A stretch of 64,000 bases of DNA. It comes from Mumia quercus (GTDB taxonomy: Bacteria > Actinomycetota > Actinomycetes > Propionibacteriales > Nocardioidaceae). The DNA is taken from positions 528,074 to 592,073 of the forward strand of contig NZ_JANZYO010000001.1 of the NCBI RefSeq assembly GCF_025506335.1, read 5' to 3'. This document shows positions 1 through 64,000 of the stretch, piece after piece. The first letter of the stretch is position 1. Each line of letters begins with the position of its first letter. The notes under the pieces were generated by a model. It was not told the DNA's origin. It was given only the letters and a program-made list of their open reading frames with translations, and did not search any database. Made by a program: the position numbers and the translations under genes.

Positions 1-261
1 CGGCGCGGCGACGCGCTGGTCGGAGTCACGATGACGAGCAAGGACCACGACCGCGACGCCGCGGACGAGGCGCGGTGGGGCCGCTACTGGCTCGACATCG
101 GGTCGGGTTCCTGGGACCGCCAGCGTCGGCCCAGCGAGGTGCGGCTCGACCGCCTCGTCACCGTCGACCCCGCCGCGGTGCGCCGTGAGGGCGCGGTGCT
201 GGACCGCGCGCGCTTCGACCAGGTCGTCGCCGGTGTGCGGCGCCACGCCCACGTACGGTGA
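1..261 (+). CDS. PemK/MazF-family toxin-like protein, C-terminal part
   Basis: The frame is open from the first base of the window, so the gene starts upstream; an internal ATG at 31 is probably not the true start. The visible 86 residues contain a conserved actinobacterial PemK/MazF-like tail: GV-T-MTSKDHDRDA, then GRYWLDIGSGSWD, RPSEVRLDRLV and REGAVLDRARFD. From family knowledge, MazF/PemK proteins are SH3-like-barrel endoribonucleases, but this long-tailed actinobacterial subfamily often occurs without an obvious antitoxin and its activity is not established. The catalytic N-terminal half lies outside the window, so it cannot be judged whether the protein is an active toxin. The next gene, on the other strand, converges 12 bp away. 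Confidence 0.75.
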   Translation, partial: RRGDALVGVTMTSKDHDRDAADEARWGRYWLDIGSGSWDRQRRPSEVRLDRLVTVDPAAVRREGAVLDRARFDQVVAGVRRHAHVR

Positions 262-273
262 GCGCGCGCTGAC

Positions 274-744
274 TCAGGAGCGGCTGCGCTCGCGGTGCTG
301 GCGCACCTTCGCGCGGTTGCCGCAGACCTCCATGGAGCACCACTGCCGCGAGTGGTTCTTCGAGCGGTCGTAGAACGCCCAGCGGCAGTCGTCGGCAGGG
401 CAGATCTTCACGCGGTCCAAGCGACCCGCGAGCGCCAGCTGCGCGGCGGCGGCGGCGATCTCGGCGCTGACCGTGGTGCCGCGGAGGGCGACGTCGTCAC
501 CGAGCACCACGTCGATCGCGATCGCGATCGCCTCCGGTGACGTCTCGCCGCCGGCGCGTGCGCGCAGCCGTGCGCGGAGCTCGCGAGCCTCGGCGAGAGT
601 CGTACGGGTCTGCTCGCGTCCCGACCACGCGGCGTAGGTCGCGACCGACTCGAGGTCGTCGGTGCCCTCCTCGACGTCGAGGGTGTTCAGGAAGGCGACC
701 ACCCGGTCGGCGGGGTCGGTGCCGAGATCTGCGTACGGGAACAC
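274..744 (-). CDS. CGNR zinc-finger domain regulator
   Basis: 156 residues. The C-terminus has the CGNR treble-clef zinc-finger pattern: [36 protein letters not shown], with four cysteines (two C-x(4)-C-like pairs) and the terminal CGNR-K motif. The N-terminal alpha-helical half is the usual DUF1470/ABATE-type ligand domain. Proteins of this family are presumed transcription regulators. I chose GTG at 744 because a TACACT -10 box (751-756) sits exactly 6 nt upstream, the leaderless pattern seen throughout this window, and because the protein then begins near the family N-terminus ([21 protein letters not shown]). A longer frame up to 942 has no support. It diverges from a small gene and a VOC protein across a perfect inverted repeat, which could be its operator. 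Confidence 0.85.
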
Positions 745-780
745 GAAACCAGTGTAGTGGGATAGCTGGTTGCGCCCTGA

Positions 781-817
781 AGCCGTAACTGGCAAAGTGT
801 GTTCGCAAGTTACGGCT
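781..817. promoter_or_regulatory. Inverted repeat in the divergent CGNR/small-ORF promoter region
   Basis: AGCCGTAACT (781-790) and AGTTACGGCT (808-817) are perfect 10-bp inverted arms separated by 17 bp. On the plus strand a TTGCGC box (770-775) and a CAAAGT box (793-798) are 17 bp apart, so the left arm would lie in the promoter spacer and the right arm just after the start site of the rightward gene. This suits binding of a dimeric regulator such as the neighbouring CGNR protein; that assignment is inference. Confidence 0.5.
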
Positions 818-837
818 GACCCGACCGAGGAGGAGTC

Positions 838-999
838 ATGCATCCCTGGGCCTCGTACCTGATCACGAAGGACCTCCTGGAGCGCCGCGACCGCCGCCGC
901 CCGAGCGTGCCGTCGTCGGCGGTCGAGCCGCGCACGGCGCACCGGAGCTCGGCGGCCCTCGGGTCCCGTCCCGTACGCGCGATGGGGTGCGTCGCATGA
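838..999 (+). CDS. Small basic protein, 53 aa, coupled to VOC gene
   Basis: ATG at 838 follows a strong ribosome-binding site (GAGGAGGAG, 2-4 nt before the ATG). The 53-residue product starts [21 protein letters not shown], with a short amphipathic beginning and an Arg-rich, then Ala/Ser-rich tail. Its stop codon TGA (997-999) overlaps the ATG of the next gene (996) in an ATGA junction, so the two are translationally coupled. Similar short proteins beginning MHP and ending in basic stretches are common in actinobacteria and have no known function. Supporting points are the ribosome-binding site, the coupling and the promoter-like boxes upstream; codon third positions are GC-rich throughout. 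It falls below usual gene-calling length limits. It could instead be a leader peptide for the VOC gene. Confidence 0.6.
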
Positions 1000-1406
1000 G
1001 CGCCCCCACCGCCACGACCGGCACGGGCGTCACGCTCGGCCTCTACGTGCTCGACTGTCCCGACCCGTGGGAGCTCGCCGCCTTCTACGGCGGGATGCTC
1101 GGCGCCGAGGTGGCGGCCGGTTCGAGCGACGACTGGGTCGAGCTGACCGGTCCGGGCACCGGCCTGGCGTTCCAGCGGGTGGCCCACCACCAGCCGCCCC
1201 GGTGGCCCGACGGGACGCCGCAGCAGGCGCACCTCGACCTTCGTGTGGACCGGTACGAGGAGCCGCACGCGCTCGCGCTGTCCCTCGGGGCGAGGCCGCT
1301 GGATCCGCTCACCCCGCCGAGCGTGGACGAGGCCCGCGACTTCCGCGTCTACGCCGACCCGGCCGGGCATCCCTTCTGCCTCTGCACCTGCGCGCCGGCT
1401 TCCTAG
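996..1406 (+). CDS. VOC-family (glyoxalase/bleomycin-resistance-like) protein
   Basis: 136 residues with the vicinal oxygen chelate pattern of paired beta-alpha-beta-beta-beta modules: [26 protein letters not shown], then [10 protein letters not shown], and [15 protein letters not shown] near the end. This Glyoxalase-like domain subgroup (short, ending in [10 protein letters not shown]) is abundant in actinobacteria; members may bind or modify small molecules, and most have no assigned substrate. Metal ligands are not obvious beyond the conserved His in HLDL and the end of the second module. I chose ATG 996, which overlaps the upstream small gene's stop (ATGA), over the GTG at 987. The following YihY gene has its own leaderless promoter 58 bp on, so the pair is probably a two-gene operon. 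Confidence 0.85.
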
Positions 1407-1463
1407 CGGGCACGGGCGCGTGGTGTCAACCCATGCGATCCCGGGAGCGGGTAGTTTTGCGGG

Positions 1464-2543
1464 GTGTCAGTCGCCGACCGGATCGACCGCTTCCAGCGGA
1501 CTCACCCGTTCGTCGGATTTCCCATCGCCGTCGTCTACAAGTTCTTCGACGACTCCAGCAACTACCTGGCTGCCGCCGTCACCTACTACGCGTTCGTGGC
1601 GATCTTCCCCCTGCTCCTCATCGGCTCGAGCGTCCTGGGCTTCTTCCTCCAGAACGACCAGGCGTTGCGCGAGCAGCTGCTCGACACGGCGGTCGGCAGC
1701 TTCCCGATCATCAGCGACCAGATCGAGAGCACCGAGGGGCTGCACGGATCGACGGCGGCCGTCATCTTCGGTGCCCTGGTCGCGCTCTACGGAGTGCTCG
1801 GGCTCGGCCAGTCCTCGCAGTACGCGATGAACGTCGCCTGGGCGGTTCCGCGCAACTCGCGACCCAACCCGTTCGTGGGGCGGGGACGCAGCCTGGTCAT
1901 GCTGGGCTTCGCCGGTTTCGCGATCCTCGTCATCGCCGGCCTGACCGCCTTCCTGTCCACGAGCCCGTGGTTCTCCGACGAGCACCGGTGGGCCGGATGG
2001 GCGGCCCGCGGAGGGACGTTCATCCTGAGCGGGCTGGCCTTCACCGTTCTCTTCCTCATGGCCTCGGCGCGCAAGCACAGCTTCAGGGCGGCGGCGCCCG
2101 GCGCGTTCGCCGTCGCGATCCTCTGGCAGGGCCTCCAGCTCGCCGGCACGGCGTACGTCCAGAACGTGATCGCCCGGTCGAGCAACCTCAACCAGATCTT
2201 CGCCGTGGTCCTCGGGATGATGGGCCTCATCTACATCGGCGCGGTGATGGCCATGATCGGGGTTCAGATCAACGTGGTCCGCACCAAGCGGCTCTACCCG
2301 CGGGCCCTCCTGACGCCGTTCACCGACAACGTGAGCCTGACCAAGGCCGACCAGCGCGCGTACTCCGACTACGCGAAGGCCCAGCGCCACAAGGGGTTCG
2401 AGTCGATCCGGGTCGCGTTCGGGCACCCGCAGGAGCGGCGCCGCGTCGAGCTGCCGCCGCCGACCCCGGAGCGGCAGCGTGTTCGCCCGCGGCGAACGGG
2501 ATCCGGCCCAGAGGGGGAACAAGCCGAGCCTCATCGAAGTTGA
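1464..2543 (+). CDS. YihY/BrkB-family integral membrane protein
   Basis: 359 residues with about six hydrophobic segments. It opens with the family signature region FPIAVVYKFFDDSSNYLAAAVTYYAFVAIFPLLL (residues about 20-53) and later has GLMGLIYIGAVMAMIGVQIN. Family members were once annotated as ribonuclease BN in error; the present view is a polytopic membrane protein of unknown transport or envelope role. The C-terminal 70 residues are cytosolic, charged and proline-rich, which is typical of actinobacterial members. GTG 1464 is preceded by TAGTTT (1452-1457) with a 6-nt gap, a leaderless arrangement. Its last codons overlap the HAIR-like operator of lon. Confidence 0.88.
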   Translation: MSVADRIDRFQRTHPFVGFPIAVVYKFFDDSSNYLAAAVTYYAFVAIFPLLLIGSSVLGFFLQNDQALREQLLDTAVGSFPIISDQIESTEGLHGSTAAVIFGALVALYGVLGLGQSSQYAMNVAWAVPRNSRPNPFVGRGRSLVMLGFAGFAILVIAGLTAFLSTSPWFSDEHRWAGWAARGGTFILSGLAFTVLFLMASARKHSFRAAAPGAFAVAILWQGLQLAGTAYVQNVIARSSNLNQIFAVVLGMMGLIYIGAVMAMIGVQINVVRTKRLYPRALLTPFTDNVSLTKADQRAYSDYAKAQRHKGFESIRVAFGHPQERRRVELPPPTPERQRVRPRRTGSGPEGEQAEPHRS

Positions 2544-2561
2544 GTAGGGCACGCTCAACTT
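2537..2561. promoter_or_regulatory. HAIR-like HspR operator upstream of lon
   Basis: GTTGAGT (2539-2545), a 7-bp spacer and GCTCAAC (2553-2559) reproduce the 7-7-7 layout of the HspR box known from Streptomyces (CTTGAGT-N7-ACTCAAG), with 6/7 and 5/7 matches; extended arms AAGTTGAG/CTCAACTT are perfect. lon is a known HspR-regulon gene in Streptomyces. The site overlaps the stop codon of the YihY gene and ends 13 bp before the lon ATG. Confidence 0.7.
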
Positions 2562-2574
2562 TGAAAGGTTGCTC

Positions 2575-4911
<2,337 letters not shown>

Positions 4912-4955
4912 CGCACTCCGTTCACCCCCTCCCCACCCCGGGTCCGCGCACCTGC

Positions 4956-5041
4956 GGTTTCCCACGCTGGCGGGGCAAACCCCGGTTGGCGCGGCTTGCA
5001 AGCCGCGCCAACCGGGGTTTCCTGCGTTGGCGTGGGAAACC
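4956..5041. repeat. Nested perfect palindrome / giant hairpin after lon
   Basis: Positions 4977-5020 form a perfect 44-bp palindrome with no loop (22-bp arms, centre CTTG|CAAG, ends AAACCCC/GGGGTTT). It is enclosed by a second perfect 12-bp pair, GGTTTCCCACGC (4956-4967) and GCGTGGGAAACC (5030-5041), with a symmetrical 9/9-nt unpaired bubble between. It lies in the only non-coding stretch between lon and the PadR operon, so it may terminate lon transcripts, but the second strong stem and the loop-free centre are more than a terminator needs. Confidence 0.85.
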
Positions 5042-5065
5042 TCGAGAGGGTTGCGGAGGCGGGCA

Positions 5066-5109
5066 TATACCCGGTATACATCTCTCTACCTGGATGAATA
5101 CTCGGTATA
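5066..5109. promoter_or_regulatory. Paired PadR operator sites
   Basis: TATACCCGGTATA (5066-5078) is a perfect odd-centred palindrome and AATACTCGGTATA (5097-5109) is a near copy, centres 31 bp apart, about three helical turns on the same face. The second copy also provides the presumed -10 region (TATAGG, 5106-5111) of the padR transcript. This is the classical layout for autoregulation by a PadR protein, here the immediately following gene. Confidence 0.75.
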
Positions 5110-5118
5110 GGGGTGCGG

Positions 5119-5673
5119 ATGTCGATCCGGCAAGGACTGCTCGCGCTGCTCTCTGAGCAGCCGATGTACGGCGCGCAGCTGCGCGCAGAGTTCGAGCGCC
5201 GCACCGCGGGGACGTGGCCGCTCAACGTCGGGCAGGTCTACACGACCCTGGGGCGCTTGCAGCGCGACGGGCTCGTGGAGGCCGACGGCGAGCCCGACGA
5301 GGAAGGCCGGATCACCTACCGGCTCACTCCCGACGGCCGCACCGCCGTGGGGGAGTGGTTCGCCTCGTCGGTGTCGCCGGACTCCGCCCCGCGTGACGAG
5401 CTCACGATCAAGGTCGCGCTCGGCATCACGCTCTCGGACGTCGACGTCGCGTCGGTCGTCCAGACCCAGCGCGCCGACTCCTTGCGCCACCTCCAGGCGC
5501 TCACCCGCCACAAGCGCGAGGCCCTCGCCGAGGACGACCTCCCCCGCGAGCTCGTCCTCGAGCGCTCGATCTTCGCGACCGAGGCGCAGGTGCGCTGGCT
5601 CGACCACATGGAGTCCCGGATCCGCCGGGCCCGACGCCGTACGACCCCCGCCGCCGCAGAGGAGACAGAGTGA
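5119..5673 (+). CDS. PadR-family transcriptional regulator of ABC exporter
   Basis: 184 residues. The N-terminal winged helix is typical: MSIRQGLLALLSEQPMYGAQLRAEFERR, then WPLNVGQVYTTLGRLQRDGLVE and an ITYRLTPDGR wing. The C-terminal half (residues about 90-180) is the helical dimerisation domain of the longer PadR type (PF10400-like), rich in acidic and Arg residues. ATG 5119 was preferred to GTG 5113 because it gives the family start and lies 7 nt after the TATAGG box, so the mRNA would be leaderless. Its stop overlaps the ATG of the ATPase gene (5673). The pair of operators directly upstream supports autoregulation and control of the exporter operon; loss of binding by a drug-like ligand is the expected mechanism for the family. 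Confidence 0.92.
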   Translation: MSIRQGLLALLSEQPMYGAQLRAEFERRTAGTWPLNVGQVYTTLGRLQRDGLVEADGEPDEEGRITYRLTPDGRTAVGEWFASSVSPDSAPRDELTIKVALGITLSDVDVASVVQTQRADSLRHLQALTRHKREALAEDDLPRELVLERSIFATEAQVRWLDHMESRIRRARRRTTPAAAEETE

Positions 5674-6413
5674 TGACCGCACCCCACGACCCCGAGATCC
5701 TGCTCGCGCTGCGGGACGTGCACCGTACGCACGGGGAGGGCCCGACCGCCGTCCACGCGCTGCGCGGGGTCGACCTGACGTTGCGTGCCGGTGAGCTCGT
5801 CGCCGTGATGGGACCGTCGGGATCGGGCAAGTCGACGCTGCTCAACCTCGCCGGCGGCCTGGACGCGCCGACCAGCGGCGACGTCGTCGTCGAGGGGGTC
5901 GCGTTGGGGTCGTACTCGCGCAGCGCTCTCGCACAGGTCCGTCGCCGCCGCCTCGGGTACGTCTTCCAGGACCTCAACCTCATCCCGACGCTCACCGCCG
6001 CGGAGAACGTCGCGCTCCCGCTGGAGCTCGACGGGACCCGTGCGCGGGACGCCCGGGAGGACGCGCTGCGCTCACTCGACGACGTCGGCATGCGCGACGC
6101 CGCCGACAGGTTCCCCGACGACATGTCGGGCGGCCAGCAGCAGCGTGTCGCGATCGCGCGGGCCCTCGTCGGTCCCCGCCGCGTCCTGCTGGCCGACGAG
6201 CCGACGGGTGCTCTCGACTCCGAGACCGGCGAGGAGGTGCTCGCAGTGCTCCGCCGCCGGATCGACGCCGGCGCCGGCGGGCTCCTCGTGACCCACGAGC
6301 CCCGGCACGCGGCATGGGCCGACCGGGTCGTCTTCCTGCGCGACGGCCTCGTCGTCGACTCCGGTGACGCCGACGCCCCCTCGGTCGGCCTCGGCGAGGT
6401 GGCGTCCGCATGA
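5673..6413 (+). CDS. ABC transporter ATP-binding protein (MacB/LolD type)
   Basis: 246 residues. Walker A GPSGSGKS is at 47-54, the LolD-type sequence GGLDAPTSGDVVVEG follows, the Q-loop is YVFQDLNLIPTLTAAENV, the signature is MSGGQQQRVAIARAL (from about 151), Walker B is VLLADEPTGALDS and the switch His is in LLVTHEPRHA. This is the MacB/LolD/FtsE class that pairs with FtsX-type permeases and uses ATP to drive export or mechanotransmission rather than import. ATG 5673 overlaps the padR stop, and the permease gene starts four bases before this gene ends (ATGA), so all three are one transcript. The substrate is unknown; the PadR control suggests a drug or antimicrobial peptide. Confidence 0.93.
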   Translation: MTAPHDPEILLALRDVHRTHGEGPTAVHALRGVDLTLRAGELVAVMGPSGSGKSTLLNLAGGLDAPTSGDVVVEGVALGSYSRSALAQVRRRRLGYVFQDLNLIPTLTAAENVALPLELDGTRARDAREDALRSLDDVGMRDAADRFPDDMSGGQQQRVAIARALVGPRRVLLADEPTGALDSETGEEVLAVLRRRIDAGAGGLLVTHEPRHAAWADRVVFLRDGLVVDSGDADAPSVGLGEVASA

Positions 6414-9022
6414 GCACCGGAGTCGCTCGCTGGAGGCTTGCGCTGCGCATGGCGCGTCGTGACGCCCGACGGTCGAAGGGCCGCAGCGCCCTGGTCGCCG
6501 CGATGGTCGGCGTGCCGGTGATGATCGTCGTCGTCCTCACGACGGTGATCGCGACAGGTGACGTCTCCGCCGAGGAGAACCTGCCGGCCACCGTCGGCCA
6601 GGCAGCGGCGCGCGTGTCCTGGGGCGGCGCGGGAGCGGTCTCGCAGGACCCCGACGGCATCGCAGGCGGCACGGGGGCTGGTGACAGTCCGTGGGGTCAG
6701 GAGCGTCCTCCCGCGAGCGCCCTGCAGGAGGTGCTTCCCGAGGCAACCCTCGTCCCTGTGCGCTCGGGGCGCGCGGTGGTCTCGCGAGCCCTCGGCGCGG
6801 TGGACGTCCTCGAGGTGGACGCGGCAGAGCCCGCGACCGAGGGACTCGTCATGCTCTCGGACGGCGACCTCCCCCGGACCGTCGACGAGGTCGTGCTCAG
6901 CCCTGGCCTGGCCGACGGCGACATCGAGACCGGCGACACCGTCACGCTCGGCGGCTCAGAGCGGGAGGTCGTGGGCATCGGGACGTACGAGTCCGTCGCC
7001 GCCTCGCCGGGTCGTCACTCGCTCGTCACGATGCCGGGATCCGGGCTGCTCGACGCGGGAGCGTCCACCGACTACCTGGTCGTCCAGGACGCGCCCGTCA
7101 CGTGGGACGACGTCAAACGGCTGAACGGTCTCGGCTTCATGGTCGTCTCGCGGTCGGTCGTCGAGAACCCGCCGCCGAAGTCGGAGCAGTACGCCGAGCT
7201 CGTCGGGTGGGATCGGGACGACGCCGCGCGCGAGGTCCTCGCGATCGTCGTCACCGCGATCGTGCTCCAGGTCGTCCTGCTGGCGGGCCCCGCCTTCGCG
7301 GTCGGCGTGCGCCGCCAGCGCCGCGACCTCGCGCTCCTGGCCGCGGCCGGCGGAGGGCCCGCGGACGTCCGGCGCGCGGTCCTCGCGCAGGCCCTGCTGC
7401 TCGGACTCGGGGCAGGAGCCCTCGGGGCGGTGCTCGGCCTCGCCCTCTCGCCGGCGGTCGTCGCGCTGATCCCTCGGTGGTTCGACAACGAGGCGTTCGG
7501 TCCGTTCGACGTCATGTGGTCGGCCGTCGTGGCCGCGGTGCTCCTCGGAGCAGTCGCGGCCTTCCTGGCGGCGCTCGTCCCGGCGCGCCAGGTCGCGAAC
7601 CAGGAGGTGAGCGCGGCGCTCGCGGGTCGTCCGAGCAGGCCGGGTCGGCGCAACGGCTGGCCGCTCGTCGGCGTGGCGCTCGTGGTCGTCGGACTGGCTC
7701 TCTGCTTCACGCGCGGCGTCCGGCCCGGTGGGGAGACCGCCGTCGCCGTCGGGACGATCGCCGTCGTCCTGGGCACGGTCTTCCTGACGCCGCTCGTGCT
7801 CGCCGGGGTCGGCCGGCTCGGTGGGGCCCTGCCGCTGCCGCTGCGCCTCGCCGTACGTGACACGACGCGCCAGCGTGCCCGCAGCACCCCCGCGGTGGCC
7901 GCGGTGATGGCGACGGTCGCCGGGATCACCGCGCTGGCGATCGCCGGGGCGAGCGACTTCGAGCAGAACCGCCGCGAGTACACGTTCTCCTACCCGCCTG
8001 GCACGACGGTCCTCAGCGAGTTCACCTCCGGGGTCGACGACGCGGGAGAGGCGGCAGGTCGAGCCGCCGGCGTGTCCTTCACACCGCTCGGATCCGCAGG
8101 GGCGGAGCAGATCGAGGGCGGTGACGGGCGCTTCGCGCACGTCTGGGTCGAGTCCGGCCGAGACGACGAGTGGGCGGGACTGACGCAGGTCGCCGTCGCG
8201 ACGCCGGACGAGCTCGCGGCCTGGGGTGTCGAGCTCTCGCCGTCACAGGCCGACGCACTCCGCTCGGGCCAGGCTCTCGTCAGCCCGTCCGCGCGCGACG
8301 CGGACGGTCGCCTGAGGCTCACGGTCGACGAGGAGTCGGACGGTGAGACCACCTCCCGAGACGTGGTCCTCGACGGGCAGGTCGCCGAGCTGGGCATGGG
8401 TCCGGTGCCTCAAGGGCCAGAGCCCACGGTGGCGAGGGCGGTGATCTCGCCCGAGACGGCACGCGCGCAGGGCATCCCGTACGAGCGGGTCAGGGCGGTC
8501 GCCGGCGAGGCGCTGAGCGCCGAGCAGCTTCGCCAGGTGCGTGCGGCGCTGCGCGACCTGCCGGGCCACCAGGGCCTGCACACCGAGCGCGGGTTCCAGG
8601 AGACGTTCACTCTCCAGCTGCTCCTGCTCGTCGGGGCCGGCGGGCTCGCGGTGCTCGTCGGGACACTGAGCGCGACCGGCCTCGCGCTCGTCGATGCGAG
8701 GCCGGACCTGGCGACGCTCGCCGCGGTCGGGGCCGGCCCCGCCACGCGCCGAACGGTCGCCGCTGCGCAGGCGGTGGTCCTCGGTGTCCTCGGCGCCGCG
8801 ATGGGGGTCGCGGTCGGGTTCGCGCCGGGCCTCGCCGCCACCTGGCCGTTGACGTCGGACAGGTGGGTAGGGTCCCCGCTCGCCGAGGACGCGGGACCGG
8901 TCATCGACATCCCGTGGGGGATCCTCGCGACGATCGTCGTGGTCGTCCCTCTGGTCGCTGCAGCGGCATCGGCGCTGGTCACCCGAGGGCACGTGCCGCT
9001 CACGCGGAGGCTGGCCCAGTGA
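6410..9022 (+). CDS. FtsX-like ABC transporter permease
   Basis: 870 residues in the DUF214/FtsX arrangement. A first transmembrane helix near residues 25-46 is followed by a MacB-like periplasmic part, then three helices around residues 270-400 (first FtsX domain), a fourth pair of helices near 415-470, a second extracellular part and a final three-helix FtsX domain from about 735. The second FtsX domain contains LALVDARPDLATLAAVGAGPATRR, the characteristic coupling-helix region. It partners the upstream ATPase. The ATGA overlap at 6410 indicates translational coupling. No substrate can be assigned. The 3' end is followed by a comparatively AT-rich 120-bp gap that holds the promoter for a small gene. 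Confidence 0.92.
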   Translation: MSTGVARWRLALRMARRDARRSKGRSALVAAMVGVPVMIVVVLTTVIATGDVSAEENLPATVGQAAARVSWGGAGAVSQDPDGIAGGTGAGDSPWGQERPPASALQEVLPEATLVPVRSGRAVVSRALGAVDVLEVDAAEPATEGLVMLSDGDLPRTVDEVVLSPGLADGDIETGDTVTLGGSEREVVGIGTYESVAASPGRHSLVTMPGSGLLDAGASTDYLVVQDAPVTWDDVKRLNGLGFMVVSRSVVENPPPKSEQYAELVGWDRDDAAREVLAIVVTAIVLQVVLLAGPAFAVGVRRQRRDLALLAAAGGGPADVRRAVLAQALLLGLGAGALGAVLGLALSPAVVALIPRWFDNEAFGPFDVMWSAVVAAVLLGAVAAFLAALVPARQVANQEVSAALAGRPSRPGRRNGWPLVGVALVVVGLALCFTRGVRPGGETAVAVGTIAVVLGTVFLTPLVLAGVGRLGGALPLPLRLAVRDTTRQRARSTPAVAAVMATVAGITALAIAGASDFEQNRREYTFSYPPGTTVLSEFTSGVDDAGEAAGRAAGVSFTPLGSAGAEQIEGGDGRFAHVWVESGRDDEWAGLTQVAVATPDELAAWGVELSPSQADALRSGQALVSPSARDADGRLRLTVDEESDGETTSRDVVLDGQVAELGMGPVPQGPEPTVARAVISPETARAQGIPYERVRAVAGEALSAEQLRQVRAALRDLPGHQGLHTERGFQETFTLQLLLLVGAGGLAVLVGTLSATGLALVDARPDLATLAAVGAGPATRRTVAAAQAVVLGVLGAAMGVAVGFAPGLAATWPLTSDRWVGSPLAEDAGPVIDIPWGILATIVVVVPLVAAAASALVTRGHVPLTRRLAQ

Positions 9023-9075
9023 GCGGCGACCTCCCTAATGTGTCACCCACTGTTACGCAACCGTTACCCCAGAAC

Positions 9076-9104
9076 GGAAACATTCTGAGTACCACGGGCG
9101 TCTA
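9076..9104 (+). promoter_or_regulatory. ECF-sigma-like promoter for small gene
   Basis: GGAAAC (9076-9081), a 17-bp spacer and CGTCTA (9099-9104) resemble the GGAAC-N16/17-CGTC pattern of stress-type ECF sigma factors in actinobacteria. The predicted start is near 9111, about 34 nt before the ATG of the small gene at 9145. The assignment rests on the motif alone. Confidence 0.4.
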
Positions 9105-9144
9105 CAGTGGTCACAAGGTACGACACGAGGTGTAGGGGGCACTG

Positions 9145-9276
9145 ATGTCGCACATCGATCTTGCCGAACGCCACAGGCGAGCCGCACGGCTCCGGATTGC
9201 TCAGCTCGTCGCGCTCCGTCGCGCGACGGCCAGCACGACCGAGCGTGCAGTACGAGAAGAGAAGTCCTCTTCCTGA
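9145..9276 (+). CDS. Small basic protein, 43 aa
   Basis: ATG 9145 has a good ribosome-binding site (AGGGGG, 6 nt upstream). The product MSHIDLAERHRRAARLRIAQ... is 43 residues, mostly helix-forming, with a run of Arg/Leu/Ala in the middle (amphipathic) and a charged, Ser-terminated tail. It has its own ECF-like promoter and lies alone between the ABC permease and a HAD phosphatase with a separate leaderless promoter. I do not recognise the family. The clear ribosome-binding site, the promoter and the lack of any competing frame support a real gene; the short length leaves doubt. Confidence 0.5.
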   Translation: MSHIDLAERHRRAARLRIAQLVALRRATASTTERAVREEKSSS

Positions 9277-9302
9277 CCCGACGCTGCACGTAACCTGCGG
9301 GG

Positions 9303-9944
9303 GTGCCCACTCATGATCTCGGGACCACCCCGCTGGTCGGTTTCGACCTCGACATGACGCTGATCGACTCGCGTCCGGGGATCAAGGCCGTCATGGAGGA
9401 GCTCGCGGCTCGCACCGGTGTCGCGATCGACTCCGACCTCGTCGTGTCGCGGCTCGGCCCGCCGCTCGAGACCGAGCTCGCGCACTGGTTCCCTGCGGCC
9501 GCGGTCCCCTCCGTGGCCGACCTCTACCGGTCGCTGTACGCCGACATCGCGGTCGCGCGCGTGACCGCGCTGCCCGGCGCCCGTGCGGTGTTCGACGCCG
9601 TGCATGCGCGCGGCGGACGTACGGCGGTCGTCACCGCCAAGAACGGCCCCGACGCCCGCCGCCACCTCGAGCACCTCGGCCTCGTCGTCGACGACGTCCG
9701 GGGCCGGGCGTGGCGCAGCGGGAAGGCCGACGCGCTCCGCGACCTCGGCGCGGTCGCGTACGTCGGTGACCACGTGCACGACATGGAGGCGGCCTCGCTC
9801 GCCTCGATCCCCGGTGTCGGTGTCGCGACCGGGCCCTGCTCGCCGCGCGAGCTCGCCGACGCCGGCGCCGCGCTCGTGGTCGACTCGCTCGACGAGCTGG
9901 TGGGACGCCTGGACCTGGTGTGGCCGGTCGCGGGCGTGTCCTAG
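9303..9944 (+). CDS. HAD-superfamily phosphatase (Gph/PGP-like)
   Basis: 213 residues. Motif I is FDLDMTLID (nucleophile Asp in position 1, acid Asp two residues on) near residue 16, followed by a helical cap, motif II TAVVTAKN, the conserved Lys in WRSGKADAL and motif IV VAYVGDHVHDMEAA. The order and size match phosphoglycolate-phosphatase-like HAD hydrolases that dephosphorylate small metabolites; the exact substrate cannot be inferred. In actinobacteria this gene typically sits beside a cold-shock-domain protein, as here. GTG 9303 is 6 nt after TAACCT (9291-9296), which fits a leaderless transcript. Confidence 0.9.
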   Translation: MPTHDLGTTPLVGFDLDMTLIDSRPGIKAVMEELAARTGVAIDSDLVVSRLGPPLETELAHWFPAAAVPSVADLYRSLYADIAVARVTALPGARAVFDAVHARGGRTAVVTAKNGPDARRHLEHLGLVVDDVRGRAWRSGKADALRDLGAVAYVGDHVHDMEAASLASIPGVGVATGPCSPRELADAGAALVVDSLDELVGRLDLVWPVAGVS

Positions 9945-9999
9945 TCTGGGCCTGGTCCCCGCGGCGCCGCCGCCCAACGTGCGACGAAAGGTCATCCCC

Positions 10000-10395
10000 G
10001 TGCCTGTTGGCAAGGTGAAGTGGTACGACCCGGAGAAGGGATTCGGGTTCCTCAGCCGAGACGGCGGTGAGGACGTCTTCGTCCGTGCCGACGCGCTGCC
10101 GGCGGGGGCGACCACCCTCAAGCCCGGCACGCGCGTGGAGTTCGGCATCGTCGCGGGACGGCGCGGCGACCAGGCACTGCAGGTCCGCCTCCTCGACCCG
10201 ACGCCCTCGGTGTCGAAGCAGCAGGCGAAGGCGCGTCGCAAGCCCGCCGAGGACATGGTCGTCATCGTCGAGGACACCATCCGCCTCCTCGACCAGCTGA
10301 GCGGCACCTACCGTGCGGGGCGTCACCCGGAGGGTCGTACGGCCAAGCAGACGGCGGCCCTGCTGAGGGCCCTCGCCGACGAGCTCTCGACCTGA
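10000..10395 (+). CDS. Cold-shock-domain protein with C-terminal extension
   Basis: 131 residues. The first 65 form a cold-shock domain: MPVGKVKWYDPEKGFGFLSRDGGEDVFV, containing the RNP1-like KGFGFL and RNP2-like DVFV motifs that bind single-stranded nucleic acid. The second half, from about residue 70, is a basic linker (KQQAKARRKPAED) and a helical segment, unlike the canonical 67-residue CspA proteins. This longer form with a short C-terminal helix domain is common in actinobacteria next to DUF3027. GTG 10000 was chosen because GAAAGG lies 8 nt upstream and the CSD starts at once. It probably acts as an RNA chaperone; the role of the tail is unknown. Confidence 0.9.
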   Translation: MPVGKVKWYDPEKGFGFLSRDGGEDVFVRADALPAGATTLKPGTRVEFGIVAGRRGDQALQVRLLDPTPSVSKQQAKARRKPAEDMVVIVEDTIRLLDQLSGTYRAGRHPEGRTAKQTAALLRALADELST

Positions 10396-10451
10396 TCGGA
10401 AGGTCGTGACCCTGCGTGGCCACGGCTTGCCGCGTACGGAAGAATGGTTGT

Positions 10452-11264
10452 ATGTCTGCCCCTCGTTCTGCGACCACTCGTGTGTCCTCGGCTCGCGCGC
10501 CGAAGCTGGACGCGGTCGCTGCGGGTGCCGTCGACGTGGCGCGGGCTGCGCTCGTCGACGAGGTGGGCGAGTCCTCGGTGGGGGAGCACCTCGGCGTGCG
10601 CGCCGAGGGTGACCGTGTGGTGACGCACCTCTTCGCGACCGCGCTCCCCGGCTACCGGGGCTGGCACTGGTCGGTGACGGTCGCCCGCGCGCTGCGCCAG
10701 AAGAGGGTCACCGTCGACGAGGTCGTCCTCCTGCCCGGCGAGGACGCGATCATCGCGCCGCCGTGGACCCCGTACAAGGACCGTGTGCGCTCTGGCGACA
10801 TGAACCCGGGCGACCTGCTGCCTCCGGAGGAGAACGATCCCCGGCTCGCGCCGGCGTGGTTCGTCGGCGACGACGCGGTTGACGCCGAGGTCGACCCCAC
10901 CTCCGTACGCCCGATCGCGGACGAGGTCGGTCTCGGTCGCGTCGAGGTGCTCTCGCTCGAGGGCCGCGACGCCGCCGCTCAGCGGTGGTACGACGGTGCG
11001 CACGGCCCCGACACGTCCCTCGCCCAGCAGGCGCCGGCGCCCTGCCGTACCTGCGGCTTCATGGTCTGGCTGAGCCCTCCGCTCGGCACGCTCTTCGGGG
11101 TGTGCGCGAACGCAATGGCCAACGACGACGGCAAGGTCGTGTCGTTCGACCACGGCTGCGGGGCCCACTCGGAGGCCCGGGTGTCTCGCGCCTCGGCCGC
11201 GCTGCCGACGCCCGTCCACGACACCGTCACCGTGGACGACGTGGCTGACGCCGAGCCCGTCTGA
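10452..11264 (+). CDS. DUF3027 domain protein
   Basis: 270 residues. The central region (WHWSVTVARALRQKRVTVDEVVLLPGEDAIIAPPWTPYKDRV, then SGDMNPGDLLPPEENDPRLAP) is the hallmark of DUF3027, an actinobacteria-restricted family of unknown function. A C-terminal knuckle CRTCGFMVWLSPPLGTLFGVCANAMAND...HGCGAHSE has five cysteines and could bind zinc. The position beside the cold-shock-domain gene is conserved across actinobacteria and suggests a link to RNA or translation, but this is inference. I chose ATG 10452, 6 nt after an AAGAAT -10-like box, over the ORF start at 10416. Confidence 0.88.
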   Translation: MSAPRSATTRVSSARAPKLDAVAAGAVDVARAALVDEVGESSVGEHLGVRAEGDRVVTHLFATALPGYRGWHWSVTVARALRQKRVTVDEVVLLPGEDAIIAPPWTPYKDRVRSGDMNPGDLLPPEENDPRLAPAWFVGDDAVDAEVDPTSVRPIADEVGLGRVEVLSLEGRDAAAQRWYDGAHGPDTSLAQQAPAPCRTCGFMVWLSPPLGTLFGVCANAMANDDGKVVSFDHGCGAHSEARVSRASAALPTPVHDTVTVDDVADAEPV

Positions 11265-11318
11265 CCCTTTCCTTCCTCCTCCTGCCCGGACGGGCGCTGT
11301 GACGAACCCCGCACCAAT

Positions 11319-11371
11319 TTAGTTGCGTGCTGAAAGCATCCGGATTATGGTTGCGTAGCAAAACCAACTAA
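11319..11371. promoter_or_regulatory. MarR operator/promoter region
   Basis: TTAGTTG (11319-11325) and CAACTAA (11365-11371) are perfect inverted arms 39 bp apart in an AT-rich island of a GC-rich genome. Between them lies TATGGT, a plausible -10 box. The downstream arm also stands just upstream of the MarR start at 11393. Such TTAGTTG/CAACTAA arms are typical MarR recognition half-sites. Confidence 0.55.
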
Positions 11372-11392
11372 GAACGTCGAGGTGACCCACGC

Positions 11393-11923
11393 ATGCTCAC
11401 GACCGAGACCGCGGAACGGATGGTCGGCGTCCTCGGGAAGCTGAGCCGCGTGCTCCGCTCGTCCAGCCACCGGTGGGAGAACGCGATCGGCATGCGCGGC
11501 AGCGACCTCACCGTCCTGCGGCGCCTTCAGCGCCACGGTGAGCAGCGCGTGAGCGACCTCGCCGAAGCTCAGTGCGTGACGGCGTCGGTCATCAGCCGTC
11601 AGGTCGCGGCGCTCGAGCAGGACGGCCTCGTCGAGCGGCACAGCGATCCCGCCGACGCCCGTGTGGGTCTGATCCGGCTGTCCGAGCTCGGCAGGGCGCG
11701 TCTCGAGCAGGTCACGCAGCGCTATGTCGGCGTGCTCCAGTCGGCGCTCTCGGACTGGGACGAGGCCGAGACCGCGCGGACGGCAGAGCTGATCAGCGCG
11801 CTCGCCGACCGACTGGCCCGTGAACGCGACCGGTACCTCGACCACCTCCCCCTTGACCCGGTCGTGGCGGCCCCCACCGTCACGACCCTCGACCGTACGA
11901 ACGAGAGGAACCTCGCCTCGTGA
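11393..11923 (+). CDS. MarR-family regulator of DHA2 efflux pump
   Basis: 176 residues with the MarR winged helix at about residues 40-110: LTVLRRLQRHGEQRVSDLAEAQCVTASVISRQVAALEQDGLVERHSDPADARVGLIRLSELG, including the wing motif DARVGLI. N- and C-terminal helices form the dimer interface. The GTG of the following transporter overlaps its TGA (GTGA, 11920), so the two genes are co-translated. The most likely role is repression of this operon, relieved by a phenolic or drug ligand. The start ATG 11393 has GAGGTGACC at a suitable distance. Confidence 0.92.
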   Translation: MLTTETAERMVGVLGKLSRVLRSSSHRWENAIGMRGSDLTVLRRLQRHGEQRVSDLAEAQCVTASVISRQVAALEQDGLVERHSDPADARVGLIRLSELGRARLEQVTQRYVGVLQSALSDWDEAETARTAELISALADRLARERDRYLDHLPLDPVVAAPTVTTLDRTNERNLAS

Positions 11924-13491
11924 CCACCGCTCCACCTCAGAGCCACGACGAGCTCGACCACCGCGCCATCATGGAGGTGATGGTCGGCCTGCTGGCCGCG
12001 CTCTTCACCGCCATGCTCAGCAGCACGATCGTGGCCAACGCGCTCCCGACGATCATCGGGGACCTGGAGGGCACCCAGTCGCAGTACACCTGGGTCGTCA
12101 CGACCTCGCTTCTGGCGATGACGGTCAGCACGCCGATCTGGGCGAAGCTGTCGGACCTGCTCAACAAGAAGCTCCTGGTCCAGATCGCCTTGATCGCCTT
12201 CGTCGTCGGGTCGGTGATGGCGGGCTTCGCCCACGACGTCCCGACGCTGCTCGTGGCACGCGGTCTCCAGGGGCTCGCGATGGGCGGCCTGACGGCGCTC
12301 GCCCAGGCGATCATCGCCTCGATCATCCCGCCGCGCGAGCGTGGCCGCTACAACGGCTACATGGGCGCCGTGATGACGCTCGCCACCGTGAGCGGCCCGC
12401 TCGTCGGCGGTGTGATCGTCGACTCCGCCCTCGGCTGGCGCTGGACCTTCTTCGTGTGCGTGCCCTTCGCCGTCGTCAGCCTCGTGGTGCTCCAGCGCTA
12501 CCTCAAGCTGCCGACGCTCGTGAAGGACGTGAGCGTCGACTACGCCGGTGCGATCCTCATCGCCATCGCCGCCAGCCTCCCGCTGCTGTGGGTCACCTTC
12601 GCCGGCAGCTCGTACGCGTGGGTCTCGTGGCAGAGTGCCCTCTTCGTCGGCGGCACCGTCGTGGCGGCCCTCGCCTTCGTCCTCGTCGAGTCGAAGGTCC
12701 GCGAGCCGCTGGTACCTCTGAAGGTGTTCAAGGACCGCACCACGACCCTCGCCATCGTCGCGAGCATCGCCGTCGGCATCGGCATGTTCGGCAGCTCGGT
12801 CTTCCTCGGGCAGTACCTCCAGGTCGCGCGCAGCTACTCGCCGACCGAGGCCGGTCTCATCACCATCCCGATCATGCTCGGCTCGCTCGTGGGCACGATC
12901 GGCTCCGGCCAGCTCATCGCCCGCCACGGGAAGTGGAAGGTCTTCCTCGTCTCCGGCGCTGCGCTGCTGATCGGCGGCCTCGGGCTGCTCGGCACCATCG
13001 ACCACGCGACGCCGCTGTGGCAGATGTGGATCTTCATGACCCTGATGGGTCTCGGCCTGGGCATGCTCATGCAGAACCTCGTCCTCGCCGTCCAGAACAC
13101 GGTGGACGTCACCGAGGTCGGGATGACGTCCGGCGCCGTCTCGTTCTTCCGCTCGCTCGGCGGCACCATCGGTGTCTCGGTGCTCGGCGCCGTCCTCGCG
13201 GCGAGCGTCAAGGAGAAGATCACCGCCGGTCTGCGGCAGCTCGGCATCCCCATGTCGGGGTCCGCCGGGGGTGGCACCCTCGACCTCGCCAACATGCCGG
13301 AGCCGGTCGCCCACGTCGTCCGGTTGGCCTACGGCGACGCGACGGGAGAGATCTTCCTGATCGCCGCAGGCGTCGCGGTCGTCGCGCTCATCGCGGTCGC
13401 GTTCATCAAGGAGGTCCCGCTGCGGACCACGGTCCGCAAGCACGACGACGCGAGCGCCGACTCAGTGCGGGAGCCGGAGACCGTGGCCTGA
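11920..13491 (+). CDS. MFS efflux transporter, DHA2 (14-TMS) type
   Basis: 523 residues and about 14 hydrophobic segments, the size of the EmrB/QacA drug:H+ antiporter family. The N-terminal LLAALFTAMLSSTIVANALPTIIGDLEG is the typical motif D1/TM1 region, WVVTTSLLAMTVSTPIWAKLSDLLNKK gives motif A, and GRYNGYMGAVMTLATVSGPLVGGVI gives motif C of exporters. A loop of about 50 residues between TM13 and TM14 (KEKITAGLRQLGIP...) is normal for the family. It is a proton-driven inner-membrane pump. GTG 11920 overlaps the MarR stop. A strong bidirectional hairpin follows 10 bp after the stop. Confidence 0.93.
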   Translation: MTTAPPQSHDELDHRAIMEVMVGLLAALFTAMLSSTIVANALPTIIGDLEGTQSQYTWVVTTSLLAMTVSTPIWAKLSDLLNKKLLVQIALIAFVVGSVMAGFAHDVPTLLVARGLQGLAMGGLTALAQAIIASIIPPRERGRYNGYMGAVMTLATVSGPLVGGVIVDSALGWRWTFFVCVPFAVVSLVVLQRYLKLPTLVKDVSVDYAGAILIAIAASLPLLWVTFAGSSYAWVSWQSALFVGGTVVAALAFVLVESKVREPLVPLKVFKDRTTTLAIVASIAVGIGMFGSSVFLGQYLQVARSYSPTEAGLITIPIMLGSLVGTIGSGQLIARHGKWKVFLVSGAALLIGGLGLLGTIDHATPLWQMWIFMTLMGLGLGMLMQNLVLAVQNTVDVTEVGMTSGAVSFFRSLGGTIGVSVLGAVLAASVKEKITAGLRQLGIPMSGSAGGGTLDLANMPEPVAHVVRLAYGDATGEIFLIAAGVAVVALIAVAFIKEVPLRTTVRKHDDASADSVREPETVA

Positions 13492-13501
13492 CCCACGCGT
13501 A

Positions 13502-13537
13502 CGAAGGGCCGCCCTCGGGTTCGAGGGCGGCCCTTCG
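13502..13537. terminator. Bidirectional hairpin terminator
   Basis: CGAAGGGCCGCCCTC (13502-13516) pairs perfectly with its reverse complement at 13523-13537 around a GGGTTC loop. It lies between the convergent efflux-pump and DUF2530 genes, so it can end both transcripts. There is no U-tract, as is usual in actinobacteria. Confidence 0.85.
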
Positions 13538-13556
13538 GCATGTCAGGGGAGGGGCG

Positions 13557-14081
13557 TCAGGACGTCTCTTCCGCGTCGTCCTCGGCCTCGAGCGCGGCCT
13601 TGCGGCGGCGGCAGTACTCGACACCGATGAGGCCCAGGCCGAAACCTGCCAGGCAGGTCCACAGCCACCACACGTCACCGTTGCGCTGCAACGTCCCGAG
13701 GAACGGGAGCAGCCCGAGCAGGACGGCGAGCCAGAGGAGAGAACCCACGGTCATCGTGCGGATGCCGTCGACGTCCAGCGGCTTCGGGTCGGGCACGACC
13801 TTGTGGACCGTGCTGCCGATCTCGAGCTCGGTGACCTCGGGCTTGTCGAGGCCGTGCGCGCGGCGACGCGGTGCCGGTGCACGCTCCTCGCGCGGTGCGG
13901 ACACGGGCGCGGGAACGGGTGCGGGTGTCGGCTCGGGCGCCGGGGGCGCCGAGGGGGTTGCGGCCGGCGCCTGCGACACGGCACGATCTGCGCGGCGGCT
14001 ACCGGCCCTGCGGGACACGTTGTGACCACGGCCACGCTTCGAAGACGTGTCCGGTGTCAGCTTTCGCTTGCCTGAAGCCAC
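13557..14081 (-). CDS. DUF2530 membrane protein with disordered N-terminus
   Basis: 174 residues. The C-terminal 85 residues match DUF2530: PKPLDVDGIRTMTVGSLLWLAVLLGLLPF, then WWLWTCLAGFGLGLIGVEYCRRRK, giving two transmembrane helices and a basic tail. The N-terminal 85 residues are low-complexity: a basic start (ASGKRKLTPDTSSKRGRGHN) and a Pro/Ala-rich stretch of about 35 residues. DUF2530 is an actinobacterial family of unknown function. GTG 14081 is placed 6 nt after TACTGT (14088-14093 on the minus strand), a leaderless start; the frame remains open to 14252 but without a promoter or ribosome-binding site. It diverges from the purine permease. Confidence 0.8.
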   Translation of the reverse strand: MASGKRKLTPDTSSKRGRGHNVSRRAGSRRADRAVSQAPAATPSAPPAPEPTPAPVPAPVSAPREERAPAPRRRAHGLDKPEVTELEIGSTVHKVVPDPKPLDVDGIRTMTVGSLLWLAVLLGLLPFLGTLQRNGDVWWLWTCLAGFGLGLIGVEYCRRRKAALEAEDDAEETS

Positions 14082-14136
14082 GCCTTTACAGTACCCCCCT
14101 GGGGGAACCGTCCTACTTCGTACCGTCAGGAGCCTC

Positions 14137-15597
14137 ATGTCCACCCAGACCGAGACCGGATCAGTTGGATCCTTGGACCGGTTCTTCAAGATCTCGCAGA
14201 GAGGGTCGAGCGTCGGCCGCGAGATCCGCGGCGGCGTCGTCACCTTCTTCACGATGGCCTACATCATCGTCCTCAACCCCATCATCATCGCCGGGGTTCA
14301 GGACGCCGAGGGCAACTACCTCGGTGGCGGCACCCAGGGTGAGGCGTTCGCGCTGGTCGCGGCCGGCACCGCCCTCGTCGCCGGCGTGATGAGCATCCTC
14401 ATGGGCGCCGTCGCCAACTTCCCGCTCGCGATGGCGGCCGGGCTCGGCCTGAACGCGTTCGTCGCCTACTCGATCGCCAGCCAGATGACGTGGGCCGACG
14501 CCATGGGCCTCGTGGTCATCGAGGGCGTCATCATCTTGGTGCTCGTCCTGACGGGCTTCCGGAAGGCGGTCTTCGACGCCGTCCCTCTCCCGCTGAAGAC
14601 GGCGATCTCGGTCGGCATCGGCCTGTTCATCGCGCTCGTCGGTCTGGTCAACGCCGGTGTCGTCCGGACGACCGGCAACGCCTCGCCCCCGATCGGCCTC
14701 GGCGTCGGCGGGACCCTCTCGGGCTGGCCGGTCCTGGTCTTCTGCATCGGCCTGCTCCTGATGATCGCCCTGTACGCGCGAGGCGTCCACGGCGCGATCC
14801 TGCTCGGCATCCTGATCACGACGGTCCTCGCGGTGGTCGTGGAGGCCATCACCGACACCGGCGCCTCGGGCGGGGACGCCACCTCCAAGGGCTGGAACCT
14901 CAACGTCCCGAGCATGCCGGACTCGTTCATCGACGTCCCTGACTTCTCGTTGCTCGGCAACTTCTCGCTGCTCGGGTCGTTCGAGCAGGTCGGTCTCGTC
15001 ACCGCAGCGCTGCTGATCTTCACGCTGCTGCTCGCCGACTTCTTCGACACCATGGGGACCATGACGGCGATCGGTGCCGAGGCCGACCTCAACGACGAGG
15101 AGGGCATCCCCGAGAACGCCCAGCGGATCCTGGTCGTCGACTCCCTCGGCGCGGTCGCCGGCGGTGCTGCCAGCGTCTCCAGCAACACGGCGTACGTCGA
15201 GTCGGCGTCCGGTGTCGGAGACGGCGCCCGCACCGGTCTGGCGGCCATCGTCACTGGCGTGCTGTTCCTGCTGGCGACGATCTTCTCGCCCGTGGTTGCG
15301 CACATCCCCAACGAGGCGGCCGTCCCGGCGCTCGTCCTCGTCGGCTTCCTGATGATGCAGCAGGTGCTCGACATCCCGTGGAAGGACATCGAGCTCGCGA
15401 TCCCGGCCTTCCTCACGATCGCGCTGATGCCGTTCACCTACTCGATCACCGTCGGCATCGGGGCGGGCTTCGTGACGTTCGTGCTCATCAAGGTGGTGCG
15501 CGGCAAGGCCGGTCAGGTCCACCCGCTGATGTGGATCGTCGCGGGTCTCTTCCTGCTCTACTTCGCGATCGACCCGATCACCCGCTGGATCAGCTGA
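14137..15597 (+). CDS. NCS2-family purine permease (AzgA type)
   Basis: 486 residues with about 13 hydrophobic stretches. The start region GREIRGGVVTFFTMAYIIVLNPIIIAG carries the TMAYI-VLNP signature of AzgA-like guanine/hypoxanthine/adenine permeases, LLLADFFDTMGTMTAIG is the conserved TM8 motif with the substrate-contacting Asp/Glu region, and ESASGVGDGARTGLAAIVTG matches TM10. It imports purine bases by proton symport across the cytoplasmic membrane. I chose ATG 14137, with AGGAG 4 nt upstream, over the frame start at 14047. Nothing nearby is a purine gene, and the poly-G/C tract begins 20 bp after the stop. Confidence 0.92.
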   Translation: MSTQTETGSVGSLDRFFKISQRGSSVGREIRGGVVTFFTMAYIIVLNPIIIAGVQDAEGNYLGGGTQGEAFALVAAGTALVAGVMSILMGAVANFPLAMAAGLGLNAFVAYSIASQMTWADAMGLVVIEGVIILVLVLTGFRKAVFDAVPLPLKTAISVGIGLFIALVGLVNAGVVRTTGNASPPIGLGVGGTLSGWPVLVFCIGLLLMIALYARGVHGAILLGILITTVLAVVVEAITDTGASGGDATSKGWNLNVPSMPDSFIDVPDFSLLGNFSLLGSFEQVGLVTAALLIFTLLLADFFDTMGTMTAIGAEADLNDEEGIPENAQRILVVDSLGAVAGGAASVSSNTAYVESASGVGDGARTGLAAIVTGVLFLLATIFSPVVAHIPNEAAVPALVLVGFLMMQQVLDIPWKDIELAIPAFLTIALMPFTYSITVGIGAGFVTFVLIKVVRGKAGQVHPLMWIVAGLFLLYFAIDPITRWIS

Positions 15598-15617
15598 GCG
15601 CACGATCCTCCGGCGGT

Positions 15618-15743
15618 GGGGGGGGGGGGCCGGCCCCCCCCCCCCCCGCACGGCCCCGCCCCCCCCGCCCACGCGCGGGAGCGCGCCCCGGGGGGGGGGG
15701 GGGGCCCCCCCCCCCCCCCCCGGCCCCCCCCCCCCCCCCCCCC
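15618..15743. repeat. Poly-G/poly-C low-complexity tract
   Basis: This stretch holds G12 (15618-15629), C14 (15634-15647), G15 (15690-15704) directly followed by C17 (15705-15721), then GG and C20 (15724-15743). The G15-C17 block alone is a perfect snap-back hairpin. Nothing comparable exists elsewhere in the window. It may be base-calling or assembly noise over a strong hairpin, or a join; the true sequence and length should be treated as uncertain. The 15598-15776 gap otherwise holds no gene. Confidence 0.9.
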
Positions 15744-15776
15744 GCCGCGTACGGGGAGGGTGACCGACGTCATTCC

Positions 15777-15813
15777 TTAACGAGTTTAATTAACGTGGTT
15801 AACGACCTATGAT
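15777..15813 (+). promoter_or_regulatory. Promoter and MarR operator for second MarR/MFS operon
   Basis: TTTAAT (15785-15790), a 17-bp spacer and TATGAT (15808-15813) form a near-consensus promoter whose start would be the A of the ATG at 15820. Two direct TTAACGA repeats (15777, 15799; 22 bp apart) flank an 8-bp TTAATTAA palindrome (15786-15793), a rarity at this GC content and a good candidate for the MarR site. Confidence 0.7.
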
Positions 15814-15819
15814 GGTCGT

Positions 15820-16233
15820 ATGCCTACCGATGCCCAGAACCTCGCGTCGTCGGTGGCCCGACTGAACCGCCGCCTCCGTCAGGAACGGCACTCCGAGCTC
15901 ACCCCCAACCAGATGGCCGTGCTGGCGACGCTGCACAAGCACGGACCCCTGAGTCCAGGAGCGATCGCCGCGATCGAGCAGGTCCAGCCGCCCTCGGCCA
16001 CCCGTACCGTCAACTGCCTCGTCGAGAAGGGCCTGGCCGAGCGCCAGCCCCACCCGACCGACCGCCGACAGGTCGTCGTGTCCCTGAGCGCCCAGGGCGT
16101 CGAGGTCCTCGCCGTCGAGCGGGCCCGACGCGACTCCTGGCTGGCCGCGCGCCTCGCCGCCCTCACCACCGAGGAGCGGGCGACGCTGCGCGACGCCTCC
16201 GTGCTCCTCGAGAAGCTGGTGGTGAGTGAGTGA
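15820..16233 (+). CDS. MarR-family transcriptional regulator
   Basis: 137 residues. The winged helix runs from about residue 25: LTPNQMAVLATLHKHGPLSPGAIAAIEQVQPPSATRTVNCLVEKGLAERQPHPTDRRQVVVSLSAQG, with the DRRQVVV wing. Flanking helices supply the dimer interface. The mRNA is leaderless: TATGAT ends 6 nt before the ATG. The MFS gene begins with a GTG overlapping this gene's TGA, so regulator and transporter are co-expressed and the regulator probably represses both. The operator-like TTAACGA repeats in the promoter support autoregulation. Confidence 0.93.
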   Translation: MPTDAQNLASSVARLNRRLRQERHSELTPNQMAVLATLHKHGPLSPGAIAAIEQVQPPSATRTVNCLVEKGLAERQPHPTDRRQVVVSLSAQGVEVLAVERARRDSWLAARLAALTTEERATLRDASVLLEKLVVSE

Positions 16234-17603
16234 GCCCGACCTTCCGCTCGCTCTCCGTCCGTAACTACCGCATCTACGCCAGTGGCGCACTCGTGTCGAA
16301 CGTCGGCACGTGGATGCAGCGCGTCGCCCAGGACTGGCTGGTCCTCGCGCTCACCGGCAGCGGGACGGCGCTCGGCATCACGACCGGGCTCCAGCTCCTG
16401 CCTGCCCTCTTGCTCTCGCCCCTGGCCGGTGTGGTCGCCGACCGCTTCCCGAAGCGGCGCGTCCTCATGGTCACGCAGGTGATGATGGCGCTCCCGGCTG
16501 CGCTCCTCGGCATCCTGGCGATCACCGGCGTCGCCGAGGCCTGGCACGTGTACGTCCTCGCGTTCCTCTTCGGCGTCGGGACGGCCTTCGACGCGCCCGC
16601 GCGTCAGTCGTTCGTCGTCGAGATGGTCGGCAAGGACGACCTGGCCAACGCGGTCGGGCTCAACAGCGCCTCGTTCAACTCCGGTCGCATGATCGGCCCC
16701 GCGGTCGCCGGCGTGATGATCGCCGCGCTCGGCTCGGGGCCGGTGGCGACCGGCTGGGTGATCCTGCTCAACGCGATCAGCTACTTCGCCGTCTTCTTGT
16801 CGCTGGTCGCCCTGCGCGCCCGCGAGCTCCGTCCGGCGACCCCCGCCTCGCGCGGCAGGGGCGCCGTCCGCGCGGGGGTGCGGTACGTGCGGTCGCGACC
16901 CGACCTCGTGCTGATCCTCACGACGGTCTTCTTCGTCGGCACGTTCGGCATGAACTTCCAGATGACGTCGGCGCTGATGGCCACCGAGGTCTTCGGCAAG
17001 GGGGCGCAGGCGTACGGCGTGCTCGGGTCGATCATGGCGATCGGGTCGCTCGCGGGTGCGCTCGTGGCGGCCCGCCGCGAACGCCCGACACGCAGGCTCG
17101 TCGTCGGGGCCGCGCTGGTCTTCGTCGTCGTGGAGGTGGCCGCCGGCCTGATGCCGACGTACCTCACCTTCGCGCTCGTGCTGCCGCTGCTCGGACTGAG
17201 CGCGCTGACCATGATCACCGCGGCGAACGCCTACATCCAGCTGACGGTCACGCCGCAGATGCGGGGACGGGTCGCCGCGCTGTACCTGATGGTCTTCATG
17301 GGTGGTACGCCGTTCGGCGCCCCGGTCATCGGGTGGATCGGGGAGACGTTCGGCGCCCGGTGGACCCTCATCCTGGGCGGGCTCGTCGCCGGTGCGGGCA
17401 TCTTGGCTGCGACGGTGTTCTACCTGGTGCGTGCGGGCCTGCACCTCCAGATCGACCTCCGGCACCGGCCGCGGCTCCTGCTGGTGCCCCGCGACCCCCG
17501 CGCCGCGGTCCGGACCTCCGACGCCGTCGAGGCGCTGGACGATGCCGACCGGCTCGACGCCGGCGAGGCGCAGACGCCGCAGTCGCCGGCCCTGCGACGG
17601 TGA
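16230..17603 (+). CDS. MFS exporter (EntS/MFS_3 type)
   Basis: 457 residues, about 12 transmembrane helices. The beginning FRSLSVRNYRIYASGALVSNVGTWMQRVAQDWLVLALTGSGTALG is diagnostic of the MFS_3/enterobactin-exporter-like group, followed by motif A in VVADRFPKRRVLM and a conserved FDAPARQSFVVEMV loop. The C-terminal 65 residues are cytosolic and Arg/Asp-rich. Members export siderophores, macrolides or other small molecules with the proton gradient. GTG 16230 overlaps the MarR stop codon (GTGA). The substrate is unknown. The intergenic to the next gene is 52 bp, with its own -10-like CACGCT box. Confidence 0.92.
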   Translation: MSPTFRSLSVRNYRIYASGALVSNVGTWMQRVAQDWLVLALTGSGTALGITTGLQLLPALLLSPLAGVVADRFPKRRVLMVTQVMMALPAALLGILAITGVAEAWHVYVLAFLFGVGTAFDAPARQSFVVEMVGKDDLANAVGLNSASFNSGRMIGPAVAGVMIAALGSGPVATGWVILLNAISYFAVFLSLVALRARELRPATPASRGRGAVRAGVRYVRSRPDLVLILTTVFFVGTFGMNFQMTSALMATEVFGKGAQAYGVLGSIMAIGSLAGALVAARRERPTRRLVVGAALVFVVVEVAAGLMPTYLTFALVLPLLGLSALTMITAANAYIQLTVTPQMRGRVAALYLMVFMGGTPFGAPVIGWIGETFGARWTLILGGLVAGAGILAATVFYLVRAGLHLQIDLRHRPRLLLVPRDPRAAVRTSDAVEALDDADRLDAGEAQTPQSPALRR

Positions 17604-17655
17604 CCACCACGCGAGAAACGGTGACCCTCACGCCGAGGCGTGGCACGCTGGAGGG

Positions 17656-18420
17656 ATGGCTCCGAGGCCGAACCACGAGAATCGCCTTCCCTGGGACCTG
17701 TACCTCGCGGTGATCCGCACCGAGGTCGACCGGATCCTCGAGATCACCGAGGACCTCGACGCCGACGTCCCGGGCTGTCCGGGATGGACGGCGCGCGACC
17801 TGCTCGAGCACGTGGGGCTGGTCTTCCGCCACAAGGTCGAGTCGATGCGGAGCGCGAGCGAGCCGCCGTGGCCGATCGAGGACCTCGACACGAGCGACGT
17901 ACGCCGCCTGCTCGCGGAGGAGACGGCCACGCTGCTCGCCGAGCTCCAGGAGCGTGGTCCGCGCGAGGTCCGGCACACCTGGTGGCCGGGCGACCGCTCC
18001 AACGGGTTCTGGTTCCGGCGGATGGCGCTGGAGGCGACCGTTCACCGGGTCGACGCCGAGCAGGCCGCCGGCGCCGCGGTGACGCCGATCGAGCCGGAGG
18101 TCGCGCTCGACGGGATCGGGGAGTTCCTGACCGTCTTCCTGGGCGGCCCGTGGTGGGACGACGAGGACGAGGTCACGGCCTTCCCCGTCGACGCGCGGGT
18201 CAGGATCGTCGCCGACGGTCGGGCCTGGACGCTCACCCTCTCGCGTCGTTCGGTCGAGGTCGACGAGGACGACGACGCACCGGTCGACCTGGTGGTCGAG
18301 GGGTCGCCGCACGCGGTCTACCTCTGGCTGTGGGGGAGGGACTCCGACCGTCTCGAGCTCGAAGGACGCGCGGACCTGCGGAAGGAGGTCGAGGGGCGCT
18401 TCGCCGAGGCCTCCGCCTGA
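17656..18420 (+). CDS. Maleylpyruvate isomerase/DinB-type mycothiol-dependent protein
   Basis: 254 residues. The N-terminal 150 residues form the MDMPI_N (DinB-like four-helix) domain: DVPGCPGWTARDLLEHVGLVFRHKVESM, with the metal-ligand His in EHVG, then MALEATVHRVDAEQAAG with the second His of the triad. The C-terminal MDMPI_C domain ends in SPHAVYLWLWGRD, also typical. Family members use mycothiol or zinc for isomerase and thiol-transfer reactions; the majority are uncharacterised. The ATG at 17656 directly follows GGAGGG and is 6 nt after CACGCT, so it is probably leaderless. No pathway neighbour for gentisate or maleylpyruvate is present, so a true maleylpyruvate isomerase role is unlikely. 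Confidence 0.88.
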   Translation: MAPRPNHENRLPWDLYLAVIRTEVDRILEITEDLDADVPGCPGWTARDLLEHVGLVFRHKVESMRSASEPPWPIEDLDTSDVRRLLAEETATLLAELQERGPREVRHTWWPGDRSNGFWFRRMALEATVHRVDAEQAAGAAVTPIEPEVALDGIGEFLTVFLGGPWWDDEDEVTAFPVDARVRIVADGRAWTLTLSRRSVEVDEDDDAPVDLVVEGSPHAVYLWLWGRDSDRLELEGRADLRKEVEGRFAEASA

Positions 18421-18535
18421 TCTTCTCGGTGCCTGCCGCGGCTGTACGCCGGCCAGGGCCAGGGTCTATCCTCGTGCGTCGGGGGTGTTGGCTTGTTCCG
18501 GACTGGTGAGCACGAGCAGGAGTGACCCCGAGTCG

Positions 18536-19426
18536 ATGAATCCGCGACACCGCAGGGCCCTGATCCCTGGCCTTCTCGTCGTCCTCCTCGTGGTCGTCCT
18601 GGTGACCGCCCTCGCGCGCGAGGCGCGCGCCGACGAGCCCTCCGTCGAGCAGGTCAGCACGGTCACGGACGCGCGTCTGCGCGAGTCGAGCGCGCTCGTC
18701 CTGAGCAAGCGCGACCCGTCGCTGGCCTACACGGTCAACGACTCCGGCAACGAGCCGGTGGTCTTCACGATCGAGGTCGCCTCCGGTGACGTCGTGGGTT
18801 CGACCCGGCTGGTCGGTTTCGACGTCGTCGACGTCGAGGCGCTGGCGATCGACCGCACCGGCAAGCTGTGGGTCGCCGACATCGGTGACAACGACGCGGT
18901 CCGCGCGACGGTCGCTCTCTACGCCCTCGACGAGCCTGTGCTCGGCACGAAGCAGGTCAAGCCGACCCGTTACCGCGTGCGCTACGCCGACGGCAACACC
19001 GACGCAGAGGCGTTGCTCGCCGACCCGGCCGGCGGCATGTCGATCGTCTCCAAGGGCCTGCTCGGCGGGCAGCTCTACCGCCTGCCCGAGCGCCTCGACC
19101 CGAAGACGGTCAACGTCGCGGAGCCGATCGCCGACGCGCAGATCCCCGCGCTGGTGACCGACGGCGACTTCCTCCCCGACGGGGCGAGCGTCGTCCTGCG
19201 GACCTACCTCGGCATCCACGTCCTCGACGCCACCACGTGGGAGGAGACCTGGTCGTCGCCGATCCCCGAGGGCGGCCAGAGCGAGTCGCTGGCGGCAGAG
19301 CCCAACGGCATCTCGGTGCTCGTCGGCAGCGAGGGGCTGCCCTCCCCGATCCGCCGCGTGACGCTTCCCGAGGACCAGCGCGCGGCGATGCTGGCCCCGG
19401 CGAGCGGGGTCATCGACCTCGACTGA
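18536..19426 (+). CDS. Secreted beta-propeller-like protein, function unknown
   Basis: 296 residues. It begins with a signal peptide: basic MNPRHRR, a hydrophobic core (ALIPGLLVVLLVVVLVTALA) and cleavage near AREARADE. The mature part consists of repeats of about 45-50 residues with the pattern LAYTVNDSGNEPVVFTIEV, LWVADIGDNDAVRATVALYAL and LPDGASVVLRTYLGIHVLD, as in beta-propellers (NHL/esterase-like phytase group). A DxGDN motif (DIGDN near residue 123) may bind calcium. I find no catalytic motif. ATG 18536 is supported by GCAGGAG about 14 nt upstream and by the signal peptide. It converges with serC at a 4-bp gap, with no clear terminator between. Confidence 0.7.
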   Translation: MNPRHRRALIPGLLVVLLVVVLVTALAREARADEPSVEQVSTVTDARLRESSALVLSKRDPSLAYTVNDSGNEPVVFTIEVASGDVVGSTRLVGFDVVDVEALAIDRTGKLWVADIGDNDAVRATVALYALDEPVLGTKQVKPTRYRVRYADGNTDAEALLADPAGGMSIVSKGLLGGQLYRLPERLDPKTVNVAEPIADAQIPALVTDGDFLPDGASVVLRTYLGIHVLDATTWEETWSSPIPEGGQSESLAAEPNGISVLVGSEGLPSPIRRVTLPEDQRAAMLAPASGVIDLD

Positions 19427-19430
19427 GCCT

Positions 19431-20537
19431 TCAGTCGTCGAGGTGCTCGACGACGTAGTCGAGGCACTGCGTGAGCAGCGTGACGTCGTCGGGCTCGATC
19501 GCCGGGAACGTCGCGATGCGCAGCTGGTTGCGACCGAGGCCGCGGTAGCCGTCGATGTCGACGATGCCGTTCTCCCGCAGCGCGGCGGTCACCGCGGAGG
19601 CATGGACGCCCTCGAGGTCGATCGTCACGACCGTCGGCGACTGCTTGCCGGGATCGGCGACGAACGGCGTCGCGTACGAGGACTGCTCGGCCCACCCGTA
19701 GAGACGCGAGGACGAGTCCTCGCAGCGGGCGACGGACCAGGCGAGCCCCCCGTTCTCGTGGATCGTGCGCAGCTGGAGGTCGGTCCACACCAACGAGGCC
19801 AGGGGAGGCGTGTTGTACGTCTGGTCCTTGCGCGAGTTGTCGACGGCGGCCGCCAGGTCGAAGAACGCGGGGATCCAGCGCGAGGACGCCGCGATCTCCT
19901 CGACCCGCGCGAGGGCGGCGGGCGACATGACCGCGAACCAGATGCCGGCGTCGGACGCCAAGGCCTTCTGCGGGGCGAAGAAGTACACGTCGCACTGGGT
20001 GATGTCGAGTGGGATCCCGGCGGCCGCCGACGTGCCGTCAATGATGACCAGCGCGCCGTCGTCGCCTCCCTCCACCCGGCGTACGGGGGCGGTCACGCCG
20101 GTCGAGGTCTCGTTGTGCGCCCAGGCGTACACGTCGATGCCGGCCTCGGGGTGCGCATCGGGGTGGGTGCCCGGCTCGCTCGTGACGACGGTCGGGTCGC
20201 CCAGGAAGGGTGCACGCTCGGCCGCGCGGGCGAACTTGGCCCCGAACTCGCCGAACGCCAGGTGCTGGCTGCGCTCCCGGATCAACCCGAAGGTCGCGGC
20301 GTCGAAGAAGGCGGTGGAGCCGCCGACGCCGAGCACGACCTCGTAGTCGTCGGGCAGCGAGTACAGCGCACGGATCTGCTCGCGCACCGAGCCCACGAGC
20401 GCGCGTACGGGCGCCTGGCGGTGCGACGTGCCGATCACCGACGAGGTCGCGAGCGCCTCCATCGCCTGGTGAGGAACCTTGGACGGACCGGATCCGAACC
20501 GGCCGTCGGACGGGAGGAGCTTCTTCGGGATCTGCAC
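19431..20537 (-). CDS. serC: Phosphoserine transaminase
   Basis: 368 residues, matching the actinobacterial phosphoserine aminotransferase subfamily (TIGR01366): LPSDGRFGSGPSKVPHQAMEAL at the start, GTSHRQAPVR, YEVVLGVGGSTAFFDAATFGL and the PLP-lysine site YFFAPQKALASDAG (Lys about 190). It makes 3-phosphoserine from 3-phosphohydroxypyruvate and glutamate in serine (and PLP) biosynthesis, in the cytosol. GTG 20537 is the only start that gives the family N-terminus. The gene stands alone here: no serA or serB lies nearby. An adjacent small hairpin (20556-20575) separates it from the TetR gene upstream on the same strand. Confidence 0.95.
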   Translation of the reverse strand: MQIPKKLLPSDGRFGSGPSKVPHQAMEALATSSVIGTSHRQAPVRALVGSVREQIRALYSLPDDYEVVLGVGGSTAFFDAATFGLIRERSQHLAFGEFGAKFARAAERAPFLGDPTVVTSEPGTHPDAHPEAGIDVYAWAHNETSTGVTAPVRRVEGGDDGALVIIDGTSAAAGIPLDITQCDVYFFAPQKALASDAGIWFAVMSPAALARVEEIAASSRWIPAFFDLAAAVDNSRKDQTYNTPPLASLVWTDLQLRTIHENGGLAWSVARCEDSSSRLYGWAEQSSYATPFVADPGKQSPTVVTIDLEGVHASAVTAALRENGIVDIDGYRGLGRNQLRIATFPAIEPDDVTLLTQCLDYVVEHLDD

Positions 20538-20555
20538 GCGTTCATTCTTGCCGGT

Positions 20556-20575
20556 GCCTGTCGCAGCTGACAGGC
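20556..20575 (-). terminator. Short hairpin between TetR gene and serC
   Basis: GCCTGTC (20556-20562) and GACAGGC (20569-20575) pair around a 6-nt loop, 14 nt after the TetR stop on the minus strand and 18 nt before the serC start. It may end the tetR transcript or act in the serC leader. Confidence 0.4.
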
Positions 20576-20588
20576 GAGGTCGGGGCGC

Positions 20589-21413
20589 TCACTCCTTCAT
20601 CGCGCGCATCTCCTCGGCGACCGCCTCTTCGTAGCGCGCCATGCACGACTCGAAGCTGGGGATCGTTGCAGCCCCCTCGCGCTGCGCGTGCGCGATCAGG
20701 AGCTCGAGCGTGTCGAGGAGCCCCTCGATCGCGGGCTCGAACGGTGTCGTCGCGTTGTCGAAGGCGCCCTCGCTCCACAGGCGGGTCATCGTGGGGAACC
20801 GCGCCGGGTCGAAGGTCTTCTCCCAGAAGTCGCTGGTCTGCGCCCAGTAGGCGGCGTAGTCCGTGCCCTGAGAACGCCGGTCGGCGTCCTCGGCCGCGGC
20901 CGACCGCGCGGCGCCCGTCACCGCGTTGTTCACGATCTCGACGGTCTCGACGACCTGGCTCGCCGTGAGGCCGGTGTCGACGAGCGTCCGGTAGGCCGCC
21001 TCCTGGGCCTCGAACACGTGCGGGGCCAGGGGGAGGCGCCACGGGTTCACGTCGGTGAGCCACGCGTGCTGGCGCAGCAGCTTCCAGTAGCCGCGCGCGT
21101 AGACGCCCAGCGCGGTGCGCCAGGGGAGGTCGGGGTCGGGGAGGGTGAAGTCCGCGTACGCCCGGTCGACCATCGCGTCCACGAGCTCGTCGCGTCCCGG
21201 GACGTGGGAGTACAGGGTCATCGCGCCGACACCGAGGGCGCGGGCGACCGAGCGCATGGAGACGGCGGCGAGGCCCTCGGCGTCGGCGACGGCCACCGCC
21301 GCGTCGACCACGGCGTCGCGGGTCACGCGAGGGGGCCGGCCACGGCTCGAGACGACGGGCGGCTCCCACAGCGCGGCGTACCGGTGCGTGGGCGGTGCCT
21401 CTTCGTGCGTCAT
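20589..21413 (-). CDS. TetR-family regulator of the divergent DrrAB-type exporter
   Basis: 274 residues. The helix-turn-helix lies at about residues 30-75: VTRDAVVDAAVAVADAEGLAAVSMRSVARALGVGAMTLYSHVPGRDELVDAMVD. The long helical C-terminal domain (TetR_C-type, with WRTALGVYARGYWKLLRQHAWL) is of the TetR/OtrR class that senses drugs. It diverges from an ABC exporter across a 56-bp gap containing a clear promoter and two copies of a 15-bp palindromic site, so it is the likely repressor of that exporter. The same architecture is known for OtrR-like/DrrAB systems in antibiotic producers. Start ATG 21413 has GAGAG upstream on the minus strand. Confidence 0.92.
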   Translation of the reverse strand: MTHEEAPPTHRYAALWEPPVVSSRGRPPRVTRDAVVDAAVAVADAEGLAAVSMRSVARALGVGAMTLYSHVPGRDELVDAMVDRAYADFTLPDPDLPWRTALGVYARGYWKLLRQHAWLTDVNPWRLPLAPHVFEAQEAAYRTLVDTGLTASQVVETVEIVNNAVTGAARSAAAEDADRRSQGTDYAAYWAQTSDFWEKTFDPARFPTMTRLWSEGAFDNATTPFEPAIEGLLDTLELLIAHAQREGAATIPSFESCMARYEEAVAEEMRAMKE

Positions 21414-21433
21414 CCACTCTCCTCAAAACGGGC

Positions 21434-21494
21434 TTGCCTCTTTTTATCGTACAGCGTACTGTTGCGCGCATGACAGATTCAGTACGCCGTACGA
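21434..21494. promoter_or_regulatory. Exporter promoter with two inverted TetR operator copies
   Basis: TTGCCT (21434-21439), 17 bp, and TACTGT (21457-21462) form a promoter whose start coincides with ATG 21470. Site 1, TCGTACAGCGTACTG (21447-21461), overlaps the -10. Site 2, CAGTACGCCGTACGA (21480-21494), is its reverse complement with one difference and lies within codons 4-9 of the ATPase gene. Each site is itself a near-palindrome. Confidence 0.8.
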
Positions 21495-22480
21495 GAAGTA
21501 TGGTTGCCGCGCGCGGGCTCACGAAGACCTTCAAGCGCAAGAAGGAAGTCGTCGAGGCGGTCAAGCAGGTCGACCTCGACGTCGCCGACGGCGAGCTGGT
21601 GGCGTTCCTGGGACCCAACGGCGCCGGCAAGTCCACGACCCTGCGCATGCTGACCTCGCTGCTCACGCCGACGGAGGGGTCGGCGATGGTGGCGGGGTAC
21701 GACGTGGTCCGCGACCCTGCCGAGGTGCGGGCACGCATCGGCTACATCGGCCAGGGCAACGCGGGCGGCTACTCCTACCGGGTGGGCGACGAGCTGATGA
21801 ACCAGGGCCGGTTCTACTCCGTGCCGGCCGACGTGGCGCGCCAGCGGTCGGCGGAGCTGCTGGAGGCGCTCGAGCTCTCGGGCATGGAGAAGCGCACCGT
21901 CCTCTCCCTGTCGGGCGGGCAGCGTCGCCGCCTCGACGTCGCCATGGGCCTGATGAACCACCCGCGACTGCTGTTCCTCGACGAGCCGACCACCGGTCTC
22001 GACCCGCACGCCCGGGCGAACCTGTGGGAGCACATCATGCGGCTGCGCGTCGAGAACGAGATGACGATGCTCCTCACGACGCACTACCTCGACGAGGCCG
22101 ACGCCATGGCCGAGCGCATCGTCCTGATCGACCACGGCACCGTCATCGCCGACGCGACCCCGACGGCGCTGAAGCGAGACTTCGCCGACGACGTGGTCAC
22201 CCTCGGCCTCGTTCCCGGTGCCGACACGGCGGCGGTCGTCGTCGAGAAGGCCCGGTCCGTGCTGCCTGACGACGTCAGTCGCGTCGAGGACCACGTCGCT
22301 CCCGACGGCTCCGTACGCCTCGTGCTGGCGACCAACCACGGGCCCGACCTCGTCCCGCCCGTCCTGCGCTCGCTGGAGGCGGTCGGCGTCACGGTCGGCT
22401 CCGCGGACGTGAAGCAGGCGTCGCTCGACGACGTCTTCCTCAACCTGACCGGCCGGAGCCTGCGCGAGGAGGCAGCATGA
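21470..22480 (+). CDS. ABC exporter ATP-binding protein (DrrA type)
   Basis: 336 residues. Walker A is GPNGAGKS (about residue 48), the Q-loop lies in RARIGYIGQGNAGGYSYRVGDELMNQGRFYS, the signature is LSGGQRRRLDVAMGL, Walker B is LLFLDEPTTGLD and the switch His is in TTHYLDEADAMAERI. The C-terminal 100 residues are the accessory domain of daunorubicin-type DrrA ATPases. It energises export together with the next gene, with which it shares an ATGA overlap. ATG 21470 fits a leaderless transcript; the in-frame ATG 21500 (residue 11) would place the second operator outside the coding region and is the alternative start. Control by the divergent TetR protein is likely. Confidence 0.93.
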   Translation: MTDSVRRTRSMVAARGLTKTFKRKKEVVEAVKQVDLDVADGELVAFLGPNGAGKSTTLRMLTSLLTPTEGSAMVAGYDVVRDPAEVRARIGYIGQGNAGGYSYRVGDELMNQGRFYSVPADVARQRSAELLEALELSGMEKRTVLSLSGGQRRRLDVAMGLMNHPRLLFLDEPTTGLDPHARANLWEHIMRLRVENEMTMLLTTHYLDEADAMAERIVLIDHGTVIADATPTALKRDFADDVVTLGLVPGADTAAVVVEKARSVLPDDVSRVEDHVAPDGSVRLVLATNHGPDLVPPVLRSLEAVGVTVGSADVKQASLDDVFLNLTGRSLREEAA

Positions 22481-23313
22481 CCGCCACGACCGACACCACC
22501 ACAGGCACCCACGCCCCGACCGCCAGCCCGCTTCCGGAGCGCACGCGCGCGGCCAAGTGGGTCCACGACACCAGCGTGGTGTTCATCCGCGAGATCCTCG
22601 TGACGCTGCGCGACCCGTTCACGCTGATCTTCTCCCTGCTCCAGCCGCTGGTCTTCCTCGGGCTCTTCGGCCCGCTCCTGGACGGCATGCTCGGCGCGGG
22701 GTCGATCGACGGCGAGTCGGCGCTGCAGTGGTTCCTGCCCGGCGTGCTCGTGATGATCGCGATCTTCGGTACGGGCATGGTGGGCGGCAACCTGCTCTAC
22801 GAGCTGATGACCGGGGCGTACGAGCGGATCCTCGCGACGCCGCTCGACCGTTCCTCCATCCTCGTCGGGCGCGCGCTCAAGGAGTTCGCCCCGCTCGTCG
22901 TGCAGGCGCTGCTGATCACCGCGGTCGCGATCCCGTTCGGCCTGTCGTTCTACCCGGCGCACGTCCTCGTCGGTCTACTCATCCTCGGCGTGTTCGGGAT
23001 CGGCCTCGGCTCCCTCTCGTACGCGCTCGGGCTCGCCTCGAAGAACCGCGAGTGGGTGTTCTGGGGCGTGCAGCAGTCGCTGATCTTCCCGCTCCTGCTC
23101 CTCGCCGGCATGATGCTGCCGCTCGAGGCAGGTCCGGAGTGGATGCAGGCGGTCTCGAAGTTCAACCCGCTGACCTACATCGTCGACGCCGAGCGCACGC
23201 TCTTCTCCGGCACGATGTGGGACTCGACGGTCGCCTGGGGCGTCGTCGCGGCCCTCGCGACCTGCGCTGTCGGCCTGTGGGTCGGCATCTGGAAGGTCAA
23301 GCGCACCATCTGA
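22477..23313 (+). CDS. ABC-2 type exporter permease (DrrB type)
   Basis: 278 residues with six transmembrane helices in the ABC2_membrane arrangement: a 35-residue polar start, VVFIREILVTLRDPFTLIFSLLQPLVFLGLFGPLL, then a conserved YERILATPLDRSSILVGRALKEF cytosolic loop with the coupling helix, and a final NPLTYIVDAERTLF motif before the last helix. This matches DrrB/antibiotic exporters. It forms the membrane half of the exporter with the upstream ATPase. A large imperfect palindrome 8 bp after the stop probably ends the operon. Confidence 0.93.
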   Translation: MTATTDTTTGTHAPTASPLPERTRAAKWVHDTSVVFIREILVTLRDPFTLIFSLLQPLVFLGLFGPLLDGMLGAGSIDGESALQWFLPGVLVMIAIFGTGMVGGNLLYELMTGAYERILATPLDRSSILVGRALKEFAPLVVQALLITAVAIPFGLSFYPAHVLVGLLILGVFGIGLGSLSYALGLASKNREWVFWGVQQSLIFPLLLLAGMMLPLEAGPEWMQAVSKFNPLTYIVDAERTLFSGTMWDSTVAWGVVAALATCAVGLWVGIWKVKRTI

Positions 23314-23320
23314 TCCACCC

Positions 23321-23392
23321 CGTCCCCGATTTGGGCACTACTCCACCGATCGCACGGGGGACTTCGGTGGGGAACTGCCCGAATCGGGGACG
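23321..23392. terminator. Two-tier imperfect palindrome after exporter operon
   Basis: CGTCCCCGATTTGGGCA (23321-23337) pairs with 23376-23392 with a single mismatch (a G-T pair in RNA). Inside, CCACCGA and TCGGTGG (7-bp arms) form a second stem. It probably terminates the exporter transcript. The stem-bubble-stem design resembles the palindrome at 4956-5041. Confidence 0.75.
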
Positions 23393-23470
23393 GACGGGCT
23401 GGGGTGCGGTACGTCACACCGCACCCCAGCGGGTGGCTGTTACACAGGCGTCATCCGTACGATGCGCTCC

Positions 23471-25314
23471 ATGAGCGAGTTGTCGTTGAGCGGCGACGCG
23501 ACGTACTCCCGCGAAGCGTGGGAGAAGTCCGCGGCCGCCGTCCTCCGCAAGTCCGGGAGGCTGACCGAAGACCAGCCCGACTCCGCGGTGTGGGACGCCT
23601 TGGCGACTCGTACGCTCGACGACCTCGCGGTGACGCCGCTCGGGACGCCCGAGCTCGTGGCCGATCTCCCCGATCCGGGTCTGCCGGGACAGGCGCCGTA
23701 CGTCCGTGGCGTGCAGGCGCGCCGCAGCGACGACGGCTGGGATGTGCGGGTCCTCCACGAGGACCCCGACGCGACCCGTACGGCGGAGGCCGTCCTCACC
23801 GACCTCGAGAACGGCGCGACGTCCTTGTGGCTCCGGCTGGGGCCCGAGGCGATCGCGCCGGATGCGCTCGCGACGGTCCTCGACCGCGTGTTCGTCGACC
23901 TCGCCCCGGTCGTCATCGAGGCCCGCGCCGACGCGCTCGCCGCCGCCGACACCTTCTGCCGCTACCTCGACGAGCGGGCGGTGACCCCCGCTCCCGGCAC
24001 CAACCTCGGCCTCGACCCGATCGGCGCGACGCTGCGCGGGTACGGCAGCGGCCTGCACCTCGAGACCGTCGTCGTCGAGGGCGCCCGCAAGGCGGCCGAG
24101 CGGGGGATCGCCGCCTTCGTGGTCGACGCGACCGCGGCGCACGACGCGGGGGCCTCGGACGCCCAGGAGATCGGGTACGCGCTGGCCGTCGGTGCCGCGT
24201 ACCTTCGCCTCCTCGCCGAGGCAGGCTTCAGCATCGACGAGGCGCTCGCCCTCGTCGAGTTCCGGTTCGCCGCGACCGACGAGCAGTTCACGACGATCGC
24301 CAAGCTCCGCGCCGCCCGCCGCACGTGGAACCGGCTCACCGACCTCTCCGGTGCCGCCGAGGTCTCGCGCGGACAGGTGCAGCACGCCGTCACCTCTCGC
24401 GTGATGCTCAGCAAGTACGACCCGTGGGTGAACATGCTCCGCACGACCGTCGCCGCGTTCGCCGCCGGCGTCGGCGGGGCGAGCTCGGTCACGGTGCTCC
24501 CGTTCGACACCCCGCTCGGCCTGCCGGACGCCTTCAGTCGCCGGATCGCTCGCAACACCTCGTCGCTGCTCATCGCCGAGTCCCACGTCGCCGCGGTGAC
24601 CGACCCCGCTGGCGGGGCGTACGCGGTCGAGCGGCTCACCGACGACCTCGCGCGTGCCGGCTGGGACGAGCTCGGCCGGATCGAGGCCGTGGGCGGCGTG
24701 CGTGAGGCCATCGAGGACGGCTCGCTGACCGCCCGGCACACCGCAGTCGCCCGCGAGCGCGAGGCGCAGATCGCCCGCCGTCAGCGCCCGATGACCGGAC
24801 TGTCGGAGTTCCCGAACCTGCGCGAGATCCTGCCCGAGCGCACCCCGTACCCCGAGGGCGCCGAGCCCCTCCAGCGCTGGGGCGCCGCCTTCGAGGCGCT
24901 GCGCGACAACCCGGTCGCCACGCCCGTCTTCCTCGCGACGATGGGACCGGTCGCCAGCCACACCGCCCGCGTCACGTTCGTCGCGAACCTCCTGGCCGCC
25001 GGCGGCATCGAGACCGTCACCGCCGGCCCGACCAGCGGGGTGGACGAAGTCCTCGCGGCGTACGACGGTGCTCCCGTCGTCTGTCTGGCAGGTCCGGACA
25101 AGGCGTACGCGGAGTGGGGCGCCGACCTCGTCGCGGCGCTGCGCGCGGCGGGCGCCCAGTGGGTGATCCTCGCCGGCAAGCCGGTCGACGGCGTCGAGGT
25201 CGACGCCACGGCCGCCATGGGGGTGGACGCCCTGACCTTCCTCCACGAGACGCGAGGCAGGCTCGGCGCGGGATCGGCGGCCACCGCGGCCACCGGCGAG
25301 AACGGAGCAGACGC

Positions 25315-25318
<4 letters not shown>
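23471..25318 (+). CDS. mutA: Methylmalonyl-CoA mutase small (beta) subunit
   Basis: 615 residues, the usual size of the non-catalytic small subunit of actinobacterial heterodimeric mutase. The TIM barrel domain carries IRP-type sequences such as [20 protein letters not shown] and [16 protein letters not shown]; the C-terminal flavodoxin-like fold (from about residue 490) lacks the DxHxxG cobalamin motif, as expected for this subunit. With MutB it isomerises methylmalonyl-CoA to succinyl-CoA in propionate, odd-chain and branched-chain catabolism. ATG 23471 was chosen because TACGAT (23458-23463) is 7 nt upstream (leaderless); ATG 23462 is an alternative. The stop overlaps the mutB ATG. Confidence 0.95.
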
Positions 25319-27497
<2,179 letters not shown>

Positions 27498-27498
<1 letters not shown>

Positions 27499-28472
27499 TG
27501 GTCGACGTCGCGGATCTCGCCGAGCGCGTACGAGCCGGCGAGCGCGCTGCGGTCGCGCGTGCCATCACGCTCGTCGAGTCCCGGCGCGACGACCACCGAG
27601 CCGCCGCACGCGAGCTGCTCGCGGCGCTCACCCCGCACGCGGGAGGAGCGGCGCGGGTGGGCATCTCGGGCGTGCCCGGCGTCGGCAAGTCGACGTTCAT
27701 CGAGGCGCTCGGCACCCACCTGACCGGGTCCGGTCACAAGGTCGGCGTCCTGGCTGTCGACCCGTCGTCGGTGCGGACAGGTGGCTCGGTGCTCGGCGAC
27801 AAGACGCGGATGCCGGAGCTCGCGGCCGACCCGTCGGCCTACATCCGCCCGTCACCCTCGGCAGGCACGCTCGGAGGGGTCGCCCGCGCCACGACCCAGG
27901 CGATCCTCGTGCTGGAGGCCGCGGGCTTCGACGTCGTCCTGGTCGAGACGGTCGGTGTGGGCCAGTCGGAGGTGACGGTCGCCGGGATGGTCGACACGTT
28001 CCTCTTCCTGACCCTCGCGCGCACCGGTGACCAGCTCCAGGGCATCAAGAAGGGCATCCTCGAGATCGCCGACGTGATCGCGGTGAACAAGGCCGACGGT
28101 GACCGTGAGCCTGAGGCGCGGGTCGCCGCTCGCGACCTGGCGGGCGCGATCCGGCTCGTCCACGCCGGGACGACCGGATGGGTCCCGCCGGTGCTCACCT
28201 GCTCGGGACTCGAGGGCGACGGCGTCGACACCGTCTGGATGCGGGTGCTGCGGCACCGCGAGTTCCTCGGCGCCGCCGGCCTGCGTGACAAACGCGCGGC
28301 CCAGCAGCTGGAGTTCATGTGGGCGCTCGTCCGCGACGAGCTCGACCAGCGCCTGCGGCGCTCGGAGTCGGTGCGCGGTGTGCTGGACGAGGTGCGCGCC
28401 GGCGTGCTCGCGGGAGAGGTGCCCGCCACGAACGCCGCCGACGCGATCCTCGCCGCGTACGACCAGCGCTGA
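27498..28472 (+). CDS. meaB: MeaB, GTPase chaperone of methylmalonyl-CoA mutase
   Basis: 324 residues of the ArgK/MeaB G3E GTPase family. Walker A is GVPGVGKS at 58-65, switch I/II regions include VLAVDPSSVRTGGSVLGDKTRM and DVVLVETVGVGQSE, and the base motif is VNKADG. A helical C-terminus from about 255 (dimerisation) is present. MeaB loads and protects adenosylcobalamin in the mutase using GTP. ATG 27498 shares one base with the mutB stop. The cognate cobalamin adenosyltransferase is not in the window. Confidence 0.96.
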
Positions 28473-28480
28473 CTGATCCT

Positions 28481-28981
28481 CTACTCGTCGTACCACCAGC
28501 AGGCGTACGGCTCGTAGTAGAGCGGCCAGCAGATGGCGTCACGGGTCTGAGGCCCGTAGACGCCGTCGGCCGTGATGCCGAGGCGTCGCTGAAGACTGAT
28601 CAGTGCGCTCTGCGTCGCGGGGCCGAAGTCGCCGTCCACCGCGATGTTGTAGTCGTAGGTGTCCCGCATGACCTCCTGGAGGTACTTCACCGCGTTGTTC
28701 CTGTTCCCGCGCTTCATCACGCAGGTGGGGCTGAGGGTGGAGTACTGGACAGGGATGAACATGCGCTCGCCGCTCGCGCTGTACTTCCGGACCGCCTCGG
28801 TGCAGGTCGGGGTGGCTGCGTGAGCGGGGGTGGCGGTGGCGGTCACGCCGATGCCCACCAGCATCGTCATCAGCATCGCTGCGGCCGCGACCACGAGCAG
28901 CCGGGCACGGACCCACATGGTGCGTGACTCGTCTCTGTCCACGGGTTGACGGCGCTCGCGCGCTTCCCAGATCCCTCGCAT
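28481..28981 (-). CDS. Secreted peptidoglycan-binding-domain protein
   Basis: 166 residues. After a basic N-terminus comes a signal peptide (RARLLVVAAAAMLMTMLVGIGVTATATPAHAAT, cleavage after AHA). The mature 110 residues carry one PG_binding_1 repeat: NRNNAVKYLQEVMRDTYDYNIAVDGDFGPATQSALISLQRRLGITADGVYGPQTRDAI. The last 17 residues are aromatic (WPLYYEPYACWWYDE) with a Cys that could bond with an earlier Cys. No catalytic domain is attached, so it probably binds cell-wall peptides or serves as a secreted ligand. ATG 28981 has AGGAG 10 nt upstream; ATG 28918 (MWVRARL) gives a shorter, more typical signal peptide and is equally possible. Confidence 0.8.
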   Translation of the reverse strand: MRGIWEARERRQPVDRDESRTMWVRARLLVVAAAAMLMTMLVGIGVTATATPAHAATPTCTEAVRKYSASGERMFIPVQYSTLSPTCVMKRGNRNNAVKYLQEVMRDTYDYNIAVDGDFGPATQSALISLQRRLGITADGVYGPQTRDAICWPLYYEPYACWWYDE

Positions 28982-29005
28982 TTGGGCACACTCCTGTCTC
29001 CTGGG

Positions 29006-29036
29006 GCCTGGTGGCCACGACTACGGGCCACCAGGC
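29006..29036 (-). terminator. Hairpin after citrate synthase gene
   Basis: GCCTGGTGGCC (29006-29016) and GGCCACCAGGC (29026-29036) are perfect 11-bp arms with a 9-nt loop. It follows the citrate synthase stop by 79 nt on the minus strand and precedes the next gene's ribosome-binding site, so it most likely ends the citrate synthase transcript. Confidence 0.7.
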
Positions 29037-29115
29037 TCGTCCGACCAGGAGCACTGCCGCCACCCGATTCGAGCAGGCTCGAAAAGGGTGCGCCGCGGCG
29101 TACGCGGGGGAGGGG

Positions 29116-30243
29116 CTAGGCCCAGGCGGGGTCCCAGCCGTCGACGCTCTCGGCCGGCCGCGAAGCCGGTCCGGTGTAGACCGCCGACGGACGGATCAGG
29201 CGCCCGGTGCGCTTCTGCTCGAGGATGTGCGCGCTCCACCCCGCCGTGCGGGCGCAGGTGAACATCGACGTGAACATGTGCGGGGGGATCTCGGCGAAGT
29301 CGAGGACGATGGCCGCCCAGAACTCCACGTTCGTCTCCAGCACCCGGTCCGGGCGGCGCTCGCGCAGCTCGGCGAGCGCGGCCTCCTCCAGCGCCTCGGC
29401 CACCGCGTACCGCGGCGCGTTGAGCTCGCGCGCGGCGCGTCGCAGCACGCGGGCCCGCGGGTCCTCGGCGCGGTAGACGCGGTGCCCGAAGCCCATGAGC
29501 CGCTCGCCGGCGTCGAGCAGGCCCTTGACGTAGGTGCGTGCGTCGTCGGTGCGCTCGACGTCGGCGATCATGCCGAGCACCCGCGAGGGCGCACCGCCGT
29601 GGAGCGGACCCGACATCGCGCCGACCGCACCGGAGAGCGCGGCTGCGACGTCGGCGCCCGTCGACGCGATCACGCGCGCGGTGAAGGTCGAGGCGTTCAT
29701 GCCGTGCTCGGCCGCGGAGGCCCAGTACGCGTCGATCGCCTTGACGTGGTCCGGGTTCGCCTCGCCGCGCCACCGGGTGAGGAACCGCTCGGTGATCGTC
29801 GTCGCCTTGTCGATCTCGGACTGCGGCACCATCGGCTGGCCGAGGCCGCGAGCGGCCTGCGCGACGTACGACAGCACCATCACCGCGGTGCGGGCGAGGT
29901 CGTCACGCGCCTGCTCGGCCTCGATGTCGTACAGCTGGCCGAGGCCCCAGGCCGGGGCCGTCAGCGCGATCGCGCTCTGGACGTCGACGCGGATGTCGCC
30001 GGAGTGGACCGGGATCGGGAACGGCTCGGCCGGCGGGAGCCCCGGCTCGTAGGCTCCGTCGACCAGCAGGCCCCAGATCTTCTCGAAGGGCACGCGGCCG
30101 ACGAGCTCCTCGATGTCGACGCCGCGGTAGCGCAGCGACGACCCCTCCTTGTCGGGTTCGGCGATCTGCGTGGCGAAGGCGATGACGCCTTCGAGGCCCT
30201 CGTGGACCGTCGCCGTGTCGGGTACGTCAGTCATGCCGGTCAT
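29116..30243 (-). CDS. Citrate synthase 2 (CitA type)
   Basis: 375 residues, near the 373 residues of the mycobacterial CitA. Conserved stretches: LRYRGVDIEELVGRVPFEKIWGLLVDG, AEHGMNASTFTARVIASTGADVAAALSGAVGAMSGPLHGGAPSRVL (catalytic His in GPLHGG), MGFGHRVYRAEDPRARVL (second His) and ETNVEFWAAIVLDFAEIP (catalytic Asp region follows as in type I enzymes). It condenses acetyl-CoA with oxaloacetate at the head of the TCA cycle; the related 2-methylcitrate activity cannot be excluded. ATG 30243 has GAAAGAGAG upstream. It diverges from pdxH across 43 bp. A main citrate synthase may exist elsewhere, since this type is often the second copy. Confidence 0.93.
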   Translation of the reverse strand: MTGMTDVPDTATVHEGLEGVIAFATQIAEPDKEGSSLRYRGVDIEELVGRVPFEKIWGLLVDGAYEPGLPPAEPFPIPVHSGDIRVDVQSAIALTAPAWGLGQLYDIEAEQARDDLARTAVMVLSYVAQAARGLGQPMVPQSEIDKATTITERFLTRWRGEANPDHVKAIDAYWASAAEHGMNASTFTARVIASTGADVAAALSGAVGAMSGPLHGGAPSRVLGMIADVERTDDARTYVKGLLDAGERLMGFGHRVYRAEDPRARVLRRAARELNAPRYAVAEALEEAALAELRERRPDRVLETNVEFWAAIVLDFAEIPPHMFTSMFTCARTAGWSAHILEQKRTGRLIRPSAVYTGPASRPAESVDGWDPAWA

Positions 30244-30286
30244 TGTGCTCTCTTTCGCGTCGACGGAGTCTCGTAGGGTGCTGTCC

Positions 30287-30928
30287 ATGGACTCGGAGGC
30301 GATCGCGGCTCTGCGCGAGGAGTACGAGGCGGCGGGCCTGAGCGAGGCGCAGGCGGGGCACGACCCCGTCGCGCTGTTCGCGAGGTGGCTCCAGGAGGCG
30401 GTCGCCTCCGGCATCCACGACCCCAACGCGATGGCACTCGCGACGGCCACGCCGAGCGGGCGGCCGTCGGTGAGGATCGTGCTGCTCAAGGGGTTCGACG
30501 CCGACGGAGCCGTCTTCTACACCAATCGGGAGTCGCGCAAGGGCGACGAGCTCGAGCTCAATCCGCACGCCGCCCTCGCGCTCCTGTGGCACCCGCTGCA
30601 ACGGCAGGTCCGCATCGAGGGGCACGTCTCACGGGTGGGCGACGACCTGTCCGACTCGTACTTCGCGTCGCGGCCACGCGGCTCCCAGCTCGGCGCCGTC
30701 GCCTCGAGCCAGTCACGTGTGGTCCCGGACCGCGTCGCGCTCGAGCGCGCCTACGACGCCGCGGCGGCGACGTACCCCGACGTCGTGGCGCGACCTCCGT
30801 GGTGGGGCGGCTACCGGGTCGCGCTCGAGGTCGTCGAGTTCTGGCAGGGACGTACGGGGCGCATGCACGACCGCATCCGCTTCACGCGCGTCGACGACGG
30901 CTGGCAGCGGGAGCGCCTCGCGCCCTGA
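30287..30928 (+). CDS. pdxH: Pyridoxamine 5'-phosphate oxidase
   Basis: 213 residues, full length for PdxH. N-terminal helix MDSEAIAALREEYEAAGLSEAQAGHDPVALFARWLQEAV, FMN-binding DPNAMALATATPSGRPSVRIVLLKGFDADG and FYTNRESRKGDELELNPHAALALLWHPLQRQVRIEG, and the C-terminal PP-WWGGYRV...WQGR...RMHDRIRF motif with the catalytic RxH. The flavoenzyme oxidises pyridoxamine or pyridoxine phosphate to PLP. TAGGGT (30274-30279) is 7 nt before the ATG: a leaderless transcript. It diverges from citrate synthase, an association that is common in actinobacteria. Confidence 0.96.
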   Translation: MDSEAIAALREEYEAAGLSEAQAGHDPVALFARWLQEAVASGIHDPNAMALATATPSGRPSVRIVLLKGFDADGAVFYTNRESRKGDELELNPHAALALLWHPLQRQVRIEGHVSRVGDDLSDSYFASRPRGSQLGAVASSQSRVVPDRVALERAYDAAAATYPDVVARPPWWGGYRVALEVVEFWQGRTGRMHDRIRFTRVDDGWQRERLAP

Positions 30929-30947
30929 GGGTCTGCAGACACAGAAC

Positions 30948-30997
30948 GACCCGCGGGGTTGGCTGCCGAGTGGACAACATCTCGGCCCCCGCGGGTC
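30948..30997 (-). terminator. Two-stem hairpin ending the micro-gene transcript
   Basis: GACCCGCGGGG (30948-30958) pairs perfectly with CCCCGCGGGTC (30987-30997); inside, GCCGAG (30965-30970) pairs with CTCGGC (30981-30986) around a 10-nt loop. On the minus strand it is followed by GTTCTGTGTCTG. It lies 20 nt after pdxH on the other strand, so it may serve both transcripts. Confidence 0.7.
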
Positions 30998-31048
30998 GGG
31001 TGGCTGCTGGGATTCGCCGCACGGTGCGGAAAAGCCCCTGCACCGTGG

Positions 31049-31087
31049 CTAGCGGACAGCCACCTCACATGTCCTGAAGTCATTCAT
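31049..31087 (-). CDS. Micro-ORF, 12 codons, with extended Shine-Dalgarno
   Basis: The minus strand encodes the 12-residue peptide MNDFRTCEVAVR and a TAG stop. It is preceded at 31105-31093 by AAGGAGGTGGTCC, which pairs with 13 nt of the 16S rRNA 3' end (one G-U pair), the longest such match in this window, then GAAGA and the ATG. A promoter (TTGGCT-17 bp-TACGGT) begins 25 nt upstream of the SD and a hairpin terminator follows, so the transcript would be about 165 nt. The region between stop and terminator can fold in several mutually exclusive ways. I do not recognise the peptide. It could be a leader peptide, a translation-coupled regulatory RNA, or a micro-protein. Confidence 0.5.
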   Translation of the reverse strand: MNDFRTCEVAVR

Positions 31088-31119
31088 TCTTCGGACCACC
31101 TCCTTCCCGTGTACGTACG

Positions 31120-31148
31120 ACCGTACGCCTCGCCGCGGTCCGAGCCAA
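31120..31148 (-). promoter_or_regulatory. Promoter of the minus-strand micro-gene
   Basis: Read on the minus strand: TTGGCT (31148-31143), 17-bp spacer, TACGGT (31125-31120). The start would be near 31113, giving an 8-nt leader before the long Shine-Dalgarno at 31105-31093. Confidence 0.55.
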
Positions 31149-31203
31149 CCGGTTATCGGGCCCTCCGGCGGCCGTGGACCGGGTGCGCGGCACAATCGCC
31201 TTC

Positions 31204-31233
31204 GTGGCAAGGCGGGGCTGGGACGGGTACTGA
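31204..31233 (+). CDS. Possible leaderless 9-codon upstream ORF
   Basis: GTG 31204 lies 7 nt after CACAAT (31191-31196), the spacing of leaderless genes here. It encodes VARRGWDGY and stops at TGA 31231-31233. The stop overlaps a CTG at 31230 (CTGA), the first codon of the homologous MFS frame. Alternatively, the GTG is the true MFS start and one G has been lost in the GGG run near 31225. Confidence 0.35.
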   Translation: MARRGWDGY

Positions 31234-32468
31234 CCGATGTCCGTCCGCTGAGGGAGTCGGCGGACTTCCGGAGGCTCTGGGTCGGCCACACCGTCTCCCA
31301 GCTCGGGCAGCAGATGGCGACCGTCACCGTCGCGTACCAGGTGTGGATCCTCACCGAGTCGCCGTTCGCGGTCGGGACGCTCGGGATCGTCGCGCTCATC
31401 CCTCTGGTGGCGCTCGGTCTGTACGGCGGGGCGCTGGTCGACCACTACGACCGGCGCAAGGTCGCGCTCTGGACCGCGGCGGGGCTCTGGCTCTGCACGG
31501 CGGTGCTCCTCGCCCAGGCGGTCCTCGAGATCGAGTCGGTCGGCCTGCTGTACGCGGTGGTCGCGGTCCAGAGCGGGTTGTTCGCCATCAACAGCCCGGC
31601 CCGGTCCGCGATCATCCCGCGCCTGATCTCGGCGCGCCTGCTGCCGGCGGCGAACGCCCTCAGCATGGCGGCGTACAACCTCGGCTTCACGGTCGGTCCG
31701 CTGCTGGGCGGCGTGATGATCGCGTGGTGGGGCGTCACGTCGACGTACGCGGTCGACCTGATCACGTTCTCCGCCGCGCTGTACGCGTTGGTGCGCCTGC
31801 CGGCGATCCCGCCCGCGGGGGAGCGGGGGCGGGTGCCGGGCCTGCGCTCGGTCGTCGAAGGGATCCAGTGGCTGCGCCGTGCGCCGAACCTGCGGATGAC
31901 CTTCGTCGTGGACCTGTGCGCGATGGTGCTCGCGCAGCCGCGTGCGCTCTTCCCGGCGCTCGCGCTGACGGTCTACGCGGGCGGGCCGTCCGCGCTGGGG
32001 CTCCTGCAGGCCGCGCCCGCGATCGGGTCGTTGGTGGCGTTCGCCCTCTCGGGCTGGATCAGCCGGGTGCACCGTCAGGGTGTCGCCGTCGTCGTCGCGG
32101 TCCTCGCGTACGGGGCGGCGGTCGCGCTCGCGGGGGTTGCGGCGATCGGCCTGCCCGGCGTGCTGTGGCTCGTAGTCGTGATGCTGGCGTTCTCGGGCTC
32201 GGCCGACATGGTGAGCGCGGCCTACCGCAGCACGATGCTCCAGCAGGCGGCGCCCGACGAGCTGCGGGGTCGGCTCCAGGGCGTGTTCACGGTCGTGGTC
32301 GCGGGCGGCCCGAGGCTGGGGGAGTTCGTGGCGGGGTCGGTGGCCGAGCTCACCTCGGAGGCCGGGGCGATGCTCTACGGCGGGGTCGCGTGCATGGTCG
32401 CCACGCTGCTCGCTGTCGCGTGGCAGCGTGGCTTCCTGCGCTACGACGCCCGCCGGCCCGCCCCGTAG
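31230..32468 (+). CDS. MFS exporter (EntS/MFS_3 type), unusual start
   Basis: About 412 residues and 11-12 helices. The family N-terminus is plainly encoded before the first ATG: TDVRPLRESADFRRLWVGHTVSQLGQQMATVTVAYQVW. From the last in-frame stop there is no ATG, GTG or TTG until ATG 31314, which would cut into the first helix. CTG 31230 overlaps the stop of a leaderless 9-codon frame (CTGA), or a single base was lost so that GTG 31204 is the true start. Motif A is GGALVDHYDRRKVALW, and SPARSAIIPRLISARLLPAANALS is also typical. It is a proton-driven exporter of unknown substrate, perhaps regulated by the adjacent PadR gene that converges at 4 bp. Confidence 0.85.
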   Translation: MTDVRPLRESADFRRLWVGHTVSQLGQQMATVTVAYQVWILTESPFAVGTLGIVALIPLVALGLYGGALVDHYDRRKVALWTAAGLWLCTAVLLAQAVLEIESVGLLYAVVAVQSGLFAINSPARSAIIPRLISARLLPAANALSMAAYNLGFTVGPLLGGVMIAWWGVTSTYAVDLITFSAALYALVRLPAIPPAGERGRVPGLRSVVEGIQWLRRAPNLRMTFVVDLCAMVLAQPRALFPALALTVYAGGPSALGLLQAAPAIGSLVAFALSGWISRVHRQGVAVVVAVLAYGAAVALAGVAAIGLPGVLWLVVVMLAFSGSADMVSAAYRSTMLQQAAPDELRGRLQGVFTVVVAGGPRLGEFVAGSVAELTSEAGAMLYGGVACMVATLLAVAWQRGFLRYDARRPAP

Positions 32469-32471
32469 ACG

Positions 32472-33056
32472 TCACTCGGCCAGGAGGCCGTAGATGCGGC
32501 GGCGTGCCTCGTCGAGGATCGCGACCGCGCGCTCGCGCTGGTCGTCGGTGCCGTCGTCGTCGAGCTGCCGGGCGGCGCGCACGAGCTTTCGGGCGCTGGT
32601 GTGCAGGTCCTCCTGGGTCTGCGAGCGCGGGTTCGTGCTCTCCCATGCCTGGGCCACGTCGTCGGCGCGGTCGGCGAGGTAGGCCGTGCCCGCGTCGGTG
32701 ATGCGGAACTGCGTCGCCTGCTCGTCGGTCGGCTCGATGAGGCCGTCCTCGGTGAGGCGTCGCAGCACGGGGTAGATGGATCCGGGGCTCGGACGCCAGC
32801 GACCGTGGGTGCGCTCGGCGAACGTCGTGATGAGGCCGTAGCCGTTGGTGGGGCCGTCGGCGATGACCGACAGCGCTGCCAGCTTCACGGCGCCGCGACG
32901 AGCGCGCCCACCGCGGCGTCCCTCGCCGAAGCCGGGACCGAAGCCGGGGCCGAAGCCGCGGTCGTGCCCGCGGTGGTCACGCCTGCCCGGGCGGGGCCGG
33001 CGGCGGGAGGAGGTCGGGTCGAAGCCCGTTCGGGGGTCGATTTCTGGGGTTCGCAT
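32472..33056 (-). CDS. PadR-family transcriptional regulator
   Basis: 194 residues. A 50-residue N-terminal Gly/Arg-rich stretch (HDRGFGPGFGPGFGEGRRGGRARR) precedes the winged helix: RGAVKLAALSVIADGPTNGYGLITTFAERTHGRWRPSPGSIYPVLRRLTEDGLI, then a helical dimer domain. The short Gly-Phe-Gly-Pro repeats are common in actinobacterial PadR proteins and probably disordered. GAAAGGAC lies 5 nt before the ATG. A consensus promoter with a 12-bp perfect palindrome in its spacer suggests autoregulation. It converges with the MFS exporter, the most likely target in this neighbourhood, though no operator was found before that gene. Confidence 0.9.
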   Translation of the reverse strand: MRTPEIDPRTGFDPTSSRRRPRPGRRDHRGHDRGFGPGFGPGFGEGRRGGRARRGAVKLAALSVIADGPTNGYGLITTFAERTHGRWRPSPGSIYPVLRRLTEDGLIEPTDEQATQFRITDAGTAYLADRADDVAQAWESTNPRSQTQEDLHTSARKLVRAARQLDDDGTDDQRERAVAILDEARRRIYGLLAE

Positions 33057-33090
33057 GAGGTGTCCTTTCGTTGAATCTCATGATGTGTCG

Positions 33091-33119
33091 ATGATAGATC
33101 ACGATATATCGTTATGCAA
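33091..33119 (-). promoter_or_regulatory. PadR gene promoter with central palindrome
   Basis: On the minus strand: TTGCAT (33119-33114), a 17-bp spacer, TATCAT (33096-33091). The spacer contains the perfect palindrome ACGATATATCGT (33101-33112), a good PadR operator. The leader is about 30 nt with a GAAAGG ribosome-binding site. Confidence 0.75.
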
Positions 33120-33156
33120 CTCTGCCGGTCGGGCGGTCCGCGCCTACGATGAGACG

Positions 33157-33180
33157 ATGCGCACGGGCGTGACGCGATGA
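33157..33180 (+). CDS. Leaderless 7-codon upstream ORF
   Basis: ATG 33157 is 6 nt after TACGAT (33145-33150). The peptide is MRTGVTR and its TGA (33178-33180) overlaps the ATG of the next gene (33177) in an ATGA junction. The main gene has no ribosome-binding site of its own, so this tiny frame could deliver ribosomes to it. Confidence 0.4.
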   Translation: MRTGVTR

Positions 33181-34121
33181 CCGAGTCCCAGCCGCGGCTG
33201 CCGCTCGCCCACGTGATCGCCCACGACGGCTCCGTCCAGGCCCAGCGCGCGTTCGAGCAGGTGGGCTCGCTGACCGAGGAGACGATCCTCGTGTTCCGCG
33301 AGGAGGCCCGCCCGCCCGCCGTGACCGCGGAGCCCGCCGTGTCGGGCTCGCCCGTGCCCACCTTGACCGTGGACCGCATCATGCGGATCGCGCGCGCCAG
33401 CGGCGCCGCGTTCGTCACGATCCCATCCTCGCTGTTCTCCGCCGAGCGCGTGCTCCTCTCCGCCATCGACGCGGTGGCCCGTCTCACGACGGACGCGTGG
33501 CCGGCGGTGACCGTCCAGGTGCTGCGCGGTATCCCCGACGCCCCCCGCCGCAACGTGCTGGTCGTGGCCAGCCACGGACACAGCTCGGGCGCCCTGCTGC
33601 TCGTCGCGACGGTGGCCGCGCTCCTCAACGGAGCGACCCTGACCAAGCTCGTCGTCGGCGGCGGCTCCAGGGACGAACGCGTCGAGGCGAGCGTGCGTCG
33701 TGCCGACGCCGATCTCGCGGCAGAGCTGCGCGTCCGCTACGACCTCCCGGTGCGCTACCTGAGGCTTCCGCGACGTGTCGACTCGCTGTCGCTCGAACGT
33801 GTCGTCTCACGGCTCGACGCCGACCTCGTCGTCACGGGGATGGGGAGGATGGCGCCCGGGCTGTCGTACCGCGACCTCTCGCGCGAGGGCCGACGCAAGC
33901 TCCTGTCAGGACCGCTGCGGGTCGAGCACGCCGTCCTGCGTTCCACTCCCGCCGACGCGATCCTCGTGATCGACGGAGCACGGCTGCGTCGGCGGCCCCG
34001 GCGCGTGGGAGAGGACGAGGGCCTGGGGTGGTTCTTCGTCGGGGACCTCGGCCGGCTCGACGAGGTGCTCCGCGAGCAGCGTCAGGACTGGAACCAGGCT
34101 GCCGAGTTCGGCAGCAGGTGA
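33177..34121 (+). CDS. Universal-stress-protein-like protein, two diverged domains
   Basis: 314 residues. The second half resembles a USP domain: NVLVVASHGHSSGALLLVATVAALLNGATLTKLVVGGGS, then RVVSRLDADLVVTGMGRMAP and LLSGPLRVEHAVLRSTPADAILVID, equivalent to the usual nucleotide-loop G-2xG-9xG(S/T) region, though the glycine spacing is not canonical. The first half (HVIAHDGSVQAQRAFEQVGSL) may be a degenerate second domain. ATP binding is therefore uncertain. ATG 33177 overlaps the stop of a leaderless 7-codon frame. Its last 40 bp overlap the 3' end of the opposite-strand glucosidase gene. Function unknown; I would call it a hypothetical protein with USP-like fold. Confidence 0.6.
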   Translation: MTESQPRLPLAHVIAHDGSVQAQRAFEQVGSLTEETILVFREEARPPAVTAEPAVSGSPVPTLTVDRIMRIARASGAAFVTIPSSLFSAERVLLSAIDAVARLTTDAWPAVTVQVLRGIPDAPRRNVLVVASHGHSSGALLLVATVAALLNGATLTKLVVGGGSRDERVEASVRRADADLAAELRVRYDLPVRYLRLPRRVDSLSLERVVSRLDADLVVTGMGRMAPGLSYRDLSREGRRKLLSGPLRVEHAVLRSTPADAILVIDGARLRRRPRRVGEDEGLGWFFVGDLGRLDEVLREQRQDWNQAAEFGSR

Positions 34122-35698
34122 CCGGTGCTCTCCGCCAGCGCGGCGGAGAGCACGAGCGGCGTGCCCAGGTCACCGACCGGCACGTCCTCCGTCCCGCAGT
34201 TGACGACGCAGGTCACCCCGGGAGCGCCGTCGACACCGTCTCGGCGGAACGCGACCACGTCGGCACCGCGGTCCAGCATGTGGAACTCGTGGGACAGGCC
34301 GGGCACGACCTCTCGCCGGCGGGCGAGCGCGAAGCGGAGGAAGGCGAGCGTCGAGTACGGGTCACGGCTCTGGCGCTCGACGGTGTAGTCGGCGAACCAG
34401 GCCGGCTGAGGCAACCAGGTGCGCACCGGCTCGGCCGTCTCGGGAGAGAACCCGAACGGCGGCGCGTCGCCCGACCACGGCAGCGGAATGCGGCACCCGT
34501 CGCGTCCGACCCCGCCTCCACGCAGCCAGGTCGGGTCCTGCCGGTCCTCGGGGGCGACCTCGACCTGCGGGAGCCCGAGCTCCTCGCCCTGGTACACGTA
34601 CGCCGCCCCGGGGAGCGCCAGCATCGCGAGCATCGACGCCTTGGCGCGCGACAGCCCGAGGTCGCCGCCGCCGTAGTGGGTCACCGTACGGACCACGTCG
34701 TGGTTCGACAGGACCCAGGTCGGACTCGCGCCGACCGGGCCCACCGCCGCGTACGTCGCGGCGATCACGTCGCGCAGTGCCGGGGCGGAGAACGGCGTCG
34801 ACAGCCAGTGGAAGTTGAAGACCTGGCTCATCTCGTCCGGCCGGACGTAGCGCGCCATCGACTCCGGGGTCCCCACCCACGCCTCGCCGATCATCATCCG
34901 GTCGCCCGGGTAGGAGTCGAGCACCTGGCGCCACCGTCGGTAGACGTCGTGCACACCCGGCTGGTCCCAGTACGGTCGGTCCCACTGCGACATGGTGTCG
35001 TCGAGAGTCTCGCCTGCCGCGGTCATGCCTTCGACGTCGGGCAACCCCGACTCCTTGAAGAGTCCGTGCGCCACGTCGACCCGGAAGCCGTCCACGCCAC
35101 GGTCCAGCCAGAAGCGCAGGACCGACTCGAACTCGTCGCCCACGTCGGGGTCGTCCCAGTTGAGGTCGGGTTGCTCGGGGTCGAAGAGGTGCAGGTACCA
35201 CTGCCCGTCGGCGACGCGCGTCCACGCCGGCCCGCCGAAGAGCGACTGCCAGTTGTTCGGCGGCTGCACCCCGTCCGGCCCGCGTCCGTCGCGGAAGAGG
35301 TACCGCTTGCGGGCTGCGCTCCCCGGCCCGTCGGCGAGCGCCGCGACGAACCACGGGTGTGCGGACGAGGTGTGGTTGGGGACGAGGTCGACGATGACCC
35401 GCAGGTTGCGCGCGTGCGCGCCCGCGAGCATCTCGTCGAAGTCCGCGAGCGTCCCGAAGCGGGGGTCGACGTCGCGGTAGTCGGCGACGTCGTAGCCGTG
35501 GTCGGCCTGCGGCGAGGTGTAGAAGGGCGTCAGCCACAGGGCGTCGACGTTGAGGCTCTCGAGGTAGTCCAGACGAGCCGTGACGCCCCGCAGGTCGCCG
35601 ACGCCGTCACCGTCGGCGTCGGCGAACGAGCGGACGTAGATCTCGTAGCAGACCGCGTCGCGCCACCACGGTGTCGTGCGGGTCGGATCTGGTGCCAC
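34082..35698 (-). CDS. GH13 alpha-glucosidase
   Basis: 538 residues. Conserved regions of the GH13 oligo-1,6-/alpha-glucosidase subfamilies are in order: CYEIYVRSFADADGDGVGDLRG, GYDVADYRDVDPRFG, VIVDLVPNHTS, then the nucleophile Asp208 in GFRVDVAHGL, acid/base Glu272 in MIGEAWVG and transition-state Asp334 in LSNHDVVR. The C-terminal DUF3459-type beta domain is present. It hydrolyses alpha-glucosidic bonds in maltose, isomaltose or short maltodextrins, and having no signal peptide it acts in the cytosol. GTG 35698 has GGAGGAC 6 nt upstream. No sugar transporter is adjacent. The 3' end overlaps the convergent USP-like gene by 40 bp. Confidence 0.94.
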   Translation of the reverse strand: MAPDPTRTTPWWRDAVCYEIYVRSFADADGDGVGDLRGVTARLDYLESLNVDALWLTPFYTSPQADHGYDVADYRDVDPRFGTLADFDEMLAGAHARNLRVIVDLVPNHTSSAHPWFVAALADGPGSAARKRYLFRDGRGPDGVQPPNNWQSLFGGPAWTRVADGQWYLHLFDPEQPDLNWDDPDVGDEFESVLRFWLDRGVDGFRVDVAHGLFKESGLPDVEGMTAAGETLDDTMSQWDRPYWDQPGVHDVYRRWRQVLDSYPGDRMMIGEAWVGTPESMARYVRPDEMSQVFNFHWLSTPFSAPALRDVIAATYAAVGPVGASPTWVLSNHDVVRTVTHYGGGDLGLSRAKASMLAMLALPGAAYVYQGEELGLPQVEVAPEDRQDPTWLRGGGVGRDGCRIPLPWSGDAPPFGFSPETAEPVRTWLPQPAWFADYTVERQSRDPYSTLAFLRFALARRREVVPGLSHEFHMLDRGADVVAFRRDGVDGAPGVTCVVNCGTEDVPVGDLGTPLVLSAALAESTGHLLPNSAAWFQS

Positions 35699-35791
35699 GA
35701 GTACGTCCTCCAGGTGTCCAGGTCTCGATCGAGGGTGCGCCGCGCTGCGAGCCGCTCTCAGTCTAGGGAGAAGGCCGCAACGTGCCGCGCG

Positions 35792-36517
35792 TCAGCGGAA
35801 GGCGGCGATGTCGATCGCGATCCAGGTCTGCTCGGCACGCGCGACGAGCGTCCCGTCCCGCTCGTACAGCGCGGTGCCGGTGCGGTGCTTGCGACCGTCC
35901 ACGCCACGCAACGTCCCGACGACGACGTACTCGCGCTCGGCGACCGGCGCGCTCAGCACCTGTCCGGTCATCCGGCCGAGCACCATCGGCGTCGCGTCGA
36001 TGTGGGCCGACCAGCCGCCCGGGCAGTCGATCGCGGCCCAGGTCACCTCCGGCGCCAGCTGACCGTCGGCCCCGCCGAACGCCGCGTGGGGCGTCCAGGT
36101 CGCCGCCACCGTGTCGGGGTGGTCGGCGTCGTCGACCGGGCCGGTGAAGACCAGGAGCCCGTCGCCGGGTGCCCGCGCCGTGCCGCAGGTGAAGCAGTGG
36201 GGGAACGGGTGCTCGACCCGACCCGCGTACGCCTCGTACCCCTTGCGGGCGAGCGTCTCCCCGACGAAGGGTGCAGGGTCCACGTCGAAGGCTCCCGCCT
36301 GCGACTCGCCGACGACCGTGCCACCGTCGGCCAGCACCGCCCGGCCGTCCTCGACCGTCAGCGAGAGCGGGACCTCCAGCGGCGGCGGCACCCGCAGCGT
36401 GGAGGTCACGATGGCACCGGGTGCGGCGAGGGGGGAGGCGACGACGCCGGCCACGTAGCCGCCGTTGCCGGAGCGGTCCGGGCCGTTGAACCGGGACGCG
36501 ATCGTCGTGGTCGTCAT
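35792..36517 (-). CDS. Hotdog-fold thioesterase-like protein
   Basis: 241 residues. The starting stretch SRFNGPDRSGNGGYVAGVVAS and the central HPFPHCFTCGTARAPGDGLLVFTG, followed by APEVTWAAIDCPGGWSA, are characteristic of a double-hotdog acyl-CoA thioesterase-like family found in actinobacteria. The paired Cys (CFTCG) could bind metal or be structural. A hydrolase activity on acyl-CoA is plausible; the substrate is unknown. Start ATG 36517 has GACCACGACGATCG upstream and no clear ribosome-binding site. It shares its strand and a 42-bp gap with the photolyase gene upstream, so the two may be one transcript. Confidence 0.75.
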   Translation of the reverse strand: MTTTTIASRFNGPDRSGNGGYVAGVVASPLAAPGAIVTSTLRVPPPLEVPLSLTVEDGRAVLADGGTVVGESQAGAFDVDPAPFVGETLARKGYEAYAGRVEHPFPHCFTCGTARAPGDGLLVFTGPVDDADHPDTVAATWTPHAAFGGADGQLAPEVTWAAIDCPGGWSAHIDATPMVLGRMTGQVLSAPVAEREYVVVGTLRGVDGRKHRTGTALYERDGTLVARAEQTWIAIDIAAFR

Positions 36518-36559
36518 GGCCCCACGTTCTCACGCGCGCGGGCGGCGTCGGCCGCGGTG

Positions 36560-37906
36560 TCACCGGATCGCTGCGTAGCGGCGCAGCGCCTCCGCCCGCT
36601 CCTCTGCGTGGTCGACCAGAGGCGCCGGGTAGGTGACGGGTGGCTCCTCCATGTGCCACGGCTCGTGGACCCAGCGCGTGGGGACCTCGGCGAGCTCGGG
36701 GACCCACCGGCGGACGTAGGTGCCCTCGGGATCGAACGTCTTGCCCTGGGTGACGGGGTTGAAGACCCGGAAGTACGGCGCCGCGTCCGTGCCGCAGCCG
36801 GCCACCCACTGCCACCCGTGCTGGTTCGAGGCGAGGTCGAAGTCCACGAGATGGGTGGCGAAGTGCCGCGCGCCGTGCTGCCACTCCAGGTGCAGGTCCT
36901 TGACGAGGAAGCTGGCGACGACCATCCGGACGCGGTTGTGCATCCACCCCTGCGCGAGCAGCTGGCGCATCCCGGCGTCCACGAACGGGAAGCCCGTCCG
37001 TCCCTCCTTCCACGCCTGGAGGTCGCCGCCCGGCTGGTCATAGGCCATCGCGGCGAAGCCGGGCACCAGGTAGTCCCACGCGGAGTCCGGCCGCTGGTCG
37101 AGCACGTCGGCGTAGAACTCCCGGAAGGCGAGCTCGCGCCGGTACGCCTCGGCGCCCGCGCCGTCCCTGAGCTCGGCCAGCAGGGTGCGCGGGTGGATCT
37201 CGCCCCACCGCAGGTGGACCGACATCCGCGAGGTGCGGTCCTCGCCGGGAACGTCGCGCGCCGTCGCGTACTCCTCGAGGTCGTGCTCGGCGAACGCCCG
37301 CCATCTCCGCAGCGCCGCCGCCTCACCGGGCTGCGGGAGCGCGAGCCCGTCCGGCGCGACGACCTCCGGGATGCGGCGCGACGGCCCGCCTGGCGGCAGC
37401 CAGGGCACCTCGCGGACGCCGGGAGCAGGTGCGCGCCACCCGTGCTCGCGCCACGCCGCGTAGTACGGGGTGAAGACGCGGTAGCGTCCGCCGTCGCCCT
37501 TCGCGACCCGCCCCGGTGCGACCGCGTAGGGCGACCCGGTCCGGACCAGCGTCGCGCCGTGCTCGGCGAGGGCGTCGGCCACCGCGGCGTCGCGGCGTCG
37601 GGCGTACGGGGTGTGCTCGGCCGCGACGTGGACGCTCGATGCCCCGGCCCGGCGGGCCACGCGGGCGACCTCGACCGCCGGATCCCCCTCGACGACGTGC
37701 AGACCGGCCTCGCCGAGCCGCCCGGAGAGGTCGCGCAGAGAGCCGGCGAGGTAGGCACGGCGGGCCGGACCGGCGATCTCCCACAGCCGCGGGTCGAGGA
37801 CGAAGAGGGGGACGACGCCCCGAGGCCCGGCGGCGACCGCCTCCCGCAGGGCGGGGTTGTCACGCAGGCGCAGGTCGCGCCGGAACCACATCACCGAGGT
37901 CGGCAT
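36560..37906 (-). CDS. phr: Deoxyribodipyrimidine photolyase
   Basis: 448 residues of class I CPD photolyase. The antenna domain starts PTSVMWFRRDLRLRDNPAL; the FAD-binding C-terminal half contains YRRELAFREFYADVL, TGFPFVDAGMRQLLAQGWMHNRVRMVVASFLVKDLHLEW and FDLASNQHGWQWVAGCGTDAAPYFRVFNPVTQGKTFDPEGTYVRRWVPEL, including the Trp and Asn residues around FAD. It repairs UV pyrimidine dimers using blue light. ATG 37906 follows GAAG by 8 nt and gives the family start; the frame to 38005 has no support. It diverges from the DtxR-type regulator by 55 bp. Confidence 0.95.
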   Translation of the reverse strand: MPTSVMWFRRDLRLRDNPALREAVAAGPRGVVPLFVLDPRLWEIAGPARRAYLAGSLRDLSGRLGEAGLHVVEGDPAVEVARVARRAGASSVHVAAEHTPYARRRDAAVADALAEHGATLVRTGSPYAVAPGRVAKGDGGRYRVFTPYYAAWREHGWRAPAPGVREVPWLPPGGPSRRIPEVVAPDGLALPQPGEAAALRRWRAFAEHDLEEYATARDVPGEDRTSRMSVHLRWGEIHPRTLLAELRDGAGAEAYRRELAFREFYADVLDQRPDSAWDYLVPGFAAMAYDQPGGDLQAWKEGRTGFPFVDAGMRQLLAQGWMHNRVRMVVASFLVKDLHLEWQHGARHFATHLVDFDLASNQHGWQWVAGCGTDAAPYFRVFNPVTQGKTFDPEGTYVRRWVPELAEVPTRWVHEPWHMEEPPVTYPAPLVDHAEERAEALRRYAAIR

Positions 37907-37961
37907 CTGCCCATCTTCACGGGGGGCCGGCCTGTCTGCCCGATCTGGAACAATAGGTGCC

Positions 37962-38663
37962 GTGAGCGACCTGATCGACACCACCGAGATGTACCTGCGG
38001 ACCATCTACGAGCTCGAAGAAGAAGGCATCGTTCCTCTGCGCGCGCGCATCGCCGAGCGTCTTCACCAGAGCGGTCCGACGGTGAGCCAGACGGTCGCCC
38101 GGATGGAGCGTGACGGTCTGCTCACCGTCGAGGGCGACCGCCACCTCGAGCTCTCCGACCAGGGGCGCGCTCTGGCCACTCGCGTCATGCGCAAGCACCG
38201 GCTGGCCGAGCGGCTCCTCACCGACGTGATCGGTCTGGAGATCGAGTACGTCCACGAGGAGGCGTGCCGCTGGGAGCACGTCATCTCCGAGCAGGTCGAG
38301 CGCAAGCTCGTCGCGCTCCTCGAGCACCCCACCGAGTCGCCGTACGGTACGCCGATCCCAGGCCTGGGTGAGCTCGGTGACACCGACGAGGTCGCCGAGG
38401 CGTTCCTGGGCGACGGCGTGATGCACCTCACCGCCGCGCTGGCGGGCAACGGCGACGCGTCGCGCCTGGTGGTCCGTCGCATCGGCGAGGAGCTCCAGAA
38501 GGACACGACGGCGATGTCGGTGCTGCGCCGCGTCGGCGTCCTGCCCGGCAACGACGTCCTCGTCTCGCCTGCGCCCGACGGCGGCGTCGTCGTGGCCCGC
38601 GGCGGCGAGACGGCCGAGATCGATCCCGAGGCCGCGTCTCACATCTTCGTCGAGAGGCCGTGA
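37962..38663 (+). CDS. DtxR/IdeR-family metal-dependent regulator
   Basis: 233 residues in the three-domain arrangement: N-terminal winged helix (LIDTTEMYLRTIYELEEEGIVPLRARIAERLHQSGPTVSQTVARMERDGLLTVEGDRHLELSDQG), dimerisation/metal domain (VMRKHRLAERLLTDVIGLEIEYVHEEACRWEHVISEQVERKL, with the Met-10-like, Cys102 and His ligands in place) and a C-terminal SH3-like domain (residues about 150-230). It represses iron (or manganese) acquisition genes when metal is bound. The GTG start is 7 nt after AACAAT (37949-37954), consistent with leaderless translation. No metal-uptake gene is adjacent; it is probably the global regulator IdeR or a paralogue. Confidence 0.93.
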   Translation: MSDLIDTTEMYLRTIYELEEEGIVPLRARIAERLHQSGPTVSQTVARMERDGLLTVEGDRHLELSDQGRALATRVMRKHRLAERLLTDVIGLEIEYVHEEACRWEHVISEQVERKLVALLEHPTESPYGTPIPGLGELGDTDEVAEAFLGDGVMHLTAALAGNGDASRLVVRRIGEELQKDTTAMSVLRRVGVLPGNDVLVSPAPDGGVVVARGGETAEIDPEAASHIFVERP

Positions 38664-38777
38664 CCTGGCCTGGCGCGCCGAGCCGGACAAGTCCGTGCCG
38701 GGACGCGTAGCGGCTGGTTGGATGGTGTCGATGCGTCGGCGGTGACGCCGGCGGGTGCGACCACAGGGGGACCGTCG

Positions 38778-41156
38778 ATGAACCGAGCGCCGCGGCTGAC
38801 GCGTTCGCTCCTCACCGGCGTGGTCGTCGTGGCTGCCTGCGTCGTCGCCGCGGTCGCGGTGGTCGCCGTCCTCGCGCGCGGGTGGAGCATCGAGCCGTGG
38901 TGGCTGCTCAGCCTTCCCGCGATCGTCCTGGCGAGCGCAGCACCGCTCTACCTCGACCGGTACGACGACTGGCTCGTCGTCGGCACCGAGTCCTGCGTGC
39001 TGCTCTTCCTGTCGCTGACCGTCGACTGGCCGCAGGCGCTCCTGCTGTGGACCGGAGGCGTCGTCCTGGCGCAGGTGCTGGGGTTCCCTCGTAGCCGCAG
39101 GGTCTTCGACTCGGCGCTGTCGATCGTGTGCGGCGGTATCGCCGTCGCCGTCGTGGCGGCGCTCGACACCGGGACCTTCGGGTACGGCGAGGTGCTCACG
39201 CTCCTGCTCGCCTTCACGCTGGCCTTCGTCGTCGACATCGTGGCGTCGGTGCTGTGGGTGCACGACCTCTCGATGCCTCCCGGCGGTGCCCTCGCCTCGC
39301 GCACGTACGAGGTGCTCACGCTCTACGCCGTCTTCGTCGGCGTGAACGCGATGGGCTACGTGTGCGTGCTGCTCTACCGCACGGAGTCGCCGTGGACCCT
39401 GCTCGCGGTGGTCCCCGCGCTCGCGATCGTGTTCGTCGCCGTGACCGGCCTGACCCGCGAGCGGGAGACGGCGCGCCGCCTCAACGTGCTGTTCGAGACG
39501 GCCGGCGCGCTGCACTCGGCGTCCACCGAGGCGCAGGTGCTCACCGCACTCGACCTCGGCGTCCGCCAGCTCGGCAAGACCCCGGGCTCGGGGCTGCGCG
39601 CGGAGCTGCCGCACTCGGCAGACCTTCGCCGGCTGTTCATCTCCGGCGACGACGTCTTCTGGCTGGTGATCCAGACGACGACCAAGGACGGCCCGCCTCG
39701 CAGCACGCTCGGATGGGCTGAGGCGCTGGAGTCGATCGCTCAGCAGGCAGAGGAGGCCTTGTCCCGGATGCGGATGAACAGAGACCTGGTGGCCAACGCG
39801 CAGCGCGACCCTCTGACGAAGCTCAGCAACCGGTCCGTCTTCCTCGAGACGGTGGCCGCTGAGCTGGCGACCGTCGGCGCCGCCGGCCGCGAGGCCGCAC
39901 GCAGGTGCGCCGTCCTCTTCTGCGACCTCGACGGCTTCAAGCGGGTGAACGACCAGTTCGGGCACGCCGCCGGCGACGGGGCTCTGATCGAGGTGGCGAC
40001 GCGGCTGTCGTCCGAGCTGCCGCCCGACGTCCACCTCGCACGGCTGGGTGGGGACGAGTTCGCGATCCTCGTCTGCGGGGAGGGGGGCGAGCTGGGCATC
40101 GAGGCCGAGGCGCAGGAGGTCGCCGAGTCGGTGCGCGAGATCGTCGCGCGTCCGCTGCTCGTCGACTCGCGCTCGATCGACATCACCGTCAGCGTCGGGG
40201 TGGCCACGGCAGCAGCGCCCACCGTGGTGACGGGCTCGCTGGTCGACGCGGCTGCCGACCTCCTGCGCAACGCCGACATCGCGATGTACGCCGCAAAGCG
40301 TGCAGGAAGGGACAGGGTCGTGGTCTACAGTGCGGCGATGGGGGTCGAGCGGGTGCGCTCGCTCGAGCTGGTCGACAGGCTCCGGCGGGCGATCGACGAG
40401 CGTCGGCTGCGGGTCGTCTACCAGCCGATCGTCTCCGCGGTCGACCAGAGCCTGCTCGCCATCGAGGCGCTCGCACGCTGGACCGAGGACGGGGAGGTCA
40501 TCTCGCCAGCAGAGTTCATCCCGCTGGCCGAGGAAGCGGACCTCATCGAGTCGATCGGGACGCTCGTCCTCGAGCAGGTCTGCCACGACCGTCCGCAGCT
40601 GGACCGCGCGCTCGCACCCGACACGGCGATCGCCGTGAACCTCTCGGCGCCCCAGCTAGGGTCCTCCGCGTTCGTCGCGGCGGTCGAGCACGCCGTCGAG
40701 TCGCTGGCGCCGCACCCGCTGACCCTCGAGATCACCGAGACCGGCTGGATCAGCGAGGACCTCATGGCCTCAGGCGTGATGGAGCGGCTGCTCGCGCGCG
40801 GGGTCAGCTTCGCGGTCGACGACTTCGGGGTCGGCTTCTCCTCGCTCGAGCGACTCCGGCGCCTCCCGGTCCAGCTCCTCAAGTTCGACCGCTTCTTCTC
40901 CCAGGAGATCGACACCGAGCCCCAGAGCGCGGCCGTGCTCGCGTCGATGCTAGAGATGGCGGCGGCACTGCACCTCAAGACCGTCGTCGAGGGCATCGAG
41001 CGCCAGTCGCAGGTCGAAGCGGTCCGGGCGAACGCGCCGGGCGACGGTGCCGAGCTGGCCTTCCAGGGCTACTACTTCGGAGGGCCGATGAGCCCCGCGA
41101 CCCTCGTACGATGGGTGGCCCAACGCTCGCGGACGGCGTCGCTGCGGCGCCGGTGA
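38778..41156 (+). CDS. Membrane GGDEF-EAL c-di-GMP enzyme
   Basis: 792 residues. The N-terminal 230 residues contain about seven transmembrane helices (MHYT/MASE-like sensor, none matching a named type), followed by a GAF-like linker (ETAGALHSASTEAQVLTALDLGV). The GGDEF domain has intact LGGDEF at 424-428, preceded by RDPLTKLSNR. The EAL domain has EAL at 563-565 (AIEALARW), NLSAPQL, EITETGW, and DDFGVGFSSLERLRRLPVQLLKFDR, so both catalytic sites look complete. It may make and degrade c-di-GMP at the membrane. ATG 38778 follows AGGGGG by 8 nt; an upstream in-frame ATG at 38718 lacks a site. No known effector is nearby. Confidence 0.93.
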   Translation: MNRAPRLTRSLLTGVVVVAACVVAAVAVVAVLARGWSIEPWWLLSLPAIVLASAAPLYLDRYDDWLVVGTESCVLLFLSLTVDWPQALLLWTGGVVLAQVLGFPRSRRVFDSALSIVCGGIAVAVVAALDTGTFGYGEVLTLLLAFTLAFVVDIVASVLWVHDLSMPPGGALASRTYEVLTLYAVFVGVNAMGYVCVLLYRTESPWTLLAVVPALAIVFVAVTGLTRERETARRLNVLFETAGALHSASTEAQVLTALDLGVRQLGKTPGSGLRAELPHSADLRRLFISGDDVFWLVIQTTTKDGPPRSTLGWAEALESIAQQAEEALSRMRMNRDLVANAQRDPLTKLSNRSVFLETVAAELATVGAAGREAARRCAVLFCDLDGFKRVNDQFGHAAGDGALIEVATRLSSELPPDVHLARLGGDEFAILVCGEGGELGIEAEAQEVAESVREIVARPLLVDSRSIDITVSVGVATAAAPTVVTGSLVDAAADLLRNADIAMYAAKRAGRDRVVVYSAAMGVERVRSLELVDRLRRAIDERRLRVVYQPIVSAVDQSLLAIEALARWTEDGEVISPAEFIPLAEEADLIESIGTLVLEQVCHDRPQLDRALAPDTAIAVNLSAPQLGSSAFVAAVEHAVESLAPHPLTLEITETGWISEDLMASGVMERLLARGVSFAVDDFGVGFSSLERLRRLPVQLLKFDRFFSQEIDTEPQSAAVLASMLEMAAALHLKTVVEGIERQSQVEAVRANAPGDGAELAFQGYYFGGPMSPATLVRWVAQRSRTASLRRR

Positions 41157-41209
41157 GGCGCGGGACTCGTACGGGCGGGGGATTTCGAGGCGTTTGGCAT
41201 GCTGGGGGA

Positions 41210-41761
41210 ATGGGGCGGTCACGAGTGAAGAGCGGACTCCGCGGATTCCTGTCCTGGCTGCGTCTGACCGGTCTCGAGCTGGTCGGGTGGCTGCTCGTCG
41301 TCGCCGGCATCGCGGCCCTGGTGCTCCCAGGCCCGGGCCTGCTCATGATGGTCGCCGGCCTCGCGATCCTGTCCAACCGCTACGAGTGGGCGAACCGCCG
41401 TGTGGAGCCCATCAAGGCGAGGGCGTTCGACGCCGCGCGCTACGGGGTGGCGACCTGGCCGCGCATCATGCTGAGCGTGCTCGGTGCGTTCTCGGTGATG
41501 ACGATGGGTGTCATCTGGTGGATCGGCCCGAAGGTCCCCGAGATCGGCCCCTTCGGTGACGAGCTCCCCTTCAACGGGTGGGCGACAGGTCTCAGCATGA
41601 TGCTGTCGTCGCTCATCGCGCTCGGGCTCGTGGTCTACAGCGTGAAACGGTTCCGCTACGAGGAGGACGACCAGCCCTTCGACGTGATCGACGACGAGCT
41701 GGTCGACGCGCTCTCAGACGCGGAAGGGGAGCCGGAGCCCGGCCCCACCGACCGCGTCTGA
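41210..41761 (+). CDS. PGPGW/TIGR02611-family membrane protein
   Basis: 183 residues with three to four hydrophobic helices. The first is LELVGWLLVVAGIAALVLPGPGLLMMVAGLAILSNRYEWANR, holding the PGPG motif and the following LA-LS-RYEWA signature of the TIGR02611 family. Helices near 85-105 (MLSVLGAFSVMTMGVIWWIG) and 130-150 follow, and the tail is acidic (DDELVDALSDAEGEPEP). The function is unknown. ATG 41210 is 6 nt after CATGCT (41198-41203), a leaderless arrangement. It follows a GGDEF-EAL gene by 53 bp in the same direction. Confidence 0.85.
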   Translation: MGRSRVKSGLRGFLSWLRLTGLELVGWLLVVAGIAALVLPGPGLLMMVAGLAILSNRYEWANRRVEPIKARAFDAARYGVATWPRIMLSVLGAFSVMTMGVIWWIGPKVPEIGPFGDELPFNGWATGLSMMLSSLIALGLVVYSVKRFRYEEDDQPFDVIDDELVDALSDAEGEPEPGPTDRV

Positions 41762-41791
41762 GCGCGGGCAAGCTGCTCGTACGAGGATGGG

Positions 41792-42136
41792 TCAGCGCCA
41801 GAGGACGGCGATGAAGACGTTCAGGACGGCGAGACCGCCGACGGCGTGGGCCATCCAGACGGGCGCGCGGTCGCCCTTGCGCGTCGCGACGACAGCGAGG
41901 ACGGTCACGGCGAGGGCCACGACGAGCTTGACGCCGATCTTGGTGTGGTCGACCGGCAGGTCGTCCATCTCACGGACGCCGACGAGGAGGATCCCGGTGA
42001 CGAGCGCGGTGGCGGCTGCGTGCCACACGCCCTTCGCGATCGGGACCGGCGTCCGCAGGCGCGAGGCCCATGCGCCGATCACGAAAGCCCAGGCGAGCAT
42101 GTGGAAGACCAGCAGGACGAGACGCAGCGTTTCCAT
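41792..42136 (-). CDS. Small four-helix membrane protein
   Basis: 114 residues with four hydrophobic helices: METLRLVLLVFHMLAWAFVIGAW, VWHAAATALVTGILLVGV, TKIGVKLVVALAVTVLAVVAT and VGGLAVLNVFIAVLWR. A His in helix 1 and another before helix 2 (KGVWHAA) could ligate haem, as in CopD-like or cytochrome-b561-like proteins, but no family motif is convincing. It diverges from the PCMT gene with 21 bp between starts, where a GATACT -10 box drives the rightward gene. Function unknown. Confidence 0.75.
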   Translation of the reverse strand: METLRLVLLVFHMLAWAFVIGAWASRLRTPVPIAKGVWHAAATALVTGILLVGVREMDDLPVDHTKIGVKLVVALAVTVLAVVATRKGDRAPVWMAHAVGGLAVLNVFIAVLWR

Positions 42137-42157
42137 GGGTCGAAGATACTGGGGAGC

Positions 42158-42724
42158 ATGGGGGACGCGGTCACCGAGGTGATGTCCGACGTGCGGCGGG
42201 AGGAGTTCCTGCCCGACGACCAGAAGGCGCTGGCCGACCTGGACGGTCCGCTGCCGATCGGGTGGGGGCAGACCAGCTCGCAGCCCCGCACGGTCGAGGC
42301 GATGCTGCGTCTGCTCGACGTCGTGACCGGCATGCGTGTGCTCGACGTGGGCGCGGGCTCAGGGTGGACGACGGCGCTCCTGGCACGCCTGGTCGGCCCC
42401 GCCGGCGAGGTCGTCGGCGTGGAGGTGGTGCCCGAGCTGCGTGAGCGCGCTGCTCGTACGCTCGAGCGGCTGGGGGTGGCTCAGGCGCGAGTCGAGCTCG
42501 CGGGGGAGACCCTCGGCTGGCCGGAGGGGGCTCCCTACGACCGCATCCTCGTGTCGGCGCAGGCGCGCTCGCTCCCGACCCCGCTCGTCGACCAGCTGGC
42601 GCCCGGCGGGGTCCTCGTCGTCCCGGTCCGCGGGAAGATGACGCGGGTGGTGCGCGACGCCGACGGCGAGGCGCGCGCCAGCGAGCACGGGTCGTACCGT
42701 TTCGTGCCGTTGATCGGCTGGTGA
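42158..42724 (+). CDS. Protein-L-isoaspartate O-methyltransferase-like protein
   Basis: 188 residues. SAM motif I is VLDVGAGSGWTTALLARLVG, post-I is VGVEVVPELRERAARTL, and motif II is PYDRILVSAQARSLPTPLVDQLAPGGVLVVPV, all typical of PCMT. The upstream region PLPIGWGQTSSQPRTVEAMLRLL contains the substrate/SAM-contact motif (IG-GQTIS in the standard enzyme, here WGQTSS). It is slightly short relative to the 208-residue E. coli enzyme. It repairs isoaspartyl residues in aged proteins; specificity in this short actinobacterial form is untested. ATG 42158 is 7 nt after GATACT (42145-42150). Confidence 0.87.
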   Translation: MGDAVTEVMSDVRREEFLPDDQKALADLDGPLPIGWGQTSSQPRTVEAMLRLLDVVTGMRVLDVGAGSGWTTALLARLVGPAGEVVGVEVVPELRERAARTLERLGVAQARVELAGETLGWPEGAPYDRILVSAQARSLPTPLVDQLAPGGVLVVPVRGKMTRVVRDADGEARASEHGSYRFVPLIGW

Positions 42725-42748
42725 GGGTGCCCGATAGTCTTGCCGTGC

Positions 42749-42821
42749 GCCCCCGTAGCTCAGGGGATAGAGCACCGCTCTCCTAAAGCGGGTGTCGCTG
42801 GTTCGAATCCAGCCGGGGGCA
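42749..42821 (+). tRNA. tRNA-Arg (CCT)
   Basis: A 73-nt cloverleaf: acceptor GCCCCCG/CGGGGGC, D arm with GCTCAGGGGATAGAGC, anticodon stem-loop CCGCT-CTCCTAA-AGCGG with anticodon CCT (reads AGG), T arm GCTGGTTCGAATCCAGC, discriminator A. The CCA end is not encoded. It lies 3 bp from the 3' end of the frameshifted GNAT gene. Confidence 0.97.
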
Positions 42822-42823
42822 CG

Positions 42824-43320
42824 TCAGGCGCGCGGCAGCGGCCGGTACATCACGTGCAGGCCCACGAGCCCGTGCACGGCGTGGTCGAACGCCTCGGGGA
42901 CGGTGCCGACTACCTCGAACCCGAGGCTCCGCCAGAGGCGTACCGCAGCGGTGTTGGTCTCGACGACCGCGTTGAACTGGACGCCTCGGTAGCCCTCGCG
43001 GGTCGCCCACGCGAGCATGTCCTCGCCGAGCATCCGCCCGACGCCGCCGCGCCGACCTGCGGGGGCGACCATGAAGCTCGCCGTCGCCACGTGAGCACCG
43101 CGGCCGGGCCGGTTCGGCCCCATCTTCGCCGAGCCGAGGACGTTCCGTCGCTGTCGACGACGACGGTCGTACGCCCGGGAGGCTGCTCCATCCAGAGCGC
43201 ACGAGCCGAGGGGGCGTCCAGGTCGAGCGGGTACGCGTACGAGTCGCCCGCCGCCACGATCTCGGCGAAGAACGGCCAGATCTTGTCCCAGTCGGCGTCG
43301 GAGGCGTCGCGGATCTGCAT
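42824..43320 (-). pseudogene. GNAT N-acetyltransferase, frameshifted
   Basis: Translation starts well (MQIRDASDADWDKIWPFFAEIVAAGDSYAYPLDLDAP...RTTVVVDSDG), then the reading frame is lost near 43140-43146 and the rest of the domain continues one frame over: KMGPNRPGRGAHVATASFMVAPAGRRGGVGRMLGEDMLAWA...NTAAVRLWRSLGFEVVGTVPEAFDHA, with a normal acetyl-CoA loop (RRGGVGRML). Total length is 497 nt, one base short of 166 codons, so a single base is missing in DSDG(N)VLGSAK. This is either a recent mutation or a sequencing error. The ATG overlaps the stop of the LLM oxidoreductase gene (43320), so the two form an operon. Confidence 0.8.
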
Positions 43321-44354
43321 CAGGCCATCATGTCGTGCACCAGCGGGGCGACCTGCGTCCCGTACAGCTCGATGCACCGCATCAGCTGGTCGTGACGCAT
43401 CGCGCCGTTGGCGTACTTCATGTCGAAGCGGCTCACACCGAGCGCGGCGGCGTTGCGCGCGATCTTGCGCGCGACCGTCTCCGGCGAGCCCACGTAGAGC
43501 GCGCCCTCGGGCCCGGCCGCCTGGAGGAACTCGTTGCGGGTCGCGGGCGGCCAGCCGCGCTCGCTGCCGATCTGGTTGCGCTGCGCCATCCAGTGGTCGT
43601 ACAGCTCCTCGCGGGCCTGCTCGTCGGTCTCGGCGACGTAGCCGGGGGAGTGCATCCCGACCGGCAGGGGCTCCGCCCCGTCCTTCTCGAGGTTCTCGCG
43701 GTAGAAGTCCGCGTACGGCACGAACTGCAGCGGCGGGCCGCCGATGATCGCGAGCATCATCGGGAGCCGGTAGTGGACCGCGCGCAGGACGGACTGCGGC
43801 GTCCCGCCGACCCCGATCCAGGTCGTGAGGCGTCCTGACTCGGTCGGCGGGTAGACCGGCTGGTCCTTCAGCGGCGGTCGCGTCGTGCCGGACCACGTCA
43901 CCGGCTGCTCGTCCAGGAGGGCGACGAAGAGGTCGAGCTTCTCGTTGAACAGCACCTCGTAGTCGCCCAGGTCGAACCCGAAGAGCCCGAAGGACTCGGT
44001 GAACGAGCCCCGGCCGAGGATCACCTCCGCCCGGCCGTGCGACAGCGCGTCGAGCGTCGCGAACCGCTCGTACACGCGGATCGGGTCGTCGGAGCTCAGC
44101 ACGGTCACCGCCGAGCCGAGCCGGATGCGTTCGGTCTTGCCCGCAAGGGTGGCGAGCACGACGTCGGGAGCCGTGATCGAGAAGTCGGCGCGATGGTGCT
44201 CGCCGAGGCCGAGGAAGGCCAGCCCCACCTCGTCCGCGAGCACGCCCTGCTCGACCACCTGCCGCAGCACCTCGGGTGCGGGGACCGGTTGCCCGTCCGC
44301 ATCCGCGCTGATGTCACCGAACGTGTCGTGGCCGAGCTCGAGAGGTGTGATCAC
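43320..44354 (-). CDS. LLM-class flavin/F420-dependent oxidoreductase
   Basis: 344 residues of the bacterial luciferase-like (LLM) superfamily: LGLGEHHRADFSITAPDVVLATLAGKTERIRLGSAVTVLSSDDPIRVYERFATLDALSHGRAEVILGRGSFTESFGLFGFDL, then WIGVGGTPQSVLRA and GTRNEFLQ-like segments with TIM-barrel spacing. The close relative group is the FMN- or F420-dependent monooxygenases of actinobacteria; the cofactor cannot be fixed from sequence alone. GTG 44354 is 7 nt after TACCGT (44362-44367, minus strand), a leaderless start, and gives the VITPLELGHDTFGDIS beginning seen in the family. The frame to 45845 crosses real genes on the other strand. The downstream GNAT is co-transcribed. Confidence 0.92.
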   Translation of the reverse strand: MITPLELGHDTFGDISADADGQPVPAPEVLRQVVEQGVLADEVGLAFLGLGEHHRADFSITAPDVVLATLAGKTERIRLGSAVTVLSSDDPIRVYERFATLDALSHGRAEVILGRGSFTESFGLFGFDLGDYEVLFNEKLDLFVALLDEQPVTWSGTTRPPLKDQPVYPPTESGRLTTWIGVGGTPQSVLRAVHYRLPMMLAIIGGPPLQFVPYADFYRENLEKDGAEPLPVGMHSPGYVAETDEQAREELYDHWMAQRNQIGSERGWPPATRNEFLQAAGPEGALYVGSPETVARKIARNAAALGVSRFDMKYANGAMRHDQLMRCIELYGTQVAPLVHDMMA

Positions 44355-44456
44355 GACCACGACGGTATCGGGGGAACCAACAGGGGGCGCAATGCGTTGC
44401 ACCGGACAAGGCCTACCCCCTACCCGAGTGAGAGACATGAGCTCAGGCAGTACGAA

Positions 44457-44486
44457 CCCCCTTCCGGCGTGTCCACCGGGAGGGGG
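44457..44486 (+). promoter_or_regulatory. Hairpin in the leader of first CNNM pair
   Basis: CCCCCTTCCGG (44457-44467) pairs with CCGGGAGGGGG (44476-44486; one G-T pair). It ends directly before the GAGGGG ribosome-binding site of the gene at 44496, and its right arm itself resembles a Shine-Dalgarno. It could modulate translation; no known riboswitch core was recognised in the 140-bp leader (44355-44495). Confidence 0.4.
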
Positions 44487-44495
44487 TGAGGGGAC

Positions 44496-45866
44496 ATGGT
44501 GACGGCGTTGTCCCTGCTGGCGGGCGTGGTCGTGGTCCTCGCGATCACGGCGTTGACGGCGTACTTCGTGGCCCAGGAGTTCGCGTACATGTCGGTCGAC
44601 CGGTCGGCGCTGCGTGCGCAGGCGGCCGAGGGATCTCCCGCCGCCGAGCGGGCGCTGGGCGTGACCCGTCGCACCTCGTTCATGCTCTCCGGTGCCCAGC
44701 TGGGCATCACCGTCACGGGGCTGCTCGTCGGCTACGTGGCCGAGCCTCTCATCGGCGAGGCCGTCGGCGACATGCTCGGCGGCGTCGACGTGCCGCGCGG
44801 TGTCGGGATCGCCATCGGGACCGTGATCGCCCTGGTGTTCTCGACGTTCGTCCAGATGCTGTTCGGCGAGCTGTTCCCTAAGAACCTCGCGATCGCCCGT
44901 CCGCAGCCCCTGGCACTGGCGCTGGCGCGGTCGACGTCGCTCTACCTCACGGTGTTCGGCTGGCTCATCACCGTCTTCGACCACGCCTCCAACCTGCTGC
45001 TGCGCGCGCTGCGCATCGAGCCCGTGCACGACGTCGAGCACGCCGCGACGGCGCGCGACCTCGAGCACATCGTCGCCGACTCGCGCGAGTCCGGCGACCT
45101 GCCGCCCCACCTGTCGGTCCTGCTCGACCGCATCCTCGACTTCCCGAACCGTGACGTCGAGCACGCGATGATCCCGCGGGCCCGGGTGGACACCCTCGAC
45201 CCGTCGGAGCCGTTGTCGCAGGTCCGCGCCAGGATGAGCCGCGGCCACTCCCGCTACCCCGTCCTGGGCGAGCGCGACGAGGTGGTGGGTGTCGTCCACC
45301 TCCAAGACGTGCTCGAGCTCGGCCGCGCTGACGACGGTGCGACGGCCGGGTCGCTCATGCGTCCGCCGCTCGTCCTCCCCACGGCGATGCCGCTGCCGTC
45401 GGCGCTCGCCGCGATGAGCGAGGAGCGCCAGCAGCTCGCCTGCGTCCTCGACGAGTACGGAGGCTTCGTCGGCGTGCTCACGTCGGAGGACCTCGCCGAG
45501 GAGCTCGTCGGTGAGATCGACGACGAGCACGACGCCGTCGACGTGTTCGCGGAGACCGTCGAGGACGGCACGTGGGTCACGGCCGGCGGTCTGCCGATCG
45601 ACGAGCTCTCCCGACTGATCGACCACGTCGTCCCCGAGGGTGACTTCGAGACGGTCGCGGGTCTCGCGATCGCCTACCACCAGGCGTTCCCGGCGGCAGG
45701 GGACGAGATCGACGTCGAGCTGCCCCCGGATCCCGGTGAGCTCGCCCTCGACGACGACCCGCCCCGCTCCACGCTGCGCGTGACGGTGCTCGAGGTCGAG
45801 CGTCACGTCCCGTCCCGACTGCGCGTGCAGGTGCTCGCGCCCCACCAGCCGGAGGCCGACCGATGA
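44496..45866 (+). CDS. CNNM/CorC-type transporter (pair 1, first gene)
   Basis: 456 residues in the order DUF21 membrane domain (residues 1-190, four helices, with VAQEFAYMSVDRSALR and SGAQLGITVTGLLVGYVAEP), tandem CBS domains (about 215-345, HAMIPRARVDTLD and CVLDEYGGFVGVLTSEDLAEELVGEI) and a C-terminal CorC_HlyC domain (about 360-445, WVTAGGLPIDEL...DFETVAGLAI). Proteins of this family are Mg2+ (or Na+/Mg2+) exporters or regulators of the CorB/CNNM type in the cytoplasmic membrane; the older name haemolysin is misleading. ATG 44496 overlaps no upstream gene and has GAGGGG. The next gene is coupled by ATGA. Confidence 0.92.
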   Translation: MVTALSLLAGVVVVLAITALTAYFVAQEFAYMSVDRSALRAQAAEGSPAAERALGVTRRTSFMLSGAQLGITVTGLLVGYVAEPLIGEAVGDMLGGVDVPRGVGIAIGTVIALVFSTFVQMLFGELFPKNLAIARPQPLALALARSTSLYLTVFGWLITVFDHASNLLLRALRIEPVHDVEHAATARDLEHIVADSRESGDLPPHLSVLLDRILDFPNRDVEHAMIPRARVDTLDPSEPLSQVRARMSRGHSRYPVLGERDEVVGVVHLQDVLELGRADDGATAGSLMRPPLVLPTAMPLPSALAAMSEERQQLACVLDEYGGFVGVLTSEDLAEELVGEIDDEHDAVDVFAETVEDGTWVTAGGLPIDELSRLIDHVVPEGDFETVAGLAIAYHQAFPAAGDEIDVELPPDPGELALDDDPPRSTLRVTVLEVERHVPSRLRVQVLAPHQPEADR

Positions 45867-46885
45867 GCAACCCCTGGGTCGTCGTGATCGCCACCGTCGC
45901 GATCATCGCGCTGAGCGCGTTCTTCGTCGCCGTCGAGTTCGCGCTGCTCGCGGCCAAGCGGCACCGTCTCGAGGACGCGGCCGCGACCAGCCGCTCGGCA
46001 CGCGCCGCGCTGCGCAGCTCCAGCGAGCTGACGGTCGTCCTCGCAGGCTCGCAGCTCGGCATCACCGCCTGCACCCTCGCGCTCGGCGCCATCACCAAGC
46101 CCGCGGTGCACCACGCGCTCACCCCCTGGCTGGAGTCGTGGGGGATGCCGCTGTGGACCGCCGACGTCGCGTCGTTCGTGCTCGCGCTCATCGTCGTCAC
46201 GTTCCTGCACCTCGTGGTCGGCGAGATGGCCCCGAAGTCGTGGGCGATCGCGCACCCCGAGCGCTCGGCCATCGCCCTGGCGATCCCGATGCGTGCCTTC
46301 ATGACGGTCTTCCGTCCCGCCCTGCTGGGCCTCAACGCGCTGGCCAACCGGTGCGTGCGTGCGATCGGTGTCGAGCCGGTCGACGAGGCCGCCTCGGGGC
46401 AGGATCCCCGAGCGTTGCGCCAGCTCGTCGAGCACTCCGCCAACGTCGGAGCGCTCGACGCCTCGTACTCGGCTCAGTTCTCGGGTGCGCTGGATCTCGA
46501 GACGGCGACGCTGGGCGACCTGATCCGCGACGCCGCGACGCCCACCGCCGTCCGTCCGGGCTCTCGCGTCGCCGACGTCCAGGCCGCGAGCCGCCGCTCC
46601 GGCCACCTCCGCGTCCTGGTCGGCAGCGGGCGCGACCTCCACGCCGTCGTCCACGTGCGCGACACGCTCGACCTGCCGGCCGACGCGCCGATCGCGGCAG
46701 TGACGCGGCCCGCGTTCGCGCTCGGTGCGAGCACGCTCCTCTCGGAGGCGCTCGCTGTCATGCGGGAGACCCGCAACCACCTCGTCGTCGTCACCGGCGA
46801 CGACGGGCGGGTGGACGGCGTGGTCACGCTCGCCGACGTCCTGCGCACCCTCTCGCCGGCGGTCGCAGGAAGCGCCTCCGCCTAG
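45863..46885 (+). CDS. CNNM-type transporter lacking CorC domain (pair 1, second gene)
   Basis: 340 residues: DUF21 domain with [45 protein letters not shown] and [18 protein letters not shown], then a CBS pair ([24 protein letters not shown] and [51 protein letters not shown]). The CorC_HlyC C-terminal domain of its partner is absent; the protein stops after CBS2. The ATG overlaps the previous gene's stop (ATGA). It probably forms a heteromeric complex with the full-length partner, as proposed for paired actinobacterial CNNM proteins. Confidence 0.92.
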
Positions 46886-46904
46886 AGCGGGCGATACTTC
46901 GGCC

Positions 46905-47708
46905 ATGACCGAGAAGCTGCCCGTCGCGACGTGGCTCACCGACATGGATGGCGTCCTGGTCCACGAGGAGGACGCCATCCCGGGTGCCGCCGAGTTCCTG
47001 GCGCGCCTCACCGAGTCCGGGTGCAAGTTCCTCGTCCTCACGAACAACTCGATCTTCACTCCGCGAGACCTCCGGGCACGTCTGGCCGACTCCGGTCTCG
47101 ACGTGCCCGAGGACCGCATCTGGACGTCGGCGCTCGCGACCGCGCAGTTCCTCTCCGACCAGCGCCCGAACGGCAGTGCGTACGTCGTCGGCGAGGCGGG
47201 GATGACAACCGCGCTGCACGCCGTCGGCTACGTCCTGACCCGCTCGCGTCCGGACTACGTCGTGCTCGGCGAGACGCGCACGTACTCGTTCGAGGCGATC
47301 ACCACGGCGATCCAGCTGATCGTGAACGGGGCGCGCTTCATCGCCACCAACCCCGACCCGACGGGTCCGTCGCCCGCAGGGCCCCTCCCGGCCACCGGGT
47401 CCGTCGCCGCCCTCATCACGCGGGCGACCGGGATCGAGCCGTACTTCGTCGGCAAGCCCAACCCGCTGATGATGCGCAGCGCGCTCAACCGGATCGAGGG
47501 GCACTCCGAGACCACCGTGATGATCGGCGACCGGATGGACACCGACATCGTCTCCGGGATGGAGGCGGGTCTGCGCACCGTCCTGGTGCTGACCGGTTCG
47601 ACGCGACGCGAGGACGTGCAGCGGTTCCCGTACCGCCCCACCCGCATCGTCGACTCGATCGCCGAGCTCGTCGACGACGTCGTCGCACCGCCTCCCGGGA
47701 CGCAGTGA
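46905..47708 (+). CDS. HAD-IIA family sugar/nucleotide phosphatase (NagD-like)
   Basis: 267 residues. Motif I is [12 protein letters not shown] near residue 12, a cap with VLTNNS (motif II), then [14 protein letters not shown] with the catalytic Lys and [26 protein letters not shown] for motif IV. This is the NagD/HAD-IIA group that removes phosphate from nucleoside monophosphates or small sugars. ATG 46905 is 6 nt after GATACT (46893-46898). It is the third gene in line after the CNNM pair, with only a 20-bp gap, but has its own promoter. Confidence 0.92.
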
Positions 47709-47722
47709 CCGATACTGGCCAG

Positions 47723-48796
47723 ATGAGCGAGCGCCGGACCATCCTCGACCCCCACGACCTCTACCGCGCGGCCGACGACCGCTACGACGGCGTCGCCGAC
47801 GGCGGACCCGCGCTGTTCCGCAGGTGCGGGCGTTCCGGCCTGCAGCTTCCGGCGATCTCGCTGGGGCTGTGGCACAACTTCGGTGACGACACGCCGCTGG
47901 CCACGCAGCGCGCCATCCTCCGCCGCGCGTTCGACCTCGGCGTGACCCACTTCGACCTCGCGAACAACTACGGGCCCCCGTACGGCGCGGCGGAGAAGAA
48001 CGCGGGGCGGATCCTCGCGGAGGACTTCGCGCCGTACCGCAACGAGCTCGTCATCTCGACGAAGGCGGGATGGGACATGTGGTCCGGCCCGTACGGGTTC
48101 CTCGGCTCGCGCAAGTACCTCCTGGCCAGCCTCGACGACTCGCTCGCGCGCACGGGCCTGGACTACGTCGACATCTTCTACAGCCACCGCTTCGACCCGC
48201 ACACGCCGCTGGAGGAGACGATGGGCGCGCTCGACGCGGCCGTGCGCTCCGGCAAGGCGCGCTACGCGGGGATCAGCTCGTACAGCCCGGAGCGCACGCG
48301 CGAGGCCGTGCAGATCCTCCGGGACCTCGGCACGCCGCTGCTGATCCACCAGCCGTCGTACTCGATGCTCAACCGCTGGGTCGAGGACGGGCTGCTCGAC
48401 GTGCTCGAGGACACCGGCGTCGGCTGCATCGCGTTCTCGCCGCTCGCGCAGGGGGTGCTGACAGACCGGTACCTGGGCGGCGTCCCCGAGGGCTCGCGGG
48501 CTGCGGCCGACAAGTCCCTCGACCCGCAGATGATCGAGGACAACCTCGCCCACGTCCGGGCGCTCGACGCGATGGCGCGCGAACGGGGACAGACCCTCGC
48601 GCAGATGGCGATCGCGTGGGTGCTGCGCGATCCGCGGGTGACCTCCGCGCTCATCGGGGCGTCGAGCGTCGCCCAGCTCGAGGACAGCCTCGGCGCCCTT
48701 CAGAACCTCGATTTCAGCGAGGACGAGCTCGCCCAGATCGACACCCACGCGGTGGACGGGAACCTCAACATCTGGGCCGGTTCGAGCGAGGCCTGA
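47723..48796 (+). CDS. Aldo/keto reductase (YghZ-like)
   Basis: 357 residues. (beta/alpha)8 AKR: GLWHNFGDDTPLATQRAILRRAFDLGVTHFDLANNYGPPYGAAEKNAGRIL, catalytic Tyr in NNYGPP-like context, active-site Lys in STKAGWDMWSGPYG, His in FYSHRFDPHTPLEETM and NADPH loop IGASSVAQLEDSLGAL. This matches the L-glyceraldehyde-3-phosphate reductase (YghZ/AKR14) group, which reduces aldehydes such as methylglyoxal. GTG 47705 overlaps the preceding gene's stop, but ATG 47723, 6 nt after GATACT (47711-47716), fits the leaderless rule better. A 105-bp gap with a separate promoter follows. Confidence 0.93.
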   Translation: MSERRTILDPHDLYRAADDRYDGVADGGPALFRRCGRSGLQLPAISLGLWHNFGDDTPLATQRAILRRAFDLGVTHFDLANNYGPPYGAAEKNAGRILAEDFAPYRNELVISTKAGWDMWSGPYGFLGSRKYLLASLDDSLARTGLDYVDIFYSHRFDPHTPLEETMGALDAAVRSGKARYAGISSYSPERTREAVQILRDLGTPLLIHQPSYSMLNRWVEDGLLDVLEDTGVGCIAFSPLAQGVLTDRYLGGVPEGSRAAADKSLDPQMIEDNLAHVRALDAMARERGQTLAQMAIAWVLRDPRVTSALIGASSVAQLEDSLGALQNLDFSEDELAQIDTHAVDGNLNIWAGSSEA

Positions 48797-48842
48797 CACG
48801 CCGGTCTGGTCCGTTCTGCGACCTGTCCGTTATCCTTTTGTG

Positions 48843-48905
48843 ATGGAGTCCCCCCGGCACAGGCGTTCTGCGCCGCACGCATCTTCTGGAGTGGCATCAC
48901 GGTGA
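48843..48905 (+). CDS. Leaderless 20-codon upstream ORF
   Basis: ATG 48843 is 6 nt after TATCCT (48831-48836). The 20-residue peptide (MESPRHRRSAPHASSGVASR) ends in TGA at 48903-48905, overlapping the GTG (48902) of the next gene (GTGA). It is Arg- and Ser-rich. It could simply feed ribosomes to the downstream gene or be a control peptide. Confidence 0.45.
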   Translation: MESPRHRRSAPHASSGVASR

Positions 48906-49816
48906 AGGTCTTCGTGACAGGCGCCACCGGTGTCATGGGGCGGTCCGTGATCCACGCGTTGCAGGGTGCGGGTCACGAGGTCCGCGCGCTCGCCCGCAGC
49001 GACGAGAGCGCCGCCACGCTGGCCGATCGCGGCGTCGCGTCGGTGCGCGCGAGCCTCTTCGACCGTGCGAGCCTCGTCAAGGCGATGGAGGGGTGCGACG
49101 CCGTCGCCAACCTCGCCACCCACATGCCGGTGGGCAGCAGCGGGTTGCGCCCTGGTGCGTGGAAGTCCAACGACCGTATCCACGTCGAGGGTTCGCGCAG
49201 CGTCTCGCAGGCCGCCGCCGAGGCTGGTGTCGGCAGGCTCGTCCAGGAGAGCGTGTCGTTCCTCTACGCCGACCACGGCGACCGTTGGATCGACGAGGAC
49301 AGTCCGATTGCGGTGTCCTGCGCTGCTGAGCCCGTCGTCCTCGCCGAGACGCACGCGGAGCACTACGCGTCTGCGCGGCGAGAAGCGGTCGTGCTCCGCT
49401 TCGGCACGATCGTCGGCGACGACGCCGTCACACGCTGGCGGCTGGCGCGGGCGCGGGCCGGCCAGGCCGTCGGGCTCGGCAAGCCCCAGTCGTGGACCCA
49501 CGTCGTGCACGCCGACGACATCGGGGGCGCGGTCCTCGCCGCGCTCACGGCTCCGGCCGGCACGTACAACGTCGGAGCCGACCCCGTACGCCGCGGCGAG
49601 CTGGTCGCGGCCTTCGCGGAGGCCGTCGGGCAGAAGGAGGCGAGCTTCTACCGCCGTCTGGCGCTGCGGCTCGGCGGTGACCGCCTCGAGTGGCTCACCC
49701 GGTCGCAGCGCGTGAGCTCCGAACGCTTCGCGAGGGCCACCGGATGGCGGGCCACGCACGCCCGGTTCGACGCCGGCTGGCTGCTCCCGATGGTCGCGGA
49801 GGCGGCCCGTGTCTGA
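48902..49816 (+). CDS. NAD(P)-dependent epimerase/dehydratase-like protein
   Basis: 304 residues of the extended SDR group. The N-terminal Rossmann glycine motif is VTGATGVMGRSV; substrate-side conserved parts include SVSFLYADHG (possible Tyr active site), VLRFGTIVGDDA and THVVHADDIGGAVLAAL. The YxxxK active-site pattern appears altered (no clear Lys four after Tyr), as in many atypical SDRs that act as NmrA-like sensors or oxidoreductases. GTG 48902 overlaps a leaderless 20-codon frame. The next small gene starts within this gene's end (8-bp overlap). Confidence 0.85.
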   Translation: MKVFVTGATGVMGRSVIHALQGAGHEVRALARSDESAATLADRGVASVRASLFDRASLVKAMEGCDAVANLATHMPVGSSGLRPGAWKSNDRIHVEGSRSVSQAAAEAGVGRLVQESVSFLYADHGDRWIDEDSPIAVSCAAEPVVLAETHAEHYASARREAVVLRFGTIVGDDAVTRWRLARARAGQAVGLGKPQSWTHVVHADDIGGAVLAALTAPAGTYNVGADPVRRGELVAAFAEAVGQKEASFYRRLALRLGGDRLEWLTRSQRVSSERFARATGWRATHARFDAGWLLPMVAEAARV

Positions 49817-50006
49817 CGACCGGCCGGCAGGCTCAGGGGCGCGCACGCCCGACGAGGAGCGCCGTCGGCGGATCCGCGCGGCGCGGCTGCTCGGAGACGT
49901 GGTGCCCGCGACCACGCGCGACGAGACGGCCGAAGGCTGGGGAGAGCGCGACGGCAGCCGTGACGCCGAGCTGCGTCGCGACGTGCCCCCTCACCACGGC
50001 GGCTGA
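49809..50006 (+). CDS. Small charged protein, 65 aa
   Basis: 65 residues starting at GTG 49809, which overlaps the upstream gene by 8 bp. The sequence is almost wholly charged and disordered-looking: RTPDEERRRRIRAARLLGDV, then ETAEGWGERDGSRDAELRRDVPPHHGG. The C-terminal D-ELR-DVPPHHG motif is widespread in short actinobacterial proteins of unknown function, which supports a real gene. It is probably translated by coupling with the epimerase-like gene. It converges with mscL at a 16-bp gap. Confidence 0.6.
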   Translation: MSDDRPAGSGARTPDEERRRRIRAARLLGDVVPATTRDETAEGWGERDGSRDAELRRDVPPHHGG

Positions 50007-50022
50007 ACGTTCGCCGCCCGGC

Positions 50023-50424
50023 TCAGGGCTCGCGGCGGGCGCGCAGCTCGTCGCGGATCTCGCGCAGCAGGGCGACGTCCTCCGGCGGAGGGGCGTCGTC
50101 GGCGGGCTTCATGTAGCGCTCGCGGAACTTGTTCATCGGCACGACGAGCAGGAAGTACAGGACCGCCGCGATGATGACGAAGTTGATCAGCGCGGAGATG
50201 ACGGCTCCGATGTTGACGAACGTCGCGGGGTTGCCGCTGACGATCGTGAAGCCGAAGCCGAGGCTGTCGCTCCCGCCGACCGCCGCCAGCAGCGGCTCGA
50301 TGACCGCGTTGGTGAACGACGTGACCAGCGCGGTGACCGCGGTGCCCATGACGACCGCGACCGCGAGGTCGATGACGTTGCCGCGCATGACGAACTCTTT
50401 GAAGCCTGCGACCATCCCAGCCAT
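50023..50424 (-). CDS. mscL: Large-conductance mechanosensitive channel
   Basis: 133 residues. N-terminal amphipathic helix and TM1 are MVAGFKEFVMRGNVIDLAVAVVMGTAVTALVTSF, with the classic pore-lining AVAVVMGTA; a periplasmic loop follows (FGFTIVSGNPATFVNIGAVISALINFVIIAAVLYFLLVVPMNKFRERY) with TM2, and the C-terminal helix is acidic (PPPEDVALLREIRDELR). It opens on membrane tension to relieve osmotic shock. Start is ambiguous: ATG 50424 (MAGMVAGF) or 50415 (MVAGF); upstream residues to 50466 are not conserved. The SAF gene lies 92 bp upstream on the same strand. Confidence 0.94.
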   Translation of the reverse strand: MAGMVAGFKEFVMRGNVIDLAVAVVMGTAVTALVTSFTNAVIEPLLAAVGGSDSLGFGFTIVSGNPATFVNIGAVISALINFVIIAAVLYFLLVVPMNKFRERYMKPADDAPPPEDVALLREIRDELRARREP

Positions 50425-50515
50425 GCCTGTGCCCCGATCGTGAGAAGGGTGGTGAACTCGTCCCACCCCACCACAGAGTGGGGCGATGTGCGAGCGCCGA
50501 CAGGCGCGAGCCTGC

Positions 50516-51139
50516 TCACAGCACGACGGTGACCGCGAGATGCCAGGCGACGCCTGCGCCGGACAGCGTTCGCGCGACGTCGGAGTCGACGGCGAGGACG
50601 AGGACAGCCCGGTCGTCGCCCTCGTCTCCCGGGAGCGCGGCCACCCGGGCGCGACGGGCGAGGACGCGAGGCGGGGCCGCCCCGCGAGGGTCGGTGCCGA
50701 CGACGTCGACCGTGTCGCCGACGCGTACAGGGTCGACGGTCGCCGCGTCGGCCACCCGGAGACTGACGAGCGCGGTGCCGCGGCCGAACCCCTCGAGCAG
50801 GCCCGGACCGACGAGCGAGAGCTCGGTCAGGACGGCCCCCTCAGGGACAGGAGCGGCGACGACGCGCCCGCGAGTGTCCTCGTGGGTGCGGAGCGCGCCT
50901 GCGGGGGCGAGGCTGTCGGGCATCGCCACGACCTCGACGTCGTCCGTGCCCACGCGCGCGCCTGAGGTGAGAGCGGTCGCCGTGACGAGGACCGGCGTGG
51001 TCGGCCCGGGGTCAGGACGCGCGGCTTGGATCGCGACGAGCACCGACGCCGCGGCGCACACCGCCGCGAGCGGACGCCGGTGCGTGCGGACGCGCCGACG
51101 CAGCGTGACCAAGGCAGGAGACGCACGCAGATCGGCCAT
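50516..51139 (-). CDS. SAF-domain membrane protein (CpaB/RcpC-like)
   Basis: 207 residues. After a basic start (LRRRVRTHRR) comes one transmembrane helix (PLAAVCAAASVLVAIQAA), then a SAF domain: TPVLVTATALTSGARVGTDDVEVVAMPDSLAPAGALRTHEDTRGRVVAAPVPEGAVLTE, and a beta-rich remainder (VGDTVDVVGTD). SAF domains occur in Flp pilus assembly protein CpaB/RcpC and in antifreeze-like enzymes. No pilus genes are nearby, so a link to Flp pili is unproven; in actinobacteria this gene commonly sits beside mscL and fmdB, as here. ATG 51139 lies 6 nt after CACATT. Confidence 0.8.
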   Translation of the reverse strand: MADLRASPALVTLRRRVRTHRRPLAAVCAAASVLVAIQAARPDPGPTTPVLVTATALTSGARVGTDDVEVVAMPDSLAPAGALRTHEDTRGRVVAAPVPEGAVLTELSLVGPGLLEGFGRGTALVSLRVADAATVDPVRVGDTVDVVGTDPRGAAPPRVLARRARVAALPGDEGDDRAVLVLAVDSDVARTLSGAGVAWHLAVTVVL

Positions 51140-51240
51140 GCCTCCAATGTGGACGCAGAGGTGGTGCCCGTCCGGCGTCCTCCACAACCGCGTACGACAC
51201 GACCCCGCGTCCACAGGGGAGGCGGGGCCGGGTCTCGATA

Positions 51241-51350
51241 CGGGCTCGTTCCTCGCCCTACTCGACCAGCTCTGGGGAGGCGGGCTCGTTCCTCGCCCTA
51301 CTCGACCAGCTCTGGGGAGGCGGGCTCGTTCCTCGCCCTACTCGACCAGC
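51241..51350. repeat. 40-bp tandem repeat, 2.75 copies
   Basis: A 40-bp unit starting CGGGCTCGTTCCTCGCCCTA is repeated at 51241-51280, 51281-51320 and partially 51321-51350, with identical sequence. Together with the preceding GGGTCTCGATA it contains the GGTCTCGATAC...CTACTCGACCA intergenic motif that recurs in Nocardioidaceae genomes. It occupies most of the 216-bp gap between the SAF and FmdB genes (51140-51355); the rest of the gap shows only the SAF promoter. Confidence 0.9.
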
Positions 51351-51355
51351 GCTGG

Positions 51356-51658
51356 TCAGCCGGCGGCGGGAGCGGGGGTGCTCGAGGACGACGAGCCGCT
51401 GTCGGAGCTCTTGGTGCTGCTCGTCTCCGAGGCGCTCGACGTCGTGGACGACGACGAGCCCGTGCTGGAGCTCGACGAGCTCGAGCGGCTGTCGTTGCGG
51501 TAGAAGCCGCTTCCCTTGAAGACGACGCCGACCGCGTTGAACACCTTGCGCAGACGTCCGTCGCACGACGGGCACACCGTGAGGGCGTCGTCGCTGAAGC
51601 TCTGCTGCACCTCGAGCGGTTGGCCGCAGTCGTTGCACTGGTACTGATAAGTGGGCAC
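51356..51658 (-). CDS. FmdB-family zinc-ribbon protein
   Basis: 100 residues. The N-terminus is the FmdB/CxxC zinc ribbon: PTYQYQCNDCGQPLEVQQSFSDDALTVCPSCDGRLRKVFNAVGVVFKGSGFYRND, with Cys8/Cys11 and Cys29/Cys32-type pairs. The C-terminal 45 residues are a Ser-rich tail, probably disordered. The family is annotated as putative regulatory protein; its function is unknown and DNA or RNA binding is only suspected. GTG 51658 follows GAGGAG by 6 nt. The stop is 6 bp from the 40-bp repeat array. Confidence 0.9.
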   Translation of the reverse strand: MPTYQYQCNDCGQPLEVQQSFSDDALTVCPSCDGRLRKVFNAVGVVFKGSGFYRNDSRSSSSSSSTGSSSSTTSSASETSSTKSSDSGSSSSSTPAPAAG

Positions 51659-51801
51659 GGTCGCTCCTCTTCGGCACTCGCACGAAACGGCCGCCCCGGG
51701 CGGCCGCACCGATCTCCAGCGCCTATTGTGCGCGGCGCTACCTAGGACAACGACGTCGGGGCAGGGGAGATTCCCGACAAGACGGGTACGATCGCCTCCT
51801 G

Positions 51802-53151
51802 ATGATCGAGTGGTTACTGCTCCTCACGTCCTTCGTCCTCATGCTCGCCTGCGGTGTCTTCGTCGCCGCCGAGTTCTCCTTCGTCACCGTCGACCGCCCG
51901 TCCGTGGAGCGCGCCGCCGCGGCCGGGGACCGGCAGGCGGGTGGCGTCCTCAAGGGTCTGCGCACGCTGTCGACCCAGCTCAGCGGCGCCCAGCTGGGCA
52001 TCACGATCACCAACCTCGCGATCGGGTTTCTCGCCGAGCCCGCGATCGGGCAGCTGCTGCGCGACCCGCTGGCGTCGCTCGGGGTGAGCGGGGCCTCGCT
52101 GTCGGCGACGTCCTACCTGGTCGCGCTCCTGCTGAGCACCTTCGTCACGATGCTCGTCGGCGAGCTGATCCCCAAGAACCTCGCCCTCGCTGTGCCGATG
52201 GCGACCGCCAGGGCCGTCCAGGGCCTCCAGCGGGGCTTCACGACAGCGATGGGCTGGCCGATCAGAGGGCTCAACGGCTCCGCCAACTCCCTGCTCCGTG
52301 CTCTCGGCATCGAGCCGCAGGAGGAGCTGCGGTCGGCACGCTCCCCGTACGAGCTGAGCTCGCTCGTGCAGCGCTCGGCTCAGGAGGGAGCCCTGGGCCG
52401 GCCCACCGCGGACCTCGTCGCGCGCTCGATCGCGTTCGGGGACCGGACGGCGGCCGACGTCCGTACGCCGCGGGTGCGCGTCCACTTCCTCGACCGGCGC
52501 GACACCGCACAGGACCTCCTGGACACCGTGCGCGCGACCGGGCACTCGCGGTTCCCGGTGATCGGTAACGACCTCGACGACCTCGTGGGGGTCGTCCACG
52601 TGAAGGACGCCGTGGCCCTCCCTCCGGACCGGCGTCGTACGGTGCGCCTCTCCGAGCTCGCGTCGCCGGCGCTGACCGTCCCTGACTCGATCGAGCTCGA
52701 CCCGCTGCTGGTCCTCCTGCGCGAGCAGCAGCTCCAGATGGCCGTCGTGCTGGACGAGTACGGCGGCACGGACGGCGTCGTGACTCTCGAGGACCTCGTC
52801 GAGGAGATCGTCGGTGACATCGCCGACGAGCACGACCGGTCCGCTTCCCAGCTCCGGTCGCGGCCCGACGGCACGTGGGTGCTCTCGGGGATGCTGCGGC
52901 CCGACGAGGTGCGCAGCCAGACCGGCGTCCCGCTGCCCGAGGGCGACGACTACGAGACCGTCGCCGGGCTGGTGACCCAGCGCCTGGGCCGCCTCGCCGA
53001 GGTGGGGGACGAGGTCGCGCTGGTCGTACCGGTCGTCGCCGGCGACCAGGTGAGCACCATCGGGGTACGCCTGCGCGTCGACCGGATGGACGGGCGGCGC
53101 ATCGACCGCGTCATCCTCGACGTCGACCTCGACACGGAGGAGCAGCGATGA
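51802..53151 (+). CDS. CNNM/CorC-type transporter (pair 2, first gene)
   Basis: 449 residues with the same layout as the gene at 44496: DUF21 domain (FVAAEFSFVTVDRPSVERA, SGAQLGITITNLAIGFLAEPAIG, VGELIPKNLALAVP), two CBS domains (VRVHFLDRRDTAQDLLDTVRATGHSRFPVIG and VVLDEYGGTDGVVTLEDLVEEIVGDI) and CorC_HlyC (TWVLSGMLRPDEVRSQTGVPLPEGDDYETVAGLV). It is probably a Mg2+ or other divalent-cation transporter. TACGAT (51787-51792) lies 9 nt before the ATG, slightly longer than the typical leaderless gap. It is followed by its partner with an ATGA overlap. Confidence 0.92.
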   Translation: MIEWLLLLTSFVLMLACGVFVAAEFSFVTVDRPSVERAAAAGDRQAGGVLKGLRTLSTQLSGAQLGITITNLAIGFLAEPAIGQLLRDPLASLGVSGASLSATSYLVALLLSTFVTMLVGELIPKNLALAVPMATARAVQGLQRGFTTAMGWPIRGLNGSANSLLRALGIEPQEELRSARSPYELSSLVQRSAQEGALGRPTADLVARSIAFGDRTAADVRTPRVRVHFLDRRDTAQDLLDTVRATGHSRFPVIGNDLDDLVGVVHVKDAVALPPDRRRTVRLSELASPALTVPDSIELDPLLVLLREQQLQMAVVLDEYGGTDGVVTLEDLVEEIVGDIADEHDRSASQLRSRPDGTWVLSGMLRPDEVRSQTGVPLPEGDDYETVAGLVTQRLGRLAEVGDEVALVVPVVAGDQVSTIGVRLRVDRMDGRRIDRVILDVDLDTEEQR

Positions 53152-54194
53152 ACCCCGTGCTCGCGATCGGCCTGGTCGTCGTCCTGCTGGCGCTCAACGC
53201 CCTGTTCGTCGCCGCGGAGTTCGCCCTGATCTCGGCTCGCCGTACGCAGCTGGAGCCCCAGGCGCAGGCCGGCTCTCGCCCCGCTCGGCTCGCGATCCGT
53301 GCGATGGAGCGCGTCAGCCTCGCGATGGCGGCGGCGCAGCTCGGCATCACGCTGTGCTCCCTGGGCCTCGGGGCCGTCGGCGAGCCGGCGATCGCGCACC
53401 TCTTCGAGCCCGTCTTCGACGCGCTCGGCGTGCCCCACGCGATGGTGCACCCGATCTCGTTCGTCATCGCGATGGGGATCGTGACCTACCTCCACGTCGT
53501 GCTGGGCGAGATGGTGCCGAAGAACGTCGCGCTCGCCGGCCCCGACAGGGCGGTCCTGTGGCTAGGGCCGTTCATGGTCGGCGTGATCCTCGTGCTGAAG
53601 CCGTTCGTCGTCGCGCTCAACGCCATCGCCAACACGGCGATCCGCCTGATGAGGCTCGAGCCGAAGGACGAGGTCGGCACCACGTTCACCTCGGACGAGG
53701 TCGCCGGGCTCCTCGACGAGTCCCACCGCGAGGGCCTGCTCGACTCGGAGGAGTACGAGCTCGTCTCGGGCGCGCTGGGGTTCGAGGCCGGCACCGTCGA
53801 GCGGGTGCTGCTGCCCCGGGACTCGCTCCGTACCGTCTCGCTCGGGGCGACCCGCGCCGACGTCGAGACAGCGTGCGCGCAGACCGGCTTCTCGCGCTTC
53901 CCGGTCACCGACTCGCACGGATCGCTGGTCGGCTACCTGCACATCAAGGACGCTCTCGAGGTGTCGGAGGAGTCCCGGCCGATCCCCGCGAAGTGGATCC
54001 GACCCCTCGGCTCCGTCCGCCGGAGCACGCGCCTGTACGACGCGCTGCGCCACATGCAGCAACGTGGGGCCCACATGGCCCGTGTGGTCGGTGACGACGG
54101 TGAGGCGCTGGGCGTCGTGATGCTCGAGGACGTCCTCGAAGAGCTCGTCGGCGAGGTGCGCGACCCTGCCCGCCGTGCCGTCGAGCCCGGGTGA
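53148..54194 (+). CDS. CNNM-type transporter lacking CorC domain (pair 2, second gene)
   Basis: 348 residues: DUF21 domain (LFVAAEFALISARRTQLEPQ, AAAQLGITLCSLGLGAVGEPAIAHLF, LHVVLGEMVPKNVALAGPD) and two CBS domains (TVERVLLPRDSLRTVSLGATRADVETACAQTGFSRFPVT and RVVGDDGEALGVVMLEDVLEELVGEV), ending without CorC_HlyC, as in the second gene of pair 1. The ATG overlaps its partner's stop. A heteromer with the upstream protein is the natural inference. The penicillin-acylase gene starts 17 bp on with a separate leaderless promoter. Confidence 0.92.
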   Translation: MNPVLAIGLVVVLLALNALFVAAEFALISARRTQLEPQAQAGSRPARLAIRAMERVSLAMAAAQLGITLCSLGLGAVGEPAIAHLFEPVFDALGVPHAMVHPISFVIAMGIVTYLHVVLGEMVPKNVALAGPDRAVLWLGPFMVGVILVLKPFVVALNAIANTAIRLMRLEPKDEVGTTFTSDEVAGLLDESHREGLLDSEEYELVSGALGFEAGTVERVLLPRDSLRTVSLGATRADVETACAQTGFSRFPVTDSHGSLVGYLHIKDALEVSEESRPIPAKWIRPLGSVRRSTRLYDALRHMQQRGAHMARVVGDDGEALGVVMLEDVLEELVGEVRDPARRAVEPG

Positions 54195-54210
54195 ACGGCA
54201 CAATGCACGA

Positions 54211-56817
54211 GTGCGCGACCTGGCCCTACGACTGCGACCCGTGTTGACCCGCCGACTCTTCGCGATCCTCGCGATCCTGGTGGCGGTGGTGCTGGTCGCG
54301 GTCGCCGTGCTCGGCGTGGTGACCGTCCGCAAGCCCTTCCCGGACCGCGAGGGCACTGCGCAGCTGGCCGGGCTGGGAGCCGATGTCACGGTCCTGCGCG
54401 ACGACTACGGCATCCCGCAGGTCTATGCGGAGACCGCCGAGGACCTCTTCATGGCGCAGGGGTACGTCCACGCGCAGGACCGCTTCTTCGAGATGGACTT
54501 CCGTCGCCACGTGACCGCGGGTCGGCTGGCCGAGCTCGTCGGGGAGGCGGCCCTCGAGACCGACAAGTTCGTCCGGACGATGGGCTGGCGCCGCGTCGCC
54601 GAGCAGGAGCTCGCCCGGCTGGCGCCCGCCACCCGCCGCTACCTGGAGGCGTACGCCCGCGGCGTCAACGCCTACATCGGTGACCGGGAGGCCTCCGCGC
54701 TGTCCCTCGAGTACTCGGTGCTCTCGCTCCGCGGCTCGGCGTACGAGCCGGAGCCGTGGACCCCGACCGACTCGCTCGCGTGGCTGAAGGCGATGGCGTG
54801 GGACCTGCGCAGCAACATGAGCGACGAGATCGAGCGGGTCCTGGCGACGGAGAAGCTCTCCCGCGCCCAGGTCGACACCCTCTATCCCGGCTTCCCGTTC
54901 CGCCGCCACGACCCGATCGTCACCCAGGGCAACGTCGTCGACGGCACGTTCGACCAGTCTTCGGGGGAGCGGCGCAACGCCGACACCGACCGCGCGGCCG
55001 ACGTCCCTGAGGCGACGCCGACCGACGGCGAGGAGTCCGAGGACGTCGCCCTGCGGGACCTGCTCGGCTCGATGCAGGGTGTCGCCGACGTCGCCAAGGG
55101 GCTGCCGACCTTGCTGGGTTTCGGCGACGGCATCGGCTCCAACGCCTGGGCGATCTCGGGGGAGCGCAGCGCCACCGGGGAGCCGATCCTCGCCAACGAC
55201 CCGCACCTCGCACCGAGCATGCCGGGCATCTGGCACCAGATGGGCCTGCACTGCCGCAAGGTCGGCGACGAGTGCCCGTTCGACGTCGCGGGGTTCACCT
55301 TCTCGGGGATGCCCGGGGTGGTCGTCGGCCACAACGCCGACATCGCCTGGGGTGTCACGACGATGTATCCCGACGTCACCGACCTCTACATCGAGCAGAT
55401 CCAGGGCGACCGCTACCTCTACGACGGCCGCTGGCTCCCGCTCGTCACCCGCGAGGAGACGTTCGAGGTCGCGGGCGGGAAGTCCGAGACCATCACGGTC
55501 CGCGAGACGCAGCACGGGCCGCTGCTGTCCGACGTCGACGACACCCTCGCGGACGTGGGCGAACGCGCCGGCGGCGGGAGCACGTACGGCGTCTCGCTGC
55601 AGTGGACCGCGCTCACGCCGGGCCGGACGATGGATGCCGTCTTCGGGATCGACAAGGCCCACGACTGGGCGAGCTTCCGCAAGGCGGCGCGGTTGTTCGC
55701 GGTGCCCTCGCAGAACCTCGTGTACGCCGACACCGAGGGCAACATCGGCTACCAGGCACCCGGGCAGGTGCCGATCCGCAAGCGCGGTGACGGCACGTGG
55801 CCGGTGCCCGGGTGGGACCCGTCGTACGGCTGGAAGGGCTTCATCCCGTACGAGGAGCTACCGTCGGTGCTCAACCCTGCGGAGGGTTACGTGGTCACCG
55901 CCAACCAGCAGGTGATCGGGCGCCAGTACCCGTACCTCATCGGGACCGGCCAGGCGGCGGGCTACCGCAGTCAGCGCATCATCGAGCTCCTCCAAGGCTC
56001 GTCGAAGCTGTCGGTGGCCGACATGACCCGGATCCAGAACGACACGCACAACGGGCAGGCCCGGACGCTCCTGCCGCACCTCCTCGAGATCGACCTCGGC
56101 AGCGGCTACTACGCCGACGGTCAGGAGCTGCTGCGTGCCTGGAGCAGCCAGGACCAGGACCGTGACTCGGCGGCAGCGGCGTACTTCGCGGCGGTCTGGC
56201 GCAACCTCCTCGCGCGGACGTTCCACGACGACCTGCCGCAGGAGGTGTGGCCGGCCGGTGGCGAGCGGTGGTTCGAGGTCGTGCGCCGCCTGCTGAACAG
56301 CCCGGACAGCGACTGGTGGGACGACCGTACGACGAAGTCGGTCCGGGAGACCCGTGACGACGTGCTGCGCACCGCCATGCGCGACGCCCGCGACGAGATG
56401 ACGCGGCGCCAGTCGCTCGATCCCGACCGGTGGTCCTGGGGCAACGTGCACCAGCTCACCTTGGAGAACCAGACGCTCGGGACGTCTGGCATCACGCTGG
56501 TCGAGAAGCTGTTCAACCGTGGTCCGTACGGGCTCGGGGGTGGCTCGGGCATCGTCGACGCCACCGGCTGGGACGCAGCCGAGGGGTACGAGGTGACGGC
56601 CGTCCCGTCGATGCGGATGGTGGTCGACCTCAGCGATCTCGACAAGTCGCGGTGGATCAACCTCACCGGCGTGTCGGGTCACCCGTTCCACCGCAACTAC
56701 ACCGACCAGACCAAGCTGTGGGTCGACGGCAAGACGCTGCCGTGGGCGTACACGTCCGACGCCGTCGAGAAGGCCGCACGCGACGAGCTCCGGCTGACCG
56801 CCGAGCTGGAGCAGTAG
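54211..56817 (+). CDS. Penicillin acylase-family Ntn hydrolase
   Basis: 868 residues. A membrane anchor (LFAILAILVAVVLVAVAVLGVV, residues about 15-37) is followed by the A chain (VTVLRDDYGIPQVYAETAEDLFMAQGYVHAQDRFFEMDFRRHVTAGRLAELVG). Autocatalytic cleavage is expected before Ser310 in IGSNAWAISGERS, the N-terminal nucleophile of the B chain; ANDPHLAPSMPGIWHQMGLH, GHNADIAWGVTTMYPDVTDL and VVTANQQVIGRQYPYLI follow. The family hydrolyses penicillins, acyl-homoserine lactones or other N-acyl compounds; the substrate here is open. GTG 54211 is 6 nt after CACAAT. It converges with the formyl-THF cyclo-ligase gene at 12 bp. Confidence 0.93.
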   Translation: MRDLALRLRPVLTRRLFAILAILVAVVLVAVAVLGVVTVRKPFPDREGTAQLAGLGADVTVLRDDYGIPQVYAETAEDLFMAQGYVHAQDRFFEMDFRRHVTAGRLAELVGEAALETDKFVRTMGWRRVAEQELARLAPATRRYLEAYARGVNAYIGDREASALSLEYSVLSLRGSAYEPEPWTPTDSLAWLKAMAWDLRSNMSDEIERVLATEKLSRAQVDTLYPGFPFRRHDPIVTQGNVVDGTFDQSSGERRNADTDRAADVPEATPTDGEESEDVALRDLLGSMQGVADVAKGLPTLLGFGDGIGSNAWAISGERSATGEPILANDPHLAPSMPGIWHQMGLHCRKVGDECPFDVAGFTFSGMPGVVVGHNADIAWGVTTMYPDVTDLYIEQIQGDRYLYDGRWLPLVTREETFEVAGGKSETITVRETQHGPLLSDVDDTLADVGERAGGGSTYGVSLQWTALTPGRTMDAVFGIDKAHDWASFRKAARLFAVPSQNLVYADTEGNIGYQAPGQVPIRKRGDGTWPVPGWDPSYGWKGFIPYEELPSVLNPAEGYVVTANQQVIGRQYPYLIGTGQAAGYRSQRIIELLQGSSKLSVADMTRIQNDTHNGQARTLLPHLLEIDLGSGYYADGQELLRAWSSQDQDRDSAAAAYFAAVWRNLLARTFHDDLPQEVWPAGGERWFEVVRRLLNSPDSDWWDDRTTKSVRETRDDVLRTAMRDARDEMTRRQSLDPDRWSWGNVHQLTLENQTLGTSGITLVEKLFNRGPYGLGGGSGIVDATGWDAAEGYEVTAVPSMRMVVDLSDLDKSRWINLTGVSGHPFHRNYTDQTKLWVDGKTLPWAYTSDAVEKAARDELRLTAELEQ

Positions 56818-56829
56818 GGGCGCCGCCGC

Positions 56830-57414
56830 CTAGCCAGGGTGAGGGCGGGGCGGGAGGTGCAGCGTGCGGTCAGGGGTGACGACGAGGTCGACCCGTTCGT
56901 CGTGGTCCTGGGGGTGCACGTCGTCGACGACCTCGTGATCGTACGCGAGCGCGAGGCGCCAGACGGCGGGGTGCGCGGCGAGGGCGGTGTCGTAGTACCC
57001 GCCGCCGCGGCCGAGGCGGAAGCCGGCGACGTCCACCGCGAGCGCGGGGACGAGCGCGACCTCCACGGTCGACAGTCCACCGGGCTCGTCGGGACCGAGG
57101 GGCTCGGGGATGTCGAAGCGCCCGAGCGTGAGGCGTTCTCGCCCCTCGTACAGGGCCCACGCCATCTGGCGGCGCGGCAGCGCCCGCGGGACGAGGACCT
57201 CCAGACCCCGCGCGCGCAGCGCGTCGACCAGCGCCCACGTCGACGGCTCACGGCCGACCGACAGGTAGGCGGCGACCCGTCGCGTCGCGCCTGTCGCCTC
57301 CACCGCCGCGAGCGCGTGGGTGCACAGCGGATGCTCCGCGGCGACGACGTCGGCGTCGGCCAGACCGGCCCTCCGGTCGAGCAGCCTCTCGCGCAGGCGA
57401 TCCTTCGCGGTCAC
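56830..57414 (-). CDS. 5-formyltetrahydrofolate cyclo-ligase
   Basis: 194 residues. N-terminal RLRERLLDRRAGL (R/K-rich substrate site), VAAYLSVGREPSTWALVDALRARGLEVLVPRAL, LVPALAVDVAGFRLGRGGGYYDTALA (the GRGGGYYD Mg-ATP motif) and LAYDHEVVDDVHPQDHDERVDLVVTP. The enzyme makes 5,10-methenyl-THF from folinate with ATP in the cytosol. The gene is divergent from UGPase, as in many actinobacteria, where folate salvage and the Glp division cluster lie side by side. GTG 57414 is the only sensible start. Confidence 0.94.
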   Translation of the reverse strand: MTAKDRLRERLLDRRAGLADADVVAAEHPLCTHALAAVEATGATRRVAAYLSVGREPSTWALVDALRARGLEVLVPRALPRRQMAWALYEGRERLTLGRFDIPEPLGPDEPGGLSTVEVALVPALAVDVAGFRLGRGGGYYDTALAAHPAVWRLALAYDHEVVDDVHPQDHDERVDLVVTPDRTLHLPPRPHPG

Positions 57415-57444
57415 ATCCTGACGGTAGTGCCTACCATGACTCGC

Positions 57445-58830
57445 ATGAGTGCAGAGGGACTGGCAGCCGCACGTCAGGCGATGGAGGAGGCAGGGGTCCC
57501 GTCACGGGCGATCGACGTCTTTGCCCACTACTACCGCGAGCTCGAGGAAGGCGCCACGGGTCTGATCCCCGAGGCCGACGTCGACCCGCTCGACCCGCCC
57601 CCGCGGCTGGCCGACGCGCAGGTCGACGACGACGCGGCGCGCGAGGCGCTGAGTCGGACGGTCGTGATCAAGCTCAACGGAGGCCTGGGCACGTCCATGG
57701 GGATGGACAAGGCGAAGTCGCTCCTCCCGGTCCGCGGCGACAGGACGTTCCTCGACGTGGTGGTGGAGCAGGTGCGCCACGTCCGGGCGGAGTACGACGT
57801 GTCGCTGCCGCTGGTCCTCATGGACAGCTTCCGGACCCGCGAGGACACCCTCGAGGCGCTCTCGGCGTACCCGGACTTCGCCGTCCAGGGACTCCCGCTG
57901 GACTTCCTCCAGAACAAGGAGCCGAAGCTCCGCGCGGACGACCTCACCCCAGTTTCCTGGCCCCAGGACCCGAGCCTCGAGTGGACGCCGCCGGGCCACG
58001 GCGACCTCTACACCGCCCTCGACGCGTCCGGCACGCTCCAGGCGTTGATCGACCAGGGCTACCGGTACGCGTCGGTCTCGAACTCCGACAACCTCGGTGC
58101 GTTCCCGAGCCCGCGGATGGCCGGCTGGTTCGCCCAGTCCGGCGCCCCGTACGCGGCGGAGGTCTGCCGCCGTACCCAGGCCGACGTCAAGGGTGGCTAC
58201 CTGGTCCGCCGCAAGTCCGACGGACGGCTGGTGCTGCGCGAGACGGCGCAGACCCCCAAGGAAGACCAGCCGCGCGCCGACGACATCACCCGTCACCGCT
58301 GGTTCCACACCAACAACCTGTGGTTCGACCTCGAGGCGCTCGCGGCGGTGATCGAGGAGACCGGCGGGGTCCTGGGGCTGCCGCTGATCCGCAACGAGAA
58401 GACGGTCGACCCCACCGACCCGGACTCGCCGGCGGTCATCCAGGTCGAGTCGGCGATGGGTGCGATCGTGCAGGTCTTCGACGGAGCGGTCGCGATCGAG
58501 GTCGACCGCAGCCGTTTCCTCCCGGTCAAGACCACCGACGACCTGCTCCTCGTACGGTCGGACTTCTACGCGCTCAGCGACGACTTCCACCTGGTCGCGG
58601 CGGACGAGGACGCGCCGCTCGTACGTCTGGACAAGAGCGTCTACAAGCTCGTCCAGGAGTTCGACAAGCGGTTCCCCGCGGGGCCCGTGAGCCTGATCGA
58701 CGCCCGCAGCCTCACCGTCGAGGGCGACTGGACCTTCGGCGCCGACGTCCGCGTCGTCGGTGACGTCACGGTGCCTGCGGAGGGCTCTCCCGGGACGATC
58801 CCCGACGGCACGACGCTCTCGGGGTCATAG
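57445..58830 (+). CDS. UTP-glucose-1-phosphate uridylyltransferase (UDPGP type)
   Basis: 461 residues of the eukaryote-like UDPGP family rather than bacterial GalU. Motifs: VVIKLNGGLGTSMGMDKAKSLLPVR, SFRTREDTLEAL, LDFLQNKEPKL, WTPPGHGDLYTALDASG, SVSNSDNLGA, FHTNNLWFDLEAL and the C-terminal SRFLPVKTTDDLLLVRSDFYAL. It supplies UDP-glucose for the cell envelope and glycans. Start: ATG 57445 is 7 nt after TACCAT (57432-57437), so it is preferred to ATG 57436. It heads the glp-moaC-mogA-GNAT-sepX line of genes, though glp has its own leaderless promoter overlapping this gene's stop. Confidence 0.92.
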   Translation: MSAEGLAAARQAMEEAGVPSRAIDVFAHYYRELEEGATGLIPEADVDPLDPPPRLADAQVDDDAAREALSRTVVIKLNGGLGTSMGMDKAKSLLPVRGDRTFLDVVVEQVRHVRAEYDVSLPLVLMDSFRTREDTLEALSAYPDFAVQGLPLDFLQNKEPKLRADDLTPVSWPQDPSLEWTPPGHGDLYTALDASGTLQALIDQGYRYASVSNSDNLGAFPSPRMAGWFAQSGAPYAAEVCRRTQADVKGGYLVRRKSDGRLVLRETAQTPKEDQPRADDITRHRWFHTNNLWFDLEALAAVIEETGGVLGLPLIRNEKTVDPTDPDSPAVIQVESAMGAIVQVFDGAVAIEVDRSRFLPVKTTDDLLLVRSDFYALSDDFHLVAADEDAPLVRLDKSVYKLVQEFDKRFPAGPVSLIDARSLTVEGDWTFGADVRVVGDVTVPAEGSPGTIPDGTTLSGS

Positions 58831-58840
58831 GCTGTCGCCC

Positions 58841-60061
58841 ATGCGTACCGTCGACGAGCACCTGGAGAAGCTGCTCGACCTGATCGGCCCGCTGCAGCCG
58901 TACGACCAGCCGCTGCTGGAGTCGCTCGGGCTGCCGCTGGTCGACGACGTGGTGAGTCCGATCGACTTGCCTCGCTTCACGAACTCGGCGATGGACGGCT
59001 ACGCGGTGCGGGCGGCGGACGTCGTCGGGGCCAACCGCGAGTTCCCGGTGGTGCTCCCCGTCGTGGGTGAGCAGGCTGCCGGCGCCAGCACACCGATGGC
59101 ACTGACGCCGAAGACGGCGGTCAAGATCATGACCGGCGCGCCGCTCCCGTCGGGCGCCGACGCGGTGGTGCCGATCGAGCTCACCGACGGCGGCGACGCC
59201 GAGGTGAAGGTCTACCAGGCGCGCCGTGCCGGTGAGAACGTCCGCCCTGCCGGTGAGGATGTCGCGGCGGGCGAGATCGTCGCCGAGGCGGGGACGGTGC
59301 TCGGTCCCCGCGAGGTCGGCCTGCTGGCCTCGCTCGGCTTCGCGCGGCTGCGGGCGCGTCCGCGTCCGCGGGTGGTCGTGCTGTCCACGGGCGCCGAGCT
59401 GCGCGAGCCGGGGGCGCGGCTCGACTACGACTCCATCTACGACGGCAACTCGTACATGCTGGCCGCCAGCGCGCGCGCAGCCGGCGCGATCGCGTACCGG
59501 GTGGGGATCACCTCCGACGACCCGCGCGAGTTCGCCGACAAGCTCAACGACCAGCTGGTCCGGGCGGACCTCGTCGTGACCAGCGGCGGCATCAGCAAGG
59601 GCGCGTACGACGTGGTGAAGGCGGCGCTGTCCGACCTCGGCACGGTCGAGTTCGCCGAGGTGGCGATGCAGCCCGGCAAGCCTCAGGGGTTCGGCACCGT
59701 CGGCGAGGAGAAGACGCCCATCGTCACACTGCCGGGCAACCCGGTGTCGTCGTACGTGTCGTTCGAGGTGTTCGTGCTGCCGATGCTGCGTCGGATGATG
59801 GGCAAGCTGCCCTACCGCCGTCCGCTCGTCCAGGCCACGATGACCGAGGAGATCCGCTCGCCGGCGGGACGTCGCCAGTTCCTGCGGGGCTGGCTCGAGG
59901 TCAACGGACGCGGCGTACGGGTGACCCCCGTCAGCGGCCCCGGCTCGCACCTCGTCGCGGGCCTCGCCCGCGCCAACTGCCTCATCGTGGTCGAAGAGGA
60001 CGAGACGGCCCTGCACGTCGGTGACACCGCCAAGGTGATGTTCCTGGACCGGGAGTTCTGA
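58841..60061 (+). CDS. glp: Molybdotransferase-like divisome protein Glp (MoeA-like)
   Basis: 406 residues with MoeA domain order: N-terminal [25 protein letters not shown], domain with [21 protein letters not shown], the MoCF-binding domain ([62 protein letters not shown]) and the C-terminal SAF-like barrel ([13 protein letters not shown]...[17 protein letters not shown]). In actinobacteria the copy next to UGPase and SepX/GlpR is the gephyrin-like Glp that binds FtsZ and recruits GlpR to the septum, rather than the true molybdenum insertase. Its active-site residues look intact, so a dual role is possible. TAGGCT (58828-58833) is 7 nt before the ATG. Confidence 0.9.
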
Positions 60062-60531
60062 TGGGCGAGCGGCTCACGCACGTCGACGAGCAGGGCGCGG
60101 CCCGGATGGTCGACGTCTCCGCGAAGGACGAGACGCGTCGCCAGGCCACCGCGACCGGCCTGGTCCGGACGACACCGGAGGTGGTCGCGCTCCTTCGCGC
60201 GGGCGACGTCCCGAAGGGCGACGCGCTCGGCGTCGCTCGTGTTGCCGGGATCATGGCCGCGAAGCGTACGCCGGACCTCGTCCCGCTGTGCCACCCGCTG
60301 GCGATCACCGGTGTCGAGGTCGAGCTGGACGTCACCGACGACGGCGTGGCGATCACCGCGACGGTCCGCACCACCGGCCGTACGGGGGTCGAGATGGAGG
60401 CCCTCACCTCGGTCAGCGTGGCTGCGCTGACGGTGGTGGACATGATCAAGGCCGTCGACAAGCACGCCGTGATCTCCGATGTCCGGGTCCGGGCGAAGTC
60501 CGGCGGCAAGAGCGGGGACTGGTCGGCATGA
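60061..60531 (+). CDS. moaC: Cyclic pyranopterin monophosphate synthase
   Basis: 156 residues, standard MoaC length. [31 protein letters not shown] is the family start; [31 protein letters not shown] contains the active-site Lys and His; [28 protein letters not shown] and [12 protein letters not shown] follow. It converts the MoaA product to cyclic pyranopterin phosphate in molybdenum-cofactor synthesis. Its ATG shares one base with the glp stop and its end overlaps mogA (ATGA). Confidence 0.96.
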
Positions 60532-61025
60532 AGGCCCTGGTCGTCACCTGCTCCAACCGTGCCGCAGCAGGTGTGTACGAGGACACGACGGGGCCGCTGA
60601 TCGTCGAGGCGCTCCGTGACTGGGGCTTCGAGGTCGCCGAGCCCCTCGTCGTGCCCGACGGGCTGCCGGTCGAGGAGGCGCTGCGCGAGGCGGTCGAGCT
60701 GCGCTACGAGGCGGTCGTCACGACCGGCGGGACGGGCATCAGCCCGACCGACGCCACTCCGGAGGCGACCGAGGCCGTCTTGGACCGGACGCTCCCCGGC
60801 GTCGCCGAGGCGATCCGCGCGCACGGGGTCGCCGCCGGTGTCCCGACCGCGATGCTCTCGCGGGGGATGGCAGGGGTGGCCGACCACACCGTCATCGTGA
60901 ACCTTCCCGGCTCGCGCGGGGGCGTCAAGGACGGCCTCGAGGTGCTGGCCGGCGTGCTGCGGCACGCGGTCGAGCAGGTCGCGGGTGTCGACCACGTCCG
61001 CAGCGACGACGGCGGTGCGTCCTGA
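60528..61025 (+). CDS. Molybdenum cofactor biosynthesis protein MogA/MoaB
   Basis: 165 residues of the MoCF_biosynth fold: [106 protein letters not shown]. It adenylylates molybdopterin before metal insertion, together with a MoeA-type protein. It is tightly coupled to moaC (ATGA). Its TGA overlaps a CTG that probably starts the next gene. Confidence 0.94.
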
Positions 61026-61630
61026 GCACCGGGTGGCCGGCGACCCTCCACCACGGTCCGGTGGGGCTCCGGCCGATCCGACGCAGCGACGCCCGTACGT
61101 GGGCGCGGCTGCGCCAGGAGTCCGCCGACTGGCTCGGACGGTGGGAGGCGACGCTGCCGAGCACCGTGCCCGCCGCCGGACGGTCGTACGGGGCGGCGGT
61201 CCGCTCGCTGCGCCACCAGGCGTCGCAGGGCCGTGCGCTGCCGTTCGTCACGACGTACGGCAGCGACCAGATGATCGGCCAGGTCACCGTCTCGGGGATC
61301 ACGTGGGGCTCCGCGCGCTGGGCGCAGATCGGCTACTGGATCGCACGTCCGTACGCCGGCCGCGGCATCACGACCACCGCGGTGGCGATGGCAGCCGACC
61401 ACTGCTTCGAGGCGCTCGGGCTGCACCGCATCGAGATCGCCATCCGACCCGAGAACCGCTCGAGCCTGCGCATCGTCGAGAAGCTGGGCTTCGACCGCAT
61501 CGGTATCGCGCCGCGGTACCTGCACATCGACGGCGCGTGGCGCGACCACGTGCTCTTCGCCGTCACGTCCGAGCAGGTCGTGCCGGGGGGACTGCTGGCG
61601 AGGGTGGACTCGAGCGCCGTCGACCGGTGA
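61022..61630 (+). CDS. GNAT N-acetyltransferase (RimJ/RimL type), probable CTG start
   Basis: The domain is clear: VGLRPIRRSDARTWARLRQESADWLGRWEATLP, MIGQVTVSGITWGSARWAQIGYWIARPYAGRGITTTAVAMAADHCFEALGLHRIEIAIRPENRSSLRIVEKLGFDRIGIAPRYLHIDGAWRDHVLFA, typical of RimJ ribosomal-protein/alanine acetyltransferases (acetyl-CoA loop YAGRGI). The conserved N-terminal [17 protein letters not shown] begins right at CTG 61022, which overlaps the mogA stop as CTGA, like the ATGA junctions of the preceding genes. With GTG 61061 the first 13 residues would be lost. I favour the CTG start, 202 residues. Confidence 0.88.
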   Translation: MSTGWPATLHHGPVGLRPIRRSDARTWARLRQESADWLGRWEATLPSTVPAAGRSYGAAVRSLRHQASQGRALPFVTTYGSDQMIGQVTVSGITWGSARWAQIGYWIARPYAGRGITTTAVAMAADHCFEALGLHRIEIAIRPENRSSLRIVEKLGFDRIGIAPRYLHIDGAWRDHVLFAVTSEQVVPGGLLARVDSSAVDR

Positions 61631-61650
61631 TGATCTGCGGGGTGAGCTGC

Positions 61651-61701
61651 GCGGATCCCTTGACAACGCGGATCCCTTGACAACGCGGATCCCTTGACAA
61701 C
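61651..61701. repeat. Triple 17-bp repeat with -35-like TTGACA
   Basis: GCGGATCCCTTGACAAC occurs three times head to tail (61651, 61668, 61685), each with a BamHI site (GGATCC) and the consensus -35 hexamer TTGACA. The last copy is 51 bp upstream of the sepX -10 box, too far for it to be the -35 of that promoter. No other gene or site was seen in the 133-bp gap (61631-61763). Confidence 0.85.
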
Positions 61702-61763
61702 TCTGCGCGACACACCGACCGAGGTCCCCGAGGGGAGGCGTTCGCAGCGCGTACGGTTCTTCC

Positions 61764-62627
61764 GTGGGTACGGGCCTGATCTTCGCAGCCGTGATCGCCA
61801 TCTGGGTGGCGTACGGTGTACCCCTGCTCCTGCGCCGGCACGAGGAAGCGACCCGTGGCGGAGGCGTCACCTCGTTCTCGGGAGCGCTGCGCGTCCTCAC
61901 GCACCGCAAGGAGGACTCGGGGCCTGCGGAGTCGGTCGAGGTCGCCTCGTCGCCGGCTGAGCCCGCCGAGGCGGAGGAGAAGCCCGCACCCGTGCGGCGC
62001 CCGTACAACCGCCGTGCGGCCCGCATCGCCGCCCGTCGTCGACGCCGCGTCCTGCTCGTGCTGCTCGCCGCGTGCGCGGTGGTCGGCGGGCTTTCCGTCG
62101 CGGGCGTCCTGCTGCCCTGGGCAGCGGCGATCCCGGGTGGGCTGGTCGTCGTGTGGCTCGTCCTGTGCCGCGTCATGGTGCGCAGCGAGATCGGACGCCC
62201 GGTGCGTCTGACGCGCCAGCCGCCGGTCGAGGGGCGGGCGGAGGCCAAGGCCGAGGCGAAGGCCGAGCGCGCCGCTGCGCGTGCGACGAGGCGCGAGGAG
62301 CGGCGCGCGTCCGCCGCTGCCGCTGCCGAGACCGCGGCACCCGTCGATCCCGACCACGAGGCGACCGTGGTGATCTCCGGCATGGTCGAGGACCACGACC
62401 CGCACCGCCGCAACGTCATGGAGCGCACCCCGCTGCCCGAGGGCGCCCTCGACCAGCAGATCGTCGACGCCGCGGCGATGACGACCACCTCCGGCGTGAC
62501 GCTGTGGGACCCGGTCCCGGTGACGCTGCCGACGTACGTCACGAAGCCGGCTGCCCCCCGTACGGTCCGGACGATCGACTTCGGCGAGAAGGGCGACTCC
62601 GAGCCCCGCCGGGCGGTCGGCGACTGA
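61764..62627 (+). CDS. Divisome protein SepX/GlpR
   Basis: 287 residues. A short N-terminal transmembrane helix (MGTGLIFAAVIAIWVAYGVPLLLRR) and then HEEATRGGGVTSFSGALRVL are the SepX/GlpR signature. A pair of further helices (VLLVLLAACAVVGGLSVAGVLLPWAAAIPGGLVVVWLVLCRVMV) follows, and an Ala/Glu/Arg-rich cytosolic region (coiled-coil-like) ends in a conserved C-terminal TLWDPVPVTLPTYVTKPAAPRTVRTIDFGE. SepX (Streptomyces) and GlpR (Corynebacterium) are septal membrane receptors working with FtsZ, SepH and Glp. The glp homologue is five genes upstream. GTG 61764 is 6 nt after TACGGT (61752-61757). Confidence 0.88.
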   Translation: MGTGLIFAAVIAIWVAYGVPLLLRRHEEATRGGGVTSFSGALRVLTHRKEDSGPAESVEVASSPAEPAEAEEKPAPVRRPYNRRAARIAARRRRRVLLVLLAACAVVGGLSVAGVLLPWAAAIPGGLVVVWLVLCRVMVRSEIGRPVRLTRQPPVEGRAEAKAEAKAERAAARATRREERRASAAAAAETAAPVDPDHEATVVISGMVEDHDPHRRNVMERTPLPEGALDQQIVDAAAMTTTSGVTLWDPVPVTLPTYVTKPAAPRTVRTIDFGEKGDSEPRRAVGD

Positions 62628-62690
62628 GTGCGGGCGGGCACCCCCGGATTCGGAACCGGCTCGGGTGCGTGGTAATCTCAATCTCGCTTT

Positions 62691-62763
62691 GGGGCTATGG
62701 CGCAGTTGGTAGCGCGTCTCGTTCGCAATGAGAAGGTCCGGGGTTCGAATCCCCGTAGCTCCA
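62691..62763 (+). tRNA. tRNA-Ala (CGC)
   Basis: A 73-nt cloverleaf: acceptor GGGGCTA/TAGCTCC, D arm GGCGCAGTTGGTAGCGC, anticodon arm TCTCG-TTCGCAA-TGAGA with anticodon CGC (reads GCG), T arm CGGGGTTCGAATCCCCG, discriminator A; no encoded CCA. TAATCT (62673-62678) upstream is a likely -10. Confidence 0.97.
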
Positions 62764-62769
62764 CCCGCT

Positions 62770-62802
62770 GAAGGCCGGATCCGCACCGCGGATCCGGCCT
62801 TC
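62770..62802. terminator. Hairpin terminator after tRNA-Ala
   Basis: GAAGGCCGGATCCGC (62770-62784) pairs perfectly with 62788-62802 around a 3-nt loop, 7 bp after the tRNA. It also lies downstream of the minus-strand DUF4349 gene (30 bp from its stop), so it can end both. Confidence 0.85.
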
Positions 62803-62831
62803 GTCGTTGGCCCGGCTCAGTGTTGCTCGGC

Positions 62832-63803
62832 TCAGTGCCGCAGCAGGCGCCGCCCGCCGAGGTAGGCACCGGCGAGCACGGCGAGCAGCGCCGCCCACGG
62901 GATCAGGAACCCCACGACGCGGACGACGAAGCCGAGCGTCGCCACCAGGCCGTCCCAGCCGGCGTCGAGGGCGCCGACGAACCCGGACCGGCTCGGGGCG
63001 TCCGGCCGTTCCTCCGTGGAGATCTCCACCGTGTACGTGGCCATCGCGACCTGCTCGGACAGCCCGCGGCGTTCCGCCTGGAGCGCCTCCAGGTCCGCCT
63101 GTCGCTGGCTGAGCGTCTGCTCGGCGGCGAGGAGGTCGGCCGTCGTGGCCGCCTCGGCCATCAGGTCCTGGAGCCGCGCCGTCGAGACCCCCAGCGCCCG
63201 GATGCGCGCGTCCAGGTCGCGGCCTTGCGCGGTGACGTCCTCGGAGTCGATCGACAGCCCCGAGACCTCGCCGAGCTCACGAAGGCGCTGCGTCGTGTCT
63301 CCCGTGCTGCCGGCGGGCACGCGCAGCCGCAGCGAGACCGAGGCCTCGCCGTCGTGCGTCGACTCCGACCGTGACTCCACCCGCCCCTTCTCGTCCTCGA
63401 CCCAGCCCGACAGCGTGTCCGCGGCGGCCCCAGGATCGTCGACGGTGAGCGAGGCCCACGCGGTGGTGACGATCTCGCGCACGCCGTCTGGAGTGGTCTT
63501 TTTGAAGTCCGCCGCGCCATCGGCCTCACGTGCGGACCCTGCCGAGTCGTCGAGAGCCCGCTCCTCGGGGACCGAGAGCATGTCGCCCGAGCTGTCGCTG
63601 TCGCCGGGCACGAAGGTCACACCGCCGCCGACCACGGCGCCCCCGAGCCCGAGCACGACGACGACAGAGGCCGCAGCGAGCAGCACCTTGCGTCGCTTCG
63701 TGCGGGCGGTGGACGCGTCGAGGTCGATCCGCCCGGTGACGCGGCGGTACATCCGGTCGACCTGCTCGTCGCTCAGCTCGGGAATCTCGGCGTGCATGCT
63801 CAT
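62832..63803 (-). CDS. DUF4349 membrane protein, possible anti-sigma factor
   Basis: 323 residues. The cytosolic N-terminus (MSMHAEIPELSDEQVDRMYRRVTGRIDL) is followed by one transmembrane helix (VLLAAASVVVVLGLGGAVVGGGV, residues about 40-62), an extracytoplasmic DUF4349 domain with a coiled coil (residues about 130-270: SLTVDDPGAAADTLSGWVEDEKG, ARLQDLMAEAATTADLLAAEQTLSQRQADLEALQAERRGLSEQV), and a C-terminal helix pair ending GGRRLLRH. DUF4349 proteins are of unknown function, but this copy overlaps (ATGA) the stop of an ECF-like sigma gene upstream, the usual place for an anti-sigma factor. No RskA/ZAS motif is visible, so the role is inference. Confidence 0.85.
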   Translation of the reverse strand: MSMHAEIPELSDEQVDRMYRRVTGRIDLDASTARTKRRKVLLAAASVVVVLGLGGAVVGGGVTFVPGDSDSSGDMLSVPEERALDDSAGSAREADGAADFKKTTPDGVREIVTTAWASLTVDDPGAAADTLSGWVEDEKGRVESRSESTHDGEASVSLRLRVPAGSTGDTTQRLRELGEVSGLSIDSEDVTAQGRDLDARIRALGVSTARLQDLMAEAATTADLLAAEQTLSQRQADLEALQAERRGLSEQVAMATYTVEISTEERPDAPSRSGFVGALDAGWDGLVATLGFVVRVVGFLIPWAALLAVLAGAYLGGRRLLRH

Positions 63804-64000
63804 GCGGGTCCCCTCAGGTCGTGGGTGGCGGCGCGGACGCGGCTGCGGATGCGCGCGACCCGGTTGCGGACAGCGCCGTGGGTCACGCCGAGCTCGTCGG
63901 CGGCCTCGGCGTACGTCAGGTCGCCGACGACGCAGCGCTCGAACAGCTGCTGGTCGAGCGGCGACAGGCCGGCGACGCTCTCGCGCACGCGGGCGAGCAG
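63800..64000 (-). CDS. Sigma-70 family (ECF-like) sigma factor, C-terminal part
   Basis: The frame runs off the right edge of the window; only the last 66 residues are visible. They form a complete sigma region 4 helix-turn-helix: VAGLSPLDQQLFERCVVGDLTYAEAADELGVTHGAVRNRVARIRSRVR, then a short tail. The spacing (DLTY-EAADELGV-GAVRNRV) resembles ECF sigma factors of the SigE/SigM groups. Its stop overlaps the ATG of the DUF4349 gene (ATGA), so the two are translated together. The core-binding region 2 cannot be seen, so the group cannot be assigned. Confidence 0.85.
   Translation of the reverse strand: MLARVRESVAGLSPLDQQLFERCVVGDLTYAEAADELGVTHGAVRNRVARIRSRVRAATHDLRGPA

What the first reader, a model, noticed from the sequence alone, without database searches (positions are those of the whole stretch)
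30948..31148. Self-contained minus-strand micro-gene with a 13-nt Shine-Dalgarno and 12-codon ORF
Within 200 bp the minus strand shows a -35/-10 pair (TTGGCT-17-TACGGT), AAGGAGGTGGTCC matching the 16S 3' end over 13 nt (one G-U), a 12-codon ORF (MNDFRTCEVAVR, TAG) and a two-stem terminator. The part after the ORF can fold in exclusive ways: GTGGCT/AGCCAC spans the stop codon, while CACGGTGC/GCACCGTG and GGTGGCTG/CAGCCACC use the same bases differently. That is the logic of ribosome-position-dependent attenuation, yet the next minus-strand gene (citrate synthase) starts 700 bp on, beyond pdxH on the other strand. So it may be a regulatory RNA or micro-protein rather than a leader.
Basis: partly seen in the sequence, partly recalled or inferred. 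Interest (0 to 1): 0.6.

Follow-up and report, generated by a model that had tools for sequence, protein, structure and literature searches.

The report
Conserved translated small RNA in actinobacteria
This stretch encodes a small RNA known only by name across the actinobacteria, and comparing it between genomes shows that it carries the longest possible ribosome-docking sequence and a tiny reading frame whose translation, but not its peptide, has apparently been kept by evolution, so it looks like a free-standing RNA switch worked by ribosomes.

Summary
The RNA (31113 to ~30941, minus strand) is a full-length member of Rfam RF02471 "Ms_IGR-5", an actinobacterial sRNA filed as non-coding; no functional study turned up in the library searched. 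(1) Its 5' end complements all 16 nt of the 16S tail; in the window's genome the 13-nt core occurs only here and opposite 16S. (2) A 10-18-codon ORF runs open from a start-type codon 7-14 nt behind that SD to a conserved stop in 255/255, though SD-stop distance varies mod 3. Only 71 starts are AUG; 88 are CUG/AUC/AUU/AUA/ACG. Amino acids are free to change. (3) The ORF's second half lies in covarying helices: with the 5' end, with a downstream strand, and (in most, not all, clades) in a kissing pair with the 3' hairpin loop. (4) Recurrent downstream neighbours differ between clades and mostly converge, so it is not a leader. Most likely it is a free-standing RNA latch that ribosomes open by translating a meaningless micro-ORF; a ribosome decoy is the main rival. 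The family is known; this anatomy appears new; the output is unknown.

The parts
30941..31113 (-). whole small RNA, RF02471 (Ms_IGR-5); 5' end inferred at about 31113/31112 from the -10, 3' end inferred
   Evidence: cmscan 117 bits at 30941-31112, full length 1-184
31120..31148 (-). promoter: -35 TTGGCT 31148-31143, -10 TACGGT 31125-31120
   Evidence: TANNNT at 19-20 nt upstream of the SD anchor in 132 of 186 homologues; later set TANNNT 22 and NANNNT 54 of 65; not found by a generic sigma-70 scan
31093..31108 (-). full complement of the 16S 3' tail (SD; 16 pairs, G-U allowed)
   Evidence: 16/16 paired in 78 of 93 Rfam-found unique homologues (14 more with a run of 15, one with 12) and 60 of 66 later ones
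31049..31087 (-). 12-codon micro-ORF ATG...TAG (MNDFRTCEVAVR)
   Evidence: in-frame start-type codon at spacing 7-14 nt and open to the stop in 255 of 255 unique homologues
31108..31111 (-). P1a 5' arm CACG
   Evidence: covariation with 31066-31069: 28, 28 and 17 double changes at three of four pairs in 74 sequences
31066..31069 (-). P1a 3' arm TGTG, inside the ORF
31089..31096 (-). P1b 5' arm GTCC 31096-31093 (also the end of the 16S complement), extended by GAAG 31092-31089 in this species
   Evidence: fold; pairing score 4-5 in 240 of 255, but no double changes
31071..31079 (-). P1b 3' arm CTTC 31079-31076 and GGAC 31074-31071; the switch strand
31070..31074 (-). GGACA in the ORF: kissing strand
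   Evidence: covaries with the 3' loop
30972..30976 (-). TGTCC in the apical loop of the 3' hairpin: kissing partner
31061..31066 (-). internal SD GAGGTG, 9 nt before the stop codon
   Evidence: 6-8 nt Watson-Crick match to the 16S tail in 253 of 255; distance to the stop constant in 236 of 255 (AGGTG was part of the anchor used to place sequences)
31057..31064 (-). P2 5' arm GGTGGCTG, last codons of the ORF
   Evidence: pairing score 6.94 v 5.90 shuffled, maximum 6.27 of 200 (n=82, anchor chosen without regard to pairing)
30999..31006 (-). P2 3' arm CAGCCACC
31045..31063 (-). alternative stop-spanning stem GTGGC 31063-31059 / GCCAC 31049-31045, exclusive with P2
   Evidence: weak: 4.94 v 4.61 shuffled, maximum 4.85
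31020..31047 (-). P3 stem CACGGTGC 31047-31040 / GCACCGTG 31027-31020, enclosed by P2
   Evidence: fold; variable domain
30947..30998 (-). P4, 3' terminator-like hairpin carrying the kissing loop; no U-run
   Evidence: z -5.6; no terminator by scan

Best explanation
It is a free-standing, ribosome-operated RNA switch: an RNA filed as non-coding that is in fact a micro-mRNA. The transcript starts about 5 nt upstream of a complement of the whole 16S tail. A 30S subunit docks there and engages a start codon that is often weak (shown: the sequence and its conservation; inferred: docking). Docking over 16 nt uses up the GUCC arm of P1b. This frees the ORF strand GGAC(C), which covaries with, and so at some stage pairs with, the loop of the 3' hairpin (shown: covariation; inferred: timing). 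If the ribosome goes on, it unwinds P1a, the kissing pair and P2 and stops at the conserved stop codon, where an internal SD 9 nt upstream can hold it (inferred). Translation itself is what selection keeps; the peptide is a by-product. The compact and the opened form would differ in stability or in the strands they expose (the CACC-bearing P2 arm, the GUCC loop), so the RNA reports or acts on initiation capacity in trans. The output step is a guess.
For: Family membership. In-frame stop-free region 186/189 against 34 and 66 in the other frames. Start-type codon at spacing 8-12 nt in frame 186/189 v 16 and 21. Later set, found with a model that does not encode frame: open 66/66 v 15 and 16, start 58/66 v 4 and 5, six of the other eight having TTG at spacing 7. 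In all, 255/255 have an in-frame start at spacing 7-14, open to the stop (other frames with a start-type codon there: 47 and 67), while SD-stop distance mod 3 is mixed 161/48/46. Stops TAG 73, TGA 15, TAA 5 of 93. Peptide free: 167 distinct of 187; codon-position differences 25/25/23; 52 nonsynonymous v 11 synonymous codons in 46 close pairs. 5' hairpin covariation 0.370 v 0.119 shuffled, 0/500. Kissing pair: y1 54/74 Watson-Crick with all four types v 18.8 expected, x1 41/74 v 21.2; pairing score 5.21 v 4.28 shuffled, maximum 4.51 of 200, in the later set. P2 6.94 v 5.90, maximum 6.27. Published ribosome footprints on MS_IGR-5 homologues in M. abscessus and M. smegmatis (PMC4974804 section 9); transcripts in S. 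lividans and S. avermitilis.
Against: No expression or translation data for this species. The footprints could come from RNP co-sedimentation, as that paper itself warns. Sequences are related, so counts are not independent events. Within the window's own order the kissing flanks are weak: y1 17/26 against a permutation mean of 10.5 (maximum 19 of 2000), x1 9/26 against 6.4 (maximum 12). The kissing prediction as I wrote it down beforehand (y1) was not borne out in the later set: 5 of 14 Watson-Crick against 5.1 by permutation, 52 of 66 sequences not usable; the other flank gave 10 of 14 against 5.0. The -10 prediction (TANNNT) held in only 22 of 65 there. Kissing scores fall below 5 in 26 of 174 and 16 of 56; among them is a group with shifted stop and short 3' hairpin that keeps SD and ORF, so kissing is not essential to whatever the RNA does. 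P1b hardly varies, so covariation neither supports nor refutes it. No target or output is known.
Confidence: 0.5

Rival explanations
1. Ribosome decoy: the RNA exists to hold 30S subunits or ribosomes. The 16-nt SD, weak start, structured roadblock and internal SD at the stop all slow release, lowering SD-led initiation when the RNA is abundant.
For: 16/16 tail complementarity in 78 of 93 Rfam-found and 60 of 66 later sequences; non-AUG starts in 184 of 255; internal SD of 6-8 nt in 253/255, 9 nt before the stop; ribosome footprints in two mycobacteria.
Against: A decoy needs no open frame to a stop, yet frame is kept in 255/255. Abundance relative to ribosomes is unknown. One match per genome in nearly all genomes listed.
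Confidence: 0.25
2. Ordinary base-pairing sRNA that represses mRNAs with the exposed loops or the CACC arm; ribosome binding is incidental.
For: Filed as sRNA in Rfam; conserved -10 and strong 3' hairpin.
Against: Does not explain 255/255 in-frame start-to-stop or the whole-tail 16S match. No seed search was made; an AAUCC-like motif was noted by eye only.
Confidence: 0.13
3. Dual-function RNA whose 10-18-residue peptide is the product.
For: Real ORF with conserved start and stop; 'EV' recurs in most peptides listed.
Against: 167 distinct peptides of 187; no third-position excess and 52 nonsynonymous v 11 synonymous changes. The recurring 'EV' is imposed by the GAGGTG RNA motif: in 4 of 219 and 14 of 76 loci the stop lies one base closer, so the peptide frame over the motif changes while start and stop stay in frame.
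Confidence: 0.07
4. Attenuator or leader of a downstream gene, as in leader-peptide operons.
For: Micro-ORF with competing folds; in 36 of 137 loci with a recurrent downstream neighbour the nearest one is on the same strand, 24 of them in one cluster (the tested member is an alpha/beta hydrolase).
Against: 101 of 137 nearest recurrent downstream neighbours are convergent, in clusters whose tested members are PNP oxidase, ligA, THAP4-type haem-binding protein and HNH nuclease. No regulatory codon run seen by eye. In the window pdxH converges, and citA starts about 700 bp beyond the RNA. 82 of 219 loci had no recurrent downstream neighbour and were not judged.
Confidence: 0.05

Closest known systems
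Rfam RF02471 Ms_IGR-5 (actinobacterial sRNA)
   Same: The window RNA is a member: full length, 117 bits against a gathering score of 45.
   Different: Rfam files it as an sRNA gene; P1a, P1b, P2 and the kissing pair drawn here are not in the consensus structure printed, and no ORF is noted there. A 5'-domain model matched 148 of 396 phylum genomes against 70 with the Rfam model.
Leader-peptide attenuators (trp, erm recalled; cysteine uORFs of mycobacteria, passages of PMC4633059)
   Same: Short translated ORF, exclusive RNA folds around its end.
   Different: No downstream gene in common across clades; own terminator-like hairpin; no codon run seen.
Extended SD with non-canonical start codons (infC, cvfC1, ccpN in S. 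aureus, PMC13009471)
   Same: Extended SD together with AUU/AUA starts; non-canonical starts cut reporter yield (about 10% of AUG in poor medium).
   Different: There they precede real proteins; here the ORF encodes nothing conserved.
Dual-function sRNAs (SgrS, RNAIII; recalled)
   Same: A small RNA with an ORF.
   Different: Their peptides are conserved (recalled); this one is not.
Decoy RNAs such as 6S RNA for RNA polymerase (recalled)
   Same: Would mimic the ideal substrate of a core machine.
   Different: Decoy action here is untested.

Membership tests
RF02471 Ms_IGR-5 | Covariance-model score above the curated threshold | tested here: met
   117 v 45 bits
RF02471 Ms_IGR-5 | Stand-alone transcript | not testable with these tools
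   conserved -10; transcripts reported in S. lividans and S. avermitilis, none known for this species
Leader-peptide attenuator | Regulated gene downstream on the same strand | tested here: not met
   101 of 137 nearest recurrent neighbours convergent; pdxH converges in the window; one cluster of 24 loci is the exception
Leader-peptide attenuator | Short translated ORF with exclusive folds | tested here: inconclusive
   ORF 255/255; P2 supported, stop-spanning stem weak; translation itself not measured here
Leader-peptide attenuator | Run of regulatory codons | tested here: not met
   codons listed; none seen by eye
Dual-function sRNA | Conserved encoded peptide | tested here: not met
   52 nonsynonymous v 11 synonymous; 167 of 187 distinct
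Dual-function sRNA | Base-pairing targets | not tested
   no target search was run
Ribosome decoy RNA | Complementarity to the functional site of the ribosome | tested here: met
   16 of 16 nt of the 16S tail in 78 of 93 and 60 of 66
Ribosome decoy RNA | Abundance and effect on global translation | not testable with these tools
   needs experiment

The most novel reading that the evidence does not exclude
A phylum-wide RNA governor of translation mode. By pairing with the entire anti-SD tail, with a weak start and an internal SD to prolong the hold, the RNA takes 30S subunits away from SD-led mRNAs while leaderless mRNAs, common in mycobacteria (title and passages of PMC4633059), go on being translated. 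Working through the meaningless ORF and the kissing latch sets how long each subunit is held.
Probability: 0.15. Interest if true: 0.95.

Novelty: new variant of a known kind. Interest (0 to 1): 0.73.

Why it matters
A small RNA conserved across a whole bacterial phylum (antibiotic producers and mycobacteria among them) has a name and, as far as the library searched shows, no function. The comparison gives it a testable anatomy: the longest SD possible, conserved non-AUG starts, translation selected without a product, and a ribosome-sensitive kissing fold. If right, it is a kind of RNA switch with no downstream gene, and it opens the question of how actinobacteria sense or apportion free ribosomes between SD-led and leaderless mRNAs.

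Tried and rejected
Attenuator of a downstream gene: rejected by neighbour analysis. Functional peptide: rejected by codon analysis. Phage element: no phage match; a viral pattern scan gave two matches that, judged by eye from the 280 bases printed for each, look like chance matches; plasmids were not searched. A recalled link to the Streptomyces RNA scr2736 was wrong: S. lividans lists scr2736 as RF02831 and Ms_IGR-5 separately. A recalled guess that Ms_IGR-5 is scr4389 was not confirmed. That mycobacterial copies lie between genes like Rv0812 and Rv0813c is my recollection from the neighbour families (class IV aminotransferase, THAP4-type), not a result. Literature searches for the RNA, its ORF or a 16S-binding actinobacterial sRNA turned up no functional study in the titles, abstracts and passages seen; the library lacks most subscription papers, and a look-up of the original M. 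smegmatis paper by a recalled DOI failed. Whether the family occurs outside Actinomycetota was not settled: 0 of 14 control genomes had the Rfam model; two titles name other phyla (L113, L116), perhaps mislabelled bins.

Selection effects. 99 of 103 distinct Rfam-model hits were read; the four weakest (G195, G215, G300, G410) were not. Of these 219 loci 189 are unique (93 and 96). Of the 79 later loci 3 lacked the SD motif (taken as chance hits) and 10 were duplicates, leaving 66; 9 of 65 had no anchor for the kissing test and 56 were scored. In one search, 13 of 189 had no anchor and 174 were scored; the flank tables use 152 (74 of the 93 Rfam-found) whose ORF strand has GGAC and whose loop has GTCC. 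The P2 anchor was chosen partly by its own pairing, so the P2 figure given is that, with an anchor chosen without pairing. R1 was trained on 74 sequences, so SD and P1a in the later set are partly circular; frame, promoter and 3' loop are not in that model.

Full report
WHAT IS THERE. On the minus strand, between a convergent pdxH (end 30928) and an upstream divergent MFS gene, lies a ~170-nt RNA. cmscan places it in Rfam RF02471, Ms_IGR-5, "Actinobacteria sRNA", over the full model (117 bits, E 6.5e-27). In 39 whole genomes (the window's own and its relatives) 34 carry it, and 0 of 14 control genomes do. In 396 genomes drawn across the phylum the Rfam model finds 70 (35 over its cut-off). A model of the 5' domain built here (R1) matches 148, three of which proved to lack the SD motif. 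The element is therefore phylum-wide though far from universal, with one match in nearly every genome that has it.

THE SHINE-DALGARNO IS AS LONG AS IT CAN BE. The 5' end complements GGATCACCTCCTTTCT, which ends the 16S gene of the window's genome. With G-U allowed all 16 positions pair in 78 of 93 unique Rfam-found homologues, 14 more have a run of 15 and one of 12 (174 of 189 with the pattern-found ones, whose pattern fixed 12 of these letters). In a later set it is 60 of 66, the other six having 15. Most changes keep the pair as G-U. In the window's genome AAGGAGGTGRTCC is found only here and opposite 16S. A generic promoter scan finds nothing, but TANNNT stands 19-20 nt upstream of the SD anchor in 132 of 186. 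In the later set that prediction held in only 22 of 65, while the looser NANNNT holds in 54. So the SD begins within some 4-8 nt of the RNA's inferred 5' end.

THE MICRO-ORF IS UNDER SELECTION, THE PEPTIDE IS NOT. In the first 189 unique sequences the ORF frame is free of stops in 186, the two other frames in 34 and 66. In the variable loop alone 188 are stop-free against 127 expected from shuffled loops. A start-type codon (ATG, GTG, TTG, CTG, ATT, ATC, ATA, ACG) lies 8-12 nt behind GGAGG in the ORF frame in 186, in the other frames in 16 and 21. Predictions were written down before 79 further loci were fetched. After dropping 3 without the SD motif and 10 duplicates, 66 of 66 are open in frame (other frames 15 and 16), and 58 have the start at spacing 8-12 (others 4 and 5); six of the remaining eight have TTG at spacing 7. 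Over all 255, every one has an in-frame start at spacing 7-14 and is open to the stop; in that wider range the other frames hold a start-type codon in 47 and 67. The SD-to-stop distance falls in all three classes modulo 3 (161, 48, 46), so insertions and deletions are compensated by moving the start codon. Only 71 starts are ATG; 82 TTG, 54 CTG, 14 GTG, 13 ATC, 8 ATT, 7 ACG, 6 ATA. The stop changes between TAG 73, TGA 15 and TAA 5 in the 93 Rfam-found sequences. Among 46 close pairs, loop-codon differences fall evenly on the three codon positions (25, 25, 23), with 52 nonsynonymous and 11 synonymous codon changes, and 187 ORFs give 167 peptides. In 4 of 219 loci and 14 of 76 later ones the stop lies one base nearer to the conserved GAGGTG motif, so the peptide over the motif changes while start and stop remain in frame.

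THE ORF IS ALSO RNA STRUCTURE. P1a pairs the 5' end with ORF codons: three of its four pairs show 28, 28 and 17 double changes in 74 sequences; the covariation score of the 5' hairpin is 0.370 against 0.119 in shuffles (0 of 500) and at most 0.087 when slid. New versions appear in the later set (CGAC/GTCG, CCAC/GTGG, CAAC/GTTG). P2 pairs the last codons with a downstream CAGnCACC (6.94 against 5.90 shuffled, maximum 6.27 of 200, n = 82, anchor chosen without pairing). The strand just before P1a, usually GGAC(C), has two partners. One is the GGUCC that ends the 16S complement (P1b), which hardly varies and so is neither supported nor refuted by covariation. The other is the apical loop of the 3' hairpin, which follows it: GGACA/TGTCC in the window, CGGACT/AGTCCG, CGGACG/CGTCCG, and in the later set GTGACC/GGTCAC, CGCGACC/GGTCGCG, TGTGACG/CGTCACA, AGACC/GGTCT. 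In 74 Rfam-found sequences the base after GGAC is Watson-Crick with the base before GTCC in 54 (all four types; 18.8 expected) and the base on the other side in 41 (21.2 expected).

RESULTS AGAINST THE KISSING PAIR. Within the window's order alone the flanks are weak (17 of 26 against 10.5, maximum 19 of 2000 permutations; and 9 of 26 against 6.4). In the later set the flank test as pre-stated failed: 5 of 14 against 5.1, 52 of 66 not usable, although the other flank gave 10 of 14 against 5.0. The broader pairing score there is 5.21 against 4.28 (sd 0.11, maximum of 200 shuffles 4.51; 56 scored), because in those clades the change lies in the core of the pair. Scores fall below 5 in 26 of 174 and 16 of 56, including the group with the shifted stop. 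The window RNA folds with z -3.5, and the fold shows P1b, P2, P3 and P4 but not P1a. The isolated 5' domain is no more stable than shuffles (z 0.2).

NOT A LEADER. Of 219 loci, 137 have a recurrent downstream neighbour; the nearest is convergent in 101 and on the same strand in 36, of which 24 belong to one cluster. Tested members of neighbour clusters are PNP oxidase, citrate synthase, NAD ligase, HNH nuclease, THAP4-type protein, alpha/beta hydrolase, and a class IV aminotransferase upstream in seven loci.

HOW IT MAY WORK. Shown: sequence, conservation, covariation. Inferred: a 30S docks on the 16-nt SD, which uses up the P1b arm and frees GGAC for the 3' loop. Elongation must open P1a, the kissing pair and P2. 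At the stop an internal SD (GAGGTG; 6-8 nt match in 253 of 255; constant distance to the stop in 236 of 255) sits where the anti-SD of a terminating ribosome would lie. The RNA thus has ribosome-free, docked and translated states. What the states do is unknown; a trans-acting or stability output is my first guess, a ribosome decoy the second.

PAPERS. PMC4974804 (section 9 read): MS_IGR-5 homologues carry ribosomal reads in M. abscessus and M. smegmatis, with the authors' caution about RNPs. PMC8079986 and PMC8780764 (passages): transcribed in S. lividans; an sRNA transcription unit in S. avermitilis. PMC8388888 and PMC4633059 (passages): context only. PMC13009471 (abstract and section 10): extended SDs go with non-canonical starts in S. 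aureus and these starts lower yield. No functional study turned up; the original M. smegmatis paper was not found.

LIMITS. Related sequences inflate counts; many loci are metagenome bins; model-found sets are biased towards the model; R1 E-values are rough; only the window's own 16S tail was checked; no expression data were at hand for this species.

Noticed in passing
RF02471 across the phylum: The Rfam model misses about half of the family: 70 of 396 genomes against 148 with a 5'-domain model (three of the latter lacked the SD motif); the 3' parts differ between clades.
   Followed up: partly
L089, L094, L095, L098, L262, L272, L275, L278, L291, L295, L300, L303, L307, L319, L320, L322, L328, L330: Loci whose stop lies one base nearer to the GAGGTG motif, several with short ORFs (about 10 codons) and a short 3' hairpin without a clear kissing loop; perhaps a minimal form of the element.
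   Followed up: partly
many loci, just before the P2 3' arm (window about 31017-31007): A motif like (G)AAUCC recurs just before the P2 3' arm across clades; role unknown, seen by eye only.
   Followed up: no
L113, L116: Bins titled Acidobacteria and Chlamydiae carry the RNA; perhaps mislabelled bins.
   Followed up: no
G024, G028, G038: Near-complete relatives of the window's family or order without a match even with the new model: apparent losses that could be used for phenotype comparison.
   Followed up: no
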